This document shows positions 1 to 64,000 of a stretch of DNA of 64,000 nt, piece by piece. The stretch is from Verrucomicrobiia bacterium DG1235. GTDB taxonomy: Bacteria > Verrucomicrobiota > Verrucomicrobiia > Opitutales > Opitutaceae. The notes below the pieces were generated by a model. The model made no database searches. It was not told the origin of the DNA and saw nothing but the letters and a program-made list of their open reading frames with translations. The position numbers and the translations under genes were made by a program. The stretch spans positions 434,001-498,000 of the forward strand of contig DS990592.1 of NCBI GenBank assembly GCA_000155695.1, given 5' to 3'. How positions within the stretch are numbered: position 1 is the stretch's first letter; each line of letters begins with the position of its first letter.

Positions 1-66
1 CGGTTGAGGGGTCCATTCTGTGTAACGTGACGTTGAATACCGACCGTTGAATTCAGTTTCTCGCAG

Positions 67-105
67 GATTGTTCAATTTATTTCGACGAACGTCCTACCC
101 GAATC
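67..105 (+). promoter_or_regulatory. Upstream box shared with the hydroxylase cluster (copy A)
   Basis: This stretch, ending about 45 bases before the cupin gene start, is clearly similar to 4529-4567 upstream of the molybdenum hydroxylase genes. The common core reads TTCAAyTTwTTyCGACGAAy followed by GTCCTA. Weaker similarity continues upstream on both sides. A shared operator or promoter is the simplest reading. No regulator gene is adjacent, so the ligand and protein are unknown. Confidence 0.4.
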
Positions 106-147
106 AGAGCAGCGCGGAGTATCATGAATCTCGAAAGGACTCACCAA

Positions 148-951
148 ATGAAATTGCTACTGACAACCACTCTTTGTCTCGGGCTGGCGAATTTCGCTAT
201 GGCCCAGGAACTCGCTATCTCGCGAGCGGGCGAGCGTCCCGTGACGCAGGCCTCAGCAGAAAACTTCACCGGGAAGGCGGAAGTCGAAATGCTTTTCCTT
301 GCGGAAGAACCGGCACGCTCCTACGGGGGGCTGGTCCGCTTCGAAGCGGGGGCTCGTACCGACTGGCACACGCACCCGCTAGGACAGACCTTGATCGTCA
401 CAGCTGGCGTGGGTCGTGTGCAAATGTGGGGTGGCCCGATTCAGGAGATCAAGGTAGGCGACGTGGTGAACATACCGCCAAACGTGAAGCACTGGCATGG
501 CGCATCGCCGGAGGCTTCGATGGAGCACCTCGCTTTGGGCGAACGACAGAACGGCAAGTCGGTCGAGTGGATGGAGAACGTCAGCGACGAGCAGTTCCAC
601 GCATCCTTGCCAGGCGAATCCGAGCCGGAGGAAGAGTCCGGCCCGTCTCGGGCGCAGCAGATTTTGGGAGGCGTGGCTCCCAAGCTTGCGGAGCTGACGG
701 ACGACGTTCTGTACGCGGATGTCTGGGAGCGACCCGAGCTGTCGAAACGCGACCGCAGTCTCGCCACGGTGAGCGCCCTTATCGCCATGAATCGTCCCAA
801 CCAGCTTCGCTCCCACATGGCGATCGCTTTGCGAAACGGGGTCACCGAAGAGGAGCTGTCCGAGGTGATTACCCATCTTGCCTTCTACTCTGGTTGGCCC
901 AGTTCCGTCGATGCGGTAGGCGTCGCGAAAGAGGTTTTTAAAAACGAATAG
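148..951 (+). CDS. Secreted cupin / carboxymuconolactone decarboxylase fusion protein
   Basis: The protein has 267 residues from the ATG at 148, which is preserved as the start because AAAGGA lies at 133-138 and the next residues (MKLLLTTTLCLGLANFAMAQ) form a signal peptide. An upstream ATG at 124 in the same frame has no such support. Residues of about 50-135 form a cupin barrel with the metal-type motif WHTHP and a later KHWHG. Residues of about 165-265 match the carboxymuconolactone decarboxylase/AhpD-like fold (SRAQQILGGVAPKLAEL, then RDRSLATVSALIAMNRPNQL). Such fusions are common, often annotated as periplasmic quinone- or lactone-handling enzymes, but the substrate is not known. No CXXC peroxidase pair is visible. 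It heads a plus-strand cluster of redox enzymes. Confidence 0.85.
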   Translation: MKLLLTTTLCLGLANFAMAQELAISRAGERPVTQASAENFTGKAEVEMLFLAEEPARSYGGLVRFEAGARTDWHTHPLGQTLIVTAGVGRVQMWGGPIQEIKVGDVVNIPPNVKHWHGASPEASMEHLALGERQNGKSVEWMENVSDEQFHASLPGESEPEEESGPSRAQQILGGVAPKLAELTDDVLYADVWERPELSKRDRSLATVSALIAMNRPNQLRSHMAIALRNGVTEEELSEVITHLAFYSGWPSSVDAVGVAKEVFKNE

Positions 952-985
952 CGACTCGCAAAGAGTCATTGAAAAATCAATACAT

Positions 986-2155
<1,170 letters not shown>

Positions 2156-2164
2156 ACGCTAAGA

Positions 2165-2689
2165 ATGAAACTCAATGGGAATATTAATATGCAAAATCGA
2201 ACCAGTATAGAAGCCCCCTCGCAATGTCTGACGAATCCAATTGCACGAGTCATCGCGCTCGTTTCTTTGTTTTTCTGCTCTCAACTCTCATTCGCTCAAA
2301 GCCCTGACGCCGAGCAGGAAATCAAAGACGTATCCAAAATCAAATGGGAATGGATGGCCGAGAAGAATGTCGAAGCGCTTTCGGGCCTGTTTCACGAACG
2401 AGCCAAGTTCGTGCACATGAGTGGAACCTGGAACACGCCTCGGGAGCTCGATATCATCGAGTCGGGAAGCATTTGGTACAAGAAGGCGGATGTGCACGAT
2501 GTCGTGGTCGAACTCTTTGGTGACACCGCCATTGTCTGGAACCGCATCACGCTTCTCGCAGTGGTTCGTGGAAATGAAGTTTCCAACGAATTCACGGTCA
2601 CGGAAGTCTACCAGAAAGCGGGCGACGAATGGAGGCTGCTCGACCTGACGTTTAGCAGCGTGAGGGATACGCATGGTATCCAGCAGTAA
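2165..2689 (+). CDS. Secreted SnoaL/DUF4440-like (NTF2 fold) protein
   Basis: The protein has 174 residues, with a hydrophobic export signal at about residues 25-44 (VIALVSLFFCSQLSFAQ). A second ATG at 2189 would give a shorter leader, and neither start has a convincing ribosome site. The mature part (ISKIKWEWMAEKNVEALSGL-type helix, then FVHMSGTW, DTAIVWNRITLLAVVRG and GDEWRLLDLTFSSV) follows the DUF4440/SnoaL cone-shaped fold used by small isomerases, hydratases and ligand binders. No catalytic set can be assigned. Tight spacing after the aldo/keto reductase suggests a role in the same pathway. Confidence 0.75.
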   Translation: MKLNGNINMQNRTSIEAPSQCLTNPIARVIALVSLFFCSQLSFAQSPDAEQEIKDVSKIKWEWMAEKNVEALSGLFHERAKFVHMSGTWNTPRELDIIESGSIWYKKADVHDVVVELFGDTAIVWNRITLLAVVRGNEVSNEFTVTEVYQKAGDEWRLLDLTFSSVRDTHGIQQ

Positions 2690-2753
2690 GCAGGGTGTGG
2701 CATATTTCCTTTCGAGTTGAAGTATTTTTCTGAAAAGATTTAACGAGAAATCA

Positions 2754-4457
2754 ATGAAGTTGCCCCAAGTCCCCAAAACTCGATCTGACAATGTTCGCGA
2801 GACTCCTCTGGAAGACAGTGTTCCATACGACAAAACGCGCAGAGACCTGATCAAGGCCTGCTTGGCCGGGACTGTGCTAGGTCCGGTAGCTGCGACTCAT
2901 GGCGCTGGTAGAGAGACAAAAAGCGACCTGCCCCAGAGCGAAAGTCTCAAGTGGGCCAGAAGTGTCGAAGGGCAACGCAAGGGGGACCTCGGGGATGGCA
3001 CTTTCCTCAACCCGATCCTCTCGGGAGACCATCCCGATCCCACGATCATGAAGGACGGGGAGGACTATTACATGACCTTCTCCTCCTTCAATTCGTATCC
3101 GGGTATCGTCATCTGGCACTCGAAGGATTTGGTCAATTGGCGTCCGGTCGGTCCGGCATTATCCAAGAATATCGGTACCGTCTGGGCGTTGGATATCTGC
3201 AAGCATAGCGACCGTTTCTATGTCTACATCCCCGCCATCCCGCCCGGAAAACCTTGGTCAACTTTCGTGATCTGGGCTGACAAGATCGAGGGGCCCTGGA
3301 GCGATCCGATCGACTTAGGAATCGAGGGCTGCATCGATCCAGGACACGCGGTCGGCGAAGACGGGAAGCGCTACCTGTTCGTCAATGGGATTCGCAAGAT
3401 CCGCCTCACCGACGATGGCTTGGCCACCGATGGGGAACTCGAGCACGCCTACAGTCCGTGGCGGTATCCAGAGGAATGGATCACTGAGAACTTTGCTCCG
3501 GAGGGTCCGAAGCTGTTGCGGCGCGGCGACTACTTTTACCTTGTCACCGCGGTGGGCGGAACGGCGGGCCCTGTCACCGGGCACATGGTGATCGCGGCCC
3601 GTTCGCGTTCCATTCACGGGCCATGGGAGCACTGCCCGAGCAATCCGCTAGTGCGTACGCTATCCGAACGGGAGCCTTGGTGGTCTCGGGGACACGCCAC
3701 GGTGATCGAAGGTCCGGGCGGCGAGTGGTGGATGGTCTACCACGGCTACGAAAACGGCTTTCGCACGCTCGGGCGGCAGACCCTGCTGGAACCCATCGAG
3801 TGGACCGAGGATGGTTGGTTCCGGGCCAAGGGTGGCGATCTCGGCCAGCCTTTACCCATGCCCAAGGGTGGCGAAGCGGTTCCGCATGGATTTGCCCTCT
3901 CCGACGAGTTTTCCTCCAACAAGTTCGGCGTGCAGTGGTCGTTCCACGATCCGAGTCCCAACGAAATGGAGCGGGTGAGCTACGGTTCGAAGTCGCTGGA
4001 GTTGAAAGGCGAAGGCAGCTCGCCTGTGGATAGTTCACCTTTGACCTGTATCGCAGTCGACCGTGCTTACCGTGTGGAGGTCAGCATGGAATTGCACGGC
4101 GAAGTCGAAGGCGGTCTCTTCCTGTTCTACAATTCAAAGGCTTTCGTCGGTCTCGGTTTCACGGGCAATACTGTCAGGACTTATCAATACGCAGGGACGG
4201 AGGATTGGGCGAACGTGCCGTTGGAAGCCCGCAAGGTAAGGGTTCGCATCACCAACGACCGCAACGTCATCACGTACCACTACTCGACTGACAATGGAAA
4301 CTCCTGGCGGCTGCACCCCACGCGGATGGAAGTCTCCGGACTCCATCACAACGTGTTCGGCGGCTTCCTTAGCTTGCGAATCGGCATCTGTTCCTTCGGC
4401 ACAGGAAAGGTGAAGCTGAGCCAGTTCAGCTACCGAGCGACCGAGGAAACGATTTAA
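2754..4457 (+). CDS. Glycoside hydrolase family 43 protein with C-terminal beta-sandwich domain
   Basis: This 567-residue protein is a probable arabinan- or xylan-active glycosidase. Residues of about 25-45 hold [20 protein letters not shown], a Tat-like signal with an extended N-region. The five-bladed GH43 propeller starts at about residue 85 with [20 protein letters not shown], whose Asp is the general base. The acid Glu is likely in [19 protein letters not shown] (about residue 250). [23 protein letters not shown]-type blade sequence follows. Residues of about 390-565 form a separate beta-sandwich of the GH43 C2 / DUF1349 kind. Its presence among redox enzymes suggests that the cluster handles a plant- or algal-polymer product. 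The exact sugar specificity is unknown. Confidence 0.88.
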
Positions 4458-4528
4458 ACGCAGATCGCGTTGAATCGTTTTATGTCCATCCGACGCAAGA
4501 ACCTCTCATTCCAGTCTTCGAATCGGAG

Positions 4529-4567
4529 GATCATTCAACTTTTTCCGACGAATGTCCTATCGATCCG
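4529..4567 (+). promoter_or_regulatory. Upstream box shared with the cupin gene (copy B)
   Basis: This is the second copy of the sequence found at 67-105. It ends about 30 bases before the start of the iron-sulfur subunit gene. The arms TTCAACTTTTTCCGACGAAT and GTCCTAT align with copy A at most positions. A short palindrome, GTGTACAC, follows at about 4579-4586. It may be a common promoter/operator for the two halves of the cluster. Confidence 0.4.
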
Positions 4568-4597
4568 GACCGGTTTCTGTGTACACTGTCAGGTAGT

Positions 4598-5050
4598 ATG
4601 GCGGAATTCGTAGTTAAGGTAAATGGGCGGAATCGCTCTCTAGAGGTAGATCCAGCCACCCCGTTGCTTTGGGTGTTGAGGGACCACTTGAAGTTGGTCG
4701 GAACGAAGTATGGATGCGGCATGGGACAATGCGGGACGTGTACCGTTCATCTTGGCGACACAGCGATCCGCTCCTGCCAGTTTCCGATTTCCGCGGTCGG
4801 CGATCAGCCTGTCACCACCATTGAAGGCCTGTCGGAGGAGGGGACTCATCCGCTCCAAAAAGCGTGGATCGAGCACGACGTGGCCCAGTGCGGCTACTGC
4901 CAAGCGGGGCAAATCATGTCGGCTGCGGCTTTGCTCAAACGGAATCCGAATCCCGACGATTCTCAAATCGAGGGAGCGATGGAGGGAAACCTATGTCGCT
5001 GCGGGACCTATCTACGGATCAAGGAAGCCATCCGAAACGCCAACGCCTAA
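4598..5050 (+). CDS. (2Fe-2S)-binding subunit of a molybdenum hydroxylase (isoquinoline 1-oxidoreductase alpha type)
   Basis: This 150-residue electron-transfer subunit of a xanthine oxidase-family enzyme has two iron-sulfur centres. The plant ferredoxin-type N-terminal cluster is bound by [11 protein letters not shown] and a later Cys in AIRSC. The second, all-helical domain has QCGYCQAGQ and NLCRCGTY. The length matches IorA/CoxS-like small subunits. The molybdopterin subunit starts 12 bases downstream, as expected for a two-subunit enzyme without a separate FAD subunit. This arrangement is typical of isoquinoline 1-oxidoreductase and aldehyde dehydrogenases that pass electrons to a cytochrome. 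Substrate is unknown. Confidence 0.92.
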
Positions 5051-5062
5051 CGAAATCGCTAT

Positions 5063-7300
5063 ATGGAAATTTTGAATACGCAAAGCAATCGTCGGTCCTT
5101 CATAAAAAGCGTAGCCGTTTCGGGCGGTGGTTTTATCTTAGGGTTCTCTTGGCTGGCCAATGCCAAAGGCGCGACGGGCGCGGAATCTGGCGAGCAAATC
5201 GAAATCAACGCCTACCTTAGGATCGGTAGTGACGGAACCATTACAATCCAAGCTCCCAATCCGGAATTCGGGCAAGGGGTGAAAACCTCCCTGCCTATGA
5301 TCGTGGCGGAGGAGCTGGATGTCGACTGGGAGTCGGTGGTTGTGGAGCAGGCTCTGTTTAATATGGACTTGTATACCCGTCAATTCGCGGGTGGCAGTCA
5401 GTCGGTTCGAGCCGGTTGGAATGGACTCCGCCGAGCAGGAGCCACTGCCCGACACATGCTAAAGCAAGCGGCGGCTGATCAATGGGGAGTCTCGTTCGAC
5501 GAGGTCGCCACGGGCGATGGGAGGCTTCTCCATGCGAAGAGTGACCGCTCGCTAGGCTACGGCGAGGTCGCCGCCAAAGCGGCTAAGGTAGCCGTACCGG
5601 AAAATCCGATACTTAAAAATCCCGAGGATTTCAAGATCGTCTCCAGCACGAAAAAGAATGTGGATGGAAAAGACATCGTCACGGGCAAGCCGCTTTTCGG
5701 TGTCGATGTCGATCACGAGGGTATGTTGATCGCGTCTATCGTGAAACCGCCGGCCTTCGGGATGAGACTGAAGTCGTTCGATGCAGCGTCGGCGCGAGAG
5801 ATGCCAGGCGTGGTTGACGTCATTCAAATAAAAACCTTCGAAGACGATTACCAGCGTCGCATTTTCGATGACAACGCCTTTCCGGATCTCGTAGTCGTGG
5901 TGGGCGAAACCACTTGGCAAACTTTCGCTGCCAAGAAGGTGTTGAAGGTGGAATGGGAAGCGTTCGACGATACGGAAATCACGCTCGGCACCTGGGGAGG
6001 AGGCTCTCGGGCGGCGGTTATTCCGGGAGGGCTCGAAAGCACCTCCGACCACGAGGAGAAGCTCGCTAAGCTCGATGAGGAAGCAGGCGGTGTCGCCCGC
6101 AAGGACGGGGAACCAGAAGCTGCGTTCGATGCCGCTAGCCAAGTTTTGGACAGAACGTACTCGGCCCCTTATCTGGCTCACAACGCCATGGAGCCGCAGA
6201 ACTTTTTCGCGGACGTGCGAGGCGACAAGATTGTAGTGGAAGGTCCCCTACAAGCCCCGCAATTCATCGAACAGACCGTCTCGGAACGGCTTGGCGTTCC
6301 CATAGAGAATATCGAAATCCGCATGACCCGTATGGGAGGTGGTTTCGGTCGTCGCGCCTACTGCCACTATGTCGTCGAAGCCGCTCTGATCTCCCAGCGA
6401 ATGAAACGGCCCATCAAGCTCGTCTACACGCGAGAGGACGACATGACCTTTGGCATCTACCGTCCCGCGTACCGCATGCGCTATCGGGCGGCAATCGATG
6501 AAAACAAGAAAGTGACCGGCTTTCATATTCGAGCCGCGGGCATTCCCGAATCGCCTTTGCACGCGAACCGGTTCCCCGCTGGAGCTTACGAAAATTACTT
6601 GGCCGAAAGCTCGAGTATCCAGTCGAACATTACAACCGGAGCATTTCGAGCTCCTCGGTCCAATTTTAACTGCGCCGCCGAACAGTGCTTCCTCGACGAG
6701 CTAGCGGAAACTGTGGGTAAGGATCCCATCGCCCTGCGCTTGGAATTGCTTCAGCGCGCGAAGAACACGCCCGTTGGCGACCGAAACGACTACGATGCCG
6801 AGCGTTACGCGGGCGTTCTTGAACTCGTGCGCGAAAAGTCGGATTGGGGAAAAGCGAAACCGGGTGTCGGACGCGGGGTAGCGGCGTACTTTTGCCATAA
6901 CAGCTACGTGGCCCATGTGGTTGATGTAGTTATGAATCAAGGACGTCCTGTGGTGGAGCGCGTTTGCAGCGCGGTCGATTGCGGCATCGTGGTCAACCGA
7001 GGCGCGGCGATCAACATGGTCGAGGGCGCGGTCGTCGACGGAATCGGTTGCGCCTTATTCGGCGAGATGACTATCAAGGAGGGCGTTCCTCAAAAGAACA
7101 ACTTCCACCAGTACCGCATGATACGCTCGTCGGAAGCCCCCAAGCGGATCGACGTGCATTTCGTGAAAAACGAGATCGACCCGACCGGCCTCGGCGAACC
7201 GCCGTTTCCACCGGTATTCGCGGCCTTGGCGAACGCGCTTTACCAGGCGACCGGCAAACGACTGTACAGACAGCCATTCGTGGACCAGCTCGAGACGTAG
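5063..7300 (+). CDS. Molybdopterin-binding subunit of a xanthine dehydrogenase-family enzyme (isoquinoline 1-oxidoreductase beta type)
   Basis: This 745-residue catalytic subunit pairs with the preceding 2Fe-2S protein. NRRSFIKSVAVSGGGFILGF at residues of about 9-28 is a Tat signal, so the complex probably acts in the periplasm, with the small subunit carried along. The molybdenum-cofactor domain has the family signatures MGGGFGRRAYCHYVVEAA and GAFRAPRSNFN. The active-site Glu expected near the C-terminus is likely in GLGEPPFPPVFAALANAL. The size and gene order fit IorB-like enzymes that hydroxylate aldehydes or N-heterocycles. No MoCo maturation factor (XdhC-like) is seen nearby. The substrate cannot be named. 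Confidence 0.9.
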   Translation: MEILNTQSNRRSFIKSVAVSGGGFILGFSWLANAKGATGAESGEQIEINAYLRIGSDGTITIQAPNPEFGQGVKTSLPMIVAEELDVDWESVVVEQALFNMDLYTRQFAGGSQSVRAGWNGLRRAGATARHMLKQAAADQWGVSFDEVATGDGRLLHAKSDRSLGYGEVAAKAAKVAVPENPILKNPEDFKIVSSTKKNVDGKDIVTGKPLFGVDVDHEGMLIASIVKPPAFGMRLKSFDAASAREMPGVVDVIQIKTFEDDYQRRIFDDNAFPDLVVVVGETTWQTFAAKKVLKVEWEAFDDTEITLGTWGGGSRAAVIPGGLESTSDHEEKLAKLDEEAGGVARKDGEPEAAFDAASQVLDRTYSAPYLAHNAMEPQNFFADVRGDKIVVEGPLQAPQFIEQTVSERLGVPIENIEIRMTRMGGGFGRRAYCHYVVEAALISQRMKRPIKLVYTREDDMTFGIYRPAYRMRYRAAIDENKKVTGFHIRAAGIPESPLHANRFPAGAYENYLAESSSIQSNITTGAFRAPRSNFNCAAEQCFLDELAETVGKDPIALRLELLQRAKNTPVGDRNDYDAERYAGVLELVREKSDWGKAKPGVGRGVAAYFCHNSYVAHVVDVVMNQGRPVVERVCSAVDCGIVVNRGAAINMVEGAVVDGIGCALFGEMTIKEGVPQKNNFHQYRMIRSSEAPKRIDVHFVKNEIDPTGLGEPPFPPVFAALANALYQATGKRLYRQPFVDQLET

Positions 7301-7966
7301 GCACAGGATAAAGCGAGCGGTTGGGCTTTCGAAGCGCGAGGCGGAGCCCAGCATCAATCGGACTTACTGCGAAGGCAAAAGGGGACTTCCAACACTCTTG
7401 TGGTATTGGAGGCTTTAAACGGTGAACCGTGGGGTTGCGGGGTGAGTGTTTGGGTTGGGAAGTGTGATAGGTCTGATGGCAAGTGCATTAGAATGACCCT
7501 GTTTTGAACCCACCTGTACACTCCGAGTTCTCGTCAGGCCAAGCAAGCAAAGCGATGACTGTTTACTCACCACCCCGCGTTGCCCGCTTCCAACCGCCGT
7601 AGTTGAAGAAGGCAAACCCCGACAGCAACATACATTGCCGAATCTTTTTATATTTCTCCCCGCTCTTCCCGGATGTCCCGGGCGCGGAGTTAGAGCATTG
7701 GAAAGTCTGAATTGATGAATTTCGCTATTCCGAATTTGCCCTGTCCGCCCCAACAGTGCGAATCCTAGAATCATCAACCGAAAACGATCTGATAAACAAC
7801 ACGTCTTCCCGCTGCATGCCACTGTGAACTACTCCAATACGATCGAAAACTGATCGTTTCTAAAAGGCGGGAAGCATTTGATAAGTAGCTAAACTCGTAT
7901 TAATCGAAATTTATTCTTATCCAATCATTCCCAGCTTCCACCGCTTGCAAAACGTTTTACAAACAA
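7301..7966. other. Gene-free stretch before the sensor kinase
   Basis: No convincing gene is seen in these 666 bases. They hold the first copy of a dispersed repeat (7363-7511) and, at 7839-7857, an inverted repeat with six-base arms (ACGATC / GATCGT) about 110 bases before the kinase start. The latter could be an operator, but this is weak. The minus-strand ORF at 7415-7822 has no recognisable domain. Confidence 0.5.
7363..7511 (+). repeat. Dispersed direct repeat, copy 1
   Basis: About 149 bases are similar to 11500-11652 in the same orientation. Long identical blocks include TGAACCGTGGGGTTGCGGGG and AAGTGTGATAGGTCT. Overall identity by eye is roughly 75-80 percent. The two copies bracket the sensor kinase gene. 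On the minus strand both copies could encode RPITLPNPN then PATPRF, but there is no start or domain to support a gene. It may be a diverged mobile-element end or a genome-wide repeat. Confidence 0.75.
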
Positions 7967-10900
7967 TTGAAAAATACGGTCACAGCTCCCGAGAACCATT
8001 TAGTTGCTTGGCTCTTCTGCTTGGTCTTTCTCTGTTCCTACGCGGAAGGCCAAACGCGCCACGCGCAAAACGGTACGCCTGCATACACGATTTATAGTCG
8101 CGACGCATTCGGCACCAGCGATCCGATCAGCGACCTCACTCAGGACTCCCTCGGCCGGATCGTGGCCGCTGCGGGCAACCAACTTATCGTATTCGATGGC
8201 AATGGCTGGCTAAATTTCAGCTGCTCCGATCCCGAACTCAGTCAGCAACTTGTGCTGTACACCATCGAACTGGCAAGTGACGGGTCGCTCTACTGCTCCT
8301 CGAATCGCGGCCTCTTCCGCATTCAGTTGCAAAGCAATTGGCAATTCGCGCTCACCTCCATCGCCGACCACGCAAACGAGGAGTCCTCGCTCTTTCGCCA
8401 CGCTTTCAGGGATGGAGACAAGCTTTATTTCCACGGTCAGAACGCCATTGCCAGCTACCAACCAGCCAATCGCAGCTTCCAAATTCTCAGTCCGACCAAA
8501 GCGCCGACCTACAGCAGCGCGATCACCTTCAACGGCAAACTCTATGCCTTCGACGTGAGAGGAGGTATCCACGTCCACCGCGAAAATCGCGACTGGGATC
8601 GAATCCACGAAAACGATCGAAATACCTTCACATCGGTCGTCCGCTTGAGTCAGAGCTGGCTCGGCGACAAGCTCCTGCTTGGCCGGGACACGTCCGGCAC
8701 CTACCTGCTCGAAGGAAACGAACCGAAGCGATGGCGGGCGGAAATCAATTCGCTCGAGTCGAAACGAGCTCTCGCCATCGAGCCAATAAGCTATCGCGCC
8801 GCCGCCTTCTCGATTGGCTCGCAAGGGATAGCTCTCGTCAATCGGGATGGCGAAATCGAGCAAATCCTCAGCAGCCAAATCGATCACCGCTTCGGCAAGG
8901 TTCATCACCTTTTGCACGTCGGAGGTTCCACAGTTTGGGCAGCGACCGATTCCTCGCTCATCCGAATCGATTTTCAGTATCCACTGACCAACTACTCTCT
9001 AACGATTCCCATCGCCAGCTACTTTCCCCGACTCTTCTGGCACCGGTCGCAACTGCATGTGGTCACCGACGAAAAGCTTCTCCGCGCGCGATCCTACGAA
9101 GGCGGCGCCCTGCGGGGCTACGACCCGCTCGCGAGCGAATTGTCGGGCATCCACAACGCCATCTCAGTAGAAGGCGGGCTCGTGATCGCGAGCCGCCAGG
9201 GCCTGCACTTTCTGCCCGACGACGGATTGCTGCAGGCCATCGACGAATCCCAAGAGTTTACCAGCGTGGTGGCAAACGCCGGCAATTCCCAAGAAGCGCT
9301 CGCCGCCGGAGAGAACGAATTTCGCCTCCTACGGAGCCGGGGAGACACTTGGGCAGCAACACCGCTCACCGCGCCCTCCAGTCAAACCTCCTACTTTGCA
9401 TCTTCGGTCAACGAAGACGAATTCTGGATAGAGCAAGGCAGCGCCGGAGCCGCGCGTATTACGATTGAGGATGGCGAACGGTTAACGGTCGAGATATTCG
9501 ATTTAGCCGAGCAGCTAGACGGCCAATGGGTCAATATCTGGCCCTATCGCGATAGGCTGATTTTCAACGGTTCGAGCGAAACTCCCTATCTCGAATGGGA
9601 TGCCGTCTCGGAGCAATTCAAACCCTGCGCCGAACCTCAAATCGATATGCTGCGCAAAGCCATTAGCGGCGTCACCCGTCCCGCTCTCGATAAGGAGGGA
9701 AACCTTTGGGTACCCGCTCTCGCCGATCATTCCGTCATCCGCCCCGATCCCGACCGAGGCTACGCGATCGACCGAACGCCTCTGCATAGCATACGAAACG
9801 AGCATCTGATTTTCGCCTCCGTCGCTCCCGACGGTTCCATATGGCTTTCGGGCGAAACCGTCATTTATCGCTACGATCCCAAAAAACCAGCCCCAAATGG
9901 GCCCGCTCCCCGCACCACAATTCATGCGCTCGAGTATCGGCAGGGTGATTCGCGATTCGACGAGTCTGGAAACTGGGAAGGGAAAACAATAGCGCTACCC
10001 TATTCCAAGAACTCATTTACTGTTCACTACACGACGCCTTCGCTGAATCGTCCGGAAAACATCTCCCACGAGTATGCGATCTTTGGATATGCAGATAACT
10101 GGACCGCCACGCAAAACCCCACCCACCTCAGGCTAGAGAATCTAAAGCCGGGATCGTACGAGCTTCGCATTCGCCCTGCCGGGTTCGACCCGGAAGCCGC
10201 AACGGCCGCGAGCCTCGCATTCACGATCGCCCCTCCCTTGTTGCGCTCGCCCCTCGCGTATGCGGTTTACGTCGTCGTCGCCCTACTGACGGTCGCCCTC
10301 GTCGCTTTTGCGACGCGTAAGATCTCAGAACGAAAGAACAGCATCCTCCAAAAGCTGGTCGATCTCCGCACCCGCGAACTCGCCATCGCGAACTCCGAGC
10401 TGCAGCAACTGGTACATCGGGCCGAATCCGCCAGCGCGGCCAAAGGCGCCTTTCTCGAGAACGTAAGCCACGAGCTGCGAACTCCGCTAAACCAGATTCT
10501 TGGCCCGTCCCAATTGCTTCAATTATCAATTCTCAACAATATGGACCGCGAGATGCTTAGAGCCATCGAGCGAGCAAGCACCCGCATGCTAAACATGATC
10601 GAGAAACTCACCTCGTTTTCGGAAATGGCCTCCGAGTTCGTCTCCGTCAAGAGCATCACCTTCGACCTTTACGAACTCTCAAGGGGACTAGTCGAAAAGC
10701 ATCTGCCAGAAGCGGAGGCCAAAGGCCTTAGCCTTACCTGCGAAATCGATCCCAAGCTCGCAAGATTCCGCAAAGGCGACGTAGCTCGCCTCCGCCAATG
10801 CATCGACATCCTCGTCGACAACGCAATCCGCTATACGGAAGAAGGATCCATCAAACTCGGCGTCACCCAAACAGACCAAGGACGGGTACGTATCGTAGTA

Positions 10901-11191
10901 TCGGATACCGGTTGCGGAATCGATCGCTCTATGCACGAGCGTATTTTCGATCCATTCGTTCAACTGGATCCAGCCAACCCTTCAGAAAAGGCTAAGAACG
11001 ACGGGATTGGAATCGGACTCAGCGTCTGTCGCCAGCAAGTCGCCGCACTCGACGGCGAATTGCGACTAAAGAGCCAAGACGGAACCGGCAGCGTATTTAC
11101 GATTGAACTACACCTGCCTTGCATCGGCTCAAAGGCGATCGCCCACTCTCGTGCCAACGAGAACGGAAGTCGTTCCTACCGAGAAATCTAG
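7967..11191 (+). CDS. Beta-propeller sensor histidine kinase without receiver domain
   Basis: This 1074-residue membrane sensor starts at TTG (7967), followed by a signal sequence (LVAWLFCLVFLCSYAEG). Residues of about 40-640 read as repeated beta-propeller blades of the two-component-regulator type (DPISDLTQDSLGRIVAAAGN). Residues of about 660-755 are a Y_Y_Y-like Ig domain (NSFTVHYTTPSL, GSYELRIRPAG). A membrane helix at about 760-782 precedes a HisKA domain with the phospho-acceptor His in ENVSHELRTPLNQ (about residue 835), and a HATPase_c domain with DNAIRY, SDTGCGI and GIGIGL. It lacks the receiver and AraC domains of classical hybrid two-component polysaccharide sensors, so its partner regulator lies elsewhere. 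It may sense a glycan or its breakdown product. Confidence 0.88.
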   Translation: MKNTVTAPENHLVAWLFCLVFLCSYAEGQTRHAQNGTPAYTIYSRDAFGTSDPISDLTQDSLGRIVAAAGNQLIVFDGNGWLNFSCSDPELSQQLVLYTIELASDGSLYCSSNRGLFRIQLQSNWQFALTSIADHANEESSLFRHAFRDGDKLYFHGQNAIASYQPANRSFQILSPTKAPTYSSAITFNGKLYAFDVRGGIHVHRENRDWDRIHENDRNTFTSVVRLSQSWLGDKLLLGRDTSGTYLLEGNEPKRWRAEINSLESKRALAIEPISYRAAAFSIGSQGIALVNRDGEIEQILSSQIDHRFGKVHHLLHVGGSTVWAATDSSLIRIDFQYPLTNYSLTIPIASYFPRLFWHRSQLHVVTDEKLLRARSYEGGALRGYDPLASELSGIHNAISVEGGLVIASRQGLHFLPDDGLLQAIDESQEFTSVVANAGNSQEALAAGENEFRLLRSRGDTWAATPLTAPSSQTSYFASSVNEDEFWIEQGSAGAARITIEDGERLTVEIFDLAEQLDGQWVNIWPYRDRLIFNGSSETPYLEWDAVSEQFKPCAEPQIDMLRKAISGVTRPALDKEGNLWVPALADHSVIRPDPDRGYAIDRTPLHSIRNEHLIFASVAPDGSIWLSGETVIYRYDPKKPAPNGPAPRTTIHALEYRQGDSRFDESGNWEGKTIALPYSKNSFTVHYTTPSLNRPENISHEYAIFGYADNWTATQNPTHLRLENLKPGSYELRIRPAGFDPEAATAASLAFTIAPPLLRSPLAYAVYVVVALLTVALVAFATRKISERKNSILQKLVDLRTRELAIANSELQQLVHRAESASAAKGAFLENVSHELRTPLNQILGPSQLLQLSILNNMDREMLRAIERASTRMLNMIEKLTSFSEMASEFVSVKSITFDLYELSRGLVEKHLPEAEAKGLSLTCEIDPKLARFRKGDVARLRQCIDILVDNAIRYTEEGSIKLGVTQTDQGRVRIVVSDTGCGIDRSMHERIFDPFVQLDPANPSEKAKNDGIGIGLSVCRQQVAALDGELRLKSQDGTGSVFTIELHLPCIGSKAIAHSRANENGSRSYREI

Positions 11192-11220
11192 TTTCCCTTC
11201 GGTCACCGGATATGATCCGA

Positions 11221-11259
11221 GGACATCGGTAACAGTTATTCTAAGGACATAGGTTACAC
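11221..11259 (+). repeat. Two tandem 15-base repeats resembling insertion-sequence end motifs
   Basis: GGACATCGGTAACAG (11221-11235) and GGACATAGGTTACAC (11245-11259) match at 12 of 15 positions and are 24 bases apart. Similar spaced GGACAT-rGGTAACA motifs, as I recall, occur at the ends of some integrase-type insertion sequences. No transposase for such an element is left here, so this would be a single remnant end. Confidence 0.4.
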
Positions 11260-11499
11260 TCTAAGAGAGACAACACAGAGGGTCAGCTCGTAAATCTTGC
11301 TCTGCTTTCAAGCTCCATTTTATGGATACATCTTTTTTTTATCAAAAGCCTCTTCCGAAAATTGATAAGAAAGCGGGTCGGCGGTACTGTTGCACGCCGA
11401 TGGCGGCTTTCATGTCATCGACTCGAGCTGCTGAGTGTCTTGCGCACCAGAGCGGGGGAAGTTAACTTCGATCTTGTGTCTCCCTGGTCTCGTGGCACC

Positions 11500-11652
11500 T
11501 TACTTAAGAGAAAGGCATTAGGGGTCGTTCCGATACTCTTGTGGTGTTGAAGACTTTTAACTATGAACCGTGGGGTTGCGGGGAGAATGTTTGGGTTTGG
11601 AAGTGTGATAGGTCTAGTGACAAGTGTATTGGATTGACCCGATTTTAGGCCC
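11500..11652 (+). repeat. Dispersed direct repeat, copy 2
   Basis: This is the partner of 7363-7511 in the same orientation, beginning with CTTACT and ending near TTTTAGGCCC. Scattered substitutions and small indels show that the duplication is not recent. Together with copy 1 it flanks the sensor kinase. Confidence 0.75.
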
Positions 11653-11765
11653 TGAATACGACGGCACTCATCAGGGCGTCGAGGTCTCTCCGTGATCGAC
11701 GGAGTCGACAGCTTGCTGCGGGGTGGCAAACAAAGGGGGCAGATATTTACTTCCGCGATTGTAAT

Positions 11766-13145
11766 CTAGCGGTGGCTCGCGCTTTGGATTCGCTTGAGGT
11801 TTTCTTGAGCGGTCTTGCAGAGATCGGAGTTTGGTGGGAGGGCATCGATGAAGCGGGTCCAGAAGCGGTCGGCGGCTTGGGCGGCGGGTTGCCAATGGGG
11901 GAACTCCTCGGGACGTGGGGGGCGGACTTCGATTGGTTTTGTAGGGAGATCTCCACTACGCTGCGGAGCGTAGCGCATGGGAAGCATGTCGTAGGCCGGA
12001 CAGAGCTTGAGGGGAAGCTGCGGACTCAGGAATACGCTGAGGTTTCCGAGGTGCATATCCGAGTTGCCGATTAGGTGTCCAAAGTGTTCGTAGGTGGCGG
12101 CGTGATCGGCGTCGGCTTGGCTGAGCCAACCTTGTCGGGCGAGGCTTTCGCAGCTGCGACTCCAGCTTTGCTCGAGCTCGCCTCCGAGACCAGCGATGAG
12201 CGGACGCAAGGAAATGGTGCCGACGCGACCTTGGCGGCCCAAGCGGTCGAAGCGCTCGACTTCGAGGTAGGCGCGTTGCTCGGTTTGGATCAGCTGGGAG
12301 TTTGCTGAGGGAAGGCCGATGCGGGACAGTTCCTCCGATGCGACGGCTTCTGCGGCAAGAAGATCGCCCCAGCGTCGCCCGGCGTCGGTTTGCAGGGAGC
12401 CGGAAAACTTGACGATAGCGCGTTGGAAGGCATTGCCTGCGTGTTGAATGCAGGCGGTGAACTTTGGCTGCTCGCCCCCTGCTGACGAGTTGGGGAGTTG
12501 ACCGTCTTCGGTGACGTGACGGGCAATCAGGTCATATTGTGAAGCTCGCTCGCTTTCGTCTATGAATTCCGAGTGGCTGCGCCGGTCTAGAAAAGTATCG
12601 ATTGCCTGGCCTCCTAAGATGAAGTTGCCGGGCGTATCGTCTCCGTGGGCGAGTATCGCTTTGAGCGCTTCGTCGATGGTCCAGTTTTCGGGGTTGGTTC
12701 CGATGCCGAGGGCTGGGCCGTGGGTGTGGGCGAGCAAGCGTCCGAGATAGCCTTGAGGACGCATGTCCTCGAGAAACCATGGCAGGTCCGGGAAGAGTTG
12801 CGGGTGATCTTCGCCGTTTTGCAAGTAGCTGTAGTCATCGCTCTCCCAGTTCGGCTCGAGATAGAACTCGCCCTGATGAAGGGCGTAGAGTGTGCCTGCC
12901 ACTCGCGCTTGGCCGTTGGCGTCGACTTGGTAGAGCTTCCAGCTAGATTCCTTTCCGTCGAGGGGGCGCGGCAGGGCGTAGCGAGCGCGGCGGGTTTGGC
13001 CGATGCGTAAGGTTTTCGAGGAGGCGCTTATCGCTCGGGATACGGTCGGCTGGCTGACTCCCAGTCGACGAGCGATGTCCGCTGCGGGCAACGAGCCTTG
13101 GGAGGCGAGCAGTCGCTCAATGGAATCTGTGTGTTTCGAACTCAA
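11766..13145 (-). CDS. yjjJ: HipA-like kinase with fused N-terminal HTH (YjjJ/HipH type)
   Basis: This 459-residue protein resembles the HipA-fold Ser/Thr kinases used as type II toxins, in the YjjJ form that carries its own DNA-binding domain. Residues of about 5-50 form a winged helix (ADIARRLGVSQPTVSRAIS). The kinase part has GGEQPKFTA near the nucleotide loop, IVKFSG, the catalytic loop HLIGNSDMHLGNLSVF and the metal site CPAYDMLPMRYAP. Length agrees with E. coli YjjJ (443 residues). The start is TTG at 13145-13143 with no ribosome site and a very short leader. No hipB antitoxin gene is adjacent, so the fused HTH may do the regulation. A 15-base direct repeat abuts the start. A target tRNA synthetase has not been identified, though serS and lysS lie in the window. 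Confidence 0.87.
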   Translation of the reverse strand: MSSKHTDSIERLLASQGSLPAADIARRLGVSQPTVSRAISASSKTLRIGQTRRARYALPRPLDGKESSWKLYQVDANGQARVAGTLYALHQGEFYLEPNWESDDYSYLQNGEDHPQLFPDLPWFLEDMRPQGYLGRLLAHTHGPALGIGTNPENWTIDEALKAILAHGDDTPGNFILGGQAIDTFLDRRSHSEFIDESERASQYDLIARHVTEDGQLPNSSAGGEQPKFTACIQHAGNAFQRAIVKFSGSLQTDAGRRWGDLLAAEAVASEELSRIGLPSANSQLIQTEQRAYLEVERFDRLGRQGRVGTISLRPLIAGLGGELEQSWSRSCESLARQGWLSQADADHAATYEHFGHLIGNSDMHLGNLSVFLSPQLPLKLCPAYDMLPMRYAPQRSGDLPTKPIEVRPPRPEEFPHWQPAAQAADRFWTRFIDALPPNSDLCKTAQENLKRIQSASHR

Positions 13146-13227
13146 ATGAATAGAAATATGAATATTATAAAGTTCACATAGTCAATGAGAAGTAGAGATT
13201 AAGAGGAGATGGATGAATAGAAATATG
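13146..13227 (-). promoter_or_regulatory. Promoter/operator region of the HipA-like gene with a perfect 15-base direct repeat
   Basis: The 15-mer ATGAATAGAAATATG occurs at 13146-13160 and again, identical, at 13213-13227, 67 bases apart. The first copy touches the start codon of the minus-strand gene. Between them lies TATAAT on the minus strand (complement of 13164-13169), which would give a leader of only about 10 bases. Such a layout fits autoregulation by the N-terminal HTH of the gene product. That link is inference. Confidence 0.5.
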
Positions 13228-13598
13228 GCGATGGTTGGGTACTGGGTAAGAGAAGAGGGCTAAATGGGGCGGATGGGGATGAACTATTTTAACAGAGATC
13301 CGGCCATTGGCCGGAACAGGGTGGCCTGCGGCCAGCAGGATTCAAGATAGCAAGAGTGACGCCCTCCGGGGTGGATCTTATTTCCACTGTGTTTGGTGTT
13401 GAACCAAAAAGGGGGGGCGAATCAGGCGGGCAGAGGGACTGGTCTCTTGCGTGGAGCCGATTTTTGCCTGTGACGAAGTTGGCTAAATGCTGCTCGGGTC
13501 CGAATCCCGGAACGCGGCCTACAAAAAAACGCCACCTGGTGGGATGACGTTTTCTTGAAAGTAGTGGCGGAGAGTACCGAGACTTCTGAGCCTTTCCA
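13228..13598. other. Gene-free stretch between hipA-like gene and IS110 transposase
   Basis: No gene is supported. The stretch has a perfect GC-rich palindrome at 13299-13315 (TCCGGCCATTGGCCGGA) and a hairpin with a T-run on the minus strand near 13527-13550, which could end transcription leaving the transposase. GTGGCGGAGAG at 13564-13574 repeats the 3' end of the downstream tRNA-Ser. Confidence 0.4.
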
Positions 13599-14915
13599 TC
13601 AAGTAAAAAGTAGATTGTTTTCATCGTCGATAAATCCGAGTTCCTTCATCTTGCCCATGATCGGCGAACCGCGTTTGGCTAGGCATCTCACGTAGGCGGC
13701 CTCGTCGTACTGGGTTCGGTCCTTCCAGCAGCGATAGAGGATTCGAGTCCACTTGAACGCCAGAGCGCGCTTGGCCACGCCGACGCGCTTGCCGCGTTGC
13801 CTCATCAGCTCGTAGCAAGCCTTGGCCCAAGGGCTGAACTGGATCGTCAGTCCAGCCCATTCGTGGAAGCTTTGCCTCAGGAACTTATGGCAGCGCCCCC
13901 TCATGAAGGTATAGTTCTTCGTCCCGCTTGAGACCTTGATCGGGGCGATCCCTACGTAGACCTGGAACTTGGAGACGTCCTCGAAGCGTTCCCTATCGCT
14001 GCCGAAGGCGGCGGCAAGCCGAGGGGCCATCGCTGGACCGGCCCCGGGAAGCGTCGCGAAGAGATCCTTCTCGGGATGGCTGCCGAAGCAGGACTTAACG
14101 CATTTGGCTATAGCCCGTATCTGACTGTTCAATACGCTCAGCTGCTCGACGCAGTTGCCCAGACGCAGGGCCCCAAGCTCCTCGAGCAAGGGGTCGGAGC
14201 TTAGCTTCGAGCTCGACCGCAACGCGGCGACGCGTTTGGCGATAGCCTTCGCGCTGCGGCTGCCGTTGGCGTAGTAGAAGCGTTCGAGTGTCTGGTCCTT
14301 GGACTTGGAGAGCTTCGAGTAACAGGGCCATCTGCGCAGGAACGCCAAGCTGATCGGGTCCCAAAGCTCGTCGCCGACCATAGGCAGGGCCTGCGGATAG
14401 TACTCGCGTAGCAGGCTTTTGAGACGCAAGGCCACCGCGACGCGCTGTTCGACCAGCTCCCGGCGATGCGCGTTTAACGCGTCGAGGCGACGGCTGGCCT
14501 CGTCGCCCTTGAGCACTGGCTTGATGCGGTCGCGATGAGTGAAGAGCATGCGAAGCAAGGCGCTTGAGTCGATGGGGTCGCTCTTGGCCCCGCTGGGATG
14601 GAGGCTCTTGCGGAACCTCGCCGCGGCAAGGGGATTGACCGCGAACAGGTCCACGAACTCGAAGTCGAGCAGCAGGTTGACCAGAGCCCCCTTGCTCTGC
14701 TCGCTGAGGATGGCGACTCGCCCTTGCCCGACGCGCTCGCGCAGCCCGGCCATGAACGCGTTCATGGAGCCTGGGTCGGCGGCTACCTCGAAGCGCTGCT
14801 CGCTTCGAGATCCCGCGGGAAGAAAATGTATGCAGTTGGTCTGGTGTCCCCAGTCCACGCTAGCGTAAGCGGCATGCGAGGACTGGTTGCAAAACGGGTT
14901 ATTCAGCTCAATCAT
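13599..14915 (-). CDS. IS110-family (DEDD/Ser) transposase
   Basis: This 438-residue recombinase cuts and joins DNA guided, in studied members of the family, by a bridge RNA. The N-terminal RuvC-like domain shows the acidic set: Asp in YASVDWGHQ, Glu in ILSEQSKG and the pair in AKSDPIDSSALL. The C-terminal Tnp_20 domain has TLPGAGPAMAPRLAAAFGSD and GIAPIKVSSGTKN, the latter likely holding the nucleophilic Ser, followed by FLRQSFHEWAG. Length is typical and the frame is open, so it may be active. It is read from the strand opposite to the neighbouring MBL gene. An upstream structured segment at 15056-15198 is the expected place for the guide RNA in the IS110 subgroup. Confidence 0.93.
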   Translation of the reverse strand: MIELNNPFCNQSSHAAYASVDWGHQTNCIHFLPAGSRSEQRFEVAADPGSMNAFMAGLRERVGQGRVAILSEQSKGALVNLLLDFEFVDLFAVNPLAAARFRKSLHPSGAKSDPIDSSALLRMLFTHRDRIKPVLKGDEASRRLDALNAHRRELVEQRVAVALRLKSLLREYYPQALPMVGDELWDPISLAFLRRWPCYSKLSKSKDQTLERFYYANGSRSAKAIAKRVAALRSSSKLSSDPLLEELGALRLGNCVEQLSVLNSQIRAIAKCVKSCFGSHPEKDLFATLPGAGPAMAPRLAAAFGSDRERFEDVSKFQVYVGIAPIKVSSGTKNYTFMRGRCHKFLRQSFHEWAGLTIQFSPWAKACYELMRQRGKRVGVAKRALAFKWTRILYRCWKDRTQYDEAAYVRCLAKRGSPIMGKMKELGFIDDENNLLFT

Positions 14916-15055
14916 GACTATGCTTTCAGTTATTCTTTTGCGAAGGCAGGCGCCGCGGCGAAGCGCTTATTGGATGGATCCGCACGGTCCATTCTTCTTG
15001 AGCATTCGTTTTGCGGCGTCTTTTCCGCCCCGCCGGCGCTCTCGGTAAATTCCTC

Positions 15056-15198
15056 GAGGGAAACCAAAGCGACAGCCGTTGTGCGGGACGGCCGACGCCA
15101 CAAGTTTCCCTCAGAGCTCCGCCGCGGCAAGTTGTTAACAATGCTGCTGCGGCGAGTCTTGTCCTTCGGACTCCTCGCAGCATTGATTAACAACTTGG
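15056..15198 (-). ncRNA. Candidate IS110 bridge RNA (structured left end)
   Basis: Two strong hairpins lie 5' of the transposase start. The first has arms CAAGTTGTTAA (15128-15138) and TTAACAACTTG (15188-15198), continued by CAATGCTGC and GCAGCATTG after one bulged base. The second has GAGGGAAAC (15056-15064) and GTTTCCCTC (15104-15112) enclosing an inner stem GCCGT / ACGGC. IS110 members are known to encode their bridge RNA in the left end, on the transposase strand. The fit of these hairpins to the target and donor loops has not been shown, so boundaries are guesses. Confidence 0.4.
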
Positions 15199-15364
15199 AC
15201 AGGCAATAAGGAGCGGAGTGACGACACTCGAGCAGCGTAGCTGGGAGACAAGGGATTGGCGAGCTTCGCTCGGTCCTTTGGACCCCTGCTTCGCATGTCC
15301 CATCTCTAGTCGCTGCGCTTCTTCCGTCGAACCCTGTGGTTCTCATCCCCCTCTATCCGCCCGT

Positions 15365-15389
15365 AAAAAAGCCCTCGGCGAGCGAGGGC
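15365..15389 (-). terminator. Rho-independent terminator of tRNA-Ser
   Basis: On the minus strand a hairpin with arms GCCCTCG / CGAGGGC (15371-15377 and 15383-15389) is followed by six Ts (complement of 15365-15370). It lies 13 bases after the tRNA 3' end. Confidence 0.85.
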
Positions 15390-15401
15390 GTTTTAAAAAA
15401 G

Positions 15402-15492
15402 TGGCGGAGAGAGAGGGATTCGAACCCTCGGTACGGTTTACCCGTACGACGATTTAGCAAACCGTTGCCTTAAGCCACTCAGCCATCTCTCC
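15402..15492 (-). tRNA. tRNA-Ser (anticodon GCU)
   Basis: The minus strand gives a 91-base class II tRNA with an encoded CCA end. The acceptor arms are GGAGAGA (5', from 15492) and TCTCTCC. The D arm contains TGGCTGAGTGGCTTAAGGC, the anticodon loop reads TTGCTAA and so carries GCT, and a long variable arm (TACGGGTAAACCGTA) identifies serine. The T arm is GAGGGTTCGAATCCCTC. It reads AGC and AGU codons. Its 3' end is a boundary of the IS110 region, as is common for integrating elements at tRNA genes. A terminator follows directly. Confidence 0.95.
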
Positions 15493-15639
15493 GCTGAGGA
15501 GATCGAACTGTGCAAATGCTTCTTTTGAGATCAAGCTCTAATCCGCTTATTCGAAGGGGTTTTTACGTTTGGGGATTTCTATGGGGGTTCGGGCTATTTT
15601 TCTTGGCCTGAGGTCGGGGAATGATGGGAATCGTAGGCG

Positions 15640-16422
15640 ATGAAGATTCGCTTTATGGGTACGGGGACGTCGCAGGGGGTGCCGATGATTGGATGCGATT
15701 GCGCGGTGTGCTGCTCCGAGGATCCGCGGAACACGCGGTTCCGCACGCATGTGCATGTGGAGATGGGGGGATTGAACATTCAGATCGACGCGGCTCCGGA
15801 GTTTCGCTTGAGGGCTTTGGAGATGGGTATTCCGAAGGTGGACTTGGCTTTGCTGACGCACGGGCATGCGGACCACATCCAGGGTTTTGACGATTTGCGG
15901 CAGTATTGCGAGCTGCGAAGGGGTGAGGCGATTCCGGTCTATTCGAGCGAGGAGGGTTTGCGTAGGCTAAGGGAAATTTATCCGTACGCGATGCGGGACA
16001 AGGCGGCTATCAAGGGGTATCCGGCTTTTCGGGGTGAGCTGATGCCGCGGGTGTTGGATCTGGGCGAGGCGGGTCGGGTGTACTCGACGCGTCAGGCGCA
16101 TGGGAGGTTTGAGACGCTTGGCTTCGTTTTCGAGGAAAGCGTTTCGGGGAGGCGTTTCGTTTACTACACGGATTGCAGTTCGGTGAGCGCGGAGGCCGAG
16201 GAGTTGGCCCGGGGCGCGGATCTGGTGGTGCTGGATGGGCTTCGTCCGATGGATCATCCGTCGCACATGACGGTGGGCGAGGCGGCGGAGGCGGCGTCGC
16301 GAATCGGTGGAGGGCAGAGCTATCTCATTCATATGACGCACCACATCGATCACGGAATCGTGGATACGGAGCTGCCGGATGGGGTGAATTTGAGTTACGA
16401 CGGTTTGGTGGTGGAGGTGTAG
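15640..16422 (+). CDS. MBL-fold metallo-hydrolase (PhnP/phosphodiesterase-like)
   Basis: This 260-residue cytoplasmic enzyme has the metallo-beta-lactamase fold. The start MKIRFMGTGTSQGVPMIGC is characteristic of the PhnP / YcbJ-like cyclic-phosphodiesterase branch, with the Cys-rich segment CDCAVCCSEDPRN after it. The metal site THGHADHIQGFDDLR is present, with later ligands in YYTDCSS and IHMTHHIDHG. No phosphonate genes are near, so the substrate may instead be a cyclic nucleotide or a 2',3'-cyclic phosphate. It is transcribed away from the tRNA. Confidence 0.87.
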   Translation: MKIRFMGTGTSQGVPMIGCDCAVCCSEDPRNTRFRTHVHVEMGGLNIQIDAAPEFRLRALEMGIPKVDLALLTHGHADHIQGFDDLRQYCELRRGEAIPVYSSEEGLRRLREIYPYAMRDKAAIKGYPAFRGELMPRVLDLGEAGRVYSTRQAHGRFETLGFVFEESVSGRRFVYYTDCSSVSAEAEELARGADLVVLDGLRPMDHPSHMTVGEAAEAASRIGGGQSYLIHMTHHIDHGIVDTELPDGVNLSYDGLVVEV

Positions 16423-16490
16423 GAGTGGTGAGGAGTGAGTAGTGAGTAGTGAGTGGGATGGGGACTAAGGCGAGGACCTTGTGGGGATGC

Positions 16491-16525
16491 AAAAAGCCCC
16501 GGAGCGTTTTGGGCTGCCGGGGCTT
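16491..16525 (-). terminator. Rho-independent terminator of the IPT-domain lipoprotein gene
   Basis: On the minus strand the arms AGCCCCGG / CCGGGGCT (within 16495-16524) are followed by a run of Ts (complement of 16491-16495). It sits 24 bases after the stop of the gene at 16550. A short imperfect tandem of GTGAGTA lies just beyond, at about 16434-16456. Confidence 0.85.
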
Positions 16526-16549
16526 GGGGGAAAGTTTTTTTGGCGTGGT

Positions 16550-17467
16550 CTAGTCGGTGACGGTGATGGGGATTACGACGTCGGAGTAGCCGCCGAGTTC
16601 GACGTAGAGGTTTCCGGTACCGGCTTCGCCGCCTTCGACGCGGATGCTGGTGGAGCGCTGGCCGGCGGGTATGATGACTTCCGGCATGATGACGCTGTCT
16701 GGAACGTCAGTGGTGACGGTGACGGCGAGGCCGCCTGGAGGGGCTTCCGCAGGAATCGAGAAGGCGAGCACGCCGCGTTGGCCCTTGCGAAGGTTGAGGC
16801 TTCCGGGGGAGACGCGGATGCTGGAGGCGTCGATGCGGAGGCTGCCGGCGGAGAGTTCGCCGTTGAGGCCGAGTACGGTGACGTTGTAGTTGCGGCCTTC
16901 TGGGAGAGAGGGAACGTAGAAGGCGAGCGAGGTGGCGCTTTCCGCTTGGGTGACGGCGGGAGTGCCGCCGACGAGTACCTTGTCGTCGCGGGTGAAGCCG
17001 CGTCCGAGTATGGCTATGCGGGTGCCGACTGGGGCTCGGTTGACTTCGAGCTCTACGGAGTAGCGGTTTTCTACGTTGATTGTTTTGACCTCGGTCGGAA
17101 TCTCCTTGGAGACGATCGCGGTGGCGGTCTTTCGCTGGTAGCGAATGAGAAGGTAGTAGGCGGCTTTTTCGCGGCCGGGGGGCATGGTGTAGTCGTACTC
17201 GTAGAGCGAGTCGCTGCCCGGAACGCGGGACATGGCGTGAGCCTTGCCGTCGATGATGATCTCGGGTCTGACCGAGCCGTCCACGACCGCGTTGTTCTTC
17301 ACGGACACTTGCGCGGTGATGGCGTAGGTGCGGGAAGGGTTGGCCTTCATCGTCGACGGAGTGAGGTCGACGAGTTTGACATCGCAACCTGCTAGGAAAA
17401 GAGCGATTGGCGCGAGTATGATCGCGAGCCAGGTTCTTCGGTTGGTTTTGGAAATTCGCTTATCCAT
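16550..17467 (-). CDS. Lipoprotein with IPT/TIG and Ig-like beta domains, function unknown
   Basis: The protein has 305 residues and a lipoprotein signal ending in LFLAGC, with Cys at about residue 28, so it is likely anchored to the outer membrane or inner membrane. The mature part is all beta: an N-terminal sandwich (VKLVDLTPSTMKANPSRTY), an IPT/TIG-like domain at about 155-225 (NRAPVGTRIAILGRGFTRDD) and a C-terminal Ig-like domain (RVSPGSLNLRKGQRG). No enzyme motif is seen. A surface or cell-wall associated binding role is plausible but not shown. It is transcribed divergently from the HemW-like gene and has its own terminator. Confidence 0.8.
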   Translation of the reverse strand: MDKRISKTNRRTWLAIILAPIALFLAGCDVKLVDLTPSTMKANPSRTYAITAQVSVKNNAVVDGSVRPEIIIDGKAHAMSRVPGSDSLYEYDYTMPPGREKAAYYLLIRYQRKTATAIVSKEIPTEVKTINVENRYSVELEVNRAPVGTRIAILGRGFTRDDKVLVGGTPAVTQAESATSLAFYVPSLPEGRNYNVTVLGLNGELSAGSLRIDASSIRVSPGSLNLRKGQRGVLAFSIPAEAPPGGLAVTVTTDVPDSVIMPEVIIPAGQRSTSIRVEGGEAGTGNLYVELGGYSDVVIPITVTD

Positions 17468-17580
17468 GTTTTCGGGCTGGTAGAGTGAATTAATGCCTGT
17501 ATTGCAATCACATAACGGACTGTCGGTGAAGCAAATAGTTCACGGGGTATTGGCGATTTAAGAGAATTGGAGAGAATAGA

Positions 17581-18747
17581 GTGAGGAAAGGGGAAGACAA
17601 ACCGGAATCTTTGACGCGTGATGGGCCGCTTGGACTGTACTTGCACGTGCCGTTTTGCTCGACCTCCTGCGATTTTTGCGGGTTTTACCAAATCCAGTCG
17701 GATCGGAAGGGAATTCTTAGCTACATTGACGGGGTAAAGCGCGAGCTTGAGCTGGTCGACGCGGGTAATCGAAAACTTGATACCATGTTCTGGGGCGGGG
17801 GAACTCCGGGCTTATTGCCGGCTGGCGATATGCTGAAGGTGGCGGGGGCGATTACGGACGCGCTTGGCAAGCCGCGGCAGGAGTGGACGGTGGAGATGGC
17901 GCCTTCTTCGGTGAAGCGCGACAAGCTGGAGGCGCTGAAGGAGGCGGGGGTGACTCGTATCTCGATGGGGATCCAGAGTTTGAACGAGCGTTTGCTCGAT
18001 GCGCTTGGTCGTCAGCATTCGCTCAAGCAGATCATGAATGCGTACGAGATGATTCGGGATGTCGGGTTTCGTTCGGTGAACGTGGATTTGATTTTCGCTA
18101 TTCCGACTCAATCCGAGGAGGAGTGGCGGGCCGACGTGCGCGGGGCTTTGGCTCTCGAGCCGGACCACTTGTCGACTTATTGCCTGACTTTCGAGGAAGA
18201 TACGGCGCTCTTTATAAAGCTGCAGCAAGGGAAGGTGAAGATCGATACGGATCGCGAGGCTCGTTTCTATACGGTTATGTGGGAGGAGGCTGCGGCGGGC
18301 GGCTTTGGCCAGTATGAGATTTCCAATTACGCTCGGCCTGGGCACGCGTGCGTCCATAATATGAATACTTGGCGGATGGCGGAGTGGATTGGCGTGGGGC
18401 CGTCCGCGGCGAGTCAGTGGGGCGGTAGCCGTCATACGAATACGCCGGATCTGAAGGATTGGCTGGCGGGGCTGGAGCGCGGCGAGCGAGGGCTGGTGGA
18501 TCGGGTGGAATTGAGCGATGGGCTTTTGTTGGAGGATTCGCTGATTTTTGGTCTTCGCATGAACGAGGGAGTCGATCTCGCGGCATTGAAGCGACGGTTT
18601 GGGCGTGACTTGGAGGATTTTCCGGTTTTGCGGCAGCTCGTTTCGGAAGGAAAGGCCGAGCGTGACGGAACGGTTCTGCGTTTGACGTCGGAAGGACGAA
18701 TGGTGGCGGACGCGGTTGGGGAAGCGTTGTTGGGGGAGCTGAGTTGA
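17581..18747 (+). CDS. Radical SAM protein, HemW-like (coproporphyrinogen III oxidase-related)
   Basis: This 388-residue protein starts at GTG. The radical SAM 4Fe-4S site is FCSTSCDFCGF (CxxxCxxC), followed by FWGGGTPGLLP and VNVDLIFAIPTQSEEEW, all typical of the HemN/HemW group. The C-terminal HemN_C part is present (LLEDSLIFGLRMNEGVDLA). HemW is regarded as a heme chaperone rather than an oxidase. Here the usual HNxxYW heme-related motif reads HNMNTW, so Tyr is replaced by Thr. The start is 113 bases from the divergent lipoprotein gene, and the next gene is downstream at 18795. Confidence is high for family and lower for heme function. Confidence 0.87.
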   Translation: MRKGEDKPESLTRDGPLGLYLHVPFCSTSCDFCGFYQIQSDRKGILSYIDGVKRELELVDAGNRKLDTMFWGGGTPGLLPAGDMLKVAGAITDALGKPRQEWTVEMAPSSVKRDKLEALKEAGVTRISMGIQSLNERLLDALGRQHSLKQIMNAYEMIRDVGFRSVNVDLIFAIPTQSEEEWRADVRGALALEPDHLSTYCLTFEEDTALFIKLQQGKVKIDTDREARFYTVMWEEAAAGGFGQYEISNYARPGHACVHNMNTWRMAEWIGVGPSAASQWGGSRHTNTPDLKDWLAGLERGERGLVDRVELSDGLLLEDSLIFGLRMNEGVDLAALKRRFGRDLEDFPVLRQLVSEGKAERDGTVLRLTSEGRMVADAVGEALLGELS

Positions 18748-18794
18748 GTCAGTTTCGGGCGCGAAATCTTCTCTTGCCTCATGGGTGGCGCTGC

Positions 18795-19298
18795 ATGAAT
18801 AGTCGAAGCGTGGTGAAGATCGGGAATTTGATTTTGTGCGCTGGTTTGGTCCTGTTCGCTGGATGTCAGTCGACGGGGATGGACACTGCTGAGTACACGA
18901 GGGCTCGTTTCGTAATCGAATCCACCTCGAAGGATGGCTATTCGGCGGTCGTGACCTTGCCGGTGAGCCAGGTCCAGGTGCCGGTGGAGGGGGAAGCGGT
19001 TTTATCCGAATTTGATTATCACGCGATCGATTTGGTAGAGGTCGAGCTGGGGAAGTGCCTGGTGTTTTCGCTCAAGCCTCAGGCGGCGAGAGCGTTTTAT
19101 CAGCTCTCGGTCGCCAATCAGAGCAAGCGCTTGGTGCTTGTGATCGATGGCGATCCAATTGGGGCGCGTCGGATTGACGGGCCGATCGCGGACGGGCGGA
19201 TTTTCGTATTTCTTGAGACGACGGACGAGCGGCTCGAGGACTTGGCCAAGCAATTGAAGGAAACCAATTTTGATATTCAGAAGAAATTTAGTCGCTAG
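18795..19298 (+). CDS. Small lipoprotein with a SecD P1-head-like domain
   Basis: The protein has 167 residues from the ATG at 18795, chosen because it begins a lipoprotein signal with lipobox LFAGC. An upstream in-frame ATG at 18744 overlaps the HemW-like gene and adds a non-signal leader. The mature part (VELGKCLVFSLKPQAARAFY, then LVLVIDGDPIGARRIDGPI) resembles the head subdomain of the first periplasmic domain of SecD. No other Sec part is present. Its last 29 bases overlap the M23 peptidase gene, which suggests coupled translation and shared envelope work. A function is not assigned. Confidence 0.72.
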   Translation: MNSRSVVKIGNLILCAGLVLFAGCQSTGMDTAEYTRARFVIESTSKDGYSAVVTLPVSQVQVPVEGEAVLSEFDYHAIDLVEVELGKCLVFSLKPQAARAFYQLSVANQSKRLVLVIDGDPIGARRIDGPIADGRIFVFLETTDERLEDLAKQLKETNFDIQKKFSR

Positions 19299-20304
19299 CT
19301 GGACGGGATGTCTGGTTCTTGTAGTGGCCTCTTGGGTACAGGGGCAGGAGGCGTATCGCTTGGGGCCTCATTTTTGGCCGACTCCGAATCCCGAGTTTGT
19401 CGCTCACGGGCAGATGGATGGGGTCTTGCAGCCAACGGTTTCAGGCGTGCTGACCTCGGGGCTTTTTGGCTGCGTCCGCAACAATGGCCGGCGTTTCCAT
19501 GAAGGCGTGGACTTGCGGGCGATTTCGCGGGACAAGAGAAACGAGGCGACGGATCCGATTTTCGCGTTTGAGGACGGGCTTGTCCGTTACGTGAATCGAA
19601 CGGCCGGCAATAGCAGCTATGGACGCTATGTGGTCATCGAGCATCCGAAGATCGCTCCCGGTTTCGTGAGCTTGTATGCGCACCTGCGGTCCGTGCCGGA
19701 TGCGATTCAGGCGGGCGTATCCGTGGAGGGCGGACAAGTGATTGCGGTGATGGGGCGCAGCGCGGGCGGTTACACGATTCCGCGAAGTCGGGCTCACTTG
19801 CACTTCGAGTTAGGGTTCTGGCTGGGGCCGAATTTTCAGAAGTGGTACGATCAGCAGCCTTATGAGTCCAAGAATGATCATGGGTCCTACAATGGGATGA
19901 ATATAATCGGGCTCGATGTCTGGCAGCTGCTCGGAGCCTTGCGGCGTGGCGAGGCGGAGGACGCGTGGCAGTTCGTGATGAGCGAGCAGATTGCGGTTGA
20001 AGCTTTCGTGAGGGAGACTGCGATTCCGGAATTGCTGGTGGTCAATCCGCACCTGATGCAGAACGTGGTGATTCCGCCGGATCATGCCGGCTGGAGAGTC
20101 GAGGTGACTTGGTATGGGTTGCCGACTCGATTCAAGGCGCTGACGGCTGCTGAGATGGAAGGGCGGGAGCGGTGGCTAACCGTGAACATCCTTCGCCCGG
20201 ACTTGCTAGAGGATAAGCTCTGCCTGGACATGGCTCGCAACGATATCTTCGGCGGGGCCGGGGCGAAGCTGAACAGTTTGATGCGGCGCTTGTTTGTCGA
20301 CTAG
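19270..20304 (+). CDS. M23-family (LytM-like) zinc metallopeptidase, exported
   Basis: This 344-residue protein starts at TTG (19270), preceded by AAGGAAACC at a suitable distance and followed by a hydrophobic signal (VASWTGCLVLVVASWVQGQ). The peptidase domain at about residues 60-200 has the zinc ligands in FHEGVDLRA (HxxxD) and in HLHFEL (HxH), with YGRYVVIEHPK and SLYAHLRSV between. Such enzymes cut peptidoglycan cross-links or, when inactive, activate amidases. Here the ligands are intact, so activity is likely. The last 130 residues have no assigned domain. It overlaps the preceding lipoprotein gene by 29 bases. Confidence 0.86.
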   Translation: MIFRRNLVASWTGCLVLVVASWVQGQEAYRLGPHFWPTPNPEFVAHGQMDGVLQPTVSGVLTSGLFGCVRNNGRRFHEGVDLRAISRDKRNEATDPIFAFEDGLVRYVNRTAGNSSYGRYVVIEHPKIAPGFVSLYAHLRSVPDAIQAGVSVEGGQVIAVMGRSAGGYTIPRSRAHLHFELGFWLGPNFQKWYDQQPYESKNDHGSYNGMNIIGLDVWQLLGALRRGEAEDAWQFVMSEQIAVEAFVRETAIPELLVVNPHLMQNVVIPPDHAGWRVEVTWYGLPTRFKALTAAEMEGRERWLTVNILRPDLLEDKLCLDMARNDIFGGAGAKLNSLMRRLFVD

Positions 20305-20354
20305 GGTTTGGGTTTCTTTGGGATGCGGGCGCGAAGCTCTGGGCCAGCCTGCGC

Positions 20355-20388
20355 AAAAAAACGCCGTCTCTTGCGGGAGACGACGTTT
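20355..20388 (-). terminator. Rho-independent terminator after the small basic protein gene
   Basis: On the minus strand the arms AAACGTCGTCTC / GAGACGGCGTTT pair with one bulged base each side and are followed by seven Ts (complement of 20355-20361). It would also separate this unit from the convergent peptidase gene. Confidence 0.85.
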
Positions 20389-20409
20389 AGAAAAATCTGT
20401 TGTGGAGAC

Positions 20410-20565
20410 TTAGGCTTCTGGCTTGGTCTTGCGGAGTCCGCTGACGCGATCGCCATCTTTCCACTCGCCACGCTTCTTAAGAAGCTCGACACGCTCGAAG
20501 CGTTTGAGGACGTTTCTCTTAGCGCCAGTAGAGGCGTTTGACTTGTAGCTAGGATGCTGTGACAT
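20410..20565 (-). CDS. Small basic protein of the PVC-superphylum type
   Basis: This 51-residue protein begins MSQHPSYKSNASTGAKRN and ends VSGLRKTKPEA. It is rich in Lys and Arg (about a quarter to a third of residues) and has no Cys. It matches my memory of the small basic protein family limited to Verrucomicrobia, Planctomycetes and Chlamydiae (TIGR04137), of unknown role and possibly ribosome- or nucleic-acid-bound. It lies 18 bases downstream of cutA on the same strand and is closed by a strong terminator. The family assignment is a strong hint to the phylum. Confidence 0.85.
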   Translation of the reverse strand: MSQHPSYKSNASTGAKRNVLKRFERVELLKKRGEWKDGDRVSGLRKTKPEA

Positions 20566-20583
20566 GGTCGAAAATGGTTCTGG

Positions 20584-20925
20584 TTAAATGAAGCCGCGGA
20601 GGTTGCACACTTCATTTGCCCATTTCAAGTACTTTTCTGAAACTTTTTCCGCCTTGGCGCAGACCCATTTCGGCGTGTCGTATGGGTGGTGTTCGTGAAC
20701 GAAGCTTTCGAGCCTACCGATGCTGGATTCTAAGGCGTTGATGCAAATGCGAACTTCCGGGTCTTTTTCGATTTTTCCCTGCCAGCGGTAGACGGAGATG
20801 ATTGGCGAGTCGATTTGCACGCAGGCGGCGAGCTTGGATTGGATGATTTGATCGGCGAGGAGTTCCGCTTCTTCTTGGTCTGATACGGTGGTCCAGCAGA
20901 TATACAGATCGTCGGATTCTGGCAT
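20584..20925 (-). CDS. cutA: CutA1 divalent-cation tolerance protein
   Basis: This 113-residue protein starts at the ATG at 20925 (MPESDDLYICWTT). Longer in-frame starts up to 21039 add residues foreign to the family and run into the rpoZ promoter. The ferredoxin-like trimer motifs are present: QEEAELLADQIIQSKLAACV, SVYRWQGKIEKDPEV, HPYDTPKWVCAKAEK. CutA1 is associated with copper tolerance and, in other lineages, with carbon or nitrogen signalling. It is divergent from rpoZ and followed by the small basic protein gene. Confidence 0.93.
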   Translation of the reverse strand: MPESDDLYICWTTVSDQEEAELLADQIIQSKLAACVQIDSPIISVYRWQGKIEKDPEVRICINALESSIGRLESFVHEHHPYDTPKWVCAKAEKVSEKYLKWANEVCNLRGFI

Positions 20926-21055
20926 GGCAGGTAACGGTAGGCTAGGTTGATCCCGGCAGGGATTTAACTTCAGTCGGATGGGAAACGCGGAATAAGCACT
21001 TGACGCGCCATGGCAGCAAGATAAAAGGCGGGATTCCAATTATAAGGAGGTCGCT

Positions 21056-21253
21056 TTGAGAGAAGATTATATAAAAGAAGCCCGCAAGGTCATTACGGAC
21101 CCAAACATTCTGATCAACGTGGTGTCGCGCCGCGTAAAGCAGCTACGCCACGGCAACCGTCCGTTGGTCGAATCGCTCGAGAAGTTGAACCCAGAGGACA
21201 TCGCTCTGCGCGAGATCATCGAGGGCAAGATTAGCTACGAGCTCGCTGAGTAG
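21056..21253 (+). CDS. rpoZ: RNA polymerase omega subunit
   Basis: This 65-residue protein starts at TTG (21056) with an excellent AAGGAGG at 21044-21050. The family core is present (VVSRRVKQLRHGNRPLVES and ALREIIEGKISYE). It is shorter than the E. coli protein (91 residues) but close to many short omegas. Omega binds the beta-prime subunit and helps assembly. smpB follows 112 bases on. Confidence 0.88.
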   Translation: MREDYIKEARKVITDPNILINVVSRRVKQLRHGNRPLVESLEKLNPEDIALREIIEGKISYELAE

Positions 21254-21365
21254 TTTCGGATTTCGAGTCAGGCGTCGGCAGCGGCGTCTGAATCCCTTTG
21301 ACCGAGCGCGGTAGACCTTGTCCTCCGCGCCCTTTTTATACCCGGATCGCAAGAACAGATAAGAG

Positions 21366-21842
21366 ATGGCAGCTAAGAAGAAAAGCTCGACGCCGCAGGA
21401 TATCCGAAATTCCAAGGTGCATCGTGACTACCTCGTTGAAAACACCTTTGAGGCGGGGATCGTATTGTCCGGCACTGAGGTGAAGTCGATCCGGGCGGGC
21501 AAGGCTCAGGTCTCAGACGGATTTTGCCGATTCAACAAGGGCGAGTTCTTCATCTACGGTTTGCATATCGACGAGTACGCCTTTGGGAACATCAACAATC
21601 ACATCCCTCGCCGCGAGCGAAAGTTGCTCCTGAAGAAGTCGGAATTGAAGAAGATCGAGCGTGCTCTGGAGGCGGGCGGCAAGTCGGCGATCCCGACGCG
21701 TCTTTATTTCAAGGAAGCGCTTATCAAAGTGGAAGTTGGGATTTGCACGGGCAAAAAGCTCTTTGACAAGAGGGAGGACCTTAAGAAGAAATCGCAGATG
21801 CGAGAAATCGACCGCGTGATGAAAGAGGTACGCGTGCGTTAG
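21366..21842 (+). CDS. smpB: SsrA-binding protein SmpB
   Basis: This 158-residue RNA-binding protein of trans-translation brings tmRNA to stalled ribosomes. Typical parts are NSKVHRDYLVENTFEAGIVL, GTEVKSIRAGKAQVSDGF, NNHIPRRERKLLLKKSEL and the basic tail GKKLFDKREDLKKKSQMREI. The length and start (MAAKKKSS) are normal. No tmRNA gene is seen in the window. It sits between rpoZ and thrB on the plus strand. Confidence 0.97.
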   Translation: MAAKKKSSTPQDIRNSKVHRDYLVENTFEAGIVLSGTEVKSIRAGKAQVSDGFCRFNKGEFFIYGLHIDEYAFGNINNHIPRRERKLLLKKSELKKIERALEAGGKSAIPTRLYFKEALIKVEVGICTGKKLFDKREDLKKKSQMREIDRVMKEVRVR

Positions 21843-21877
21843 CGCATCTCGAACACTAGCTTCTTAATCTCCTTGGT

Positions 21878-22792
21878 ATGTCTTCACTGTCTCGCGTCAT
21901 CTGTAAAGTTCCCGGAAGCACTTCGAACTGTGGTTCTGGATTTGATACGCTCGGTCTGGCTTTGGCCATCTACAACGAGGTAGCTGTGGAAAGGGCGGAC
22001 AGGGCGGGCGATGATTCGTTTGGCCCTGACGTGTATCCGGTGAGCGAAATGGCCCGCGCGACGGTGGCCTCTTTTTTTGAGACGAGTGGCATAGAACCCT
22101 TTGACGTGAGAATTCGGATACGCGGCGAGGTGCCTCAAGCTCGGGGTCTCGGTTCGAGCGTGACGGTGCGCGGTGGGATTTTAGGCGGACTCTCCTTGCT
22201 CGCGGGTGCGAATTGGGAGAAGGAGAAGTTGGTCGAGGTGATTACCGAGCTCGAAGGGCATCCCGACAATGCGAGCGCGTCGATACTGGGCGGATTCACC
22301 GTATCCAGATTTTTAGACGACCCGGCGAAGGTCGAGACCGTGACTCAGATCGAGATCGGAGAATCGCTTCGTTTCGTGGTGGTTTCGCCGGAATTCGAGG
22401 TGCTCACCTCCGCCTCGCGCGGGGTGTTGCCGGAATCGCTCGATTTCGCTTCGGCGATTTCAAGTATCAACAGCGTCGCTTGCGTAGTGGCGGCTTTGGC
22501 GTCGGGGCAATATGAAGCTTTGGCGGGAGCGGTGCATGACAAGATCCACGAGCCGTATCGCCTGCAGAATATCCCAGGGGCCTCGGATGCAATAGCTGCT
22601 GGCGTATCCGCCGGAGCATACACGGGTTGGCTGAGCGGAAGCGGCTCTAGCGTTCTGTGCGCGTGTTCTGCCGAGGTGGCGGCTGAGGTGATGGCAGCGA
22701 TGCGCGAGGCGTTTCAGGCGGTTGGCCTCGAAAGCGTGGGACGCGATCTTTCGGCCGACAATTCCGGACTTCAAATTTCTCTCAGTGAGTAA
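21878..22792 (+). CDS. thrB: Homoserine kinase
   Basis: This 304-residue GHMP-family kinase phosphorylates homoserine on the way to threonine. The N-terminal substrate region reads VPGSTSNCGSGFDTLGLALA, the ATP-binding GHMP motif is ARGLGSSVTVRGGILGG and the C-terminal motif is GAYTGWLSGSGSSVLC. The size is typical. The gene is followed by trmL after 4 bases, suggesting co-transcription. No thrC or hom gene is near. Confidence 0.94.
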   Translation: MSSLSRVICKVPGSTSNCGSGFDTLGLALAIYNEVAVERADRAGDDSFGPDVYPVSEMARATVASFFETSGIEPFDVRIRIRGEVPQARGLGSSVTVRGGILGGLSLLAGANWEKEKLVEVITELEGHPDNASASILGGFTVSRFLDDPAKVETVTQIEIGESLRFVVVSPEFEVLTSASRGVLPESLDFASAISSINSVACVVAALASGQYEALAGAVHDKIHEPYRLQNIPGASDAIAAGVSAGAYTGWLSGSGSSVLCACSAEVAAEVMAAMREAFQAVGLESVGRDLSADNSGLQISLSE

Positions 22793-22796
22793 GCCA

Positions 22797-23261
22797 ATGC
22801 TTCATGTCGTATTGTTTCAGCCGGAGATTCCTCAGAACACGGGCAACATCGGGCGTACCTGCGCGATCACGGAATCGCGTCTGCACCTGATTCATCCGCT
22901 CGGATTCGTGATAAAGGACAAGCACCTAAAGCGGTCCGGCATGGATTACTGGAAGTCGCTCGATGTGCACCATCACGAAAGTTGGGAAGCCTTTAAGGCG
23001 AGCGATGTCGGGCCGAAGCGTTTGTTTCTTTTCACTACCAAATCCAGTCAACCGTATTGGGATGTTCAGTACGAAGAGGGGGATGGTTTGCTTTTTGGCA
23101 ACGAGGGGCATGGGGCTCCGGATTGGTTGCACGATGAGGTTGGGGAGGATAGAAGGCTCAACATTCCGCAGTACAATTCGAGTCTGCGTTCGCTCAACCT
23201 GGCCACGGCGGCAGGGGTTGCGACTTTCGAAGTGATGCGTCAACTGCGCGGGGCTCCTTGA
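22797..23261 (+). CDS. trmL: tRNA (cytidine/uridine-2'-O)-methyltransferase, TrmL type
   Basis: This 154-residue SPOUT-class enzyme methylates the wobble nucleotide 34 of tRNA-Leu species in the well-studied members. The start at 22797 gives MLHVVLFQPEIPQNTGNIGR, the family N-terminus. The trefoil knot motifs are LLFGNEGHGAPDWL, NIPQYNSSLRSLNLATAAG. An earlier in-frame ATG overlaps thrB and is unlikely. The next reading frame (glycosyltransferase) overlaps its stop or begins 3 bases after it. Confidence 0.94.
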   Translation: MLHVVLFQPEIPQNTGNIGRTCAITESRLHLIHPLGFVIKDKHLKRSGMDYWKSLDVHHHESWEAFKASDVGPKRLFLFTTKSSQPYWDVQYEEGDGLLFGNEGHGAPDWLHDEVGEDRRLNIPQYNSSLRSLNLATAAGVATFEVMRQLRGAP

Positions 23262-23263
23262 CG

Positions 23264-24217
23264 ATGAAAGGCGCGAAGGTCCTGATTTTGATGACCTCGC
23301 CGCTCGATAAGATCGTGCATGCTTTGCGAGTCGTCGATTCCATCAAGCGCCGCCGGCCCGAGCTGGAGGTGACGTGGGTGGTGCGGCGTGTCTACGAGCC
23401 GCTGGTTGCGTCTTTCGAGTTTGTGGATCGGACGATTGTATTTCGTCGCAGTGGAGCATTGATGAAAGCGTGGGGGTTGGTGCGGGAGATTCGCCGGGAG
23501 CGTTATGATTTCGTATTGGATTTCGAGGGGCACGCGCGAACGGGGGCGATGTGTTTTCTTGCGCGTGGAAGGCGAAAGGTCGGGCTTAAGTCGGCACGCG
23601 AAGGAGCGACAATTTGTTATGGGGAAGTGGTGACTGGCACGTCTTGCTCCCGCGAGCACTTGGTCGAGCAGTTGCAGGAGTTTGGGTCGGTCTTTGGCTT
23701 GGAGGCCAAGGTTGAGGGGAACTTGGCATTTGCTTCTGGCGCGGTTTCGCCGAAGTCGTGACGACGGGCAGGCGAGCGAGCGAAGCGGCGAGTTTGCTTG
23801 TTCCCCGGGCGGTATAAGTCGAATCGGGCTTGGCCTTTGATGGGGGAGCTCGGCAAGCGCTTGGTGGAGGAGCGGAGCGACGTCGAAGTGTTCCTGCTCG
23901 GAATCGTTCCCTATGAATTCGCTGAGCCGCTGCCCGAAGGGGTCCATGATTTTCAGGAGACGCTCGGCTGGTCTGAGGTTTGTTCGCTGTTGAGCGAGGC
24001 CGATCTTGCGGTGGCGAATGACAATGGGCCATCTCAGTTGGCGGGCGCTCTGGGCTGCGCGAATTTGACGCTTTACAGCTACGTTTCTCCGGAACGTCGC
24101 GGGTCCTATCCTGTATCCAAGGTTGAAAACGCGGCCTTGCTCGCAGAGGACGGCAAGGTGGAGCGCCTGGAGTTGGATGTTGTTTACGAGGCGGTAGAAA
24201 AGCTGCTCGCACTCTGA
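23264..24217 (+). pseudogene. Glycosyltransferase family 9 (heptosyltransferase-like) gene interrupted by an in-frame TGA
   Basis: Two segments in the same frame together form one GT9 protein of about 317 residues. The first (23264-23761) begins MKGAKVLILMTSPLDKIVHA and has the N-terminal Rossmann domain. A TGA at 23759-23761 ends it after AVSPKS. The frame then continues RRAGERAKRR, CLFPGRYKSNRAWPLMGELG and the C-terminal donor-binding part ADLAVANDNGPSQLAGALG. GT9 enzymes add heptose or similar sugars to lipopolysaccharide core. There is no shift, only one stop. It may be a true nonsense mutation, a sequence error (for example CGA or TGG to TGA) or two coupled pieces, since a TTG at about 23801 lies in frame. 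A TTG at 23258 is an alternative start. Confidence 0.85.
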
Positions 24218-24311
24218 GCTGGCTTGACTCTGCCAACGGGGTGTCAATAAGGCGTGGTCTCGTTTTTCGAGTGAAACCCTTTCGGGAAACGCAGCACTAG
24301 CCCAATCGAAG

Positions 24312-25583
24312 ATGATCGATCCGAAATTCCTCCGAGAAAATCCAGACGCTGTCCGCGCTGGTATCGCTAAAAAGCACATCAAGTGCGACCTCGACGCTAT
24401 CCTCGCTCTTGATGAGAAGCGCCGCGAGTTGATCGCGGAAGTCGAGTCCTTGCGGGCTGCCCAGAAGCCGGCGAATAACGAGATGGCGAATTTGCCGAAA
24501 GGCAGTCCGGAGTTTATCGCGAAGGTTCAGGAAATGAAAGCGGTGTCTGGGCAAGTGAAGGCGAAGGATGCGGAGCTCAACGCAGCGGAGGAGGAGTGGA
24601 ATGAAGCCATTCTCAATATCCCGAATTTGCCGGATGAGAGCGTGCCGGAAGGGCGTGACGAGTCGGAGAACGTGGTGGTGCGCGAGTGGGGAGAGATCCC
24701 AACGGAGGCGGAGTATCAGCAGGCCCACTACGATATCGATTGGATAGAGCAGATTTTGGATTTGCGTCGCGGGACAAAGGTTTCCGGAGCTGGCTTTCCG
24801 TTTTTCGTGGGCGATGGGGCGAAGCTCGCTCGCGGTTTGATCAACTTCTTTCTCAACGAGGGAGGCAATGCCGGCTTTCAGGAAGTAGGCGTGCCGTTTT
24901 TCGTGAATGCGGAGAGCGCGACTGCCACAGGCCAGCTTCCCGACAAGGAGGCTCAGATGTATCAAACCGTAGAGGAGGGTCTTTATGCGATTCCCACTGC
25001 CGAGGTGCCGTTGACGAATTTCTATCGGGACGAGATCATCGAGGAAGCCGATTTGCCGATTTATCGCTGTGGCCATTCCGCCTGTTTTCGCCGCGAGGCG
25101 GGCAGTTATGGCAAGGAAGTGCGTGGACTGAATCGCGTTCACCAGTTTGACAAGGTAGAGCTGCTGAAATGGGTGAAGCCCGAAACCAGCATGGGCGAAC
25201 TCGAAACATTGAGGGCCTATGCGGAAAGTTTGCTCGAGAAGCTCGGTTTGCCGTTCCGTACCTTGCTGATGTGCGGCGGCGACATGGGATTCACAAACTG
25301 CAAGCAGTACGATCTTGAGGTATGGGCGGCCGGTCAGAAGCGCTGGCTGGAGGTGTCGAGTTGCAGCAATTTTGGATCTTTCCAGGCGCGTCGCGCCAAG
25401 ATTCGCTACCGCAATTCCGAAACGGGCAAGCCCGAGATCCTCCATACGCTCAATGGCTCTGGCCTAGCGGTGCCTCGTGTTTTCGTGGCGATTCTCGAAA
25501 ATGGGTTGCAGGCGGATGGGCGTATTCGCATTCCGGATGCGCTCGTGCCGTATGTCGGCAAGGAGTTCATCGAGAAACTTTAG
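24312..25583 (+). CDS. serS: Seryl-tRNA synthetase
   Basis: This 423-residue class II synthetase charges tRNA-Ser. The N-terminal tRNA-binding coiled coil (residues of about 1-110) starts MIDPKFLRENPDAVR. Motif 2 lies in CFRREAGSYGKEVRGLNRVH and motif 3 in LNGSGLAVPRVFVAILEN. EVSSCSNFGSFQARRAKIRY is the serine-pocket signature. Length is usual. It is followed by tilS after 18 bases. The substrate tRNA-Ser(GCU) is in the same window. Confidence 0.97.
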   Translation: MIDPKFLRENPDAVRAGIAKKHIKCDLDAILALDEKRRELIAEVESLRAAQKPANNEMANLPKGSPEFIAKVQEMKAVSGQVKAKDAELNAAEEEWNEAILNIPNLPDESVPEGRDESENVVVREWGEIPTEAEYQQAHYDIDWIEQILDLRRGTKVSGAGFPFFVGDGAKLARGLINFFLNEGGNAGFQEVGVPFFVNAESATATGQLPDKEAQMYQTVEEGLYAIPTAEVPLTNFYRDEIIEEADLPIYRCGHSACFRREAGSYGKEVRGLNRVHQFDKVELLKWVKPETSMGELETLRAYAESLLEKLGLPFRTLLMCGGDMGFTNCKQYDLEVWAAGQKRWLEVSSCSNFGSFQARRAKIRYRNSETGKPEILHTLNGSGLAVPRVFVAILENGLQADGRIRIPDALVPYVGKEFIEKL

Positions 25584-25601
25584 ACCGGAAAGCGTGACGA
25601 C

Positions 25602-27038
25602 TTGGATTGGGAAGAGGCAGCTCGACGGCTAGAGCCGGGGATCGACTTCTCCCGGATTCCGCGGAGCGTGCGTGGGCGACTAGATTCGGTCGAGTCGCTG
25701 TACGTGGCGTGTTCGGGTGGAGCGGATTCCGTTTTTGCGTTGATGTTGGTTTTTCTGTATTTGAAAAACAGTGACAGACTAGGTTCGCTGCGTGTTTTGC
25801 ATTTTAACCATGGCTTGCGTGGTGATGCCTCCGATGGTGACGCGGAATTCGCGAAAGAGCTATGCGATGGGCTGAGTATTCCGTTTCTGGATGCTAAGGC
25901 GGACTGGGCAGTTGCTCTCGACAAGGTGACTGAGGCGATTGGTCGTGAGGCTCGACTCGGCTTTTTTCGAAAGGCAACGGGAGCTTCCGCTGCGACTCCG
26001 GCTTGGGTCGTGACGGGGCATCATGCGGACGACGTGGCGGAGACGATGTTGATGCGGCTTTCTCGTGGATCGGGATTGGAGGGCTTGACCGCGCCGAGGG
26101 AAGTTTCGAAAGCTGGCGGCGGTATCCATTTTTTGAGGCCGCTGTTGGGCTTCACTCGGAAGGAAATTCAAAGTACGCTAGAAGGGTGTGGAATTTCTTG
26201 GCGGGAAGACGCGACGAACGATTCGGATCGGAATTATCGGGCTCGCTTGCGAAAGAGCGTAATCCCGAGCTGGGATTTGGCGGCGGATCGTCCGGCGCGG
26301 TTAGGGGTTTCGAGGAGTCGGAGTTTGCTTGCTGAGGATGCGGAGGCCTTGGATGCGTGGACGGATCGGGTTTGGGAGTCGGCCTGGGATCAGGACTTGG
26401 GAGCTCTGGCAACGACTGAGGTCGCAACGGTGCCGGTCGCGTTGCAAAGGCGCGTTTTGCATCGGCTTGTCGGGGGCGTGGAGCTCGGGGCGAAGGCGAT
26501 CGAGGCTTGTTTGGAGGCTCTTGCAGGTGGGACGCGGTTGAAAATTGAGATTTCTGCGGGCGTTTTTTTGGAGTTTTCGGAATCCACGATTCAATGTGTC
26601 CGGGAGAGCTCTGGAATGTCGGGTGGCGCGTGGGGCGCGTTTCGGTTGCCGCTGGGCTCGGTGGCTTACTTGCCCGATGGGGCTCGACTCGCTTTTGAGC
26701 AGATTTCCGAGGATCAGAGCCTTTTTTCCAAGGTGCTTGCTGGCGGTAACGATGACGGCAAGTCCGCTTACTTGAATGACTTGGGGAACACTTGCGCGGC
26801 GGTCACTGTCAGACGCAGGCAAGCTGGCGACGCATTCAAGCCCCTTGGGAAATCGTCGCATAAGAAGCTAAAAACCATGTTCATTGATCGAAAGATCGAT
26901 CGGGAGGAGAGAGATCGTCTACCGGTTTTCGTTTGGGAGGGAGAGGGTATCGTGTGGGTTCCCGGATTGCCGCCAAGTGGAGATCGCAGGCTCGGTTCTC
27001 GCTGTGAATCAGCCTTGCGATTGACTTACGAAAGATGA
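25602..27038 (+). CDS. tilS: tRNA(Ile)-lysidine synthetase
   Basis: This 478-residue enzyme modifies cytidine 34 of the AUA-reading tRNA-Ile to lysidine. It starts at TTG (25602), as no ATG is close. The PP-loop SGGADS and LHFNHGLRGDASDGDAEF, WVVTGHHADDVAETMLMRLS and RPLLGFTRKEIQ are all diagnostic. The C-terminal TilS domain is present (VRRRQAGDAFKPLGKSSHKK and LKTMFIDRKI). It lies 18 bases after serS and 31 bases before ftsH, an order (tilS-ftsH) common in bacteria. Confidence 0.95.
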   Translation: MDWEEAARRLEPGIDFSRIPRSVRGRLDSVESLYVACSGGADSVFALMLVFLYLKNSDRLGSLRVLHFNHGLRGDASDGDAEFAKELCDGLSIPFLDAKADWAVALDKVTEAIGREARLGFFRKATGASAATPAWVVTGHHADDVAETMLMRLSRGSGLEGLTAPREVSKAGGGIHFLRPLLGFTRKEIQSTLEGCGISWREDATNDSDRNYRARLRKSVIPSWDLAADRPARLGVSRSRSLLAEDAEALDAWTDRVWESAWDQDLGALATTEVATVPVALQRRVLHRLVGGVELGAKAIEACLEALAGGTRLKIEISAGVFLEFSESTIQCVRESSGMSGGAWGAFRLPLGSVAYLPDGARLAFEQISEDQSLFSKVLAGGNDDGKSAYLNDLGNTCAAVTVRRRQAGDAFKPLGKSSHKKLKTMFIDRKIDREERDRLPVFVWEGEGIVWVPGLPPSGDRRLGSRCESALRLTYER

Positions 27039-27069
27039 GGCTCAACGTTTATTTTTCCACTAAATCTTA

Positions 27070-29100
27070 ATGCCCGACAATAATAGTTCCAATCGACGTG
27101 GCCCCGTAAAAGGCGGGCCTGAACGTTTTCAACCCAAAGTGATAATTTTCTGGGTGGTCCTCATCGTACTGATGTTGGTCATTTGGTTTAAGTCCAACGA
27201 GACTTCCGCAGTCGACGCGATTTCGGTGAGCAAAGTGATTGAGCTGACTCAGCAGGATCGCGTGCTCGGAGGAAAAATCGCCCCGATGCCTAATGGCGGG
27301 GCGGACTGGTATGAGATCGGCGGCACGATCGCTGTTCCAGTGGTCAACGAGAACGGAGAAGAGGTCTTGGCCAACAAGGCGTTTTTGGCGAAAGGCCGGC
27401 TATCCGAAGCTAATTACGACATCCTGCAGTCGAGCGGTGTCTTCAGCGAAAACAGCCCGAATACTTTCCTGCCGCAGCTCCTGGCTGGGATCATCCCATT
27501 TCTGTTGGTGATCGGCTTGCTTTACTTTCTGTTCGTTCGTCAATTGCGGATGGCCGGCAAGGGAGCTCTCAATTTCGGCAAGAGCAAGGCGAAGCTTCTG
27601 ACTCGCGACAAGGACAAGGTAACCTTTGCGAATGTTGCGGGTTGCGACGAGGCGAAGGAGGAAGTTAGCGAAGTGATCGACTTCCTCAAGGATCCCAAGA
27701 AATTTCAGCGTATGGGCGGACGGATTCCGAAGGGAATTTTGATGGTTGGCCCTCCAGGTACCGGTAAGACTTTGCTCGCCAAGGCGGTTGCTGGCGAGGC
27801 CGACGTGCCGTTCTTCTCCATTAGCGGTTCCGATTTCGTGGAAATGTTCGTCGGCGTAGGCGCGAGTCGCGTGCGAGACATGTTTGAGCAGGGACGCAAA
27901 AATGCTCCTTGCCTGATTTTCGTGGACGAGATCGACGCAGTTGGCCGTCAGCGCGGAGCTGGCCTCGGCGGCGGCAACGACGAGCGTGAGCAGACTTTGA
28001 ACTCTTTGCTCGTGGAAATGGACGGCTTCGATACGACCGAAGGCGTGATCATCATCGCTGCGACGAATCGCGCGGACGTGCTCGATAAGGCTTTGCTTCG
28101 CCCCGGTCGTTTTGACCGTCAGGTGGTGGTAGATCTTCCCGATCTTCGTGGTCGCAAGGAGATCCTTCAGGTACACGCCAAGAAGATTCGCTTGAGCGAC
28201 GAGGTGAATCTCGCGGCGATCGCTCGTGTGACGCCCGGTTTCGCTGGCGCGGACCTAGCGAACCTATTGAACGAAGGCGCCTTGACTGCGGCCCGCAAGG
28301 GCAAGGACAAGGTGGAGAGCATCGATTTAGATGAAGCCCGAGATAAGATTTCCTACGGTCGCGAACGACGTCGTGTCGTGGATGAGGATGATTTGAAGTC
28401 CACCGCCTACCACGAAGCGGGTCACGCACTGGTACGCGCTATTTTGAAGGACAAGGATGTGCGATTGCACAAGGTAACGATCCTTCCGCGCGGCAGAGCG
28501 CTTGGTATGGCGATGTTCGCACCCACGAAGGACGTGCTCGGATCGTCCAAGAATCAGATGAAGGACATGATCGCGGTTGGCCTAGCTGGCAGACTCGCCG
28601 AGGAAATCGTCACCGGCGACTACAGCACCGGAGCGCAAGGCGACATTGCCCAGTCTACCAAAATCGCCCGCGATATGGTTTGTAGCTATGGTATGAGTAA
28701 CCTTGGCCCGATCGCTTTTGGCGAGAATCAGGATCAGGTGTTCCTCGGCCGCGATATCAACCGAACGCAGGACCATAGCGAACGGACTGCTGAGCGGATT
28801 GACGAAGCGATCAGTGAAATCATCCACGAACAATTTGAGCGCACCAAAAAGATCATCGAGGAACGCAAGACTGAGCTGGTGAAGATCGCTGAAGCCTTGC
28901 TGCAGTACGAGACGATTGAGGGCAAGCATGTCGATGAGATCCTGACACACGGTGAAATCCGCTCTGAAGTTGTTTCTTCCAAGACCGAACTCGACGAGAA
29001 GCTCGAGTCGGAGCAAAAGGACAACGATAAGGCGGCTAAGCTAGAGAAGAAGGAAGACCTTCCTCCTCCGGCCGTCGATGGAGCTCCGTCAATCGCGTAG
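27070..29100 (+). CDS. ftsH: ATP-dependent zinc metalloprotease FtsH
   Basis: This 676-residue membrane AAA+ protease removes damaged or unassembled proteins. Two membrane helices ([17 protein letters not shown] and [14 protein letters not shown]) flank a periplasmic part of about 90 residues. The AAA module has Walker [19 protein letters not shown], Walker [11 protein letters not shown] and the second region of homology [19 protein letters not shown]. The zinc site is [10 protein letters not shown], at about residues 447-456. The C-terminus ends in a charged, Lys/Asp/Glu-rich tail. A terminator follows at once. Confidence 0.97.
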
Positions 29101-29133
29101 GCTCTAGGCAACTACTCTCTTGATTTATTGGGG

Positions 29134-29165
29134 CAGTGGCGAGAAATTCGCCACTGTCCTTTTTT
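29134..29165 (+). terminator. Rho-independent terminator after ftsH
   Basis: The arms CAGTGGCGA (29134-29142) and TCGCCACTG (29148-29156) are followed by CCTTTTTT. Its position inside the first 22 codons of the longest aminotransferase frame shows that the real start of that gene is downstream. Confidence 0.9.
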
Positions 29166-29185
29166 ATGGCATAGTCCAATTCCTC

Positions 29186-30448
29186 ATGTCCTTAAAGTTT
29201 TCCCAACTCGGAGCACGTCAGACGGAGTCTGATATCGCTCGACTGATGACGTTTGCGTTGCAGCGTCCGGATGTTCTGAGCTTGGCGGCTGGATTTACCG
29301 ATAACGACACCTTGCCACTGGAAAAGTTAACGAAGCTCGCGATGGAAATTCGCGATGAGGGAGATCTCGGGGCTCTGCAATATGGATCGAATCAAGGAAG
29401 TCCTGATTTGCGAAGTGTTTTGGCGCGTCGCCTGCAATGCCAGGACGGAGTGGATTCGACTTACGGCAGTGATAGAACATTCATCACAAATGGCTCTCAG
29501 CAGGCTCTCTATCTAGCTGTGCAAACGTTATGTGACGCGGGGGACATAGTTCTGGTCGAACAGCCGACCTATTTCGTTTTTCTCGAAATGCTGCGTGGCT
29601 TGGGAGTGAAAGCGGTTTCGATGCCGATGCGGGCCAATGGCGATGTGGACGCGGTTGCTCTGGCTTTGATGCTGAAGGGATACGCGGAGTCGGGCGATAT
29701 AGACCGAGTAAAAGCCGTGTATTTGGTAAGCTACTACTCGAACCCGAGTGGTCACAGCGTATCTCTCGACTGCAAGAAGGCGCTTCTGGAGCTTTTGGCT
29801 GCTTATGATGGACGCATTGCCTTGTTCGAAGATGCGGCGTATCGAGAATTATACTACGATAGGCCGTTTGAGGCTCCGAGCTGTGTCGCTTTGCAGGCAG
29901 CGCGGGGGAGTGTTCCGGTTTTCTATACTACAACTTTGACGAAGCCTTTCGCTACTGGGTTGAAGGTTGGCTATGGCTACTGTACTGATGAGGATTGGCT
30001 GTCGCGAATGCTTGCGATAAAGGGACAGCAGGATTTCGGCACGGCGAACTACAATCAGACGCTCTTGCTGAAGGTCCTGACTTCGGGGCTATTTGATGAG
30101 CATCTGCGAACGCTTCGGATGTCCTACTACAAGAAGATGATGGCTTTGGATGAAGTGCTATCGCAGAATCTCGCAGATTGTGGGTGGACTTGGGAAAGGC
30201 CTGAGGGAGGGCTTTATATCTGGGCGAGCGCCCCTCCTGAGATTGAGACGGGTTTCGATTCGAAATTTCACGCCAGCGCTATCGAAGAGGGCGTGATGTA
30301 CGTGCCAGGTGAGCTCTGCTACTCAGAATGTCAGGTAAAATGTAAAGCTCGGATTAGTTTCGGCGTATTGAGAACAGAGCAGCTCAAGCAGGCCGCACGT
30401 CGGTTTGCCAGAGCCGCCAAGAGGTTTTCGCTGATAAAAACTTTATGA
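29186..30448 (+). CDS. PLP-dependent aminotransferase, class I/II (aminoadipate/MocR-domain type)
   Basis: This 420-residue fold-type I enzyme starts at the ATG at 29186, since the earlier in-frame start at 29120 would run through the ftsH terminator. MTFALQRPDVLSLAAGFTDN, YGSNQGSPDLRSVLARRL, FITNGSQQALYLAV and YLVSYYSNPSGHSVS are typical of the 2-aminoadipate/MocR aminotransferase branch. The PLP lysine is likely in TTLTKPFATGLKVG, and the phosphate and carboxylate Arg in KARISFGVLR. It has no N-terminal HTH, so it is an enzyme and not a regulator. The amino acid substrate cannot be told. It lies upstream of cysDN but with a 64-base gap. Confidence 0.87.
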   Translation: MSLKFSQLGARQTESDIARLMTFALQRPDVLSLAAGFTDNDTLPLEKLTKLAMEIRDEGDLGALQYGSNQGSPDLRSVLARRLQCQDGVDSTYGSDRTFITNGSQQALYLAVQTLCDAGDIVLVEQPTYFVFLEMLRGLGVKAVSMPMRANGDVDAVALALMLKGYAESGDIDRVKAVYLVSYYSNPSGHSVSLDCKKALLELLAAYDGRIALFEDAAYRELYYDRPFEAPSCVALQAARGSVPVFYTTTLTKPFATGLKVGYGYCTDEDWLSRMLAIKGQQDFGTANYNQTLLLKVLTSGLFDEHLRTLRMSYYKKMMALDEVLSQNLADCGWTWERPEGGLYIWASAPPEIETGFDSKFHASAIEEGVMYVPGELCYSECQVKCKARISFGVLRTEQLKQAARRFARAAKRFSLIKTL

Positions 30449-30512
30449 AGATTGAAATTGACTGATACCGGCTCCTACGAAATTTCATTAACCCAATTAT
30501 CTTACCTAAGTT

Positions 30513-31418
30513 ATGCAAGATTACGAAGTAACGCACTTGAAACAGCTAGAAAGCGAAGCGATCTATATTCTTCGCGAGACGGCTGCTCAGTTTGAGCGTC
30601 CAGTACTCCTCTTTTCGGGGGGGAAGGACTCCATTGTGATGACGCATCTTGCGATGAAGGCTTTTTGGCCCGCCAAGATTCCGTTTCCGCTTCTGCATGT
30701 GGATACGGGGCACAATTTTCCCGAAACCATTGTGTATCGCGATGATTTGGTTGAGAAGCTGGGCGCGAATCTGGTCGTGGGATCGGTTGAGGAGGCGATC
30801 GCGGATGGTCGCGTGGTAGAGGAGACGGGAGCGAACGCTTCCCGCAACATGCTACAGATTCAGACGCTGCTCGATGCTTTGGAAGAGGGGCAGTACGATG
30901 CGGCGATGGGTGGGGCCCGACGCGACGAGGAGAAGGCGAGAGCCAAGGAGCGTTTCTTTTCCCATCGCGATGAATTTGGTCAATGGGATCCTAAGAATCA
31001 GCGTCCAGAGCTTTGGAATATTTTCAACGGTCGCATGAATCAAGGAGAGCACTTTCGTGTGTTCCCTCTGAGCAACTGGACGGAGATGGATGTCTGGCAG
31101 TACATGAAATATGAGAACATCGAGCTGCCGAGTCTCTATTATGCTCACGAGCGCGAGGTCGTCGTGCGCAATGGAACTATTCTTGCGGTTTCGGAGTTCG
31201 TACAGCCTCGAGACGGTGAGACTGTGGAAAAGCGCAAAATCAGATTTCGCACGATGGGTGACGCGACGATCACCGGAGCAGTCGATTCGGATGCGGACAC
31301 GATGGACAAGATCATCGAGGAAGTTGCCGCAGCCCGCCAGACGGAGCGGGGCAATCGAGCCGATGATAAACGAAGCGAAAGCGCCATGGAAGACCGCAAG
31401 AAGGCGGGGTACTTTTGA
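30513..31418 (+). CDS. cysD: Sulfate adenylyltransferase small subunit
   Basis: This 301-residue ATP sulfurylase subunit forms adenosine phosphosulfate from sulfate and ATP together with CysN. The PP-loop is LFSGGKDSIVMTHLA. Family blocks are LLHVDTGHNFPETI, AAMGGARRDEEKARAKERFF, PLSNWTEMDVWQYM and the C-terminal RKKAGYF. The length is typical. cysN starts 45 bases on, so the two form an operon closed by the terminator at 32779. Confidence 0.96.
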   Translation: MQDYEVTHLKQLESEAIYILRETAAQFERPVLLFSGGKDSIVMTHLAMKAFWPAKIPFPLLHVDTGHNFPETIVYRDDLVEKLGANLVVGSVEEAIADGRVVEETGANASRNMLQIQTLLDALEEGQYDAAMGGARRDEEKARAKERFFSHRDEFGQWDPKNQRPELWNIFNGRMNQGEHFRVFPLSNWTEMDVWQYMKYENIELPSLYYAHEREVVVRNGTILAVSEFVQPRDGETVEKRKIRFRTMGDATITGAVDSDADTMDKIIEEVAAARQTERGNRADDKRSESAMEDRKKAGYF

Positions 31419-31463
31419 TCCCCTTAATTGTACTAGAATCTCAACTACAAATTTCCAAATACT

Positions 31464-32750
31464 ATGAGCACAGAAACTAGCTCTCCGGAAAAAGGCTATC
31501 TCGACATGGATCTTCTTCGTTTCACAACCGCAGGTTCGGTTGACGACGGGAAGTCGACTTTGATTGGCCGTCTCATGTACGACTCGAAGGCGATCTTCGA
31601 GGATCAACTAGAATCCATCGAACGCACGAGTAAGCAGCGTGGCGACGAAAACGTGAATCTGGCTCTCTTGACCGATGGTCTTCGGGCTGAGCGAGAACAG
31701 GGCATCACGATCGATGTTGCGTATCGCTATTTCGCGACGCCTCGGCGCAAATTCATCATAGCGGACACGCCTGGGCACATCCAGTACACGCGCAACATGG
31801 TGACTGGAGCGTCGACCGCGAATCTCGCGATCATACTGGTGGACGCTCGCAAAGGTGTTATCGAGCAGACCTGCCGTCACTCTTTTATCGCGAATTTGCT
31901 GCGTATCCAGCATGTGGTGATCGCGGTGAACAAGATGGATCTCGTTGACTGGTCTGAAGAGCGTTTCAATGAGATCCGCACGGAATTCCAGAAGTTCGCG
32001 TCCCGCTTGGGAAATATTGTCGAAATCTCCTTCATTCCGATCAGCGCTTTGAAGGGCGACAACGTGGTGGATCAGTCCGAGAACATGACTTGGTACAAGG
32101 GGCCTACGCTACTTTATCATTTGGAAACCTTGTACGTCGGTCCGGATGCGAACCATGTGGACTCGCGCCTGCCGGTTCAGTGGGTGGTCCGTCCGCACAG
32201 TGACGAGTTTCATGATTTTCGTGGGTATGCGGGTCGCGTGGCTGGCGGCGTTTTCAAGCCAGGTGACGATGTGGTCGTTTACCCGTCCGGCTTCAATGCC
32301 AAGGTAAAGGCGCTTCACACGGCTGATGGAGAATTGGAGGAAGCGTATTCCCCGTTGAGCATATCGATGACGCTTGATCGTGAGATTGACATCAGTCGGG
32401 GGGATATGATCGCGAAGCCGAATAATCCTCCTCAAGTGGGGCAGGATATCGATGCTATGGTGTGCTGGTTTTCCGATAAGCCGCTCAATCCGAAGGGGAA
32501 GTTCGTGATCCGTCATTGCTCGAAGGAGGCCAAGGCGATCATTCGCGACGTCAAGTACAAGGTAGACATAAACACCTTGCACAAGGTTGAGGATGACAAG
32601 GAGCTGAAGCTTAATGATATTGGTCGTATCACGCTACGAACTGCCTCGCCGCTGTGTTATGATTCCTACAAGTCCAACCGCGTAACTGGCTCGTTCATTC
32701 TGATCGATTCGTTTACGAACGAAACGGTAGCGGCCGGAATGATACGCTAG
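31464..32750 (+). CDS. cysN: Sulfate adenylyltransferase large subunit (GTPase)
   Basis: This 428-residue protein is a regulatory GTPase that drives sulfate activation by CysD. The G motifs are AGSVDDGKSTLIGRLMYDSK (G1), ADTPGHIQYTRNM (G3) and VIAVNKMDLVD (G4). EF-Tu-like beta-barrel domains follow. It lacks the C-terminal APS kinase found in CysNC fusions, which fits the separate cysC gene at 41896. It ends before a clear terminator. Confidence 0.96.
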   Translation: MSTETSSPEKGYLDMDLLRFTTAGSVDDGKSTLIGRLMYDSKAIFEDQLESIERTSKQRGDENVNLALLTDGLRAEREQGITIDVAYRYFATPRRKFIIADTPGHIQYTRNMVTGASTANLAIILVDARKGVIEQTCRHSFIANLLRIQHVVIAVNKMDLVDWSEERFNEIRTEFQKFASRLGNIVEISFIPISALKGDNVVDQSENMTWYKGPTLLYHLETLYVGPDANHVDSRLPVQWVVRPHSDEFHDFRGYAGRVAGGVFKPGDDVVVYPSGFNAKVKALHTADGELEEAYSPLSISMTLDREIDISRGDMIAKPNNPPQVGQDIDAMVCWFSDKPLNPKGKFVIRHCSKEAKAIIRDVKYKVDINTLHKVEDDKELKLNDIGRITLRTASPLCYDSYKSNRVTGSFILIDSFTNETVAAGMIR

Positions 32751-32778
32751 TAGACGAAGCTCGAAGATTGTTTTTGGA

Positions 32779-32813
32779 AGACGCTTCGCCGCTTTTTGGC
32801 GAGGCGTCTTTTT
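32779..32813 (+). terminator. Rho-independent terminator of cysDN
   Basis: AGACGCTTCGCC (32779-32790) pairs with GGCGAGGCGTCT (32798-32809), with one G-T pair, and five Ts follow. It lies 28 bases after the cysN stop. Confidence 0.9.
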
Positions 32814-32892
32814 GTATCAGGCCCTCCCTTAGAGGGCATTCTTGTTTACAAAGTCTTTACAGTTTTTCGGTCGAGTGGGATAACAGTGTTCT

Positions 32893-33237
32893 ATGCAAAA
32901 GGCTGATGAGTCTCCGTTGACGATTGATGAGATTGCTACTCGTTTGAAGTGTTCGCGGGGATGGGTACAGCTGTCTATTGATGCGGGTTGTCCGACCAAT
33001 TCTGATCGGCGGGTGAGCATACGGGACTTCATGCTTTTTCAGCTTACGAACATTCAGAAGATTCGGGAGCTGGCAGGTCTTCCTCCAATCGTTGCGAATG
33101 GAACTGCTGAGGATCTTCGGCCGAACGTGAAGGCTATATTGACGACGCAGCTCGAGTGGTTGCAGGTCAAATCGACGCGTAGCGCGGTGAAGACTGCGGC
33201 GAAGCTCGTGTACGATCGGATTAACGCTGCGGGTTGA
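32893..33237 (+). CDS. Small HTH-like protein, function unknown
   Basis: This 114-residue protein has a helix-turn-helix of the excisionase/MerR kind at about residues 8-50 (LTIDEIATRLKCSRGWVQLS and SDRRVSIRDFMLFQL). The rest is a helical region with no domain I know. It is a small DNA-binding candidate. It stands alone between the cysDN terminator and glgC, with a weak hairpin (AACAGG / CCTGTT, about 33280-33297) after it. The codon use does not differ clearly from its neighbours. Confidence 0.7.
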   Translation: MQKADESPLTIDEIATRLKCSRGWVQLSIDAGCPTNSDRRVSIRDFMLFQLTNIQKIRELAGLPPIVANGTAEDLRPNVKAILTTQLEWLQVKSTRSAVKTAAKLVYDRINAAG

Positions 33238-33399
33238 AATTTTCGCTGATGCGAATCCGGTGCATTCCGACTCTCTAACAGGTCGAACCGCCTGTTTCTT
33301 CAAATTCACAAAGCCTTCTTGGTTTTGTAGTTGTGAAGATCCCAGAAGGCGATAGCTTTAGGTTCTGGAAGTCATTGATTCCAAACCCGCTTAGAGAAT

Positions 33400-34683
33400 A
33401 TGATGCATAAGAAAGCAATTGCCGTAATTATGGGAGGTGGCCGTGGATCGCGCCTATATCCGCTCACTAAGGAGCGCTGTAAGCCAGCAGTGCCTTTAGC
33501 TGGCAAATATCGCTTGGTCGATATTCCAATAAGCAATTGCCTGAATTCCGGGATAAACAACATTTATCTCCTCACTCAGTTCAATACGGCTTCGCTGCAC
33601 CGTCATATTCAGGAAACCTATCGCTTCGATCCTTTCGCTGGAGGAACCGTGGACATTTTGTCGGCGGAGCAGACCGAAAAAGGGGATAACTGGTACCAGG
33701 GGACTGCTGATGCGGTTCGCCAGAACATTCATCATTTCACCAATAGCGATTACGACTACGTGATCATTTTGTCCGGCGACCAGCTCTACCGGATGGACTA
33801 TGACAAGATTCTCGCCGAGCACATCAAGAACGAGGCTGAGGTCACTGTGGCGGCGATTCCCTTTCCCTCTAGCAAAGTTGAGGGTCTTGGATTGATGCGC
33901 GTTTCGGACACTTTGGAGATTACTGAGTTTGTTGAGAAGCCGAAAGATCCGAAGGTTATCGAGGGCTTGAAAATCCCGCAATCGGTCGCGGTGAACCTAA
34001 AGACGTCGGATGCCAAGGAGTGTTGTTTGGCGTCCATGGGGATCTACGTTTTCAATCGAAAGACGATGATTGACGCTTTGGACAACTCGATGACGGACTT
34101 CGGGAAGGAAGTCATCCCGTCTCTGTTGGGGTCGTCGAAATTGCGTGCGACGATTTTCGAAGGCTATTGGGAGGATATCGGAACGGTTAAGGCGTTCTTC
34201 GACGCGAATCTCCAACTGGCGGATCCGATGCCGCAGTTTAATTTCTTCTCACGTGGGCGTCCTATCTTCACTCGCGCTCGCTATCTTCCAGCCAGCAAAA
34301 TTAATCGTTGCTCTATCAACCATGTAATCGTGGGGGACGGATGCATTATCACGGATTCCTATCTCAAGCGTTGCGTGATCGGGATTCGCTCGGTTCTTCG
34401 CGAGGGAACGCGTCTTGAAAACGTGATCATGATGGGAGCTGACGATTTCGAGAGCGCGGAAGACCGCCGGAAAAATCGCGAGTTGGGAATCCCGGATATG
34501 GGAGTCGGCATGAATTGCGAAATTAAAAATGCGATCATCGACAAGGGGGCTCGCATTGGCGACAACGTGAAGCTGAATCCCGAAGGCAAGCCTGACATGT
34601 ATGAGAAGAACGGCGTCTTCGTTCGAGATGGAGTTGTAATTGTCACGAAGAATACGTCCGTACCTCCGAACACTATATTCTAG
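33400..34683 (+). CDS. glgC: Glucose-1-phosphate adenylyltransferase
   Basis: This 427-residue enzyme makes ADP-glucose for glycogen. The N-terminal nucleotidyltransferase signature is IMGGGRGSRLYPLTKERCKP, followed by LVDIPISNCLNSGINNIYLL. FVEKPKDPKVI and YWEDIGTVKAFFDANLQL are typical of ADP-glucose pyrophosphorylases. The C-terminal left-handed beta-helix repeats are present (CIITDSYLKRCVIGIRSVL). A second ATG lies immediately after the first. A universal stress protein gene follows after 13 bases, linking carbon storage with stress response. Confidence 0.95.
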   Translation: MMHKKAIAVIMGGGRGSRLYPLTKERCKPAVPLAGKYRLVDIPISNCLNSGINNIYLLTQFNTASLHRHIQETYRFDPFAGGTVDILSAEQTEKGDNWYQGTADAVRQNIHHFTNSDYDYVIILSGDQLYRMDYDKILAEHIKNEAEVTVAAIPFPSSKVEGLGLMRVSDTLEITEFVEKPKDPKVIEGLKIPQSVAVNLKTSDAKECCLASMGIYVFNRKTMIDALDNSMTDFGKEVIPSLLGSSKLRATIFEGYWEDIGTVKAFFDANLQLADPMPQFNFFSRGRPIFTRARYLPASKINRCSINHVIVGDGCIITDSYLKRCVIGIRSVLREGTRLENVIMMGADDFESAEDRRKNRELGIPDMGVGMNCEIKNAIIDKGARIGDNVKLNPEGKPDMYEKNGVFVRDGVVIVTKNTSVPPNTIF

Positions 34684-34696
34684 CAAATCTAGTCCA

Positions 34697-35539
34697 ATGA
34701 AGATTCTCGCCTGCATCGATGGCTCCCAGTACTCACAAAGTTGTTGCGAATATGCAGCGTGGGCTGCTGAGCGTCTCAAGGCTGAGATCGAAATTGTTTA
34801 CGTCACGGATCTGCGGCAATTCGAGATTCCGTTTGTTGCCGACTTAAGTGGCAGCCTCGGACTGCAGCCTTACCAGTCTATTATGGGTGAGCTGCAGCAG
34901 CTTGAGGAGCGGAAGGCGACTCTGGTGCTCGATCAAGCGGAATCGCTCGTTCGCGATGCTGGTTACGAGGGTGAGGTGACGCGCGTTCACAAGACTGGCT
35001 TTCTTGTGGATTCGCTAAGTGACCTCGAGGAATCCGCGGAATTAATTGTTATCGGAAAGCGTGGAGAAAACGCGAATTTTGCGGCCGAGCATTTGGGTTC
35101 GACGATGGAGCGAGTGGCCCGAGCGGCCAGCAAACCCTGTCTGGTGGCGTCGCGAAGCTTTCATCCGATTAAGAAGATGCTGCTGGCTTATCAAAACGTG
35201 CCCAGCTGCAACGCGGCGATCGACTATTTTTGCAACACGCTTTGTTTTTCTGACATCGAGTTGCATTTGGTGAGTGTAGCTCGGTCGGATGACGAGGCGG
35301 ATGTGCTCTCTGAGCTACGCGATGCCGAAGAGCGTTTACGTTCGGCTGGGTTGAACGTTGTTTGCCAAATGCTTCATGGGCCTGTGGCGGCGACTTTGTC
35401 GGACTACGCTAAAGAGATGGAAGTTGGAATGCTGGCGATGGGCGCTTATGGACATTCCAAGATTCGACATTTGATTATTGGCAGTACCACGACGGAGATT
35501 TTAAGAGACTGCCGATTGCCGACCCTTCTCTTTCGTTGA
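34697..35539 (+). CDS. Universal stress protein with two UspA domains
   Basis: This 280-residue protein starts at the ATG at 34697 (MKILACIDGSQYSQSCCEYA). The longer frame from 34640 overlaps glgC. Two UspA folds lie at about residues 1-145 and 150-280. The second ends with the nucleotide-binding pattern GAYGHSKIRHLIIGST, and the first has GKRGENANFAAEHLGST. Tandem UspA proteins usually bind ATP and act as stress switches. The order glgC-usp-hybrid kinase may reflect coordination with starvation, which is inference. Confidence 0.9.
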   Translation: MKILACIDGSQYSQSCCEYAAWAAERLKAEIEIVYVTDLRQFEIPFVADLSGSLGLQPYQSIMGELQQLEERKATLVLDQAESLVRDAGYEGEVTRVHKTGFLVDSLSDLEESAELIVIGKRGENANFAAEHLGSTMERVARAASKPCLVASRSFHPIKKMLLAYQNVPSCNAAIDYFCNTLCFSDIELHLVSVARSDDEADVLSELRDAEERLRSAGLNVVCQMLHGPVAATLSDYAKEMEVGMLAMGAYGHSKIRHLIIGSTTTEILRDCRLPTLLFR

Positions 35540-35670
35540 CTCTCGGAACGGCGCAACTGTTTGCGTTTTTAGTCTAGCGATGTTTCTTGGTGGCAAGTTG
35601 CCGTTCTCTTGTCTGAGTCGAATGGCAGTCGAGCTTGTCCAACTTCCATGTCCGTTAGCCCCTTTTCGCG

Positions 35671-37398
35671 ATGATTTCGAGCAGCCGATTTCCAGCTTTG
35701 GTTTTCGTAAGTCTTTTCGCGGGAATAAGCTTTTTGCTGGCGTCGCTGATTATCGACAGGGGGAGCTACGCTCTTCGATTGAGTTCTCTGGAAAAGGAGG
35801 CGCGTGCGCTTTCGGCTGCTCATTCAAGCGATGAGTTGGCCCTTGCGAATACGAATAGCAGCAAGGAGAGGGAACTGTCGAAAGAACGCTTCGAGGCGTT
35901 TGCGCAGCGCGTGGATTTAGCGGGTGCGAGAACTTGGAGCCCGAGCGCTGTTCTTTTGTTCGCGATTGGCTTGGTTTTTTTCCTCTTTTCGATGTATCAG
36001 ATTTTTAGATACTCGAGCCTTGTTAGGAAGGATGCTGCTCGTATGCGTGCTATAGTCGATGGCGAGGCCTTGGTTGAATTCGAAGCTGGAGATTGTAGAC
36101 TAGAGGCTTTTCGAGAGGTCGAGCTCAAGCTTCGTCAGCGACTCAGATGGTTCGAAGATTGGTTTGAGAAGCTGAATAACGAGCGAACGGAAGCCTTGAC
36201 GGCTCTCGAGCGCGAGAAGAATGCTCTTTTGGAACGTTTGTCCCGGAAGGCGCAAACGGCTCAACAGGCGGAGAATCGCAGTGACCAGCGGGGGGATTTT
36301 CTAGCTGTAATGTCGCATGAGATTCGCACTCCTATGAATGGCGTGCTCGCGATTGCTGACGATTTGCTAAGCTATGATTTGGACCGGGAAATAAAGGATA
36401 GGGTCGAGATGATAAAGCTATCGGGCGAGTCTTTGGTGCGTATTCTCGATGACGTCCTAGATTTCTCGAAAATCGAAGCAGGCAAGCTGGATGTGAAATT
36501 GGAATCCTTCGATCTCGTTTTTGCCTGTAGCGCGACTTATGCCTTGTTCAAGTCGAGGGCCGACGAGAAGGAGCTTAATTATCGCTTGGACATATCGGAG
36601 GATACGCCGCGTCACATACTTGGGGATTCGGTTCGTCTTCGTCAGGTGATCGCAAATTTGTTGAGCAACGCTTTGAAGTTTACCGAGGAAGGGAAAGTGG
36701 TTCTCTCGGTGGGGCGTGAAACACGCGAAAAGGAAGGCATTTTCATTTCTGTGTCTGACACCGGCATGGGGATCGATGCGGATCGTTTCCACAAGCTTTT
36801 CGAGTCATTCGCTCAAGCTGAGTCTGGTCTCGAGGAGAAGGGCACAGGGCTTGGGCTTGCGATCTCTAAACGCTTAGCGGCGTTGATGGATGGCGATTTG
36901 AGCTATGCCGCTAGTTTCCCGAAAGGCTCGGTATTCAAACTTTGGATTCCTTATTTCAAAGGCTCGCCTGTTGATGAGGTCCAGGCTTGGCCTAATAGCG
37001 ATTTGGGCTCGGTTAGCGCGAAGATATTGATCGTCGAGGACAATCGAATAAATCAGCATGTGATCGAGTCGCTTTTGGAGCGAGCGAGTCACACGGTTCA
37101 TATTGCGGCAAACGGTCTGGAAGCTCTGGAGAAGGTCGAGACTGATACTTATGATATTATTTTCATGGATTGTCTTATGCCCAAGCTAGATGGGTATGAG
37201 GCGGCCCGCAGAATAAGGGCTTTGCCACCGGAAAACGGGAATCGCGAGACGCCGATTATCGCTCTTACAGCCAACGCGTTCGCTCAGGATCGTGAACTGT
37301 GCTTCGAGTCGGGTATGGACGATTTTTTGGCCAAGCCGGTGAAGAAGGACACCTTGCTTGGAGTCGTTAACCGATATTGCCAGCCGCCCGATGCCTAG
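35671..37398 (+). CDS. Hybrid sensor histidine kinase with C-terminal receiver
   Basis: This 575-residue membrane protein has helices at about residues 7-27 and 88-112, and a short periplasmic loop of about 60 residues. A coiled segment leads to HisKA with the phospho-acceptor His in FLAVMSHEIRTPMNG (about residue 215). HATPase_c motifs are VIANLLSNALKFT, VSDTGMGI and GTGLGLAISKRL. The receiver at about 450-570 has IIFMDCLMPKLDGYEAARR with the phospho-accepting Asp. There is no HPt domain and no output domain, so a separate phosphotransfer protein is expected. It lies downstream of the universal stress protein gene. Confidence 0.93.
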   Translation: MISSSRFPALVFVSLFAGISFLLASLIIDRGSYALRLSSLEKEARALSAAHSSDELALANTNSSKERELSKERFEAFAQRVDLAGARTWSPSAVLLFAIGLVFFLFSMYQIFRYSSLVRKDAARMRAIVDGEALVEFEAGDCRLEAFREVELKLRQRLRWFEDWFEKLNNERTEALTALEREKNALLERLSRKAQTAQQAENRSDQRGDFLAVMSHEIRTPMNGVLAIADDLLSYDLDREIKDRVEMIKLSGESLVRILDDVLDFSKIEAGKLDVKLESFDLVFACSATYALFKSRADEKELNYRLDISEDTPRHILGDSVRLRQVIANLLSNALKFTEEGKVVLSVGRETREKEGIFISVSDTGMGIDADRFHKLFESFAQAESGLEEKGTGLGLAISKRLAALMDGDLSYAASFPKGSVFKLWIPYFKGSPVDEVQAWPNSDLGSVSAKILIVEDNRINQHVIESLLERASHTVHIAANGLEALEKVETDTYDIIFMDCLMPKLDGYEAARRIRALPPENGNRETPIIALTANAFAQDRELCFESGMDDFLAKPVKKDTLLGVVNRYCQPPDA

Positions 37399-37416
37399 CT
37401 GCTCGGGCTGGTATTT

Positions 37417-38229
37417 CTAGAGAAGGGGCAGTCTTACGAATGAGATCTGATTCACGAGACTGTCGTACAGACGCGGCTTTTCCATGGGTTGCTGTTTGAT
37501 CAGCTGGGTCACGGATTCGGTGAGGTCGGCGGTGTCCTCGGCGGAAAGAGACATTTCGGTTTGGAGGTCTGCCATTTCGCATCGGTAGCTTAGCCAGTCT
37601 GCCTTGAATTGATGGGCGTGGTATTGGCTGCCGATTTCCTTTTCGATTTTTCGGCAGGCTTTGTCTGAGTAGCCGCCCTCGAGCAGTTCGCTGACGCGAT
37701 AGATTTGCGCCTGTTCCACCCAAGTGAGTTTTTCAAGTTCGACTCCGGTGAGCTTGCAACGGAGTCGCATTATGGCCTCGGAAATCTCTTTCTTGCTCGT
37801 GCGTAGGGCGAGTCGGAGCGATTTGACGCTCCAATCGTTGAGGAAGCGGGCTGCTAGTAGAAATCGCCCCTCGTGGCTCAGTTCGGAGAGGGCCTCGTGC
37901 GGTCCGGAAAAGACAGCTGAAGACCGCTTGGACAAACGTTCGAGCCGTACCTGTAGGAAGCGCTCGAAATCCGATACGCGGCGCGTGTAGGGGAGATAGC
38001 GCCAGCAGTCGGAGAGGATGGTCCTCAGCTCGAAAAGGCGTTCCTCTTTGTGGTCGAAGCCGCACAGATAGAGGTATTCCGAAATGAGATTCGTATACGA
38101 GGCAGTTGCTTGCACGTAAGCGTGCACGTTGCCACGGGACGCCTTGCGAAGGAGGGAGCGGATTTTTCTGCGCTCAGGAGAGAAGGACCCTGGCGAAACG
38201 CGAGGGGCCCGAAGTTTTCGGAGGGTCAT
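37417..38229 (-). CDS. Sigma-70-like protein with extra C-terminal helical domain, unrecognised family
   Basis: The 270-residue protein is not matched to a named family by eye. Residues of about 30-105 resemble region 2 of small sigma factors (YTNLISEYLYLCGFDHKEER). Residues of about 120-165 have a region-4-like pattern: RFLLAARFLNDWSVKSLRL, then TSKKEISEAIMRLRCKL. The last 90 residues are helical and contain YRVSELLEGGYSDKACRKIE and FKADWLSYR, loosely like the N-terminal part of anti-sigma factors. The gene is convergent with the hybrid kinase and 61 bases downstream of another minus-strand ORF. The sigma call is inference. Confidence 0.6.
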   Translation of the reverse strand: MTLRKLRAPRVSPGSFSPERRKIRSLLRKASRGNVHAYVQATASYTNLISEYLYLCGFDHKEERLFELRTILSDCWRYLPYTRRVSDFERFLQVRLERLSKRSSAVFSGPHEALSELSHEGRFLLAARFLNDWSVKSLRLALRTSKKEISEAIMRLRCKLTGVELEKLTWVEQAQIYRVSELLEGGYSDKACRKIEKEIGSQYHAHQFKADWLSYRCEMADLQTEMSLSAEDTADLTESVTQLIKQQPMEKPRLYDSLVNQISFVRLPLL

Positions 38230-38290
38230 TGCTTTAAGGGAAAGGAATCAGTGGTGGGAGGGACGTAGGTCTAGGCCGGGGTGGGGCTGC

Positions 38291-38950
38291 CTAGTCTTCG
38301 TCTGGGCCTCTGGCGATTGTCGCTCGACAATCGGAAGTCACTCGAAGCCAGATCTCTCGAATATCGAATAGACGAATTCGAGCATGCTTCGCGTAGAGCG
38401 AAACAGATTCAATTTTCAGGGAGTCAAATTTCGAAAGAAATCCCAACGCGTTGTTTACCGAGGCCATGCCGCGCTTGAAGTAGGCGATCGCCAGAGCGAA
38501 ATCGTCCATGTCTAAAGCGGTTACTGCCAGCAGTCCGTAGTAGTCGGATTCGGAGATGGCGTTTTGGTAGGCGAGCGCGTCGCTTATGCTGATGGAGTCC
38601 GGAGCGAGTGAGATGCGACGCTTCCACTGCTTGGTGAGCCATTCGTGCAAGGCTTTGCTCGATACGAAAAGCGGGTGGCGATGGAGCGTGTAAGGGGGGA
38701 TTTCGCCTTCAGCCATTTCAGCGGATCGGTCGCTTTCCTGGGCGTCTGGACCTGGCTGCCACCCCATGTAGAGGGCTACTTCGTCTAGCCGGTTAGGGCT
38801 GCGAACTAGCTTACTGTAGATAGTCTGGTACTTCTTGATCTCGTCCGACTCAGACTGGAGGTACTGTTCCCAGTTGAATTCGTTCCAGTTGGAATCCCAA
38901 CTATCTTCCCATTCGTTGTTCGGGTTGGCGTCGCTCTCGTAGTTTCCCAT
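38291..38950 (-). CDS. Hypothetical protein, soluble, Trp/Asn-rich N-terminus
   Basis: The protein has 219 residues from the ATG at 38950 (MGNYESDANPNNEWEDSW). An earlier in-frame start at 39031 adds a basic leader and is less likely. The first 45 residues are acidic and rich in Trp and Asn. The rest is helical with a TPR-like pair (YYGLLAVTALDMDDFALAIA). I do not recognise the family and no enzyme motif is seen. It is followed by the sigma-like gene on the same strand and is divergent from the acylphosphatase gene. Confidence 0.6.
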   Translation of the reverse strand: MGNYESDANPNNEWEDSWDSNWNEFNWEQYLQSESDEIKKYQTIYSKLVRSPNRLDEVALYMGWQPGPDAQESDRSAEMAEGEIPPYTLHRHPLFVSSKALHEWLTKQWKRRISLAPDSISISDALAYQNAISESDYYGLLAVTALDMDDFALAIAYFKRGMASVNNALGFLSKFDSLKIESVSLYAKHARIRLFDIREIWLRVTSDCRATIARGPDED

Positions 38951-39132
38951 TCGTCTCTTGACAGGCTTTTTAAAAAGTCGCCGAAAGTTACGAATCGAAG
39001 AATGGCAATGCAATCGAATTGTTTTAGTCATTATTCCCGATAGGTTATTAACAAAGCTACTCTGAAATCGAATTGCCGAATTGATTGAATTTACGCTGGA
39101 GTCTTTCGTTTATAGCTGTTTATAAGGTGTTT

Positions 39133-39417
39133 ATGAACGATCTGGACTCGACGTTTTTTCTTAAAGCCCACTTTTCCGGGCACGTGCAGGGGGTGGGGTT
39201 TCGCTATTCGACGGCACAGGTCGCGAAAGGCTACGAGGTCACGGGCTTTGTAAAGAATCTCATAGACGGTCGCGTTGAGCTCGAAATCGAGGGAGAGGAA
39301 TCAGAGTGTAGACAGATGATCGAGACAGTGCAGGACGAGCTTGACGCCTACGTGAGGAAAACGGAGCTCAGCGACGGGATTCGCAACAAGACTTTCAACA
39401 CCTTTCGAATCGCTTAA
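39133..39417 (+). CDS. Acylphosphatase
   Basis: This 94-residue enzyme hydrolyses acyl phosphates such as 1,3-bisphosphoglycerate. The start at 39133 gives [20 protein letters not shown]. The active-site motif [17 protein letters not shown] has the phosphate-binding Arg. The catalytic Asn is in [18 protein letters not shown]. The longer frame from 39085 is unlikely. Its stop abuts the TTG start of the ABC ATPase gene, so the genes are likely co-translated. Confidence 0.93.
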
Positions 39418-40275
39418 TTGGACGCAGCCAAACAGGCAATCGAGCTCCGAGGGCTGACGAAGGACTTTCCGCTGGCGGAAAAGGGGAGATACTTGCGGGC
39501 GGTCGACGATCTCACGATTTCGATCAAGGAGAATACCGTATTCGGATTGCTCGGACCTAACGGCTCGGGGAAGAGCACGACGATTAGGATGTTGCTCGGC
39601 TTGTCGGCGCCGTCTCGCGGAGAGGTGAGAGTATTTGGCAAAGAGCCGCGGGACGCCTCGGTTCGAGCTCGCATCGGCTACCTTCCAGACGCTCCCTATT
39701 ATCACAAGTTCTTGAGCGGCAGGGAGCTGATGCGTTTCTTCGGAAAATTGCTGGGAATGGAAAAGTCGAAGAGGGAGGCTCGGAGCGTGGAGCTTCTGGA
39801 GCGTTTTGGGCTGGGAGATGCGATGGATCGGAAGCTTGGATCGTACTCGAAAGGTATGCTGCAGCGGCTTGGGTTTGCCCAGGCTTTGATTGCGGACCCA
39901 GATGTTCTGGTACTCGATGAACCGACGGCGGGAGTCGATCCGGTGGGAGCGGCTGAAGTGGGCGAATTCGTGCTGGATCTGAAGGCGCAAGGAAAGACGG
40001 TCCTTTTTTGCTCTCACCTGCTTACCCAGGTCCAGGATTTGTGTGATGAAGTAGGCGTGTTGAATAAAGGCCGGCTTTTGGCATCGGGACGCATCGAGGA
40101 CCTGCTCAAGCCTGCTGACGCGGGAACCCTGAAAGTTAGCGGCTTGAGCGAAAAGACGCGTTCGGAGCTAGAAGAAGTGGTTAGGCGTAGCGGCGGCGAA
40201 TTGACACCGGGGAAACAAGACCTCGAAGAACTTTTCCGTACTCTCGTTTCTGAAGACGAAGGGCAGGCTCGATGA
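39418..40275 (+). CDS. ABC transporter ATP-binding protein (ABC-2 type)
   Basis: This 285-residue ATPase starts at TTG (39418), one base after the acylphosphatase stop. Walker A is GLLGPNGSGKSTTIRMLLGL, the signature is LGSYSKGMLQRLGFAQALI, Walker B is VLVLDEPTAGVDP and the switch His is in CSHLLTQVQD. The C-terminal extension is typical of CcmA/NatA-like exporters. The permease gene overlaps its stop by 4 bases (ATGA). The substrate is unknown. Confidence 0.92.
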   Translation: MDAAKQAIELRGLTKDFPLAEKGRYLRAVDDLTISIKENTVFGLLGPNGSGKSTTIRMLLGLSAPSRGEVRVFGKEPRDASVRARIGYLPDAPYYHKFLSGRELMRFFGKLLGMEKSKREARSVELLERFGLGDAMDRKLGSYSKGMLQRLGFAQALIADPDVLVLDEPTAGVDPVGAAEVGEFVLDLKAQGKTVLFCSHLLTQVQDLCDEVGVLNKGRLLASGRIEDLLKPADAGTLKVSGLSEKTRSELEEVVRRSGGELTPGKQDLEELFRTLVSEDEGQAR

Positions 40276-41102
40276 ATTTGAGGGGAGCTGCAGGAAGGAT
40301 TTTCGCCGTGGCCGGCAATACCTATCGCGAAGCGATTCGCATGCGGCTGTTTTTGCTGCTGGCAGTCACGGGGGTGGCGTCGCTCGCGGGCGGGCTTTAT
40401 TTTCAGGAGTTTAATCTCGGATCGTCTGAGCTGCGATTTATCGCTGACTTTGGCTTTGGTAGCATGACCTTGCTCGGATCGATCGTGACAGTGGTGGCGA
40501 CCGTGCAACTGCTCTATGGCGAGATCGAGCAGCGAACAATTTTGCCCATACTGTCGAAGCCGATCGGACGGGGCGAATTTCTAGTGGGCAAACTTCTCGG
40601 AGCGTGGCTGACTATTTGCTCCTTTGTGGCAATTCTCACTGTGGCGCTGGTAACGGCTTTGTGGATACGGGAGCAACAATTGTTTGCCGCTTCGGGCGAG
40701 GCCTTGCGAGTGGAAGATTCGGTCAGCTATACGGGAGTGCTGATTTTCGCATTTTTGCAGTGCATGCGTTTGATGGTGCTCGCCAGCGTGACCGCCTTTT
40801 TTTCCAGCTACGCGAGTTCATCGATGTTTGCGGTTTTTATGGGCTTTTTCGTTTGGATAATTAGTCAGATGAGAGGCGTTTTGGTAGAGCAATGGAGTCA
40901 GGGCTCGGGCGTGGCGAAGACGTTGGCGGAAATCGCCTCTCTGCTGATTCCGGATCTTCGTTTGTTTGACTTAGGGGCGAAGGTCTTTGGCGGATACGCT
41001 TTGGAGCTCGGCAGTGTGGTTAACCTTTCGTTTTACGCTTTGCTCTATGCGCTTCTTTATGGGGCGCTCGCGGCGTTGGTCTTAAGTAAACGTGAATTCT
41101 AG
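40272..41102 (+). CDS. ABC-2 type transporter permease
   Basis: This 276-residue membrane protein partners the preceding ATPase. It has about six helices, including LFLLLAVTGVASLAGGLYF, TLLGSIVTVVATVQLLYG and LSFYALLYALLYGALAALVL. LYGEIEQRTILPILSKPIGR is the usual cytoplasmic loop of NosY/CcmB-like ABC-2 permeases. Its 3' end overlaps the next gene by 11 bases, so ATPase, permease and TPR-like protein form one unit. Confidence 0.88.
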   Translation: MNLRGAAGRIFAVAGNTYREAIRMRLFLLLAVTGVASLAGGLYFQEFNLGSSELRFIADFGFGSMTLLGSIVTVVATVQLLYGEIEQRTILPILSKPIGRGEFLVGKLLGAWLTICSFVAILTVALVTALWIREQQLFAASGEALRVEDSVSYTGVLIFAFLQCMRLMVLASVTAFFSSYASSSMFAVFMGFFVWIISQMRGVLVEQWSQGSGVAKTLAEIASLLIPDLRLFDLGAKVFGGYALELGSVVNLSFYALLYALLYGALAALVLSKREF

Positions 41103-41838
41103 ACTTAGGCTATTTTTGATCTGGCTGGCTTCTTCTCTTGCGGTGGGAGTAGTGGTACGCCCGCTTACGCCGGATTCGTCTGAGGCGGCGTCGGAAAGTG
41201 AGAGTCTGGCTAGCTTGACTGGCAGCTTGGGCCAGGGGATTACCTTGGCCGCTCTTGGCGGGTATAGAAATGTGGCCGCGAATTTCGTTTGGATCAGCAT
41301 GTATGGAGATTGGCAATACAGGCGAAAGTCGGAGGTTCTGGAGAAGATGAGATTGGCGGTTTCGCTTAATCCGGATTCGCTCTATTTTTGGATAGACGGG
41401 TCTCGTATCATCGCGAATGACATGCCTGTCTGGCAGGTGGGGGACGATTTCATGGAATCGCTTTTCCGCGAGGGGGAAAGTGTTGGCGTGCGGAAAGAAT
41501 TTGGTGAAAAGGCGCTAAGTTTTCTCGATGACGCTCCGGAGCGAATTGCTGTCCAGATTCCTTTGCTGGTGGAGAAGGGAGCAATCTGTTGGCGGAGGCT
41601 TGAGGATCTAGATCGAGCATTGGTCTATTTCGAAAGGGCGGTCGTTCAGCCAGAGGTTCCTTACTACGTGTGTCGTGTGTACGCGGAATTGTTGTATAGA
41701 AACGGAAACGTTCGAGAGGCTTGGGAGTATTTGAGGGAGCACTACGAGACGCTTCCCGATAATGAACTTTCTGCGATGAAGCCTGTGGTGTTTTCGCGAA
41801 TCCAGGAGCTGGAGAAGGAGCTCTCGGCCGCCGATTGA
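41092..41838 (+). CDS. Membrane-anchored TPR-like protein next to ABC exporter
   Basis: This 248-residue protein starts at GTG (41092) inside the end of the permease gene. Residues of about 5-21 form an uncleaved anchor (LFLIWLASSLAVGVVVRPL). The rest is helical with TPR-like repeats (SLNPDSLYFWIDGSRIIAND, EDLDRALVYFERAV, YVCRVYAELLYRNGNVREAW). I do not recognise a family. The overlap with the ABC genes suggests that it works with that transporter at the membrane face. Confidence 0.72.
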   Translation: MNSRLRLFLIWLASSLAVGVVVRPLTPDSSEAASESESLASLTGSLGQGITLAALGGYRNVAANFVWISMYGDWQYRRKSEVLEKMRLAVSLNPDSLYFWIDGSRIIANDMPVWQVGDDFMESLFREGESVGVRKEFGEKALSFLDDAPERIAVQIPLLVEKGAICWRRLEDLDRALVYFERAVVQPEVPYYVCRVYAELLYRNGNVREAWEYLREHYETLPDNELSAMKPVVFSRIQELEKELSAAD

Positions 41839-41895
41839 GCCGCCTCGTCTCTAAGCTTGCCCTTGAGCCGCGTTAAGGGAGTATTTTGCACGACT

Positions 41896-42498
41896 ATGGA
41901 CGACAATCTACATCCAATATCAGATCGGTTGCTTACTCAGAAAGATCGCGAGTCTTCGCTTGGCCAGAAGGGAAAGGTCGTTTGGCTATGCGGGCTGTCC
42001 GGCTCCGGAAAGAGCACCTTAGCGATCGCTTTGGAGAAAGCTTTGTATCAAGCTGGCCGCCATGTCTATGTGCTCGACGGCGACAATATTCGTACTGGCT
42101 TGAATGCCGGGCTCGGATTTAGTGAGGATGACCGACGAGAGAACATTCGCCGCATTGCCGAAGTCTCTAAGCTTTTCGCGGATTCGGGAACGATCACGCT
42201 AAATTCCTTTATTACTCCAACCGAGGAGCTTCGCTCTCTGGCGCGCGAGATTATCGGCAAGGACAATTTGATCGAAGTGTATGTGAAAGCATCCTTCGAG
42301 ACCTGCAAGCAACGTGATGTCAAGGGATTGTACGCAAAGGTGGAGAAGGGGCTTGTTCCGAATTTCACGGGTAAGGATTCTGGGTTTGAGGAGCCGGAGA
42401 TCTCCGATCTCGTCATCGATACCGAAAAGCAAAGCGTGGAAGAATCGCTCGCGGCTCTAGTGGATTTCGTAGCTCCGAAAATACAACGAGAGGGATAG
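41896..42498 (+). CDS. cysC: Adenylylsulfate kinase
   Basis: This 200-residue kinase makes PAPS from APS. The start at 41896 (MDDNLHPISDRLL) is taken over an earlier in-frame ATG at 41857. The P-loop is WLCGLSGSGKSTLAIALEKA, the APS-binding segment is LDGDNIRTGLNAGLGFSEDD and SFITPTEELRSLAREI follows. It complements CysD and CysN of this window, although it lies 9 kb away and in a different unit. No cysH, cysI or sulfotransferase gene is near, so PAPS may serve assimilation or sulfation elsewhere. Confidence 0.95.
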   Translation: MDDNLHPISDRLLTQKDRESSLGQKGKVVWLCGLSGSGKSTLAIALEKALYQAGRHVYVLDGDNIRTGLNAGLGFSEDDRRENIRRIAEVSKLFADSGTITLNSFITPTEELRSLAREIIGKDNLIEVYVKASFETCKQRDVKGLYAKVEKGLVPNFTGKDSGFEEPEISDLVIDTEKQSVEESLAALVDFVAPKIQREG

Positions 42499-42529
42499 TT
42501 TTGGGGTTTGCTCGTTTAGGAACTTTCTC

Positions 42530-43930
42530 ATGCCGCTGATCTTGCTGAAACTCGCGAAATGGCTTTTAGGCAAGGGGCTTGTCTTGGCGGTTATTGGCGG
42601 GTTGGCGGTAGGCGTATTCGCTCTGTGGATTTTTTTTCAAAAGAGCTACAATTCGGAAGGGGAACGAGTCAGCGAACTTGCCTCGCTGCAGAACCGAGCA
42701 AGTGAAGTGTATTCCGAGCTCGAGTCTGCTCATTTGCGTTTAATCGAGCTAGGCGAGGATATCGACCAAACTCGCAAACGCATCGAAGCGGCGGAGCAGA
42801 TTATCAAGTATTTCGACGGTTTGCTCAATCGTATCGAGAGATTCATTACGATGAGCTCGGAGGAGCGCGCGGAGAGCGAGCGTAAGCTTGAGGAAGCGAA
42901 AAGTCAGAAGGCGGAGGAGATTGAATTGCGAAAGGCTTTGGTCACCGAGCAGTCGCGTTTGCGTATCGATCGAGTGCTTTTCAGCGAAGAGGCCAAGACG
43001 CTTGAGGCGCAAATCGGTCAGCTCGAAGGACAGAGTTCGGGGTTTTGGGGCGATTTTGAGGAGGCCTGGAGCAGGCTGAAACCTTATCTGCTGATCGCTC
43101 TCGCTGCTGCGATCGTCGTCCCAATCGCCTGGAAGCTGTTCGCTTTTTATCTCTGGGCTCCGCTCTTGTCGATAGGAGGACCGATTCGTCTTCATCGCGA
43201 GCCATTGCCTCAGCCGACTTTGACGGGCAGCGGTGTCTCCTCGCAGGTGTCGCTCGAAAAGGGGCAGCGACTATGGGTGAAGGAGTCCTATCTGCAGGCT
43301 TCGGACGAGAGTCTGAGGCGCCGCACGCGTTTCATTTTGGACTGGAGCATCCCAGCCACTTGTCTTGCGGCGGGACTGATAGAGATGGTGGAGCTCGAAG
43401 GGGTTGAGGAGTCGACCGGTAAGGTAACGGTTTCACCTCAACGGAGAGCTGAACTAGAGGTAGCAGTGGTCGAATTGCCGGAAGGCGGTCAAATGGTTGT
43501 GCGTCCGAGCAGTGTGGCTGGCATCGTGTCCCGTTCGGGCGAGCCAGTTGGCATCAAGCGACGCTGGAGGCTTTTTCATCCGCAGGCTTGGTTGACCTTT
43601 CAGTTTCGCTATTTCGTTTTTGAGGGTCCATGCGCCTTGATTGTTTCGGGGGTTCGTGGAGTGCGAATCGAGGTTTTGGATACGAATGCGGACAAGGGGC
43701 GCCGGTCGAATCAAGTTGCTACGATTGGCTTTACTCCAGATCTCGGTTACGGAGTGGTGAGGGCAGAGACTTTTTGGGCGTTTTTTCGCGGCTTCAATCC
43801 CTTGTTCGACGACGTTTTTCGCGGCAAGGGGGCTTTTCTTTGTCAGGAGATTTCAGAAGAGGAAGCGACTAAGGCTGGCCGTTTCTGGAGCGGCGTTTGG
43901 AGCGGCCTGCTTAAGGTGCTTGGCGTTTAG
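42530..43930 (+). CDS. Coiled-coil membrane protein with AIM24-like C-terminal domain
   Basis: This 466-residue protein has a membrane helix at about residues 15-36 (LVLAVIGGLAVGVFALWIFF), a long coiled coil at about 45-160, a second helix at about 185-205 (YLLIALAAAIVVPIAWKLF) and a beta-rich cytoplasmic domain to the end. The last part (FEGPCALIVSGVRGVRIEVL, VVRAETFWAFFRGFNPLFDD) reminds me of AIM24/TerB-associated beta-prism proteins, but the match is not firm. The coiled coil between the two helices would be periplasmic. The function is unknown. It lies between cysC and a HAD gene. Confidence 0.65.
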   Translation: MPLILLKLAKWLLGKGLVLAVIGGLAVGVFALWIFFQKSYNSEGERVSELASLQNRASEVYSELESAHLRLIELGEDIDQTRKRIEAAEQIIKYFDGLLNRIERFITMSSEERAESERKLEEAKSQKAEEIELRKALVTEQSRLRIDRVLFSEEAKTLEAQIGQLEGQSSGFWGDFEEAWSRLKPYLLIALAAAIVVPIAWKLFAFYLWAPLLSIGGPIRLHREPLPQPTLTGSGVSSQVSLEKGQRLWVKESYLQASDESLRRRTRFILDWSIPATCLAAGLIEMVELEGVEESTGKVTVSPQRRAELEVAVVELPEGGQMVVRPSSVAGIVSRSGEPVGIKRRWRLFHPQAWLTFQFRYFVFEGPCALIVSGVRGVRIEVLDTNADKGRRSNQVATIGFTPDLGYGVVRAETFWAFFRGFNPLFDDVFRGKGAFLCQEISEEEATKAGRFWSGVWSGLLKVLGV

Positions 43931-43986
43931 GCGCGTGGAGCGGTGTTTTTGCTGGCTTTTTGCCGGTTCGACTTTGGTTTACGGCG

Positions 43987-44655
43987 ATGGCAGATAAGCT
44001 TGGATTTATTTTCGATTGGGACGGCGTTGTTGTAGATTCTTCGCGGCAGCATGCTTTGAGTTGGGATGTCATTTCCGAGAAGGAGGGACTTCCGCTGTTT
44101 GACGGGCATTTCAAGCTCGGATTTGGAAAGCGGAACGAAGTCATTATTCCCGAGATTTTGAAATGGGCGCAGGAGCCGAGCGAAGTTCAGCGTCTGGCAT
44201 TTCTAAAAGAAGAGGCCTACCGAAGAATCGTTCGAGAGACTGGTTTGATTCCTCTGCCGGGCGTTAAGGAATTTTTGAATACATTGTGTGAGAACGATTT
44301 TCGGCGCGTAGTTGGATCGTCTACGCCGCGAGCGAATATCGATGCGGTGATGGAGATCACGAATCTCGAGGGGATTTTTGAGGGGATCGTGGCGGCGGAG
44401 GATGTAACTCGCGGCAAGCCGGATCCGGAAGTTTTTCTCAAAGCGGCAGCGCTTATCGAAAAGGATCCTGAAAACTGCATTGTTTTCGAGGATTCGATTT
44501 CAGGAATCGAAGCCGGTATTGCGGCTGGTATGACGGTGGTCGGCTTGGCGACGACGAATCCGATCGAGGCGCTTCGTGAGGCCGGAGTGGCGTTTGCGGT
44601 AAATAGCTTTGAAGAAATCGAGCTAGACCGCTTGATTGCTCTCGTCGCGAACTAG
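43987..44655 (+). CDS. HAD-superfamily phosphatase (beta-phosphoglucomutase-like)
   Basis: This 222-residue hydrolase starts at the ATG at 43987 (MADKLGFIFDWDGVVVDSSR). HAD motif I is FDWDGVVVDS, motif II is VVGSSTPRANI, motif III is GKPDPEVFLKAA and motif IV is CIVFEDSISGIEAGIAAG. The cap helices fit the phosphoglycolate/beta-phosphoglucomutase branch. The actual sugar phosphate is not known. It starts 57 bases after the AIM24-like gene. Confidence 0.9.
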   Translation: MADKLGFIFDWDGVVVDSSRQHALSWDVISEKEGLPLFDGHFKLGFGKRNEVIIPEILKWAQEPSEVQRLAFLKEEAYRRIVRETGLIPLPGVKEFLNTLCENDFRRVVGSSTPRANIDAVMEITNLEGIFEGIVAAEDVTRGKPDPEVFLKAAALIEKDPENCIVFEDSISGIEAGIAAGMTVVGLATTNPIEALREAGVAFAVNSFEEIELDRLIALVAN

Positions 44656-44694
44656 CGACGTTTCACTCCTTGCCGCACAATCCACCCAGAACGC

Positions 44695-45969
44695 ATGAAG
44701 ATATCCAATTCAAAGCTCACTCGAAACATTCTTATCGCCATGGTCGTGGGGCTTTTTCTCGGCCTTATCCTGAATCACTTCGGTCTGCAGGAGAATGCTT
44801 TCATCAAGAATCAGGTCTTGGGAGGCGCTTTGGGAGTGGTGGGTGATATTTTTATTCGCTCTCTCAAGTTGTTGGTGGTGCCGCTGGTTTTTGTTTCTCT
44901 GGTTTGTGGTACGGCCGCAATGGACGACGTTTACAAGCTTGGGAAAATCGGACTGAAAACGGTTGGTCTGTATTTGCTGACGACATGCATCGCCATCTCC
45001 TTGGCGATGACATTGGCTTTCGTTTTGAAGCCGGGCGTGGGCGTGGATCCGACGGGCGGCACTGAGGACTATGTCGCGACTCAAGCGCCGACGATTTGGC
45101 AAGTGCTTACGGATATGTTTCCGACCAATCCGTTTCAGGCGATGGCGGATGGGCACATGCTGCAGATCATCGTGTTTTCGATTTTGTTTGGACTGGCAAT
45201 GGTGGTTTCCGGCGAAGCGGGTCAGCGGATTCTGAAAGTTTTCAATGATCTAAACGAGATCGTTCTAAAACTGGTGCTTTTGCTCATGTTGATCGCTCCA
45301 TTTGGCGTTTTCGCGAAGATCACGATCGTTTTTGCGGAGGAGGGATTCAGCGCTTTGAGCGAGCTCGGCAAGTATTTCGGCCTCGTTCTGCTGACTTTGT
45401 TTCTGCATGCCTTGGTCGTCTATCCAACGCTTTTGAAGCTGCTGAGCGGCTTGAATCCGATTCAATTTCTCAAGAATTTCTACAAGGTGCAGATTTTCGC
45501 TTTCAGTACGGCGAGCAGTAACGCGACTTTGCCTGTTACGCTGGAGACTGCGGAGAAGAAACTCGGCGTGGCGAACTCGACGGCGGCATTCACCATCCCG
45601 CTCGGGGCGACCATCAATATGGACGGGACTGCGATCATGCAGGGTGTGGCGACTGTTTTCATTGCTCAGCTCTCGGGTATCGATCTTTCCTTCGCGCAGA
45701 TATTGATGGTGGTCGTAACGGCTACTTTAGCATCAATCGGCACCGCAGGCGTGCCCGGGGTTGGGCTTGTGATGTTGGCAATGGTATTGAATCAAGTCGG
45801 TCTGCCTGTGGAGAAAATCAGTTTGATTGTCGGGATCGACCGTATTCTAGACATGGTCCGAACTGCGGTGAATGTGACCGGTGACGCGGCGGTGACTTGT
45901 ATCGTGGCGAAGAGCGAAGGTCAGCTCGATGAAGATCTCTACAACTCTGATCCCAATTCGGTTTCATAG
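44695..45969 (+). CDS. Dicarboxylate/amino acid:cation symporter (SLC1/DAACS family)
   Basis: This 424-residue inner-membrane symporter imports C4-dicarboxylates or glutamate with protons or sodium. It starts MKISNSKLTRNILIAMVVGL. Hairpin 1 has the serine-rich AFSTASSNATLPVTLETAEK. The sodium- and substrate-binding helix has GATINMDGTAIMQGV, and the second hairpin GTAGVPGVGLVMLAMVL. DRILDMVRTAVNVTGDAA contains the conserved Asp and Asn of substrate binding. It lies directly upstream of uvrB, 14 bases apart. Confidence 0.95.
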   Translation: MKISNSKLTRNILIAMVVGLFLGLILNHFGLQENAFIKNQVLGGALGVVGDIFIRSLKLLVVPLVFVSLVCGTAAMDDVYKLGKIGLKTVGLYLLTTCIAISLAMTLAFVLKPGVGVDPTGGTEDYVATQAPTIWQVLTDMFPTNPFQAMADGHMLQIIVFSILFGLAMVVSGEAGQRILKVFNDLNEIVLKLVLLLMLIAPFGVFAKITIVFAEEGFSALSELGKYFGLVLLTLFLHALVVYPTLLKLLSGLNPIQFLKNFYKVQIFAFSTASSNATLPVTLETAEKKLGVANSTAAFTIPLGATINMDGTAIMQGVATVFIAQLSGIDLSFAQILMVVVTATLASIGTAGVPGVGLVMLAMVLNQVGLPVEKISLIVGIDRILDMVRTAVNVTGDAAVTCIVAKSEGQLDEDLYNSDPNSVS

Positions 45970-45983
45970 TCGGATAGCGTGGC

Positions 45984-47990
<2,007 letters not shown>

Positions 47991-48128
47991 GCAGTTTCTA
48001 CGAACGCGAAAGGCGTCAAAAGCGAAAAGACTCGGACGAAAGCGCTCGGCAGCGTTTCGCCAATTAGGATGAATTCGTCCCGCAGTAAGGTGATTTTCAT
48101 CGGATCGGTGCTTAAGGCTTGTCGTTTT

Positions 48129-48168
48129 TGCGCAATCCAATGTCTAACGTTAGACATTGGATTGCGCA
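48129..48168. repeat. Perfect 40-base palindrome
   Basis: The left arm is TGCGCAATCCAATGTCTAAC and the right arm is its exact reverse complement, with no loop bases. There is no T-run on the 3' side of either strand, so it does not look like an ordinary terminator. A perfect palindrome of this length is rarely kept in bacterial chromosomes. It could form a cruciform or be part of an element end. Confidence 0.9.
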
Positions 48169-48230
48169 TCTGTGATTCTGCGTATGCGGTATACTGGTAT
48201 CTTTCGGGGGTTCGTTGGTTGGGAGTATAC

Positions 48231-48258
48231 AAAAAAAGCGGAGGCCGAAGCCTCCGCT
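48231..48258 (-). terminator. Rho-independent terminator of the Ton-like operon
   Basis: On the minus strand AGCGGAGGC / GCCTCCGCT (48237-48245 and 48250-48258, loop CGAA on the plus strand) is followed by seven Ts. It lies 36 bases after the stop of the TPR gene. Confidence 0.92.
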
Positions 48259-48293
48259 GAAATATTGACTAAGAACAAATTGTTTGGATCCGA

Positions 48294-49685
48294 CTAAAGA
48301 CCGAGAGTCGCGATGTGAACCTTGCGGACCTGCTCGAGGTAGCGTCCGATGTGGTCCTGTGGATCGATGACTTGAATGCGCTCGAGGAGAGGGATCGCCT
48401 TGCCGAATCTTTCGCGGGAAACATAGGAGCGAGCCCAGGAGAGGAGGGCGCGAACTTCCCACTTGCGAACCTTGGAGGCGCGCTCGTAGTAGAGATCGGC
48501 GCGGGAATAGCCGTCGATCGTGCCTTTGCCGGAGTTGAACTCGGCGAGAAGCAGAAGGGCTTGTCCGTCTAGAGGATCACGCTCGATGAGTTCTTCAAGA
48601 ATTGGAATCACTTGTTCTCCGAGGCCTTCCGCTAGAGCGATCTGCGCTTCGAGACGGAGAATGCTGAGCTTCTGCTCGTCGTCTAGTTTCTCGCCGAAGT
48701 TTGAGCGAATGTCTTTGATGACGACCTTTGCTTCATCGTAAGTGCCGCGAGCAGTCATTGTTTCCGCAACGGATACGTAGACGTCTGGCTCTTGATTGGC
48801 TTCCTTTTGGATAGCGCGCTGGAAGTAGGTGAGAGCGAGCTCGTTGAGGCTGCGGGACATGTAGATGTTGCCCATGAATACGAGCGAGTCCGGAGTCGAC
48901 TTGCCGAGGCGGTCCACGATTTCTTGGATAGCGACGGCAGTTTCCGCATCTTCGAGGCCGAGGAAAGCGTTTGCCGCGCTAGACCAAAGGATGTCGTTTT
49001 CCGGATCGTCTACGAGGATTTGCTCGAGGACGGCGATACCTTCTTCGTACTTGCGTTGCTGGAGAAGCGATTTGGCGAGACCGACCTGCCAATCCTTTAC
49101 ATCAGGATCGAGCACGATTGCTTCGCGGTAGGCGGTTTCGGCGGAGAAGTACTTTTCAGTGTTCACGTAGCAAAGACCGAGAAGCCCCATAGTGGTGGTA
49201 TCCTTTGCCCCAAGGTTGATCGCCTTGGTGAAGTCTTTGCGTGCTGCTTCGTAGCGGCCTTCCTTTACTTTCATTATCGCACCGTTTCGGACGGCACGGA
49301 GGAAGCTTGGGAACTTTTTGGCTGCTTGATCGTAGTACTTGATCGCATTCTTCAAGTCGCCTTTTTCTGCGTAGAAATTGGCTGCGATGAAGTCGTAGGC
49401 GGCGGTCGCGTCCGGTCCGTTAGCTCTGAGAATGGTCGCGAGAGCTGTTTCCTTATTATTGTCGAGTTGAAGCTGGTCGAGGACCTGCTTAACGACGACC
49501 TGTTCTTCTTCTGTGAGATCAGGCTCGTTTTTGGCCCGAATTGCGTAGGAAGCTTCGAAGCCCTCCGTTATGTGCGGCTGGCTCCAGAATTCCTGATCTG
49601 TCTTAAACTGCGCTGACAGCGTGGCGCTGCCGACTAGGCAGAGTAGGCCAGTGGCGGCCGTTTTGATTGTTTTGCTGCTAATCAT
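48294..49685 (-). CDS. Exported TPR-repeat protein of the Ton-like operon
   Basis: This 463-residue protein begins with a signal peptide (TAATGLLCLVGSATLSAQ). It is followed by about ten TPR-type helix pairs, among them GDLKNAIKYYDQAAKKFPSF, ETAYREAIVLDPDVKDW, YEEGIAVLEQILVDDPENDI and NELALTYFQRAIQKEANQEP. It should be periplasmic. In related Ton systems (for example TonB2-type operons) a TPR protein is the last gene, where it seems to help energy transfer to outer-membrane transporters. It is the last gene here and has a strong terminator. Confidence 0.85.
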   Translation of the reverse strand: MISSKTIKTAATGLLCLVGSATLSAQFKTDQEFWSQPHITEGFEASYAIRAKNEPDLTEEEQVVVKQVLDQLQLDNNKETALATILRANGPDATAAYDFIAANFYAEKGDLKNAIKYYDQAAKKFPSFLRAVRNGAIMKVKEGRYEAARKDFTKAINLGAKDTTTMGLLGLCYVNTEKYFSAETAYREAIVLDPDVKDWQVGLAKSLLQQRKYEEGIAVLEQILVDDPENDILWSSAANAFLGLEDAETAVAIQEIVDRLGKSTPDSLVFMGNIYMSRSLNELALTYFQRAIQKEANQEPDVYVSVAETMTARGTYDEAKVVIKDIRSNFGEKLDDEQKLSILRLEAQIALAEGLGEQVIPILEELIERDPLDGQALLLLAEFNSGKGTIDGYSRADLYYERASKVRKWEVRALLSWARSYVSRERFGKAIPLLERIQVIDPQDHIGRYLEQVRKVHIATLGL

Positions 49686-49720
49686 TTTAACTGCTTTTCT
49701 TTAAATATTAGTGGTTGGTC

Positions 49721-50131
49721 TTATTCGGATGCGGCTTTCATCGTTACCTGTGGAGCTCCGCCTGACTTGCATTCGTCGATGACGGCGACTACGAGGCGCA
49801 TTTGAGCTTGGGGCTCTACGTTTACAGTGATGGGGTGCTCTTCCTGGCGCATGGCTGGAGCCACGATTCCACGAACAGCGCCGACACCGACATCCCGTTC
49901 CTTGTAGATCACTTGTCCATTTCGACGAACGAGAAAGCTAACGAGTTCCTTTTCTTCGTTTTGCTCGGGATTGCTGGTGGGGTCTGGCGTATTGGCCGCG
50001 AGACCGGATTCTTCAACGAACACCGTAGTGACGATAAAGAAGATCAGGAGAATGAAGACCATGTCGATCAACGGGGAGATGTTGATGTCAGTAGTCTCGT
50101 CGCTCGCGTTTAGATTTTTGCGGTTTCTCAT
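49721..50131 (-). CDS. exbD: ExbD/TolR-family protein (second copy)
   Basis: This 136-residue inner-membrane protein has one helix with the proton-path Asp in DINISPLIDMVFILLIFFIV. The periplasmic part is ExbD-like (LVSFLVRRNGQVIYKERDVG, and VVAVIDECKSGGAPQVTMKA). It works with a TolQ/ExbB channel to harvest the proton gradient. It lies 10 bases after the first exbD copy. The two copies are similar but diverged, so hetero-oligomers are possible. Confidence 0.94.
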   Translation of the reverse strand: MRNRKNLNASDETTDINISPLIDMVFILLIFFIVTTVFVEESGLAANTPDPTSNPEQNEEKELVSFLVRRNGQVIYKERDVGVGAVRGIVAPAMRQEEHPITVNVEPQAQMRLVVAVIDECKSGGAPQVTMKAASE

Positions 50132-50141
50132 GTCTTCTGTG

Positions 50142-50549
50142 TTAGTTCAGTGTTGAGACGTAGATTCTGCGGGCCTTGGCCAGCTTGCACTCGTCAACGA
50201 GACGGACGACCGTCCCCGCTTGCGCGTTCTGATCCGCTTGGATAATTACTGGGTAGTCTTCGTTGCCCGCTAGGACTCTGCGAACTTGGGAGCGAATGCC
50301 GCCAAGCCCGTAGTCTCTGCCGCCGTAGAATATGTTGTTCTGGTCTGTGACCGCGATGAGCACGCAATTCTTTGGCAGGTCGAGGGAGTTGATGGCGGAA
50401 GGTTTTTGAATCTCTACGCCTGGCTCCTTAACGAATACAGTAGTTACAATAAAGAAGATCAGAAGAATGAACACCATATCGATCAGCGGGGAGATATTGA
50501 TATCTCCTGCTGCGTCTCCCGCTGAGTGGGATTTCTTGTTCTTCATCAT
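50142..50549 (-). CDS. exbD: ExbD/TolR-family protein (first copy)
   Basis: This 135-residue protein is like its downstream neighbour: INISPLIDMVFILLIFFIVT holds the conserved Asp in the membrane helix, and a periplasmic domain follows (YPVIIQADQNAQAGTVVRLV and DECKLAKARRIYVS). The gap of 94 bases to the upstream TolQ-like gene contains a hairpin (50590-50616), while the next exbD gene follows after only 10 bases. Confidence 0.94.
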   Translation of the reverse strand: MMKNKKSHSAGDAAGDINISPLIDMVFILLIFFIVTTVFVKEPGVEIQKPSAINSLDLPKNCVLIAVTDQNNIFYGGRDYGLGGIRSQVRRVLAGNEDYPVIIQADQNAQAGTVVRLVDECKLAKARRIYVSTLN

Positions 50550-50589
50550 GGCTGTTTAATTCCTTCTGTTAAGCTCCTGTCTGATTTTC

Positions 50590-50616
50590 GGCGGCATGCG
50601 TTTGGGCGATGCCGCC
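50590..50616 (-). other. Intra-operon hairpin between tolQ-like and exbD genes
   Basis: On the minus strand GGCGGCAT and ATGCCGCC (50609-50616 and 50590-50597) pair over an 11-base loop. No T-run follows, so it is not a full terminator. It may protect the upstream mRNA from 3' decay or lower downstream expression. Confidence 0.6.
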
Positions 50617-50643
50617 TTCGAATAGGCAGGTCAGATTGATCTT

Positions 50644-52041
50644 CTATTTCTTGTCGTTGAGTCCGTTGACGAACGCTACGGAAGCTTGCTCCATTTCGCC
50701 GAGCTTGCCCTTCGCGATGCGAGAGAGCAGGGCTTGAGCGAGAAGACATGGAATCGCGACGATGAGACCGTACTCGGTGGTGATAAGCGCCACGGAAATA
50801 CCAGTCGAAAGGGTAGCGGGATCGCCGGTACCGAAGACGGTGATCGCCTTGAAGGTATCGATCATACCGGTAACCGTACCGAGCAGTCCTAGAAGCGGAG
50901 AGGCGGCAGCGGTGAGGGCGATGAAGGCGATGAAGCGCTCGAGCTTTGGCTGAGCAGCGAGAAGGCGCTCGTAGAGCACTTCTTCGAGAAGTTCCTTCTC
51001 TTGGTCGGCGTGTTCGACGCCTGCTACGAGAAGATCTCCGAATGGACCGTCAACCGAGTTGGCAGCTTCGAGGGCTTCCTGCTTGTTGCCAGAGTTGAGG
51101 GCGTCGAGGATGCGCTGAAGCGTTCCTGCCTTCGGGCTCTTGACGGACTTGATTTCGAAGAGCTTCAGGATGGAGAGGAGAATCGCTACGAAGAACATCG
51201 AGAGAAGCGGGATCATGACGACGCCACCTTTTTTGATGTGCTCAATGAGCGTTTCGTCGACGAGAGCGAGCTTGAGGGCGTCGCCTTCAGTCGGGTCGAC
51301 TGGGAGGAATCCGGAACCGGAAGCGGTCAGGTTGGCGATTGTCGCGATAACTGGCTCTGGTACGCCTCGGCTTACGACGAGTGGGTAACCGATGTTGGTG
51401 TGGTCACCTTCAGCGAATCCGATGTTTTCGCCCCCGTCGCCAAAGTAGGCGAAAGGACCGGCGAGAACGAATGTACCAGAAACTTGGAGGCCGTTCTTGC
51501 CGAGGGCGTCGCCGTTAATGGTTGTGCCGCCCATAATGTTGCGAACGCGAGCGAGGGAAGCCTTAACGACTTCGAGCTGCGCTGTGAGTTTTTCCGAGTC
51601 GCTAGCGGTTTCGTTTTCGGCGAGGTGCTCTGCGGTGTCGGCGAGTTCTTTGTACTCCTGAAGTTCCGCAGCGTGGATGCGTGTGGAGAACTGTTTGACG
51701 TACGCTCCCATGGTGTTGCGGAGGTAGACGTTCTCGTCGCTGCGCAGCTTCACCTTCTTGCGGAGGTCGTCGAGGCTGAGGTCGCTGTTGTCGCGGATGG
51801 ATTTCTTCTCGTCGCGTTCTTTACGGAATTCGAGAACCTGGCTTTCGAGTCGAGTGAGCTCGTTCGAGAGGGGAATCTTCTGGTTGGCGATCGATTCGCG
51901 GAGCTCTGACAGCTCCTGTTCTGCGGCGATGAGATCGGCCTTCGCTTCAGCAGTGACTTGGGCGAATGTCTTTTGCGCGTTCGCAGTGCCTGCAATGATG
52001 AATGCGGCGAGTGCGATTGTTGTGAATTTCAAAGTCTTCAT
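50644..52041 (-). CDS. MotA/TolQ/ExbB proton-channel protein with long N-terminal periplasmic coiled-coil domain
   Basis: The protein has 465 residues. A signal peptide (FTTIALAAFIIAGTANAQ) precedes a DUF3450-like coiled-coil region of about 110 residues, then a beta-rich part, then the ExbB channel at about residues 270-460 with three helices: VVMIPLLSMFFVAILLSILK, FIALTAAASPLLGLLGTVTG and TEYGLIVAIPCLLAQALL. The motif LGTVTGMIDTFKAIT is the TolQ/ExbB signature. Such long forms, with a second short ExbB, are known from TonB2-type operons. Here no short ExbB is present. It lies 37 bases after the DUF3450 gene. Confidence 0.92.
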   Translation of the reverse strand: MKTLKFTTIALAAFIIAGTANAQKTFAQVTAEAKADLIAAEQELSELRESIANQKIPLSNELTRLESQVLEFRKERDEKKSIRDNSDLSLDDLRKKVKLRSDENVYLRNTMGAYVKQFSTRIHAAELQEYKELADTAEHLAENETASDSEKLTAQLEVVKASLARVRNIMGGTTINGDALGKNGLQVSGTFVLAGPFAYFGDGGENIGFAEGDHTNIGYPLVVSRGVPEPVIATIANLTASGSGFLPVDPTEGDALKLALVDETLIEHIKKGGVVMIPLLSMFFVAILLSILKLFEIKSVKSPKAGTLQRILDALNSGNKQEALEAANSVDGPFGDLLVAGVEHADQEKELLEEVLYERLLAAQPKLERFIAFIALTAAASPLLGLLGTVTGMIDTFKAITVFGTGDPATLSTGISVALITTEYGLIVAIPCLLAQALLSRIAKGKLGEMEQASVAFVNGLNDKK

Positions 52042-52078
52042 TTAAATTGATCCTTTTGAATGTGTTTCGAGTACTAGC

Positions 52079-52855
52079 TTATTCGACTTCCGTGATGTTG
52101 ATGGGGAGGTCGACGAAGCGTACTGTCGCTTCGCGCTTTTGCATGGCGACTGCATCGGCGATGTCGTTGGCGAGAGTGTTATCTTCGAAACGTTTCCAGC
52201 CGTCTTTCGCTGGAATCATGTAGCCCGCTTCGCTTTTGGTGCCGTCAACGTAGTAGGCGACTGCCAATCCGACGTAGAGGGTGTCGACGCGAACGCGCTC
52301 GCCCTTGATGTCGCGGATTTCGTTCACGACGGTGAGCTGGCTGTTGAACTTTTCGATTTCGGAGAGGATACCGATGATGTTCATCACGCGTACGGAGAGC
52401 GTGCTGGCATCGATTTCTCGCTTCGTCTTCGGAACGCGTTGAGTGACAACTGAAAGCTTGTCCTGAAGGGAGCTCGGCAGGTACTTGACCAGCTCGAGGG
52501 CTTCGACTTCGAGGTCTACGATCGAGCTCTTGACGATTGCGGACGCGGCCTTGAGTTCGTTTTCATCTCGAGTGAGGTCTTCGCGAACCTTGTCGGCGTC
52601 AGTCGCGTCGGCCTCGTAGGCTTCGATCGCGTCCTGGATTTTGTCGATTTCGTCTTCGAGAAGATCGATTGACTCCTGGAGAGTCTGCTTTTCGACGGCC
52701 CACTTGTTTTTCTCTTCAGAAACGAGCTTTTTAAGTTCGACCCACTCTTTAAGGGTCGAGCGCGTTTCTGCGAGTTGTGGGGCTGCGCTGAGCGCGGCTG
52801 GGCCAGCAAGAGCGATTCCTGCGGCGATTAACATTACTACTTTGTTCTTAGTCAT
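52079..52855 (-). CDS. DUF3450-family exported coiled-coil protein
   Basis: This 258-residue protein has a signal peptide (VVMLIAAGIALAGPAALSAA), a coiled coil of about 90 residues (KQTLQESIDLLEDEIDKIQD) and an alpha/beta C-terminal part (RVDTLYVGLAVAYYVDGTKS, GWKRFEDNTLANDIADAV). The family is found as the first gene of TolQ-ExbD-TPR operons, mainly in Gammaproteobacteria and other Gram-negatives. It should be periplasmic, and its role in energy transfer is inferred from the context. It begins the minus-strand operon. Confidence 0.87.
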   Translation of the reverse strand: MTKNKVVMLIAAGIALAGPAALSAAPQLAETRSTLKEWVELKKLVSEEKNKWAVEKQTLQESIDLLEDEIDKIQDAIEAYEADATDADKVREDLTRDENELKAASAIVKSSIVDLEVEALELVKYLPSSLQDKLSVVTQRVPKTKREIDASTLSVRVMNIIGILSEIEKFNSQLTVVNEIRDIKGERVRVDTLYVGLAVAYYVDGTKSEAGYMIPAKDGWKRFEDNTLANDIADAVAMQKREATVRFVDLPINITEVE

Positions 52856-53525
52856 AGTACGGTCTACGTTTAGTCGTAAGGATTTTCTATAGCTATAGTT
52901 TTGAAACTTTAGATGGTGGGTTTCACCCGCTGGTCGCAGCTTGCTTTGTTAGCTCGCCAAGGGGTGGGCAGGGGAAAATAGAGGGGAGTCGACACGAAAT
53001 TCGATGCGGTATCGCAGGCTTAATCGCGAGCCGGCTGCGATGTTTTCTTGGCGTGTCTGGCCGTTGTTGAAGGGCGCTCGAGTCGGGCTAGCGGGTATTT
53101 CGGGTAACTGTGGTTTTCTCGATTCAATCGAAATTTGGTTATTGGGGGGGATATGTACTGAAGAAAGCTGACCAAAAAGAGGATGCGATGTGGTTTCTGC
53201 AAGTCTTTAGCGCCGTCTTAATTCCTTCAGTTGTAGGAGTTGGTGTACTATGTCAACTTTAGGCTACAAAAGATCCCCGCAAAATGCGCTTTTTCGACAT
53301 TCCTTTACGAACGGGCATTCGACGGGTAGGCGTTATTGCTCCCCCCCCGAAAGAAATAGTGAGAAGTTTGTTTTTTTTTTGTATCAAAGTGTGGGTTGGA
53401 GCGCGCGCGACGACCGAGCGTGGAGTTGGCTTATCTTGAAGACTTATCGGAGTACACTGCTTGTAGTCTAAACCCTTTCAAAATGGCCTAGAGGTTCTTT
53501 CAGTTGAGCAGAATTGAGCAAAGGT
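52856..53525. other. Gene-free stretch upstream of the Ton-like operon
   Basis: No gene is supported in these 670 bases. The part near 52856 should contain the operon promoter. The plus strand shows homopolymer runs (seven C near 53341-53347 and nine T near 53371). No repeat or hairpin of note was found by eye. Confidence 0.5.
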
Positions 53526-53987
53526 TCAGCTCAGTTCGACGATAACGCGAATTTCGACCGCAGCATTTAGAGGCAGGCCATTAGAGGAAAGCGCTACGCG
53601 GGTGTGACGTCCTGCTTCTCCGAACAATTCGACTGCGAGGTCGGAGGCTCCGTTAATCACTTTTGGGGCGTCGGTGAAGCCGTCCACGCCGTTGACGAAT
53701 CCGTCTATGTGCAGGACGCGTCCGAAGCTTTTGAAGTCGTTCGTAGCGACTTTTGCGTGGGCCAGGGCGTTGAGTAGGCACCAGCGAGCGGCTTCGTAGC
53801 CGTCTTCGATCGTAAGGTCGCCTCCGACGCGTCCGGTGATGATAGCTCCGTTTCTTACGGGCAGACTCCCGGAAAGCGAAAGCAGCTTACCGCTGATCGT
53901 GTAGGGGAGGTAATTGCCTTTGACCTCTCCAGCGGGAGGGAGGGCGAGCCCGAGGGCTTCGAGTTTTGAGGCGATCTGGTCGATCAT
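53526..53987 (-). CDS. RidA-family (YjgF/YER057c/UK114) protein
   Basis: This 153-residue protein has the family pattern: LALPPAGEVKGNYLPYTISG, LLSLSGSLPVRNG, ALAHAKVATNDFKSFGRVLH and the C-terminal GRHTRVALSSNGLPLNAAVE with the substrate-binding Arg and Glu. RidA members remove reactive enamine/imine intermediates from PLP enzymes, and this longer form is the Rid2/RutC-like or HI0719-like branch. It lies 42 bases after lipA on the same strand. Confidence 0.92.
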   Translation of the reverse strand: MIDQIASKLEALGLALPPAGEVKGNYLPYTISGKLLSLSGSLPVRNGAIITGRVGGDLTIEDGYEAARWCLLNALAHAKVATNDFKSFGRVLHIDGFVNGVDGFTDAPKVINGASDLAVELFGEAGRHTRVALSSNGLPLNAAVEIRVIVELS

Positions 53988-54029
53988 GAGTTTTGGTGTT
54001 GGTGCAGAAAATCGAGGCGCGGAGGCGGT

Positions 54030-54911
54030 CTAGCTCGCTTCGGCTCGAAGCTTGTCGATGCCGGTGAAGTGGGCGGACTGCTCGTCGGCGTGGTAGGATG
54101 AACGAACGAGGGGTCCTGACTCTACCTTAGTGTAGCCGATGGAGTGGCCGAAGTCGCGCCATTCGTCGAATTCTTCGGGAGTGACCCAACGCTCTACGGG
54201 CAGGTGCTTGCTGGTAGGCTGGAGGTATTGGCCGAGAGTGAGGACTTTGACGTCGATTTCGCGGAGATCGCGCATGGTCTGGGCGATTTCGTCCTTCTCT
54301 TCGCCGAGGCCAAGCATCAGGCCTGACTTGGCGACGAAGCCACGTTTGGCGGCGTGGGCGAGCATCTTCATGGAGCGCTCGTAGCGGGCTTGCACGCGGA
54401 CCGGCTTCTGGAGGCGCTCCACGGTTTCGACGTTGTGGTTGAAGATGTCCGGTTCCGCGTCGAGCACGACGTCGAGCTGTTCGGTCTTTCCGCGAAAGTC
54501 TGGCGTCAGGACCTCGATTGCGGTGGTCGGGCAGCGGTGGCGGATGGCGCGGATGGTAGCTGCCCAGACGCTGGCTCCGCCGTCTTTGAGCTCATCGCGA
54601 GTTACGGAGGTGATGACGCAATGCTTGAGGCCCATGGTGGCGACTGCTTCGGCAACGCGGGCCGGTTCGCCGATATCGTATTCGGTGGGGCGTCCGGTCT
54701 GGATCGCGCAGAAGTTGCAGGAGCGGGTGCAGACGTTTCCGAGAATCATCACGGTGGCCGTACCGCGCGACCAGCATTCGCCCATGTTCGGGCACTGGGC
54801 GCTTTGGCAAACGGTGTGCAGGCTCTTGTCGTCGACGAGCTTGCGGACCGCTCCGTATTCCTTGCCGCTTGGAAGTTTTGCCCTGAGCCAATCTGGCTTT
54901 CGCATAGTCAT
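54030..54911 (-). CDS. lipA: Lipoyl synthase
   Basis: This 293-residue radical SAM enzyme inserts two sulfur atoms into octanoyl-protein. The first cluster has CQSAQCPNMGECWSRGTAT (C-x4-C-x5-C) and the SAM cluster is VCTRSCNFCAI (CxxxCxxC). Other blocks are CVITSVTRDELKDGGASVWA, IFNHNVETVERL and the terminal VESGPLVRSSYHADEQ with its Ser ligand. The ATG at 54911 (MTMRKPDWLRAKLPSG) is chosen, as the longer ORF to 54974 enters the lysS promoter region. ridA follows. Confidence 0.96.
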   Translation of the reverse strand: MTMRKPDWLRAKLPSGKEYGAVRKLVDDKSLHTVCQSAQCPNMGECWSRGTATVMILGNVCTRSCNFCAIQTGRPTEYDIGEPARVAEAVATMGLKHCVITSVTRDELKDGGASVWAATIRAIRHRCPTTAIEVLTPDFRGKTEQLDVVLDAEPDIFNHNVETVERLQKPVRVQARYERSMKMLAHAAKRGFVAKSGLMLGLGEEKDEIAQTMRDLREIDVKVLTLGQYLQPTSKHLPVERWVTPEEFDEWRDFGHSIGYTKVESGPLVRSSYHADEQSAHFTGIDKLRAEAS

Positions 54912-55055
54912 AAGGGAGGAGGAGATTAATCGGCGCGTGGAAAACTCAACCCTCAAATGCGTCCTGGACAACAAAGCTCGCCGCTGATCGCGGGCTCTGG
55001 GGAGAAAGGCTTTGATCTTTTGGCGATCAGTCGCCTAATCCCATGCCTTCCGATT

Positions 55056-56522
55056 ATGAGCTCAAACTTGTCTGATATTTCCCACGACCAATTGGCAGTG
55101 CGTCGCCAAAAACTAGCGGACCTGCGCGAAAAGGGCGTCGATCCATTCCGCGCCGATTTTCAGCCGACCCATTTTTCCTCGGAGGCAGTGGCCGCGTTCG
55201 TCGAAGGCGTAGAGCCCGAGGAGCAGCCGATCGTCAGCGTTGCCGGACGTCTCGTGGTGATCCGCAAAATGGGCAAGGCCCAGTTCGTGAAAATTCAGGA
55301 TCAGGCGGGAATTATTCAGCTCTACGTTCGTCTCGACGGAATCGGGGCCGACGAGTATGCCGATTTCAAGAAGCTAGATCTCGGCGACATCATTGGCGTG
55401 GAGGGGCAGTTGTTTCAGACGAAGACTGGTGAGATCAGCATTCGCGCTTCGCGCTACGCACTCGTGTCGAAGTCGCTCCGACCGCTGCCTGAGAAGTTTC
55501 ACGGTCTCACTGACGCGGAGCAAAAGTACCGTCAGCGCCACCTCGACCTGATCATGAACAAGGAGTCTCGGGAGCGCTTCTTCAATCGGAGTCGCATCGT
55601 GAGCGGAATTCGCCGCTATCTGGAGGACAGAAAGTTTCTCGAAGTGGAGACACCGGTTTTTCAGAACATAGCGGGCGGGGCGGCGGCGAAGCCGTTTGTC
55701 ACTCATCACAATACCTTGGATCGCGATTTTTTCATGCGCATCTCGCTCGAGCTCTACCTCAAGCGACTGCTGGTTGGCGGTTATGATCGCGTGTTTGAAA
55801 TTGGCCGTAATTTCCGTAACGAGGGAATTTCTCGCCGGCACAATCCGGAGTTTACCATGCTCGAAGTCTATCAGGCTTACTCGGATTATCGTGGCATGAT
55901 GGAGCTGATCCAGGGGCTGATCCGCCACCTCGTCACTGACATTCTCGGAGGCAAGGAGATTAAGATGCCGGATGGGGAGGTAATCGATTTCATGGGCGAG
56001 TGGCGCGAGGCCAAGTACAAGGATCTCGTCTGCGAAAAGGTGGGCGATCCGGACTGGTTTTCCAAGAGTAAGGAAGAGAAGATCGCGAAGGCTAAGGAGC
56101 TTGGTCTTGATTGCCAGGCAGACTGGGAGGACTACGAGGTGACAAACGAAGCCTTTGGCAAGCTCATCGAGCCATTCCTAATACAGCCGACTTTCGTCAC
56201 GCATTTGCCGAAGGAACTCTGTCCGCTCGCCAAAATCACGAAGGACGATGATTCCACGATCGACGTTTTCGAGCTTTGCATCGGCGGAATGGAGATCGCT
56301 CCGGCGTATTCCGAGCAGAACGATCCGGACGTGCAGCGCGAGATGTTCGAAAAGCAGGCAGGCGAGGAAACTCAGGACATGGACGAGGATTTCCTCGAAA
56401 CGCTCGAGTACGGGATGCCGCCAGCTGGAGGGCTCGGCATGGGGATCGATCGCATCGTCATCCTGCTGACCGAGGCCGAGAATATTCGAGACGTGATTCT
56501 TTATCCGCAGCTTCGCTCGTAA
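55056..56522 (+). CDS. lysS: Lysyl-tRNA synthetase, class II
   Basis: This 488-residue enzyme starts at the ATG at 55056 (MSSNLSDISHDQLAVRRQKL). The N-terminal OB fold binds the anticodon (VSVAGRLVVIRKMGKAQFVK). Class II motif 2 is FEIGRNFRNEGISRRHNPEF and motif 3 is GGLGMGIDRIVILLTEA. Between them GMEIAPAYSEQNDP matches the lysine pocket. An upstream in-frame start at 54957 is not used by relatives. It is divergent from lipA and followed by lolC after 122 bases. Confidence 0.96.
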   Translation: MSSNLSDISHDQLAVRRQKLADLREKGVDPFRADFQPTHFSSEAVAAFVEGVEPEEQPIVSVAGRLVVIRKMGKAQFVKIQDQAGIIQLYVRLDGIGADEYADFKKLDLGDIIGVEGQLFQTKTGEISIRASRYALVSKSLRPLPEKFHGLTDAEQKYRQRHLDLIMNKESRERFFNRSRIVSGIRRYLEDRKFLEVETPVFQNIAGGAAAKPFVTHHNTLDRDFFMRISLELYLKRLLVGGYDRVFEIGRNFRNEGISRRHNPEFTMLEVYQAYSDYRGMMELIQGLIRHLVTDILGGKEIKMPDGEVIDFMGEWREAKYKDLVCEKVGDPDWFSKSKEEKIAKAKELGLDCQADWEDYEVTNEAFGKLIEPFLIQPTFVTHLPKELCPLAKITKDDDSTIDVFELCIGGMEIAPAYSEQNDPDVQREMFEKQAGEETQDMDEDFLETLEYGMPPAGGLGMGIDRIVILLTEAENIRDVILYPQLRS

Positions 56523-56644
56523 GGCGTCAGCGGATACGGGCAGTAATTTGAAACATGGCGGGATGGCTTCTACGGAACTGTCCCGCTTTTTTGCTCTCTT
56601 AACGGGCTTGCTTCCTTACGCCGTATACTAATTCTAGCACGCCG

Positions 56645-57874
56645 ATGCCTTGGTACCTTTATATCGCGATCCGTCATACTTTCCCAAAGGGGAAGCGTTG
56701 GCCGTTTTTCACGATTATGTCGGTAACGGGTGTGGTTCTGGGCACCATGGCGCTTGTGGTGGTCCTCAGCGTCTTCAATGGCTTTGGCCACGCGATTCGA
56801 GAAGTCGTATCGGAGACGACTGGCGACCTTAAGGTAATGAACGGCCTTATCTTCGAGGACTACGAAGACAAGATCGAGACGCTTAAGGAATCGCCTCTGG
56901 TCCACTCTGCTGCTCCTTCCGCTTTTGGGGTTGTCGTTCTGCAAGCTGGCAACCGCCCGATTTTTCCGCAAATCCAGGGCGTAGACATCGAGGAGGAGCG
57001 AGAGATCGTGCCCTTGGATAATTACGTGTATTCAGGATCTCTGGACGAGATGGATGACGATTCCATTCTTATTAGCTCCGGCATCGCCAACACGCTTCGC
57101 ATTCGGGTGGGCGACGAGGTCGACATTTATACGCCGCTGATGATCGAGCACTTGAAGAAGGATGAAATTCTGCTCCCTCGTCTGATGCGTGTGGCAGGGC
57201 TTTTTGAAACCGGTTTTGCTAAGATCGACGAGAATACGATCATAAGCACGCTTCGAACGATGCAGGATTTGTACGGACTTGGTGAAGGCGTGCATGCTAT
57301 AAAGGTGAAACTCAACGATGGCGTGGACGCGGATTCAGCCGCGACCGAGCTGCAGAAGAGCTTTGAGCGTCCCTTTCGCGTTTCGACTTGGCTGGAGAGC
57401 AACGCTGAATACCTCGCTATTATACAGTTCGAGAAACGCATGATGTTTTTCCTGCTGTTGATTATCGTGTTGGTCGCTTCTTTCTCGATAGCGACTTCCT
57501 TATTTACCTCTGTCGTAAAGAAGACGCGTGAAATCGGACTTTTCGCATCAATGGGCGCGACGAGTCGCCAGATTACGGCATGCTTTTGTTTGCAGGGATT
57601 TTCGGTGGGTCTTGTCGGGACGGCGATTGGCTATGCTCTTAGCTTCGCTATTCTTAGTATGCGCGATACCATTACAAACGCGTTGTTCTGGATTATTGGC
57701 GGGAAGGAACAAACTATGCAGTTCTACTTTTTTTCACGCCTGCCGGTACACTACGATACCTTTGATCTCGTGACGATCGCGATACTTACGGTATCAGTAG
57801 CGACGCTTGCCGGTCTCGTGCCATCGATAAAGGCAGGCATGCTAAAACCTGTGGAGGCTCTGCGCAGTGAGTGA
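56645..57874 (+). CDS. LolC/LolE-type lipoprotein-releasing ABC permease
   Basis: The protein has 409 residues and four membrane helices, the first at about residues 22-45 (FFTIMSVTGVVLGTMALVVV) and the last three at about 265-400 (FFLLLIIVLVASFSIATSLF, FSVGLVGTAIGYALSFAILS, VTIAILTVSVATLAGLVPSI). The large periplasmic MacB-like domain lies between. RHTFPKGKRW and FTSVVKKTREIGLFASMGAT are family marks. With LolD it extracts lipoproteins from the inner membrane. Only one permease gene is found, as in species with a LolF-like single permease. Confidence 0.9.
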   Translation: MPWYLYIAIRHTFPKGKRWPFFTIMSVTGVVLGTMALVVVLSVFNGFGHAIREVVSETTGDLKVMNGLIFEDYEDKIETLKESPLVHSAAPSAFGVVVLQAGNRPIFPQIQGVDIEEEREIVPLDNYVYSGSLDEMDDDSILISSGIANTLRIRVGDEVDIYTPLMIEHLKKDEILLPRLMRVAGLFETGFAKIDENTIISTLRTMQDLYGLGEGVHAIKVKLNDGVDADSAATELQKSFERPFRVSTWLESNAEYLAIIQFEKRMMFFLLLIIVLVASFSIATSLFTSVVKKTREIGLFASMGATSRQITACFCLQGFSVGLVGTAIGYALSFAILSMRDTITNALFWIIGGKEQTMQFYFFSRLPVHYDTFDLVTIAILTVSVATLAGLVPSIKAGMLKPVEALRSE

Positions 57875-58544
57875 GGTAGCGATTGCGGCGAACGCGGTTG
57901 CCAAGTCCTACAAGACTGGCGAGTCGAACCTTGAAGTCCTCAAGCATGTGGACCTATCGGTAAATACGGGGGAGTTTGTTAGCATTCAGGGCGAGTCCGG
58001 CTGCGGAAAGACGACTTTGCTGAACGTGTTGGCAGGCATCGAGTCTCCAGACAGTGGATACGTTAGTTGGCGCGGGAGTTCGATTGCGAAGCTTGGACGG
58101 AACGCTCTGGCTTTATTGCGGGGCGGATTTCTTGGGATTGTTTTTCAGTCCTACTACCTCGTGCCGGAAATTGACTCTTTGCAGAATGTATTGATGAGCC
58201 GGAGGATTGCGGGTGGTCGAATTGGGAGCGCGGATATCGAGGAAGCCAAGGCCATGCTGGAGAAAGTGGGTCTCGGCGATCGCTGTAAGCAAATGCCCAA
58301 TACGCTTTCTGGCGGGGAACGCCAGCGCGTCGCGATTGCTCGTGCTTTGCTTACGAATCCGCAGGTCATTCTCGCGGACGAGCCGACAGGGAATCTCGAC
58401 GAAACGACGGGCAATCGCGTGATGGACCTGCTTCAGCAGCTCTGTGGGGAGCTTGGCACCGCTTTGGTGCTCGTGACACACAACGCGGAGCATGCAGTTC
58501 GGGCGGATCGCAGGCTTACTTTATCACAAGGCAGCATACATTAG
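57867..58544 (+). CDS. lolD: LolD lipoprotein-releasing ABC ATPase
   Basis: This 225-residue ATPase starts at GTG (57867) inside the end of the permease gene. Walker A is [20 protein letters not shown], the signature is [16 protein letters not shown], Walker B is [12 protein letters not shown] and the switch His is in VTHNAEHAV. The overlap shows that it is translated with the permease. The next gene begins 21 bases on. Confidence 0.94.
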
Positions 58545-58565
58545 AAATTCTAGATCAAAATTATT

Positions 58566-59498
58566 ATGGGCGAAAACAAACTTAAATGTGGCGTAGCAGG
58601 AGTTGGCTACCTCGGCCAGCATCACGCTCGGATCTATAACGAGCTAGAAAATGTGGAGCTTGCCGGTATCTTTGAAACGAATACAGAGCGAGCTGCGGAG
58701 ATTTCGGAAAAATTTGGCTGTCCCGTATTTAGCTCGATTGAGGAATTGGGTACTGTGTGCGATGCGGTAAGCGTTGTAGTGCCGACCGATAAGCATCATG
58801 AGGTTGCTCTACCGCTTCTCGCTGCTGGCTGTCACCTTCTCATCGAAAAACCTATCTGTCAGAGCCTCGAAGAGGCGGCGGACATCTTGGAGAAAGCGAA
58901 AGCTGCGAACGTGCTCGTGCAGGTAGGACATATCGAGCATTTCAATCCGGTGATGAGCTTTTTGGAGGAGGCCGTGTCTGCTCCGAAATTCATTACTGCG
59001 GATCGTCTCGCTCCCTTTCAGCCCCGAGGCACGGAAGTGGGTGTTACGCTGGATCTGATGATTCACGATATTGGAATCGTGCTGCAGCTGGTGAAGTCTC
59101 CGGTAAAGCTTGTGCAGAGTGTTGGCGTAAGCGCCTTGTCGAAAACGGAAGACATCGCGAATGCCCGCATCGAGTTTGAAAATGGCTGTGTTGCGAATTT
59201 GAATACAAGTCGTGTCAGCAGTAAGAAGCTGCGTGAGATTCGCGTTTTCCAGCCCTCTGGTTATCTCTCTCTAGACTTTATGAATCAGGCCGGCCATGTG
59301 GTGAATATCGCTGGAGGGGAGATGAAAACCTCTGAAGTGCCGATTGAGAAGGGTGAGCCTCTTAAGCTCGAGTTGGCTAGTTTCGCAGAGAGCGTGAACC
59401 TTCGCAAGCAGCCTAAGGTGGGCGGCGAGTTGGGCAAGACGGCTCTCGAGTTAGCGATTACAATTACAAAGCAGATCCGCGAGCGGGCAGCTTTGTAG
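58566..59498 (+). CDS. Gfo/Idh/MocA-family oxidoreductase, possibly GnnA-like
   Basis: This 310-residue NAD(P)-dependent dehydrogenase has the Rossmann motif VAGVGYLGQHHARIY and the family lysine in LLIEKPICQSLEEA. The region VQVGHIEHFNPVMSFLEEAV and LMIHDIGIVLQLVKSP complete the fold. It lies directly between lolD and lpxB. A Gfo/Idh gene next to lpxA/lpxB in other Gram-negatives (for example GnnA) oxidises UDP-GlcNAc at C3 on the way to 2,3-diamino-glucose lipid A. That role is inferred here from position only. Confidence 0.88.
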   Translation: MGENKLKCGVAGVGYLGQHHARIYNELENVELAGIFETNTERAAEISEKFGCPVFSSIEELGTVCDAVSVVVPTDKHHEVALPLLAAGCHLLIEKPICQSLEEAADILEKAKAANVLVQVGHIEHFNPVMSFLEEAVSAPKFITADRLAPFQPRGTEVGVTLDLMIHDIGIVLQLVKSPVKLVQSVGVSALSKTEDIANARIEFENGCVANLNTSRVSSKKLREIRVFQPSGYLSLDFMNQAGHVVNIAGGEMKTSEVPIEKGEPLKLELASFAESVNLRKQPKVGGELGKTALELAITITKQIRERAAL

Positions 59499-59513
59499 GA
59501 TAGCTTCTTCGAA

Positions 59514-60689
59514 ATGTCGAAACCCGCTCCTTTGGATTTTTCATTTCCGGCTCCGCCTAACTCTGAGGTCGATGTGCTTGTCATTGTTGGCGAGCATTCG
59601 GGCGATGAGCATGCGGCTCGTATGGTCAAGTCGGCGATAAGCAAACGACCCGGACTCCGTGTCAGCTCGGTTGGTGGGCGTCACCTCGAGGCGGCGGGAG
59701 CTCAGCTTCTTTTTGATCTGACTCAGTATTCAGTTGTTGGATTTGTCGAGGTGCTAAAGAACTACAGCGAACTCAAAAAACTGTTCGATGAGATCGTTCG
59801 ATGGATACGCGAGCACAGGCCCAAGGCGGTTGTATTTGTTGATTATCCCGGAATGAATCTGCGTATAGCGAAGCGTTTGACGGAGGAGGGGATATCCTTT
59901 CGCTCCGGCGGGGCAACGCGACTGCTTTATTATATCAGTCCGCAAGTTTGGGCGTGGAAGGAGAAGCGAAAGTTCGAGATGGCGAAGATTCTCGATTCGT
60001 TGGCGGTGATTTTTCCCTTTGAGGTCGATGTCTTTGAAGGGACTCAGCTTGAGACAAGGTTCGTTGGGCATCCTTTTTTGTCGAGCGACTACGATTTACC
60101 AGTGAGCTACGATCCATCTGGACCGATCCTGCTTTTGCCAGGGAGCCGTCGGGCGGCGATTGGTCGCATCGCCCCGATTCTTTTTTCGGCGTTTGACGAA
60201 TGCTTGAAACGCAGGGGCGAGTTGCGGGCCGTTTGCATTTACGCCTCTGAAGACTTGAAACAGCTGTTGCTGGACATTCTAAAACGATTTCCCGAGGTGG
60301 CTGATCATATTGAATTGCGACCGAACACGGATTCGCTGGGAGCCCGGGCAGTATTGACCAGTTCAGGCACGATGTCGCTAAATTGCGCTTTGGCGAACAT
60401 CCCAGGAACAGTGGCGTATCGCACGCATCCCTTGACTTATATCATGGGCCGCATGCTCGTAAAGATTCCGTATATCGGAATCGCGAATCTGCTGCTCGAT
60501 AAGCCTTTGTATCCAGAATATATACAGGGTGCGGCAACGCGTAGGCGATTGGCTGACGAGGTTACCGATTGTATCGAGAATGTGGATCGCATTGAACAAA
60601 CGCGAAAGTGGGCGACGGAGCTTCGAGAGCTGCTTGACAAGCCCAGCTCAGGCGGAGTTGCCGATTGGCTGCTCGAGTATGTAGAGTGA
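59514..60689 (+). CDS. lpxB: Lipid-A-disaccharide synthase
   Basis: This 391-residue glycosyltransferase (GT19) joins UDP-2,3-diacylglucosamine and lipid X. The N-terminal motif is VIVGEHSGDEHAARMVKSAI, followed by FVDYPGMNLRIAKRL, YYISPQVWAWKEKRKFEM and the donor-binding LLPGSRRAAIGRI. The C-terminus has SSGTMSLNCALANIPGTVAY. It lies 15 bases after the Gfo/Idh gene, forming a lipid A/envelope unit. It shows that the organism makes lipid A. Confidence 0.95.
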   Translation: MSKPAPLDFSFPAPPNSEVDVLVIVGEHSGDEHAARMVKSAISKRPGLRVSSVGGRHLEAAGAQLLFDLTQYSVVGFVEVLKNYSELKKLFDEIVRWIREHRPKAVVFVDYPGMNLRIAKRLTEEGISFRSGGATRLLYYISPQVWAWKEKRKFEMAKILDSLAVIFPFEVDVFEGTQLETRFVGHPFLSSDYDLPVSYDPSGPILLLPGSRRAAIGRIAPILFSAFDECLKRRGELRAVCIYASEDLKQLLLDILKRFPEVADHIELRPNTDSLGARAVLTSSGTMSLNCALANIPGTVAYRTHPLTYIMGRMLVKIPYIGIANLLLDKPLYPEYIQGAATRRRLADEVTDCIENVDRIEQTRKWATELRELLDKPSSGGVADWLLEYVE

Positions 60690-60695
60690 GCAGCT

Positions 60696-60956
60696 TCAAT
60701 CGTTTCTTTGCCTACGAAAGCATGAGAAGGCAAAATGAGAGATTATCGAAACCGGAGCGATGTAAAGAATGGTTGGCCAAAACCAGCTTTCAAACGTTTC
60801 GAGGACCATGTTCCATCGCGTGCCATCTGCATCTCGAAAAATGCCTGCTGGATTAGCGTTCCAGTCTCGAAAGGTCGGTATAGTCGCGATGATGGCGGAG
60901 AGAGCGAATGCGAAAAGGCATCCGAAGCGAAGGGAGGCTAGGATTCGGCGGAGCAT
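60696..60956 (-). CDS. Small membrane protein, function unknown
   Basis: This 86-residue protein has two predicted membrane helices (FGCLFAFALSAIIATIPTF and WFWPTILYIAPVSIISHFAF) and basic ends. The hydrophobic pattern with positive flanks supports a real gene rather than a shadow. I do not recognise the family. It is convergent with lpxB, 6 bases from its stop. Confidence 0.55.
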   Translation of the reverse strand: MLRRILASLRFGCLFAFALSAIIATIPTFRDWNANPAGIFRDADGTRWNMVLETFESWFWPTILYIAPVSIISHFAFSCFRRQRND

Positions 60957-60985
60957 TGTTCAGTTTTTTTCATATGATGGTGGGT

Positions 60986-61260
60986 ATGGCAAAGATCTTC
61001 GAAAGGTCTTTGATTGAACTGCAAAAGCCCATTAAAAAGCCGATGTTAGTCTTCCGGCAGATGTTGAAGACCTTGGTCCAGTTGGCTGGAAGCGGGAGTT
61101 TGATTTTACGGAGGTTGACGCGATCAGCGAAGGATTTTCTCCTGCTTTTGGAGATAGCGGTCCGAGTCGGTGTATCGTATTGGAGGGAAAGCGTCGTGTG
61201 AGGTTTGCATCTGGAGTCAGCGAGGAGCGTCGTCTTTTCATGTTGCATGCTTTGCGGTAA
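60986..61260 (+). pseudogene. Small ORF split by a frameshift at an A5 run
   Basis: A coherent protein of about 92 residues appears if the frame changes at the five As at 61034-61038. The first half is MAKIFERSLIELQKPIKK. The second half, in the frame one base back, reads ADVSLPADVEDLGPVGWKR, then EFDFTEVDAISEGFSPAFG and ends EERRLFMLHALR before TAA at 61258-61260. The second half has no start codon of its own near its beginning. A deletion of one A, a sequencing slip or a -1 programmed shift at AAAAAG would explain it. The family is unknown. Confidence 0.55.
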
Positions 61261-61390
61261 TTGAATCTCAAATACAGTTAAGTTATTTTTGTCCGATCTG
61301 AGATTCAGGGATGCTTTTGTTGGGATCCTTTTATTGGATCAAGTGTCACCTTTACGGTTTGCCAATTGAAGCTTGTCCCCGGTTTTACCC

Positions 61391-62095
61391 ATGATGAAAC
61401 AGAAACTATTGAATACCCTCCGTACACAATGGAGCGAATGGCGGCTAACTCTGTTTTTGATCGTGTTTGTGCTCGTGCCGATGAAGTCGAGTTTTGCGGA
61501 CTGGAACTGGGTTCCCTCCGGCTCGATGAATCCGACGATTCTAGAAGGCGATCTCGTATATGTGAACAAGCTTGCCTATGATTTTAGGATACCTCTGACA
61601 CTGAAGCGCATTGACCGTTGGGCGGATCCTGAGAAGGGGGATGTCGTGGTGGTCTTTTCGCCCGATGATGGCACGCGGTTGGTGAAGCGAGTGGTTGGCA
61701 CGGCAGGGGACTTGGTCGAAATGCGTAACAATATTTTGTTTATCAATGGCGAACAGCTCGACTACGGGCCACTTCCTCCTGAGCGTTATTCCGGGCTGGA
61801 GAAGGAGCTCGAACAGCAGGCGGTGTTTGCCGAAGAGAGGCTTGGCGATCGCGAGCATGCCGTTATGGTGATTCCACGTGTTGTGAGTGAACGACATAGT
61901 TTTCAAAGCGTGGTCGTGCCGGAAGGGAAAATTTTTGTGATGGGCGATAATCGTGATGTGAGCCAGGATTCGCGGTATTTCGGTTTTGCCGATCGCGAAC
62001 AAGTGATCGGAGAAGCTACGGGTGTTATTTTATCTTTCAATATTCTGGATTGGTATCAGCCGAGAGTGAGTCGCTTCTTTACGAAGCTTCGCTAG
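61391..62095 (+). CDS. lepB: Signal peptidase I
   Basis: This 234-residue inner-membrane protease removes Sec signal peptides. The ATG at 61391 (MMKQKLLNTLRTQW) is preferred over a TTG at 61373. A membrane helix at about residues 17-36 (LTLFLIVFVLVPMKSSFADW) precedes box B, VPSGSMNPTILEGD, with the nucleophilic Ser. The general base Lys is in GTRLVKRVVGTAGDLV. Box E is FVMGDNRDVSQDSRYFG. Its size is in the range of the family, with one membrane helix. Confidence 0.94.
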   Translation: MMKQKLLNTLRTQWSEWRLTLFLIVFVLVPMKSSFADWNWVPSGSMNPTILEGDLVYVNKLAYDFRIPLTLKRIDRWADPEKGDVVVVFSPDDGTRLVKRVVGTAGDLVEMRNNILFINGEQLDYGPLPPERYSGLEKELEQQAVFAEERLGDREHAVMVIPRVVSERHSFQSVVVPEGKIFVMGDNRDVSQDSRYFGFADREQVIGEATGVILSFNILDWYQPRVSRFFTKLR

Positions 62096-62203
62096 TTTTG
62101 TCTGTATGGCTTATGAGGGAGGTCTCACGTGAATGTCCGATGCGCTTCCTCGGTTTTATAACTAACGATTGGACATTGTATCAGAATCTTTTATCAGGGG
62201 AGC

Positions 62204-62578
62204 ATGAAACTTGGAACCTTCTCGATCAGTCTCGCGGTTAAAGATATAGTCGTTTCCCGAGCTTTTTATGAAAAGCTCGGTTTTGAAAAGGTAGGAGGCG
62301 AGCTGGATCAGAAATGGCTGATCATGCGCAACGGGGAAACGACGATTGGGCTGTTTCAGGGAATGTTTGAAAACAACTGCCTAACCTTCAATCCGGGGTG
62401 GGACAGCCAGGCCGAGCCGCTTGAGGAGTTCGAAGACGTGCGAGTCATTCAGCGGAAGCTCAAGGAAAAGGGCTTAACGCTTGCAACCGAAGCGGACGAG
62501 TCGACGACGGGTCCTGCTAGTCTCATCCTAGTTGATCCGGACGGAAACCCGATTTTAATCGATCAGCATGTGCAATAA
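62204..62578 (+). CDS. VOC-family (glyoxalase/bleomycin-resistance fold) protein
   Basis: This 124-residue protein starts [20 protein letters not shown] with AGGGGAGC just before the [15 protein letters not shown] and the C-terminal [17 protein letters not shown] are the usual paired beta-alpha-beta-beta-beta units of the VOC fold. Potential metal ligands are a Glu and the last His, but the N-terminal His usual in glyoxalase I is replaced by Ser. A substrate is not predicted. Confidence 0.87.
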
Positions 62579-62744
62579 GTGATCCGTATTTTGGATACGG
62601 TGTATGTGGGGTACGGATGTCGGCGTGGCTGCGAAGAGGAATTATGGAGAACATTCCTCAACTGTTAGATTGATTATGTCTTTTTCGAATAGAGAGTAGA
62701 GTATACGCCGATTGGCGGACAATGTAAGCGATCTGCTTTTTTTG

Positions 62745-64000
62745 ATGAGATACTCACTATTTGTTTTCCTTATCACATGTTTCACAGCGTCGCTTTTTGG
62801 CGACGTTCAACTTGCGAGTCCATTTGGCGAGCACATGGTCTTGCAGCGTGATCGCGCAGTTCCGATTTGGGGTAAGGCGGAGCCTGGCGAACGGGTGACG
62901 GTTTCCTTCGCTAGCGAGGAAGTATCGACGACTGCGGCTGCTGACGGGAGTTGGAAAGTGGAGCTGAAGCCGATGGCGGCTTCGGCATCCCCGCGCGTTT
63001 TGACGGTGAGCGGGAGCCTTACGCCCGATCCTATTGAATTAAAGGATGTTCTGGTCGGCGAAGTATGGCTTTGCGGGGGTCAGTCGAATATGGAGCGACA
63101 GCTCGGACCGCGCCCGCCACAGAAACCAATTGTAGGCTGGAAGGAGGCCGCGGCCGGAGCGCACTTTCCGCTGATCCGCGAGCTTTACGTGAAGCAGACG
63201 CGTTCGGAGAAGCCGGAGCGTTCCGTGGCGGCCAGTTGGTCGATTTGCAGTCCGGAGACGGTGCGGGATTTTTCGGCGGTCGGCTACTTTTTCGCTCGCA
63301 ATCTTCACAAAACTCTTGGGGTGCCGGTGGGGATTATCCACAGCTCCTGGGGAGGGACGCCAGCGGAGGCTTGGACCAGTCACGAAGGATTGGATACGTT
63401 TCCGGAATTCCAATCGATTCTCGAAGGAATGGAGAGATTTGCGGGCGATCCGGAGGGAGCGAAGCAATTTCATGCAGAGGAGCTCGCCCGTTGGTATGGC
63501 GTCAATGATCCCGGAAGTTCGCAAGAAGACTGGAGCGCTGAGATTCTGGATACAAGCGATTGGGTTGAAATGGAGCTGCCGAATCTCTGGGAAGACGTGG
63601 GCTACGAGGGGGTCGACGGCGTGGCTTGGTTTCGAAAGACGTTTGACTTGCCTGCGAGCTGGGTAGGGAAAGAGGTCGAGCTCCGGCTGTGCGCGGTTGA
63701 CGACGCGGATACGACTTGGATTAACGGGGTACGCGTTGGGGCGACTGAGAGCTGGAATGCTCCACGTGTCTATCGCGTGCCAGCGAGCGTGTTGCGGGCA
63801 GGGGAAAACCTTATTTCAGTGCGGGTGCTCGATACTGGCGGAGGGGGCGGTATTTGGAATTTGGATCAGCCCTTTGAGTTGGCCTTGGCGGGGAGCCCGT
63901 CCGAGACAGTGCCGCTTGCGGGAAGGTGGCTCTCGCGTTTCAGCGTAAGGCTTGGTGGTGGGAATTGGCCGCCGGTGGACGTGAGTCAGAGCGCGGGAGC
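62745..64000 (+). CDS. Sialate O-acetylesterase-like protein, 5' part
   Basis: The first 418 residues are in the window and the gene runs off its end. It begins with a signal peptide (MRYSLFVFLITCFTASLFG). The SGNH/SASA esterase core starts with LVGEVWLCGGQSNME, whose Ser is the nucleophile, and continues with IIHSSWGGTPAEAW. An Ig-like N-domain (LQRDRAVPIWGKAEPGERV) comes first, and residues of about 260-380 are a galactose-binding beta-sandwich insert (VAWFRKTFDLP, DDADTTWINGVRVG). This layout is common in Verrucomicrobia and Bacteroidetes enzymes that remove acetyl groups from sialic acid or plant xylans. Confidence 0.92.
   Translation, partial: MRYSLFVFLITCFTASLFGDVQLASPFGEHMVLQRDRAVPIWGKAEPGERVTVSFASEEVSTTAAADGSWKVELKPMAASASPRVLTVSGSLTPDPIELKDVLVGEVWLCGGQSNMERQLGPRPPQKPIVGWKEAAAGAHFPLIRELYVKQTRSEKPERSVAASWSICSPETVRDFSAVGYFFARNLHKTLGVPVGIIHSSWGGTPAEAWTSHEGLDTFPEFQSILEGMERFAGDPEGAKQFHAEELARWYGVNDPGSSQEDWSAEILDTSDWVEMELPNLWEDVGYEGVDGVAWFRKTFDLPASWVGKEVELRLCAVDDADTTWINGVRVGATESWNAPRVYRVPASVLRAGENLISVRVLDTGGGGGIWNLDQPFELALAGSPSETVPLAGRWLSRFSVRLGGGNWPPVDVSQSAG

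Follow-up and report, generated by a model that had tools for sequence, protein, structure and literature searches.

A transposase gene of the IS110 group lies within the 64,000-nt stretch of the Verrucomicrobiia bacterium DG1235 genome analysed here (the window; contig DS990592.1, positions 434,001 to 498,000). The locus raises the question of whether the non-coding sequence on the 5′ side of this gene encodes a guide RNA with target and donor loops, as a sequence-only reading had proposed, and which target such loops would name. From sequence comparison we conclude, with a probability of about 93%, that this 5′ non-coding sequence specifies the bridge RNA (seekRNA) of an IS110-group element. 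The element ends, the core, the complementarity of the right target and right donor guides, the left target guide pairing, the dispersal of the target and the stability of the fold are all read from the sequence itself.

The element and its boundaries

The transposase, a predicted RNA-guided recombinase of 438 aa, is encoded at 13599..14915 on the minus strand with no internal stop. It matches the Pfam models DEDD_Tnp_IS110 (PF01548, E = 4.8e-20) and Transposase_20 (PF02371, E = 1.5e-14), both passing their cut-offs, and scores 132.9 bits against NF033542, below the 140 cut-off of that model. Candidate DEDD residues (D21, E72, D113 and D116) and the SSG motif (S329-S330-G331) were picked by eye from motifs, and we take the four acids to be the DEDD catalytic residues. 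The sequence-only reading, which described a full-length transposase with the DEDD acids and the SSG serine, agrees with these observations. An SG motif of IS110-type transposases is described in the available excerpts of PMC11187229.

The host genome carries three copies of the element (c1–c3). Copies 2 and 3 show no difference over 1629 bp; copy 1 departs from them at 8 positions, none of which falls in the first 294 nt. Two relatives were included in the comparison: L012, with 89% protein identity, in a MAG named Pelagicoccus sp., and L024, at 62%, in a different genus. The 89% relative also occurs in a genome from the same genus as the window; L013 (G004) has the same element and flank stretches as L012 and was counted as the same site. 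The boundaries follow from comparing the three genomic copies with the two relatives and with a near-identical, unoccupied site that lies about 1.3 kb past copy 2. This site reads ..TCACTTCGCTC-CT-CGGTAGTGGGCA.., and when the flanks of copy 2 are joined they match it for 47 nt to the left of the join and 14 nt to the right. Because the unoccupied site carries CGGTA, which is seen to the right of every copy, CGGTA (13575..13579, minus strand) is the right target half and lies outside the element; this leaves CT as the core, and the element extends on the minus strand from 15210 to 13580, with the left core at 15210-15209 and the right core at 13581-13580. CT flanks both sides in the five elements and occurs once in the unoccupied site, as a core common to donor and target. 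We had considered CTCGGTA as right-end element sequence; this was dropped because the unoccupied site carries CTCGGTA, and UACCGAG was consequently reassigned from the donor to the target guide. The left target half, CTCGAGTGTCGTCACTCCGCTC (15211..15232, minus strand), is a longer variant of the target motif, and similar empty repeats were seen at 14 of 30 loci read.

The left non-coding end (LE; 14916..15208, minus strand), which encodes the candidate bridge RNA, measures 293 nt compared with 17 nt for the right end (RE; stop codon to right core), and the RNA lies upstream of tnp. All three copies and both relatives reach beyond the two hairpins that had been proposed and end at the position of 15210; since the element spans from one CT core to the other, both hairpins lie inside it. 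A candidate imperfect subterminal inverted repeat matches at 8/9 positions in c1–c3, 9/10 in L012, 6/7 in L024 and 10/11 in the more distant relative in G002. An automated core finder was run on 19 loci; its top matches missed the known ends of L001 and L024, and it served only as a hint for a further relative, L056.

Predicted structure of the upstream RNA

The 295-nt left end folds with a minimum free energy (MFE) of -125.5 kcal/mol (z = -4.95), a stability equalled by 0 of 200 shuffled sequences. The hairpin at 15128-15198 is confirmed as a 5′ stem-loop (SL1; 15128..15197, minus strand), with a 20-pair stem (15197-15128) and a 3-pair inner stem. SL1 alone folds with z = -5.39, again with 0 of 200 shuffles equally stable, and 100% of its cells are paired in three lineages, with 2 pairs altered on both sides. 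The arms, with the predicted target and donor loops (14953..15127, minus strand; fold z = -4.94), are closed by an outer helix, CCGCGGCG/CGCCGCGG, which joins 15127-15120 with 14960-14953 through 8 pairs that are invariant across the three lineages. The hairpin at 15056-15112 is likewise found in the window sequence, and the MFE fold contains it. In one of the three lineages, L024 by its letters, five outer-stem pairs (alignment columns 136-140) are disrupted, so that the hairpin may represent another way of folding the target-binding loop.

In a structure drawn by hand, 98.1% of 162 cells are paired across the three lineages, compared with 31-53% when the structure is slid, a control that favours any structure drawn from one of the compared sequences. 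Two of its 54 pairs, both in SL1, show a two-sided change, a number reached by 63 of 500 shuffles. With RNAalifold alone, two-sided changes were seen in 4 of 87 pairs and the covariation term was unfavourable (+2.35). That the guide loops are open is our own reading of the fold, whereas the MFE structure places most of the left target guide within helices. A search of Rfam gave no bridge-RNA match. The joined ends of the element read TTGATG, 17 nt, TATTGC, which by eye is a weak promoter match; a promoter at the joined ends has been published for IS110 elements, according to excerpts of PMC11208160.

Guides in the candidate bridge RNA

The predicted right target guide (RTG; UACCGAG, 15041..15047, minus strand) is the exact complement of CT-CGGTA at all five sites, and the predicted right donor guide (RDG; CAAUAAG, 14966..14972, minus strand) is the exact complement of CT-TATTG in all five elements, each with 7 exact top-strand pairs, core included. 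With the RNA numbered from the left core, the RTG occupies 163-169 and the RDG 238-244 (243-249 in L024). As a chance level, 21 of 1966 CT-starting flank 7-mers have a complement in RNA 100-290. Both guides and their partners (RT and RD) are invariant among c1–c3, L012 and L024, and hence show no co-change.

The predicted left target guide (LTG; UGUCGCUUUG, 15065..15074, minus strand) sits directly 5′ of a small hairpin that precedes the RTG. Ten nucleotides pair with the bottom strand of the left flank in each of the three copies, leaving the core unmatched. When each LTG was compared with its own left flank, controls as good or better numbered 0 of 4000 for L012, whose homologous LTG pairs over 15 nt, 43 for c3, 56 for c2, 133 for c1 and 351 for L024, the last not being significant. 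When guides and targets were cross-compared, the L012 guide reached 13.5 with its own target and 5-6 with the remaining four. The window guide reached 8-9 with c1–c3 and 6-6.5 with the L012 and L024 targets, and the L024 guide had no own-target preference (6.5, tied with c3). These comparisons point to one clear co-change in the LTG pairing, in L012. The probable left donor guide (LDG; GCUCAAGAAG, about 14994..15003, minus strand) has a one-base bulge against GCTCAGAAG and its match is weak, with controls as good in 24 (c1), 121 (L012) and 184 (L024) of 1500 cases. Runs of 7-10 nt outside the guides also turn up in the pairing scans, and the guides were picked at homologous or consistent positions. 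Two other layouts, an IS1111-type (reversed) guide order and an opposite-strand RNA, were judged by eye and dropped after the core had been fixed.

The loops thus pair with flanks and ends in the manner that the sequence-only reading had foreseen, the RTG with the core and CGGTA, the RDG with the core and TATTG, and the LTG with the left flank. Its proposal of a guide RNA with target and donor loops, upstream of the transposase and on the same strand, is supported by the exact RTG and RDG complements and by the guide order, which is that published for IS110 elements: in excerpts of PMC11208160 and PMC11187229, a bottom-strand match lies 5′ of a top-strand match, upstream of tnp.

Target motif and insertion sites

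The target spelled by the guides is TGTCGCTNNG-CT-CGGTA, a motif dispersed in the genus. Allowing up to one mismatch, TGTCGCTNNGCTCGGTA (LTG, core and RT with two wobble positions open) has 95 matches in 8/8 genus genomes compared with 9 for the reversed pattern, a control that leaves low-complexity bias possible, and 11 compared with 0 in the own genome. This search was devised after two empty repeats with the left sequence of the guide beside the core had been seen, L112 (TGTCGCTTTG-CTT-CGGTA) and L114 (TGTCGCTCCG-CT-CGGTA). Thirty-seven of the 95 matches contain no mismatch, and by hand count 10 of those 37 have TTTG. The exact 17-mer of the guide, TGTCGCTTTGCTCGGTA, occurs 10 times (7 in G004, 2 in G003 and 1 in G007) and is absent from the 11 matches in the own genome, 4 of which fit the NN form perfectly but lack TTTG. 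The enrichment of the guide-spelled motif raises our confidence in the LTG assignment. Since its surroundings vary among the 30 loci read, several repeat families may have the motif in common.

When 211 bases around the unoccupied site were searched against the own genome, 15 places were found. The query's own position and the flanks of copies 1 and 2 are counted among them, and several of the 15 match only part of the query. The 12-mer CGCTNCTCGGTA had been tried as the target motif; with 53 matches compared with 40 reversed in 8 genomes it is not enriched, and it was replaced by the guide-spelled pattern. At 14 of the 30 CGCTNCTCGGTA loci read, from 6/8 genomes, TGTCGTC lies within 25 nt upstream. 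A near-identical short repeat, TGACTG-TGTCGCTTTGCTCGGTA-CGCGGTT, recurs in G004 (e.g. L140, L148, L156 and L164) and equals the guide-spelled target; it may be a mobile or REP-like repeat in its own right.

The guide-spelled target abuts the core, and the spacing at real sites ranges from 0 to 5 nt. The distances from the left-guide match to the core at the five insertion sites are 0, 3, 3, 4 and 5 nt, with 3-5 nt in two of the three genomic copies, L012 and L024, and the identical copies 2 and 3 have spacings of 3 and 0. For the copy 2 type of site, the unoccupied counterpart shows that the spacing was already there when the element inserted. At somewhat less than even odds, the bridge RNA of this lineage tolerates a gap between left match and core, the guide being written gapless and longer variants with 3-5 nt also being used. 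Drifted or imperfect targets, or a partly misassigned left guide, are the alternatives for this otherwise unexplained variation.

Relatives and distribution

A left-end search of 252 family genomes gave matches in six, which are the own genome, G004, G015 and three with partial matches from one genus. Every match among 778 plasmid records was below 60% identity, a search of viral contigs with one pattern found nothing, and one literature search on Pelagicoccus and IS110 found no paper in the collection searched. A 36% aa relative is present in six copies (L014, L016-L020) in G002, a genome of the same genus. Its candidate guides have the same order and different sequences: LTG 7 nt (ATACGCG, through the first core base), RTG 10 (1 GU), LDG 9 (1 GU) and RDG 7 (1 GU, core excluded). 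For the target and donor strings, the left part was taken from L014 and the right part from L018, and runs as long as 9 nt also occur outside these candidate guides. The flanks of the G002 copies, which have the 10/11-bp subterminal inverted repeat, resemble sites in a cassette array that we take to be integron attC sites.

In G489 and G391, with four copies each, the RTG (after the core) and the RDG are 6 nt each in 8/8 copies, and the match of the LTG runs through the core for 13, 13, 9, 9, 8, 8, 5 and 3 nt. The corresponding matches in the window family are 3, 3, 5, 3 and 4 nt. These lengths indicate that the core mismatch and the variable gap distinguish the window lineage from G002, G489 and G391, and the single-copy L056 agrees, with an LTG of 6 nt through a core that was itself deduced from pairing. 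By eye, most of the eight G489 and G391 copies (L128-L135) adjoin REP-like palindromes, and their left target guide spells the palindrome edge followed by GCTC-CT. At L123 (G592, about base 1600, reverse strand), an LE with the stem-loop and an RE are separated by less than 500 bp that contain no transposase gene, and this pair is likely a non-autonomous derivative; L124 and L125 are solo left ends.

Alternative explanations

The sequence-only reading had also suggested that the loops would name the target and could reveal a new specificity near a tRNA-Ser gene. The first part is borne out by the dispersed motif that the guide spells, but tRNA-Ser(GCT), a real gene at 15402-15492 on the minus strand, is a neighbour and not the target. 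If the element targeted the 3′ end of this gene and the repeat match were secondary, the position of copy 1 about 190 bp away and the resemblance of its right flank, CTCTCCGCCACT, to the tRNA-Ser 3′ end would follow; however, no tRNA lies in the flanks examined at four of the five insertion sites (L002, L003, L012 and L024), and the copy 1 junction is found empty, with one base different, at L089 and L096 in another genome of the genus, so that we give this explanation hardly any credence. The conservation of SL1 would also suit features acting only at the DNA or mRNA level, such as a transposase-binding palindrome or a translation-control leader, with targeting by the protein alone, as would the persistence of the left end with SL1 at L123, where no guide loops are recognizable by eye, and partly at L124 and L125. 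Such features would not be expected to produce exact RTG and RDG complements in the IS110 order, nor the co-change in L012, a guide-spelled target that is dispersed, or a matching layout in G002, and we consider them very unlikely as the whole explanation.

Somewhat less improbable, though still unlikely, is that a bridge RNA acts but the LTG is wrongly named, the RTG being used with a short through-core LTG and the observed matches reflecting resemblance to a common motif. The variable distance from LTG to core, the chance levels of 1-3% for the c1, c2 and c3 pairings, and the through-core sense matches of 3-5 nt at 5/5 sites all agree with this. Against it, none of the 4000 controls equals the 15-nt pairing in L012, the named segment lies immediately before the small hairpin and the RTG, and the LTG joined to the core and RT spells the motif with 95 matches against 9.

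Window positions 13490-13574 and L004 hold the tRNA-Ser-3′-end-like CTCTCCGCCACT and a terminator-like stretch without a complete tRNA, and L004 has two such copies close together. The Rfam family RF04351 (plastid psbL-rps4 3′UTR) scores above its cut-off at 15405-15457 on the plus strand, antisense to tRNA-Ser, and is probably an artefact of a model covering a tRNA. The gene at 11766-13145 (minus strand) encodes a protein with a HipA_C domain and weak helix-turn-helix matches at its N terminus; it may be a HipB-HipA-like gene in one piece.

Proposed mechanism and comparison with known systems

By analogy with IS621 and ISEc21, from which we infer transcription, protein binding, circle formation and strand exchange, the element would excise to a circle whose joined ends carry the donor site AGAAGT-CT-TATTG. 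The RNA would be read on the transposase strand and bound by the transposase. Its first loop (LTG and RTG) would find TGTCGCTNNG-CT-CGGTA or longer variants, its second loop (LDG and RDG) would hold the element ends, and recombination at CT would insert the element.

Placement, order, guides and target fit the IS110 bridge RNA as published in the available excerpts of PMC11208160, PMC11208158 and PMC11187229. With IS621 (excerpts of PMC11208160 and PMC11208158; PDB 8wt6), the window element shares the DEDD recombinase family, the CT core, the 5′ stem-loop, a long LE, a predicted same-strand RNA upstream of tnp with the target loop before the donor loop, and candidate left guides that pair with the bottom strand and right guides with the top strand. 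It differs in that its transposase has 438 aa compared with 328 residues in the IS621 chain, the LTG bases nearest the core mismatch the core, the distance to the core varies and the LDG seems bulged. If the flexible left register is true, targeting rules derived from IS621 would be too strict for some lineages, which bears on target prediction and reprogramming.

ISEc21, whose seekRNA is of the IS110 type in excerpts of PMC11187229, likewise has an upstream non-coding region with the bottom-strand match before the top-strand match, and its target appears to differ. The imperfect 9-bp subterminal inverted repeat contrasts with the repeat of 2-3 bp reported for the IS110 group in excerpts of PMC11208160. 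This repeat, 8/9 in the window copies and 9-11 bp long across the window copies, L012 and G002, has a length in the range of the subterminal inverted repeats (STIRs) of 7-17 bp in the IS1111 group. Unlike that group, in which the RNA lies downstream and the top-strand match comes first, the window RNA is upstream with the bottom-strand match first, and only 17 nt lie downstream. A few exceptions to the IS110/IS1111 rules on repeats, RNA position and guide order are mentioned in the excerpts of PMC11187229. Among solved structures, the ISCro4 transposase (PDB 9t56) is the best sequence match (E = 1.2e-6), with only residues 258-416 aligned. To this known kind of system, the window contributes a bridge recombinase of 438 aa for which guides, core, donor and a natural target are predicted.
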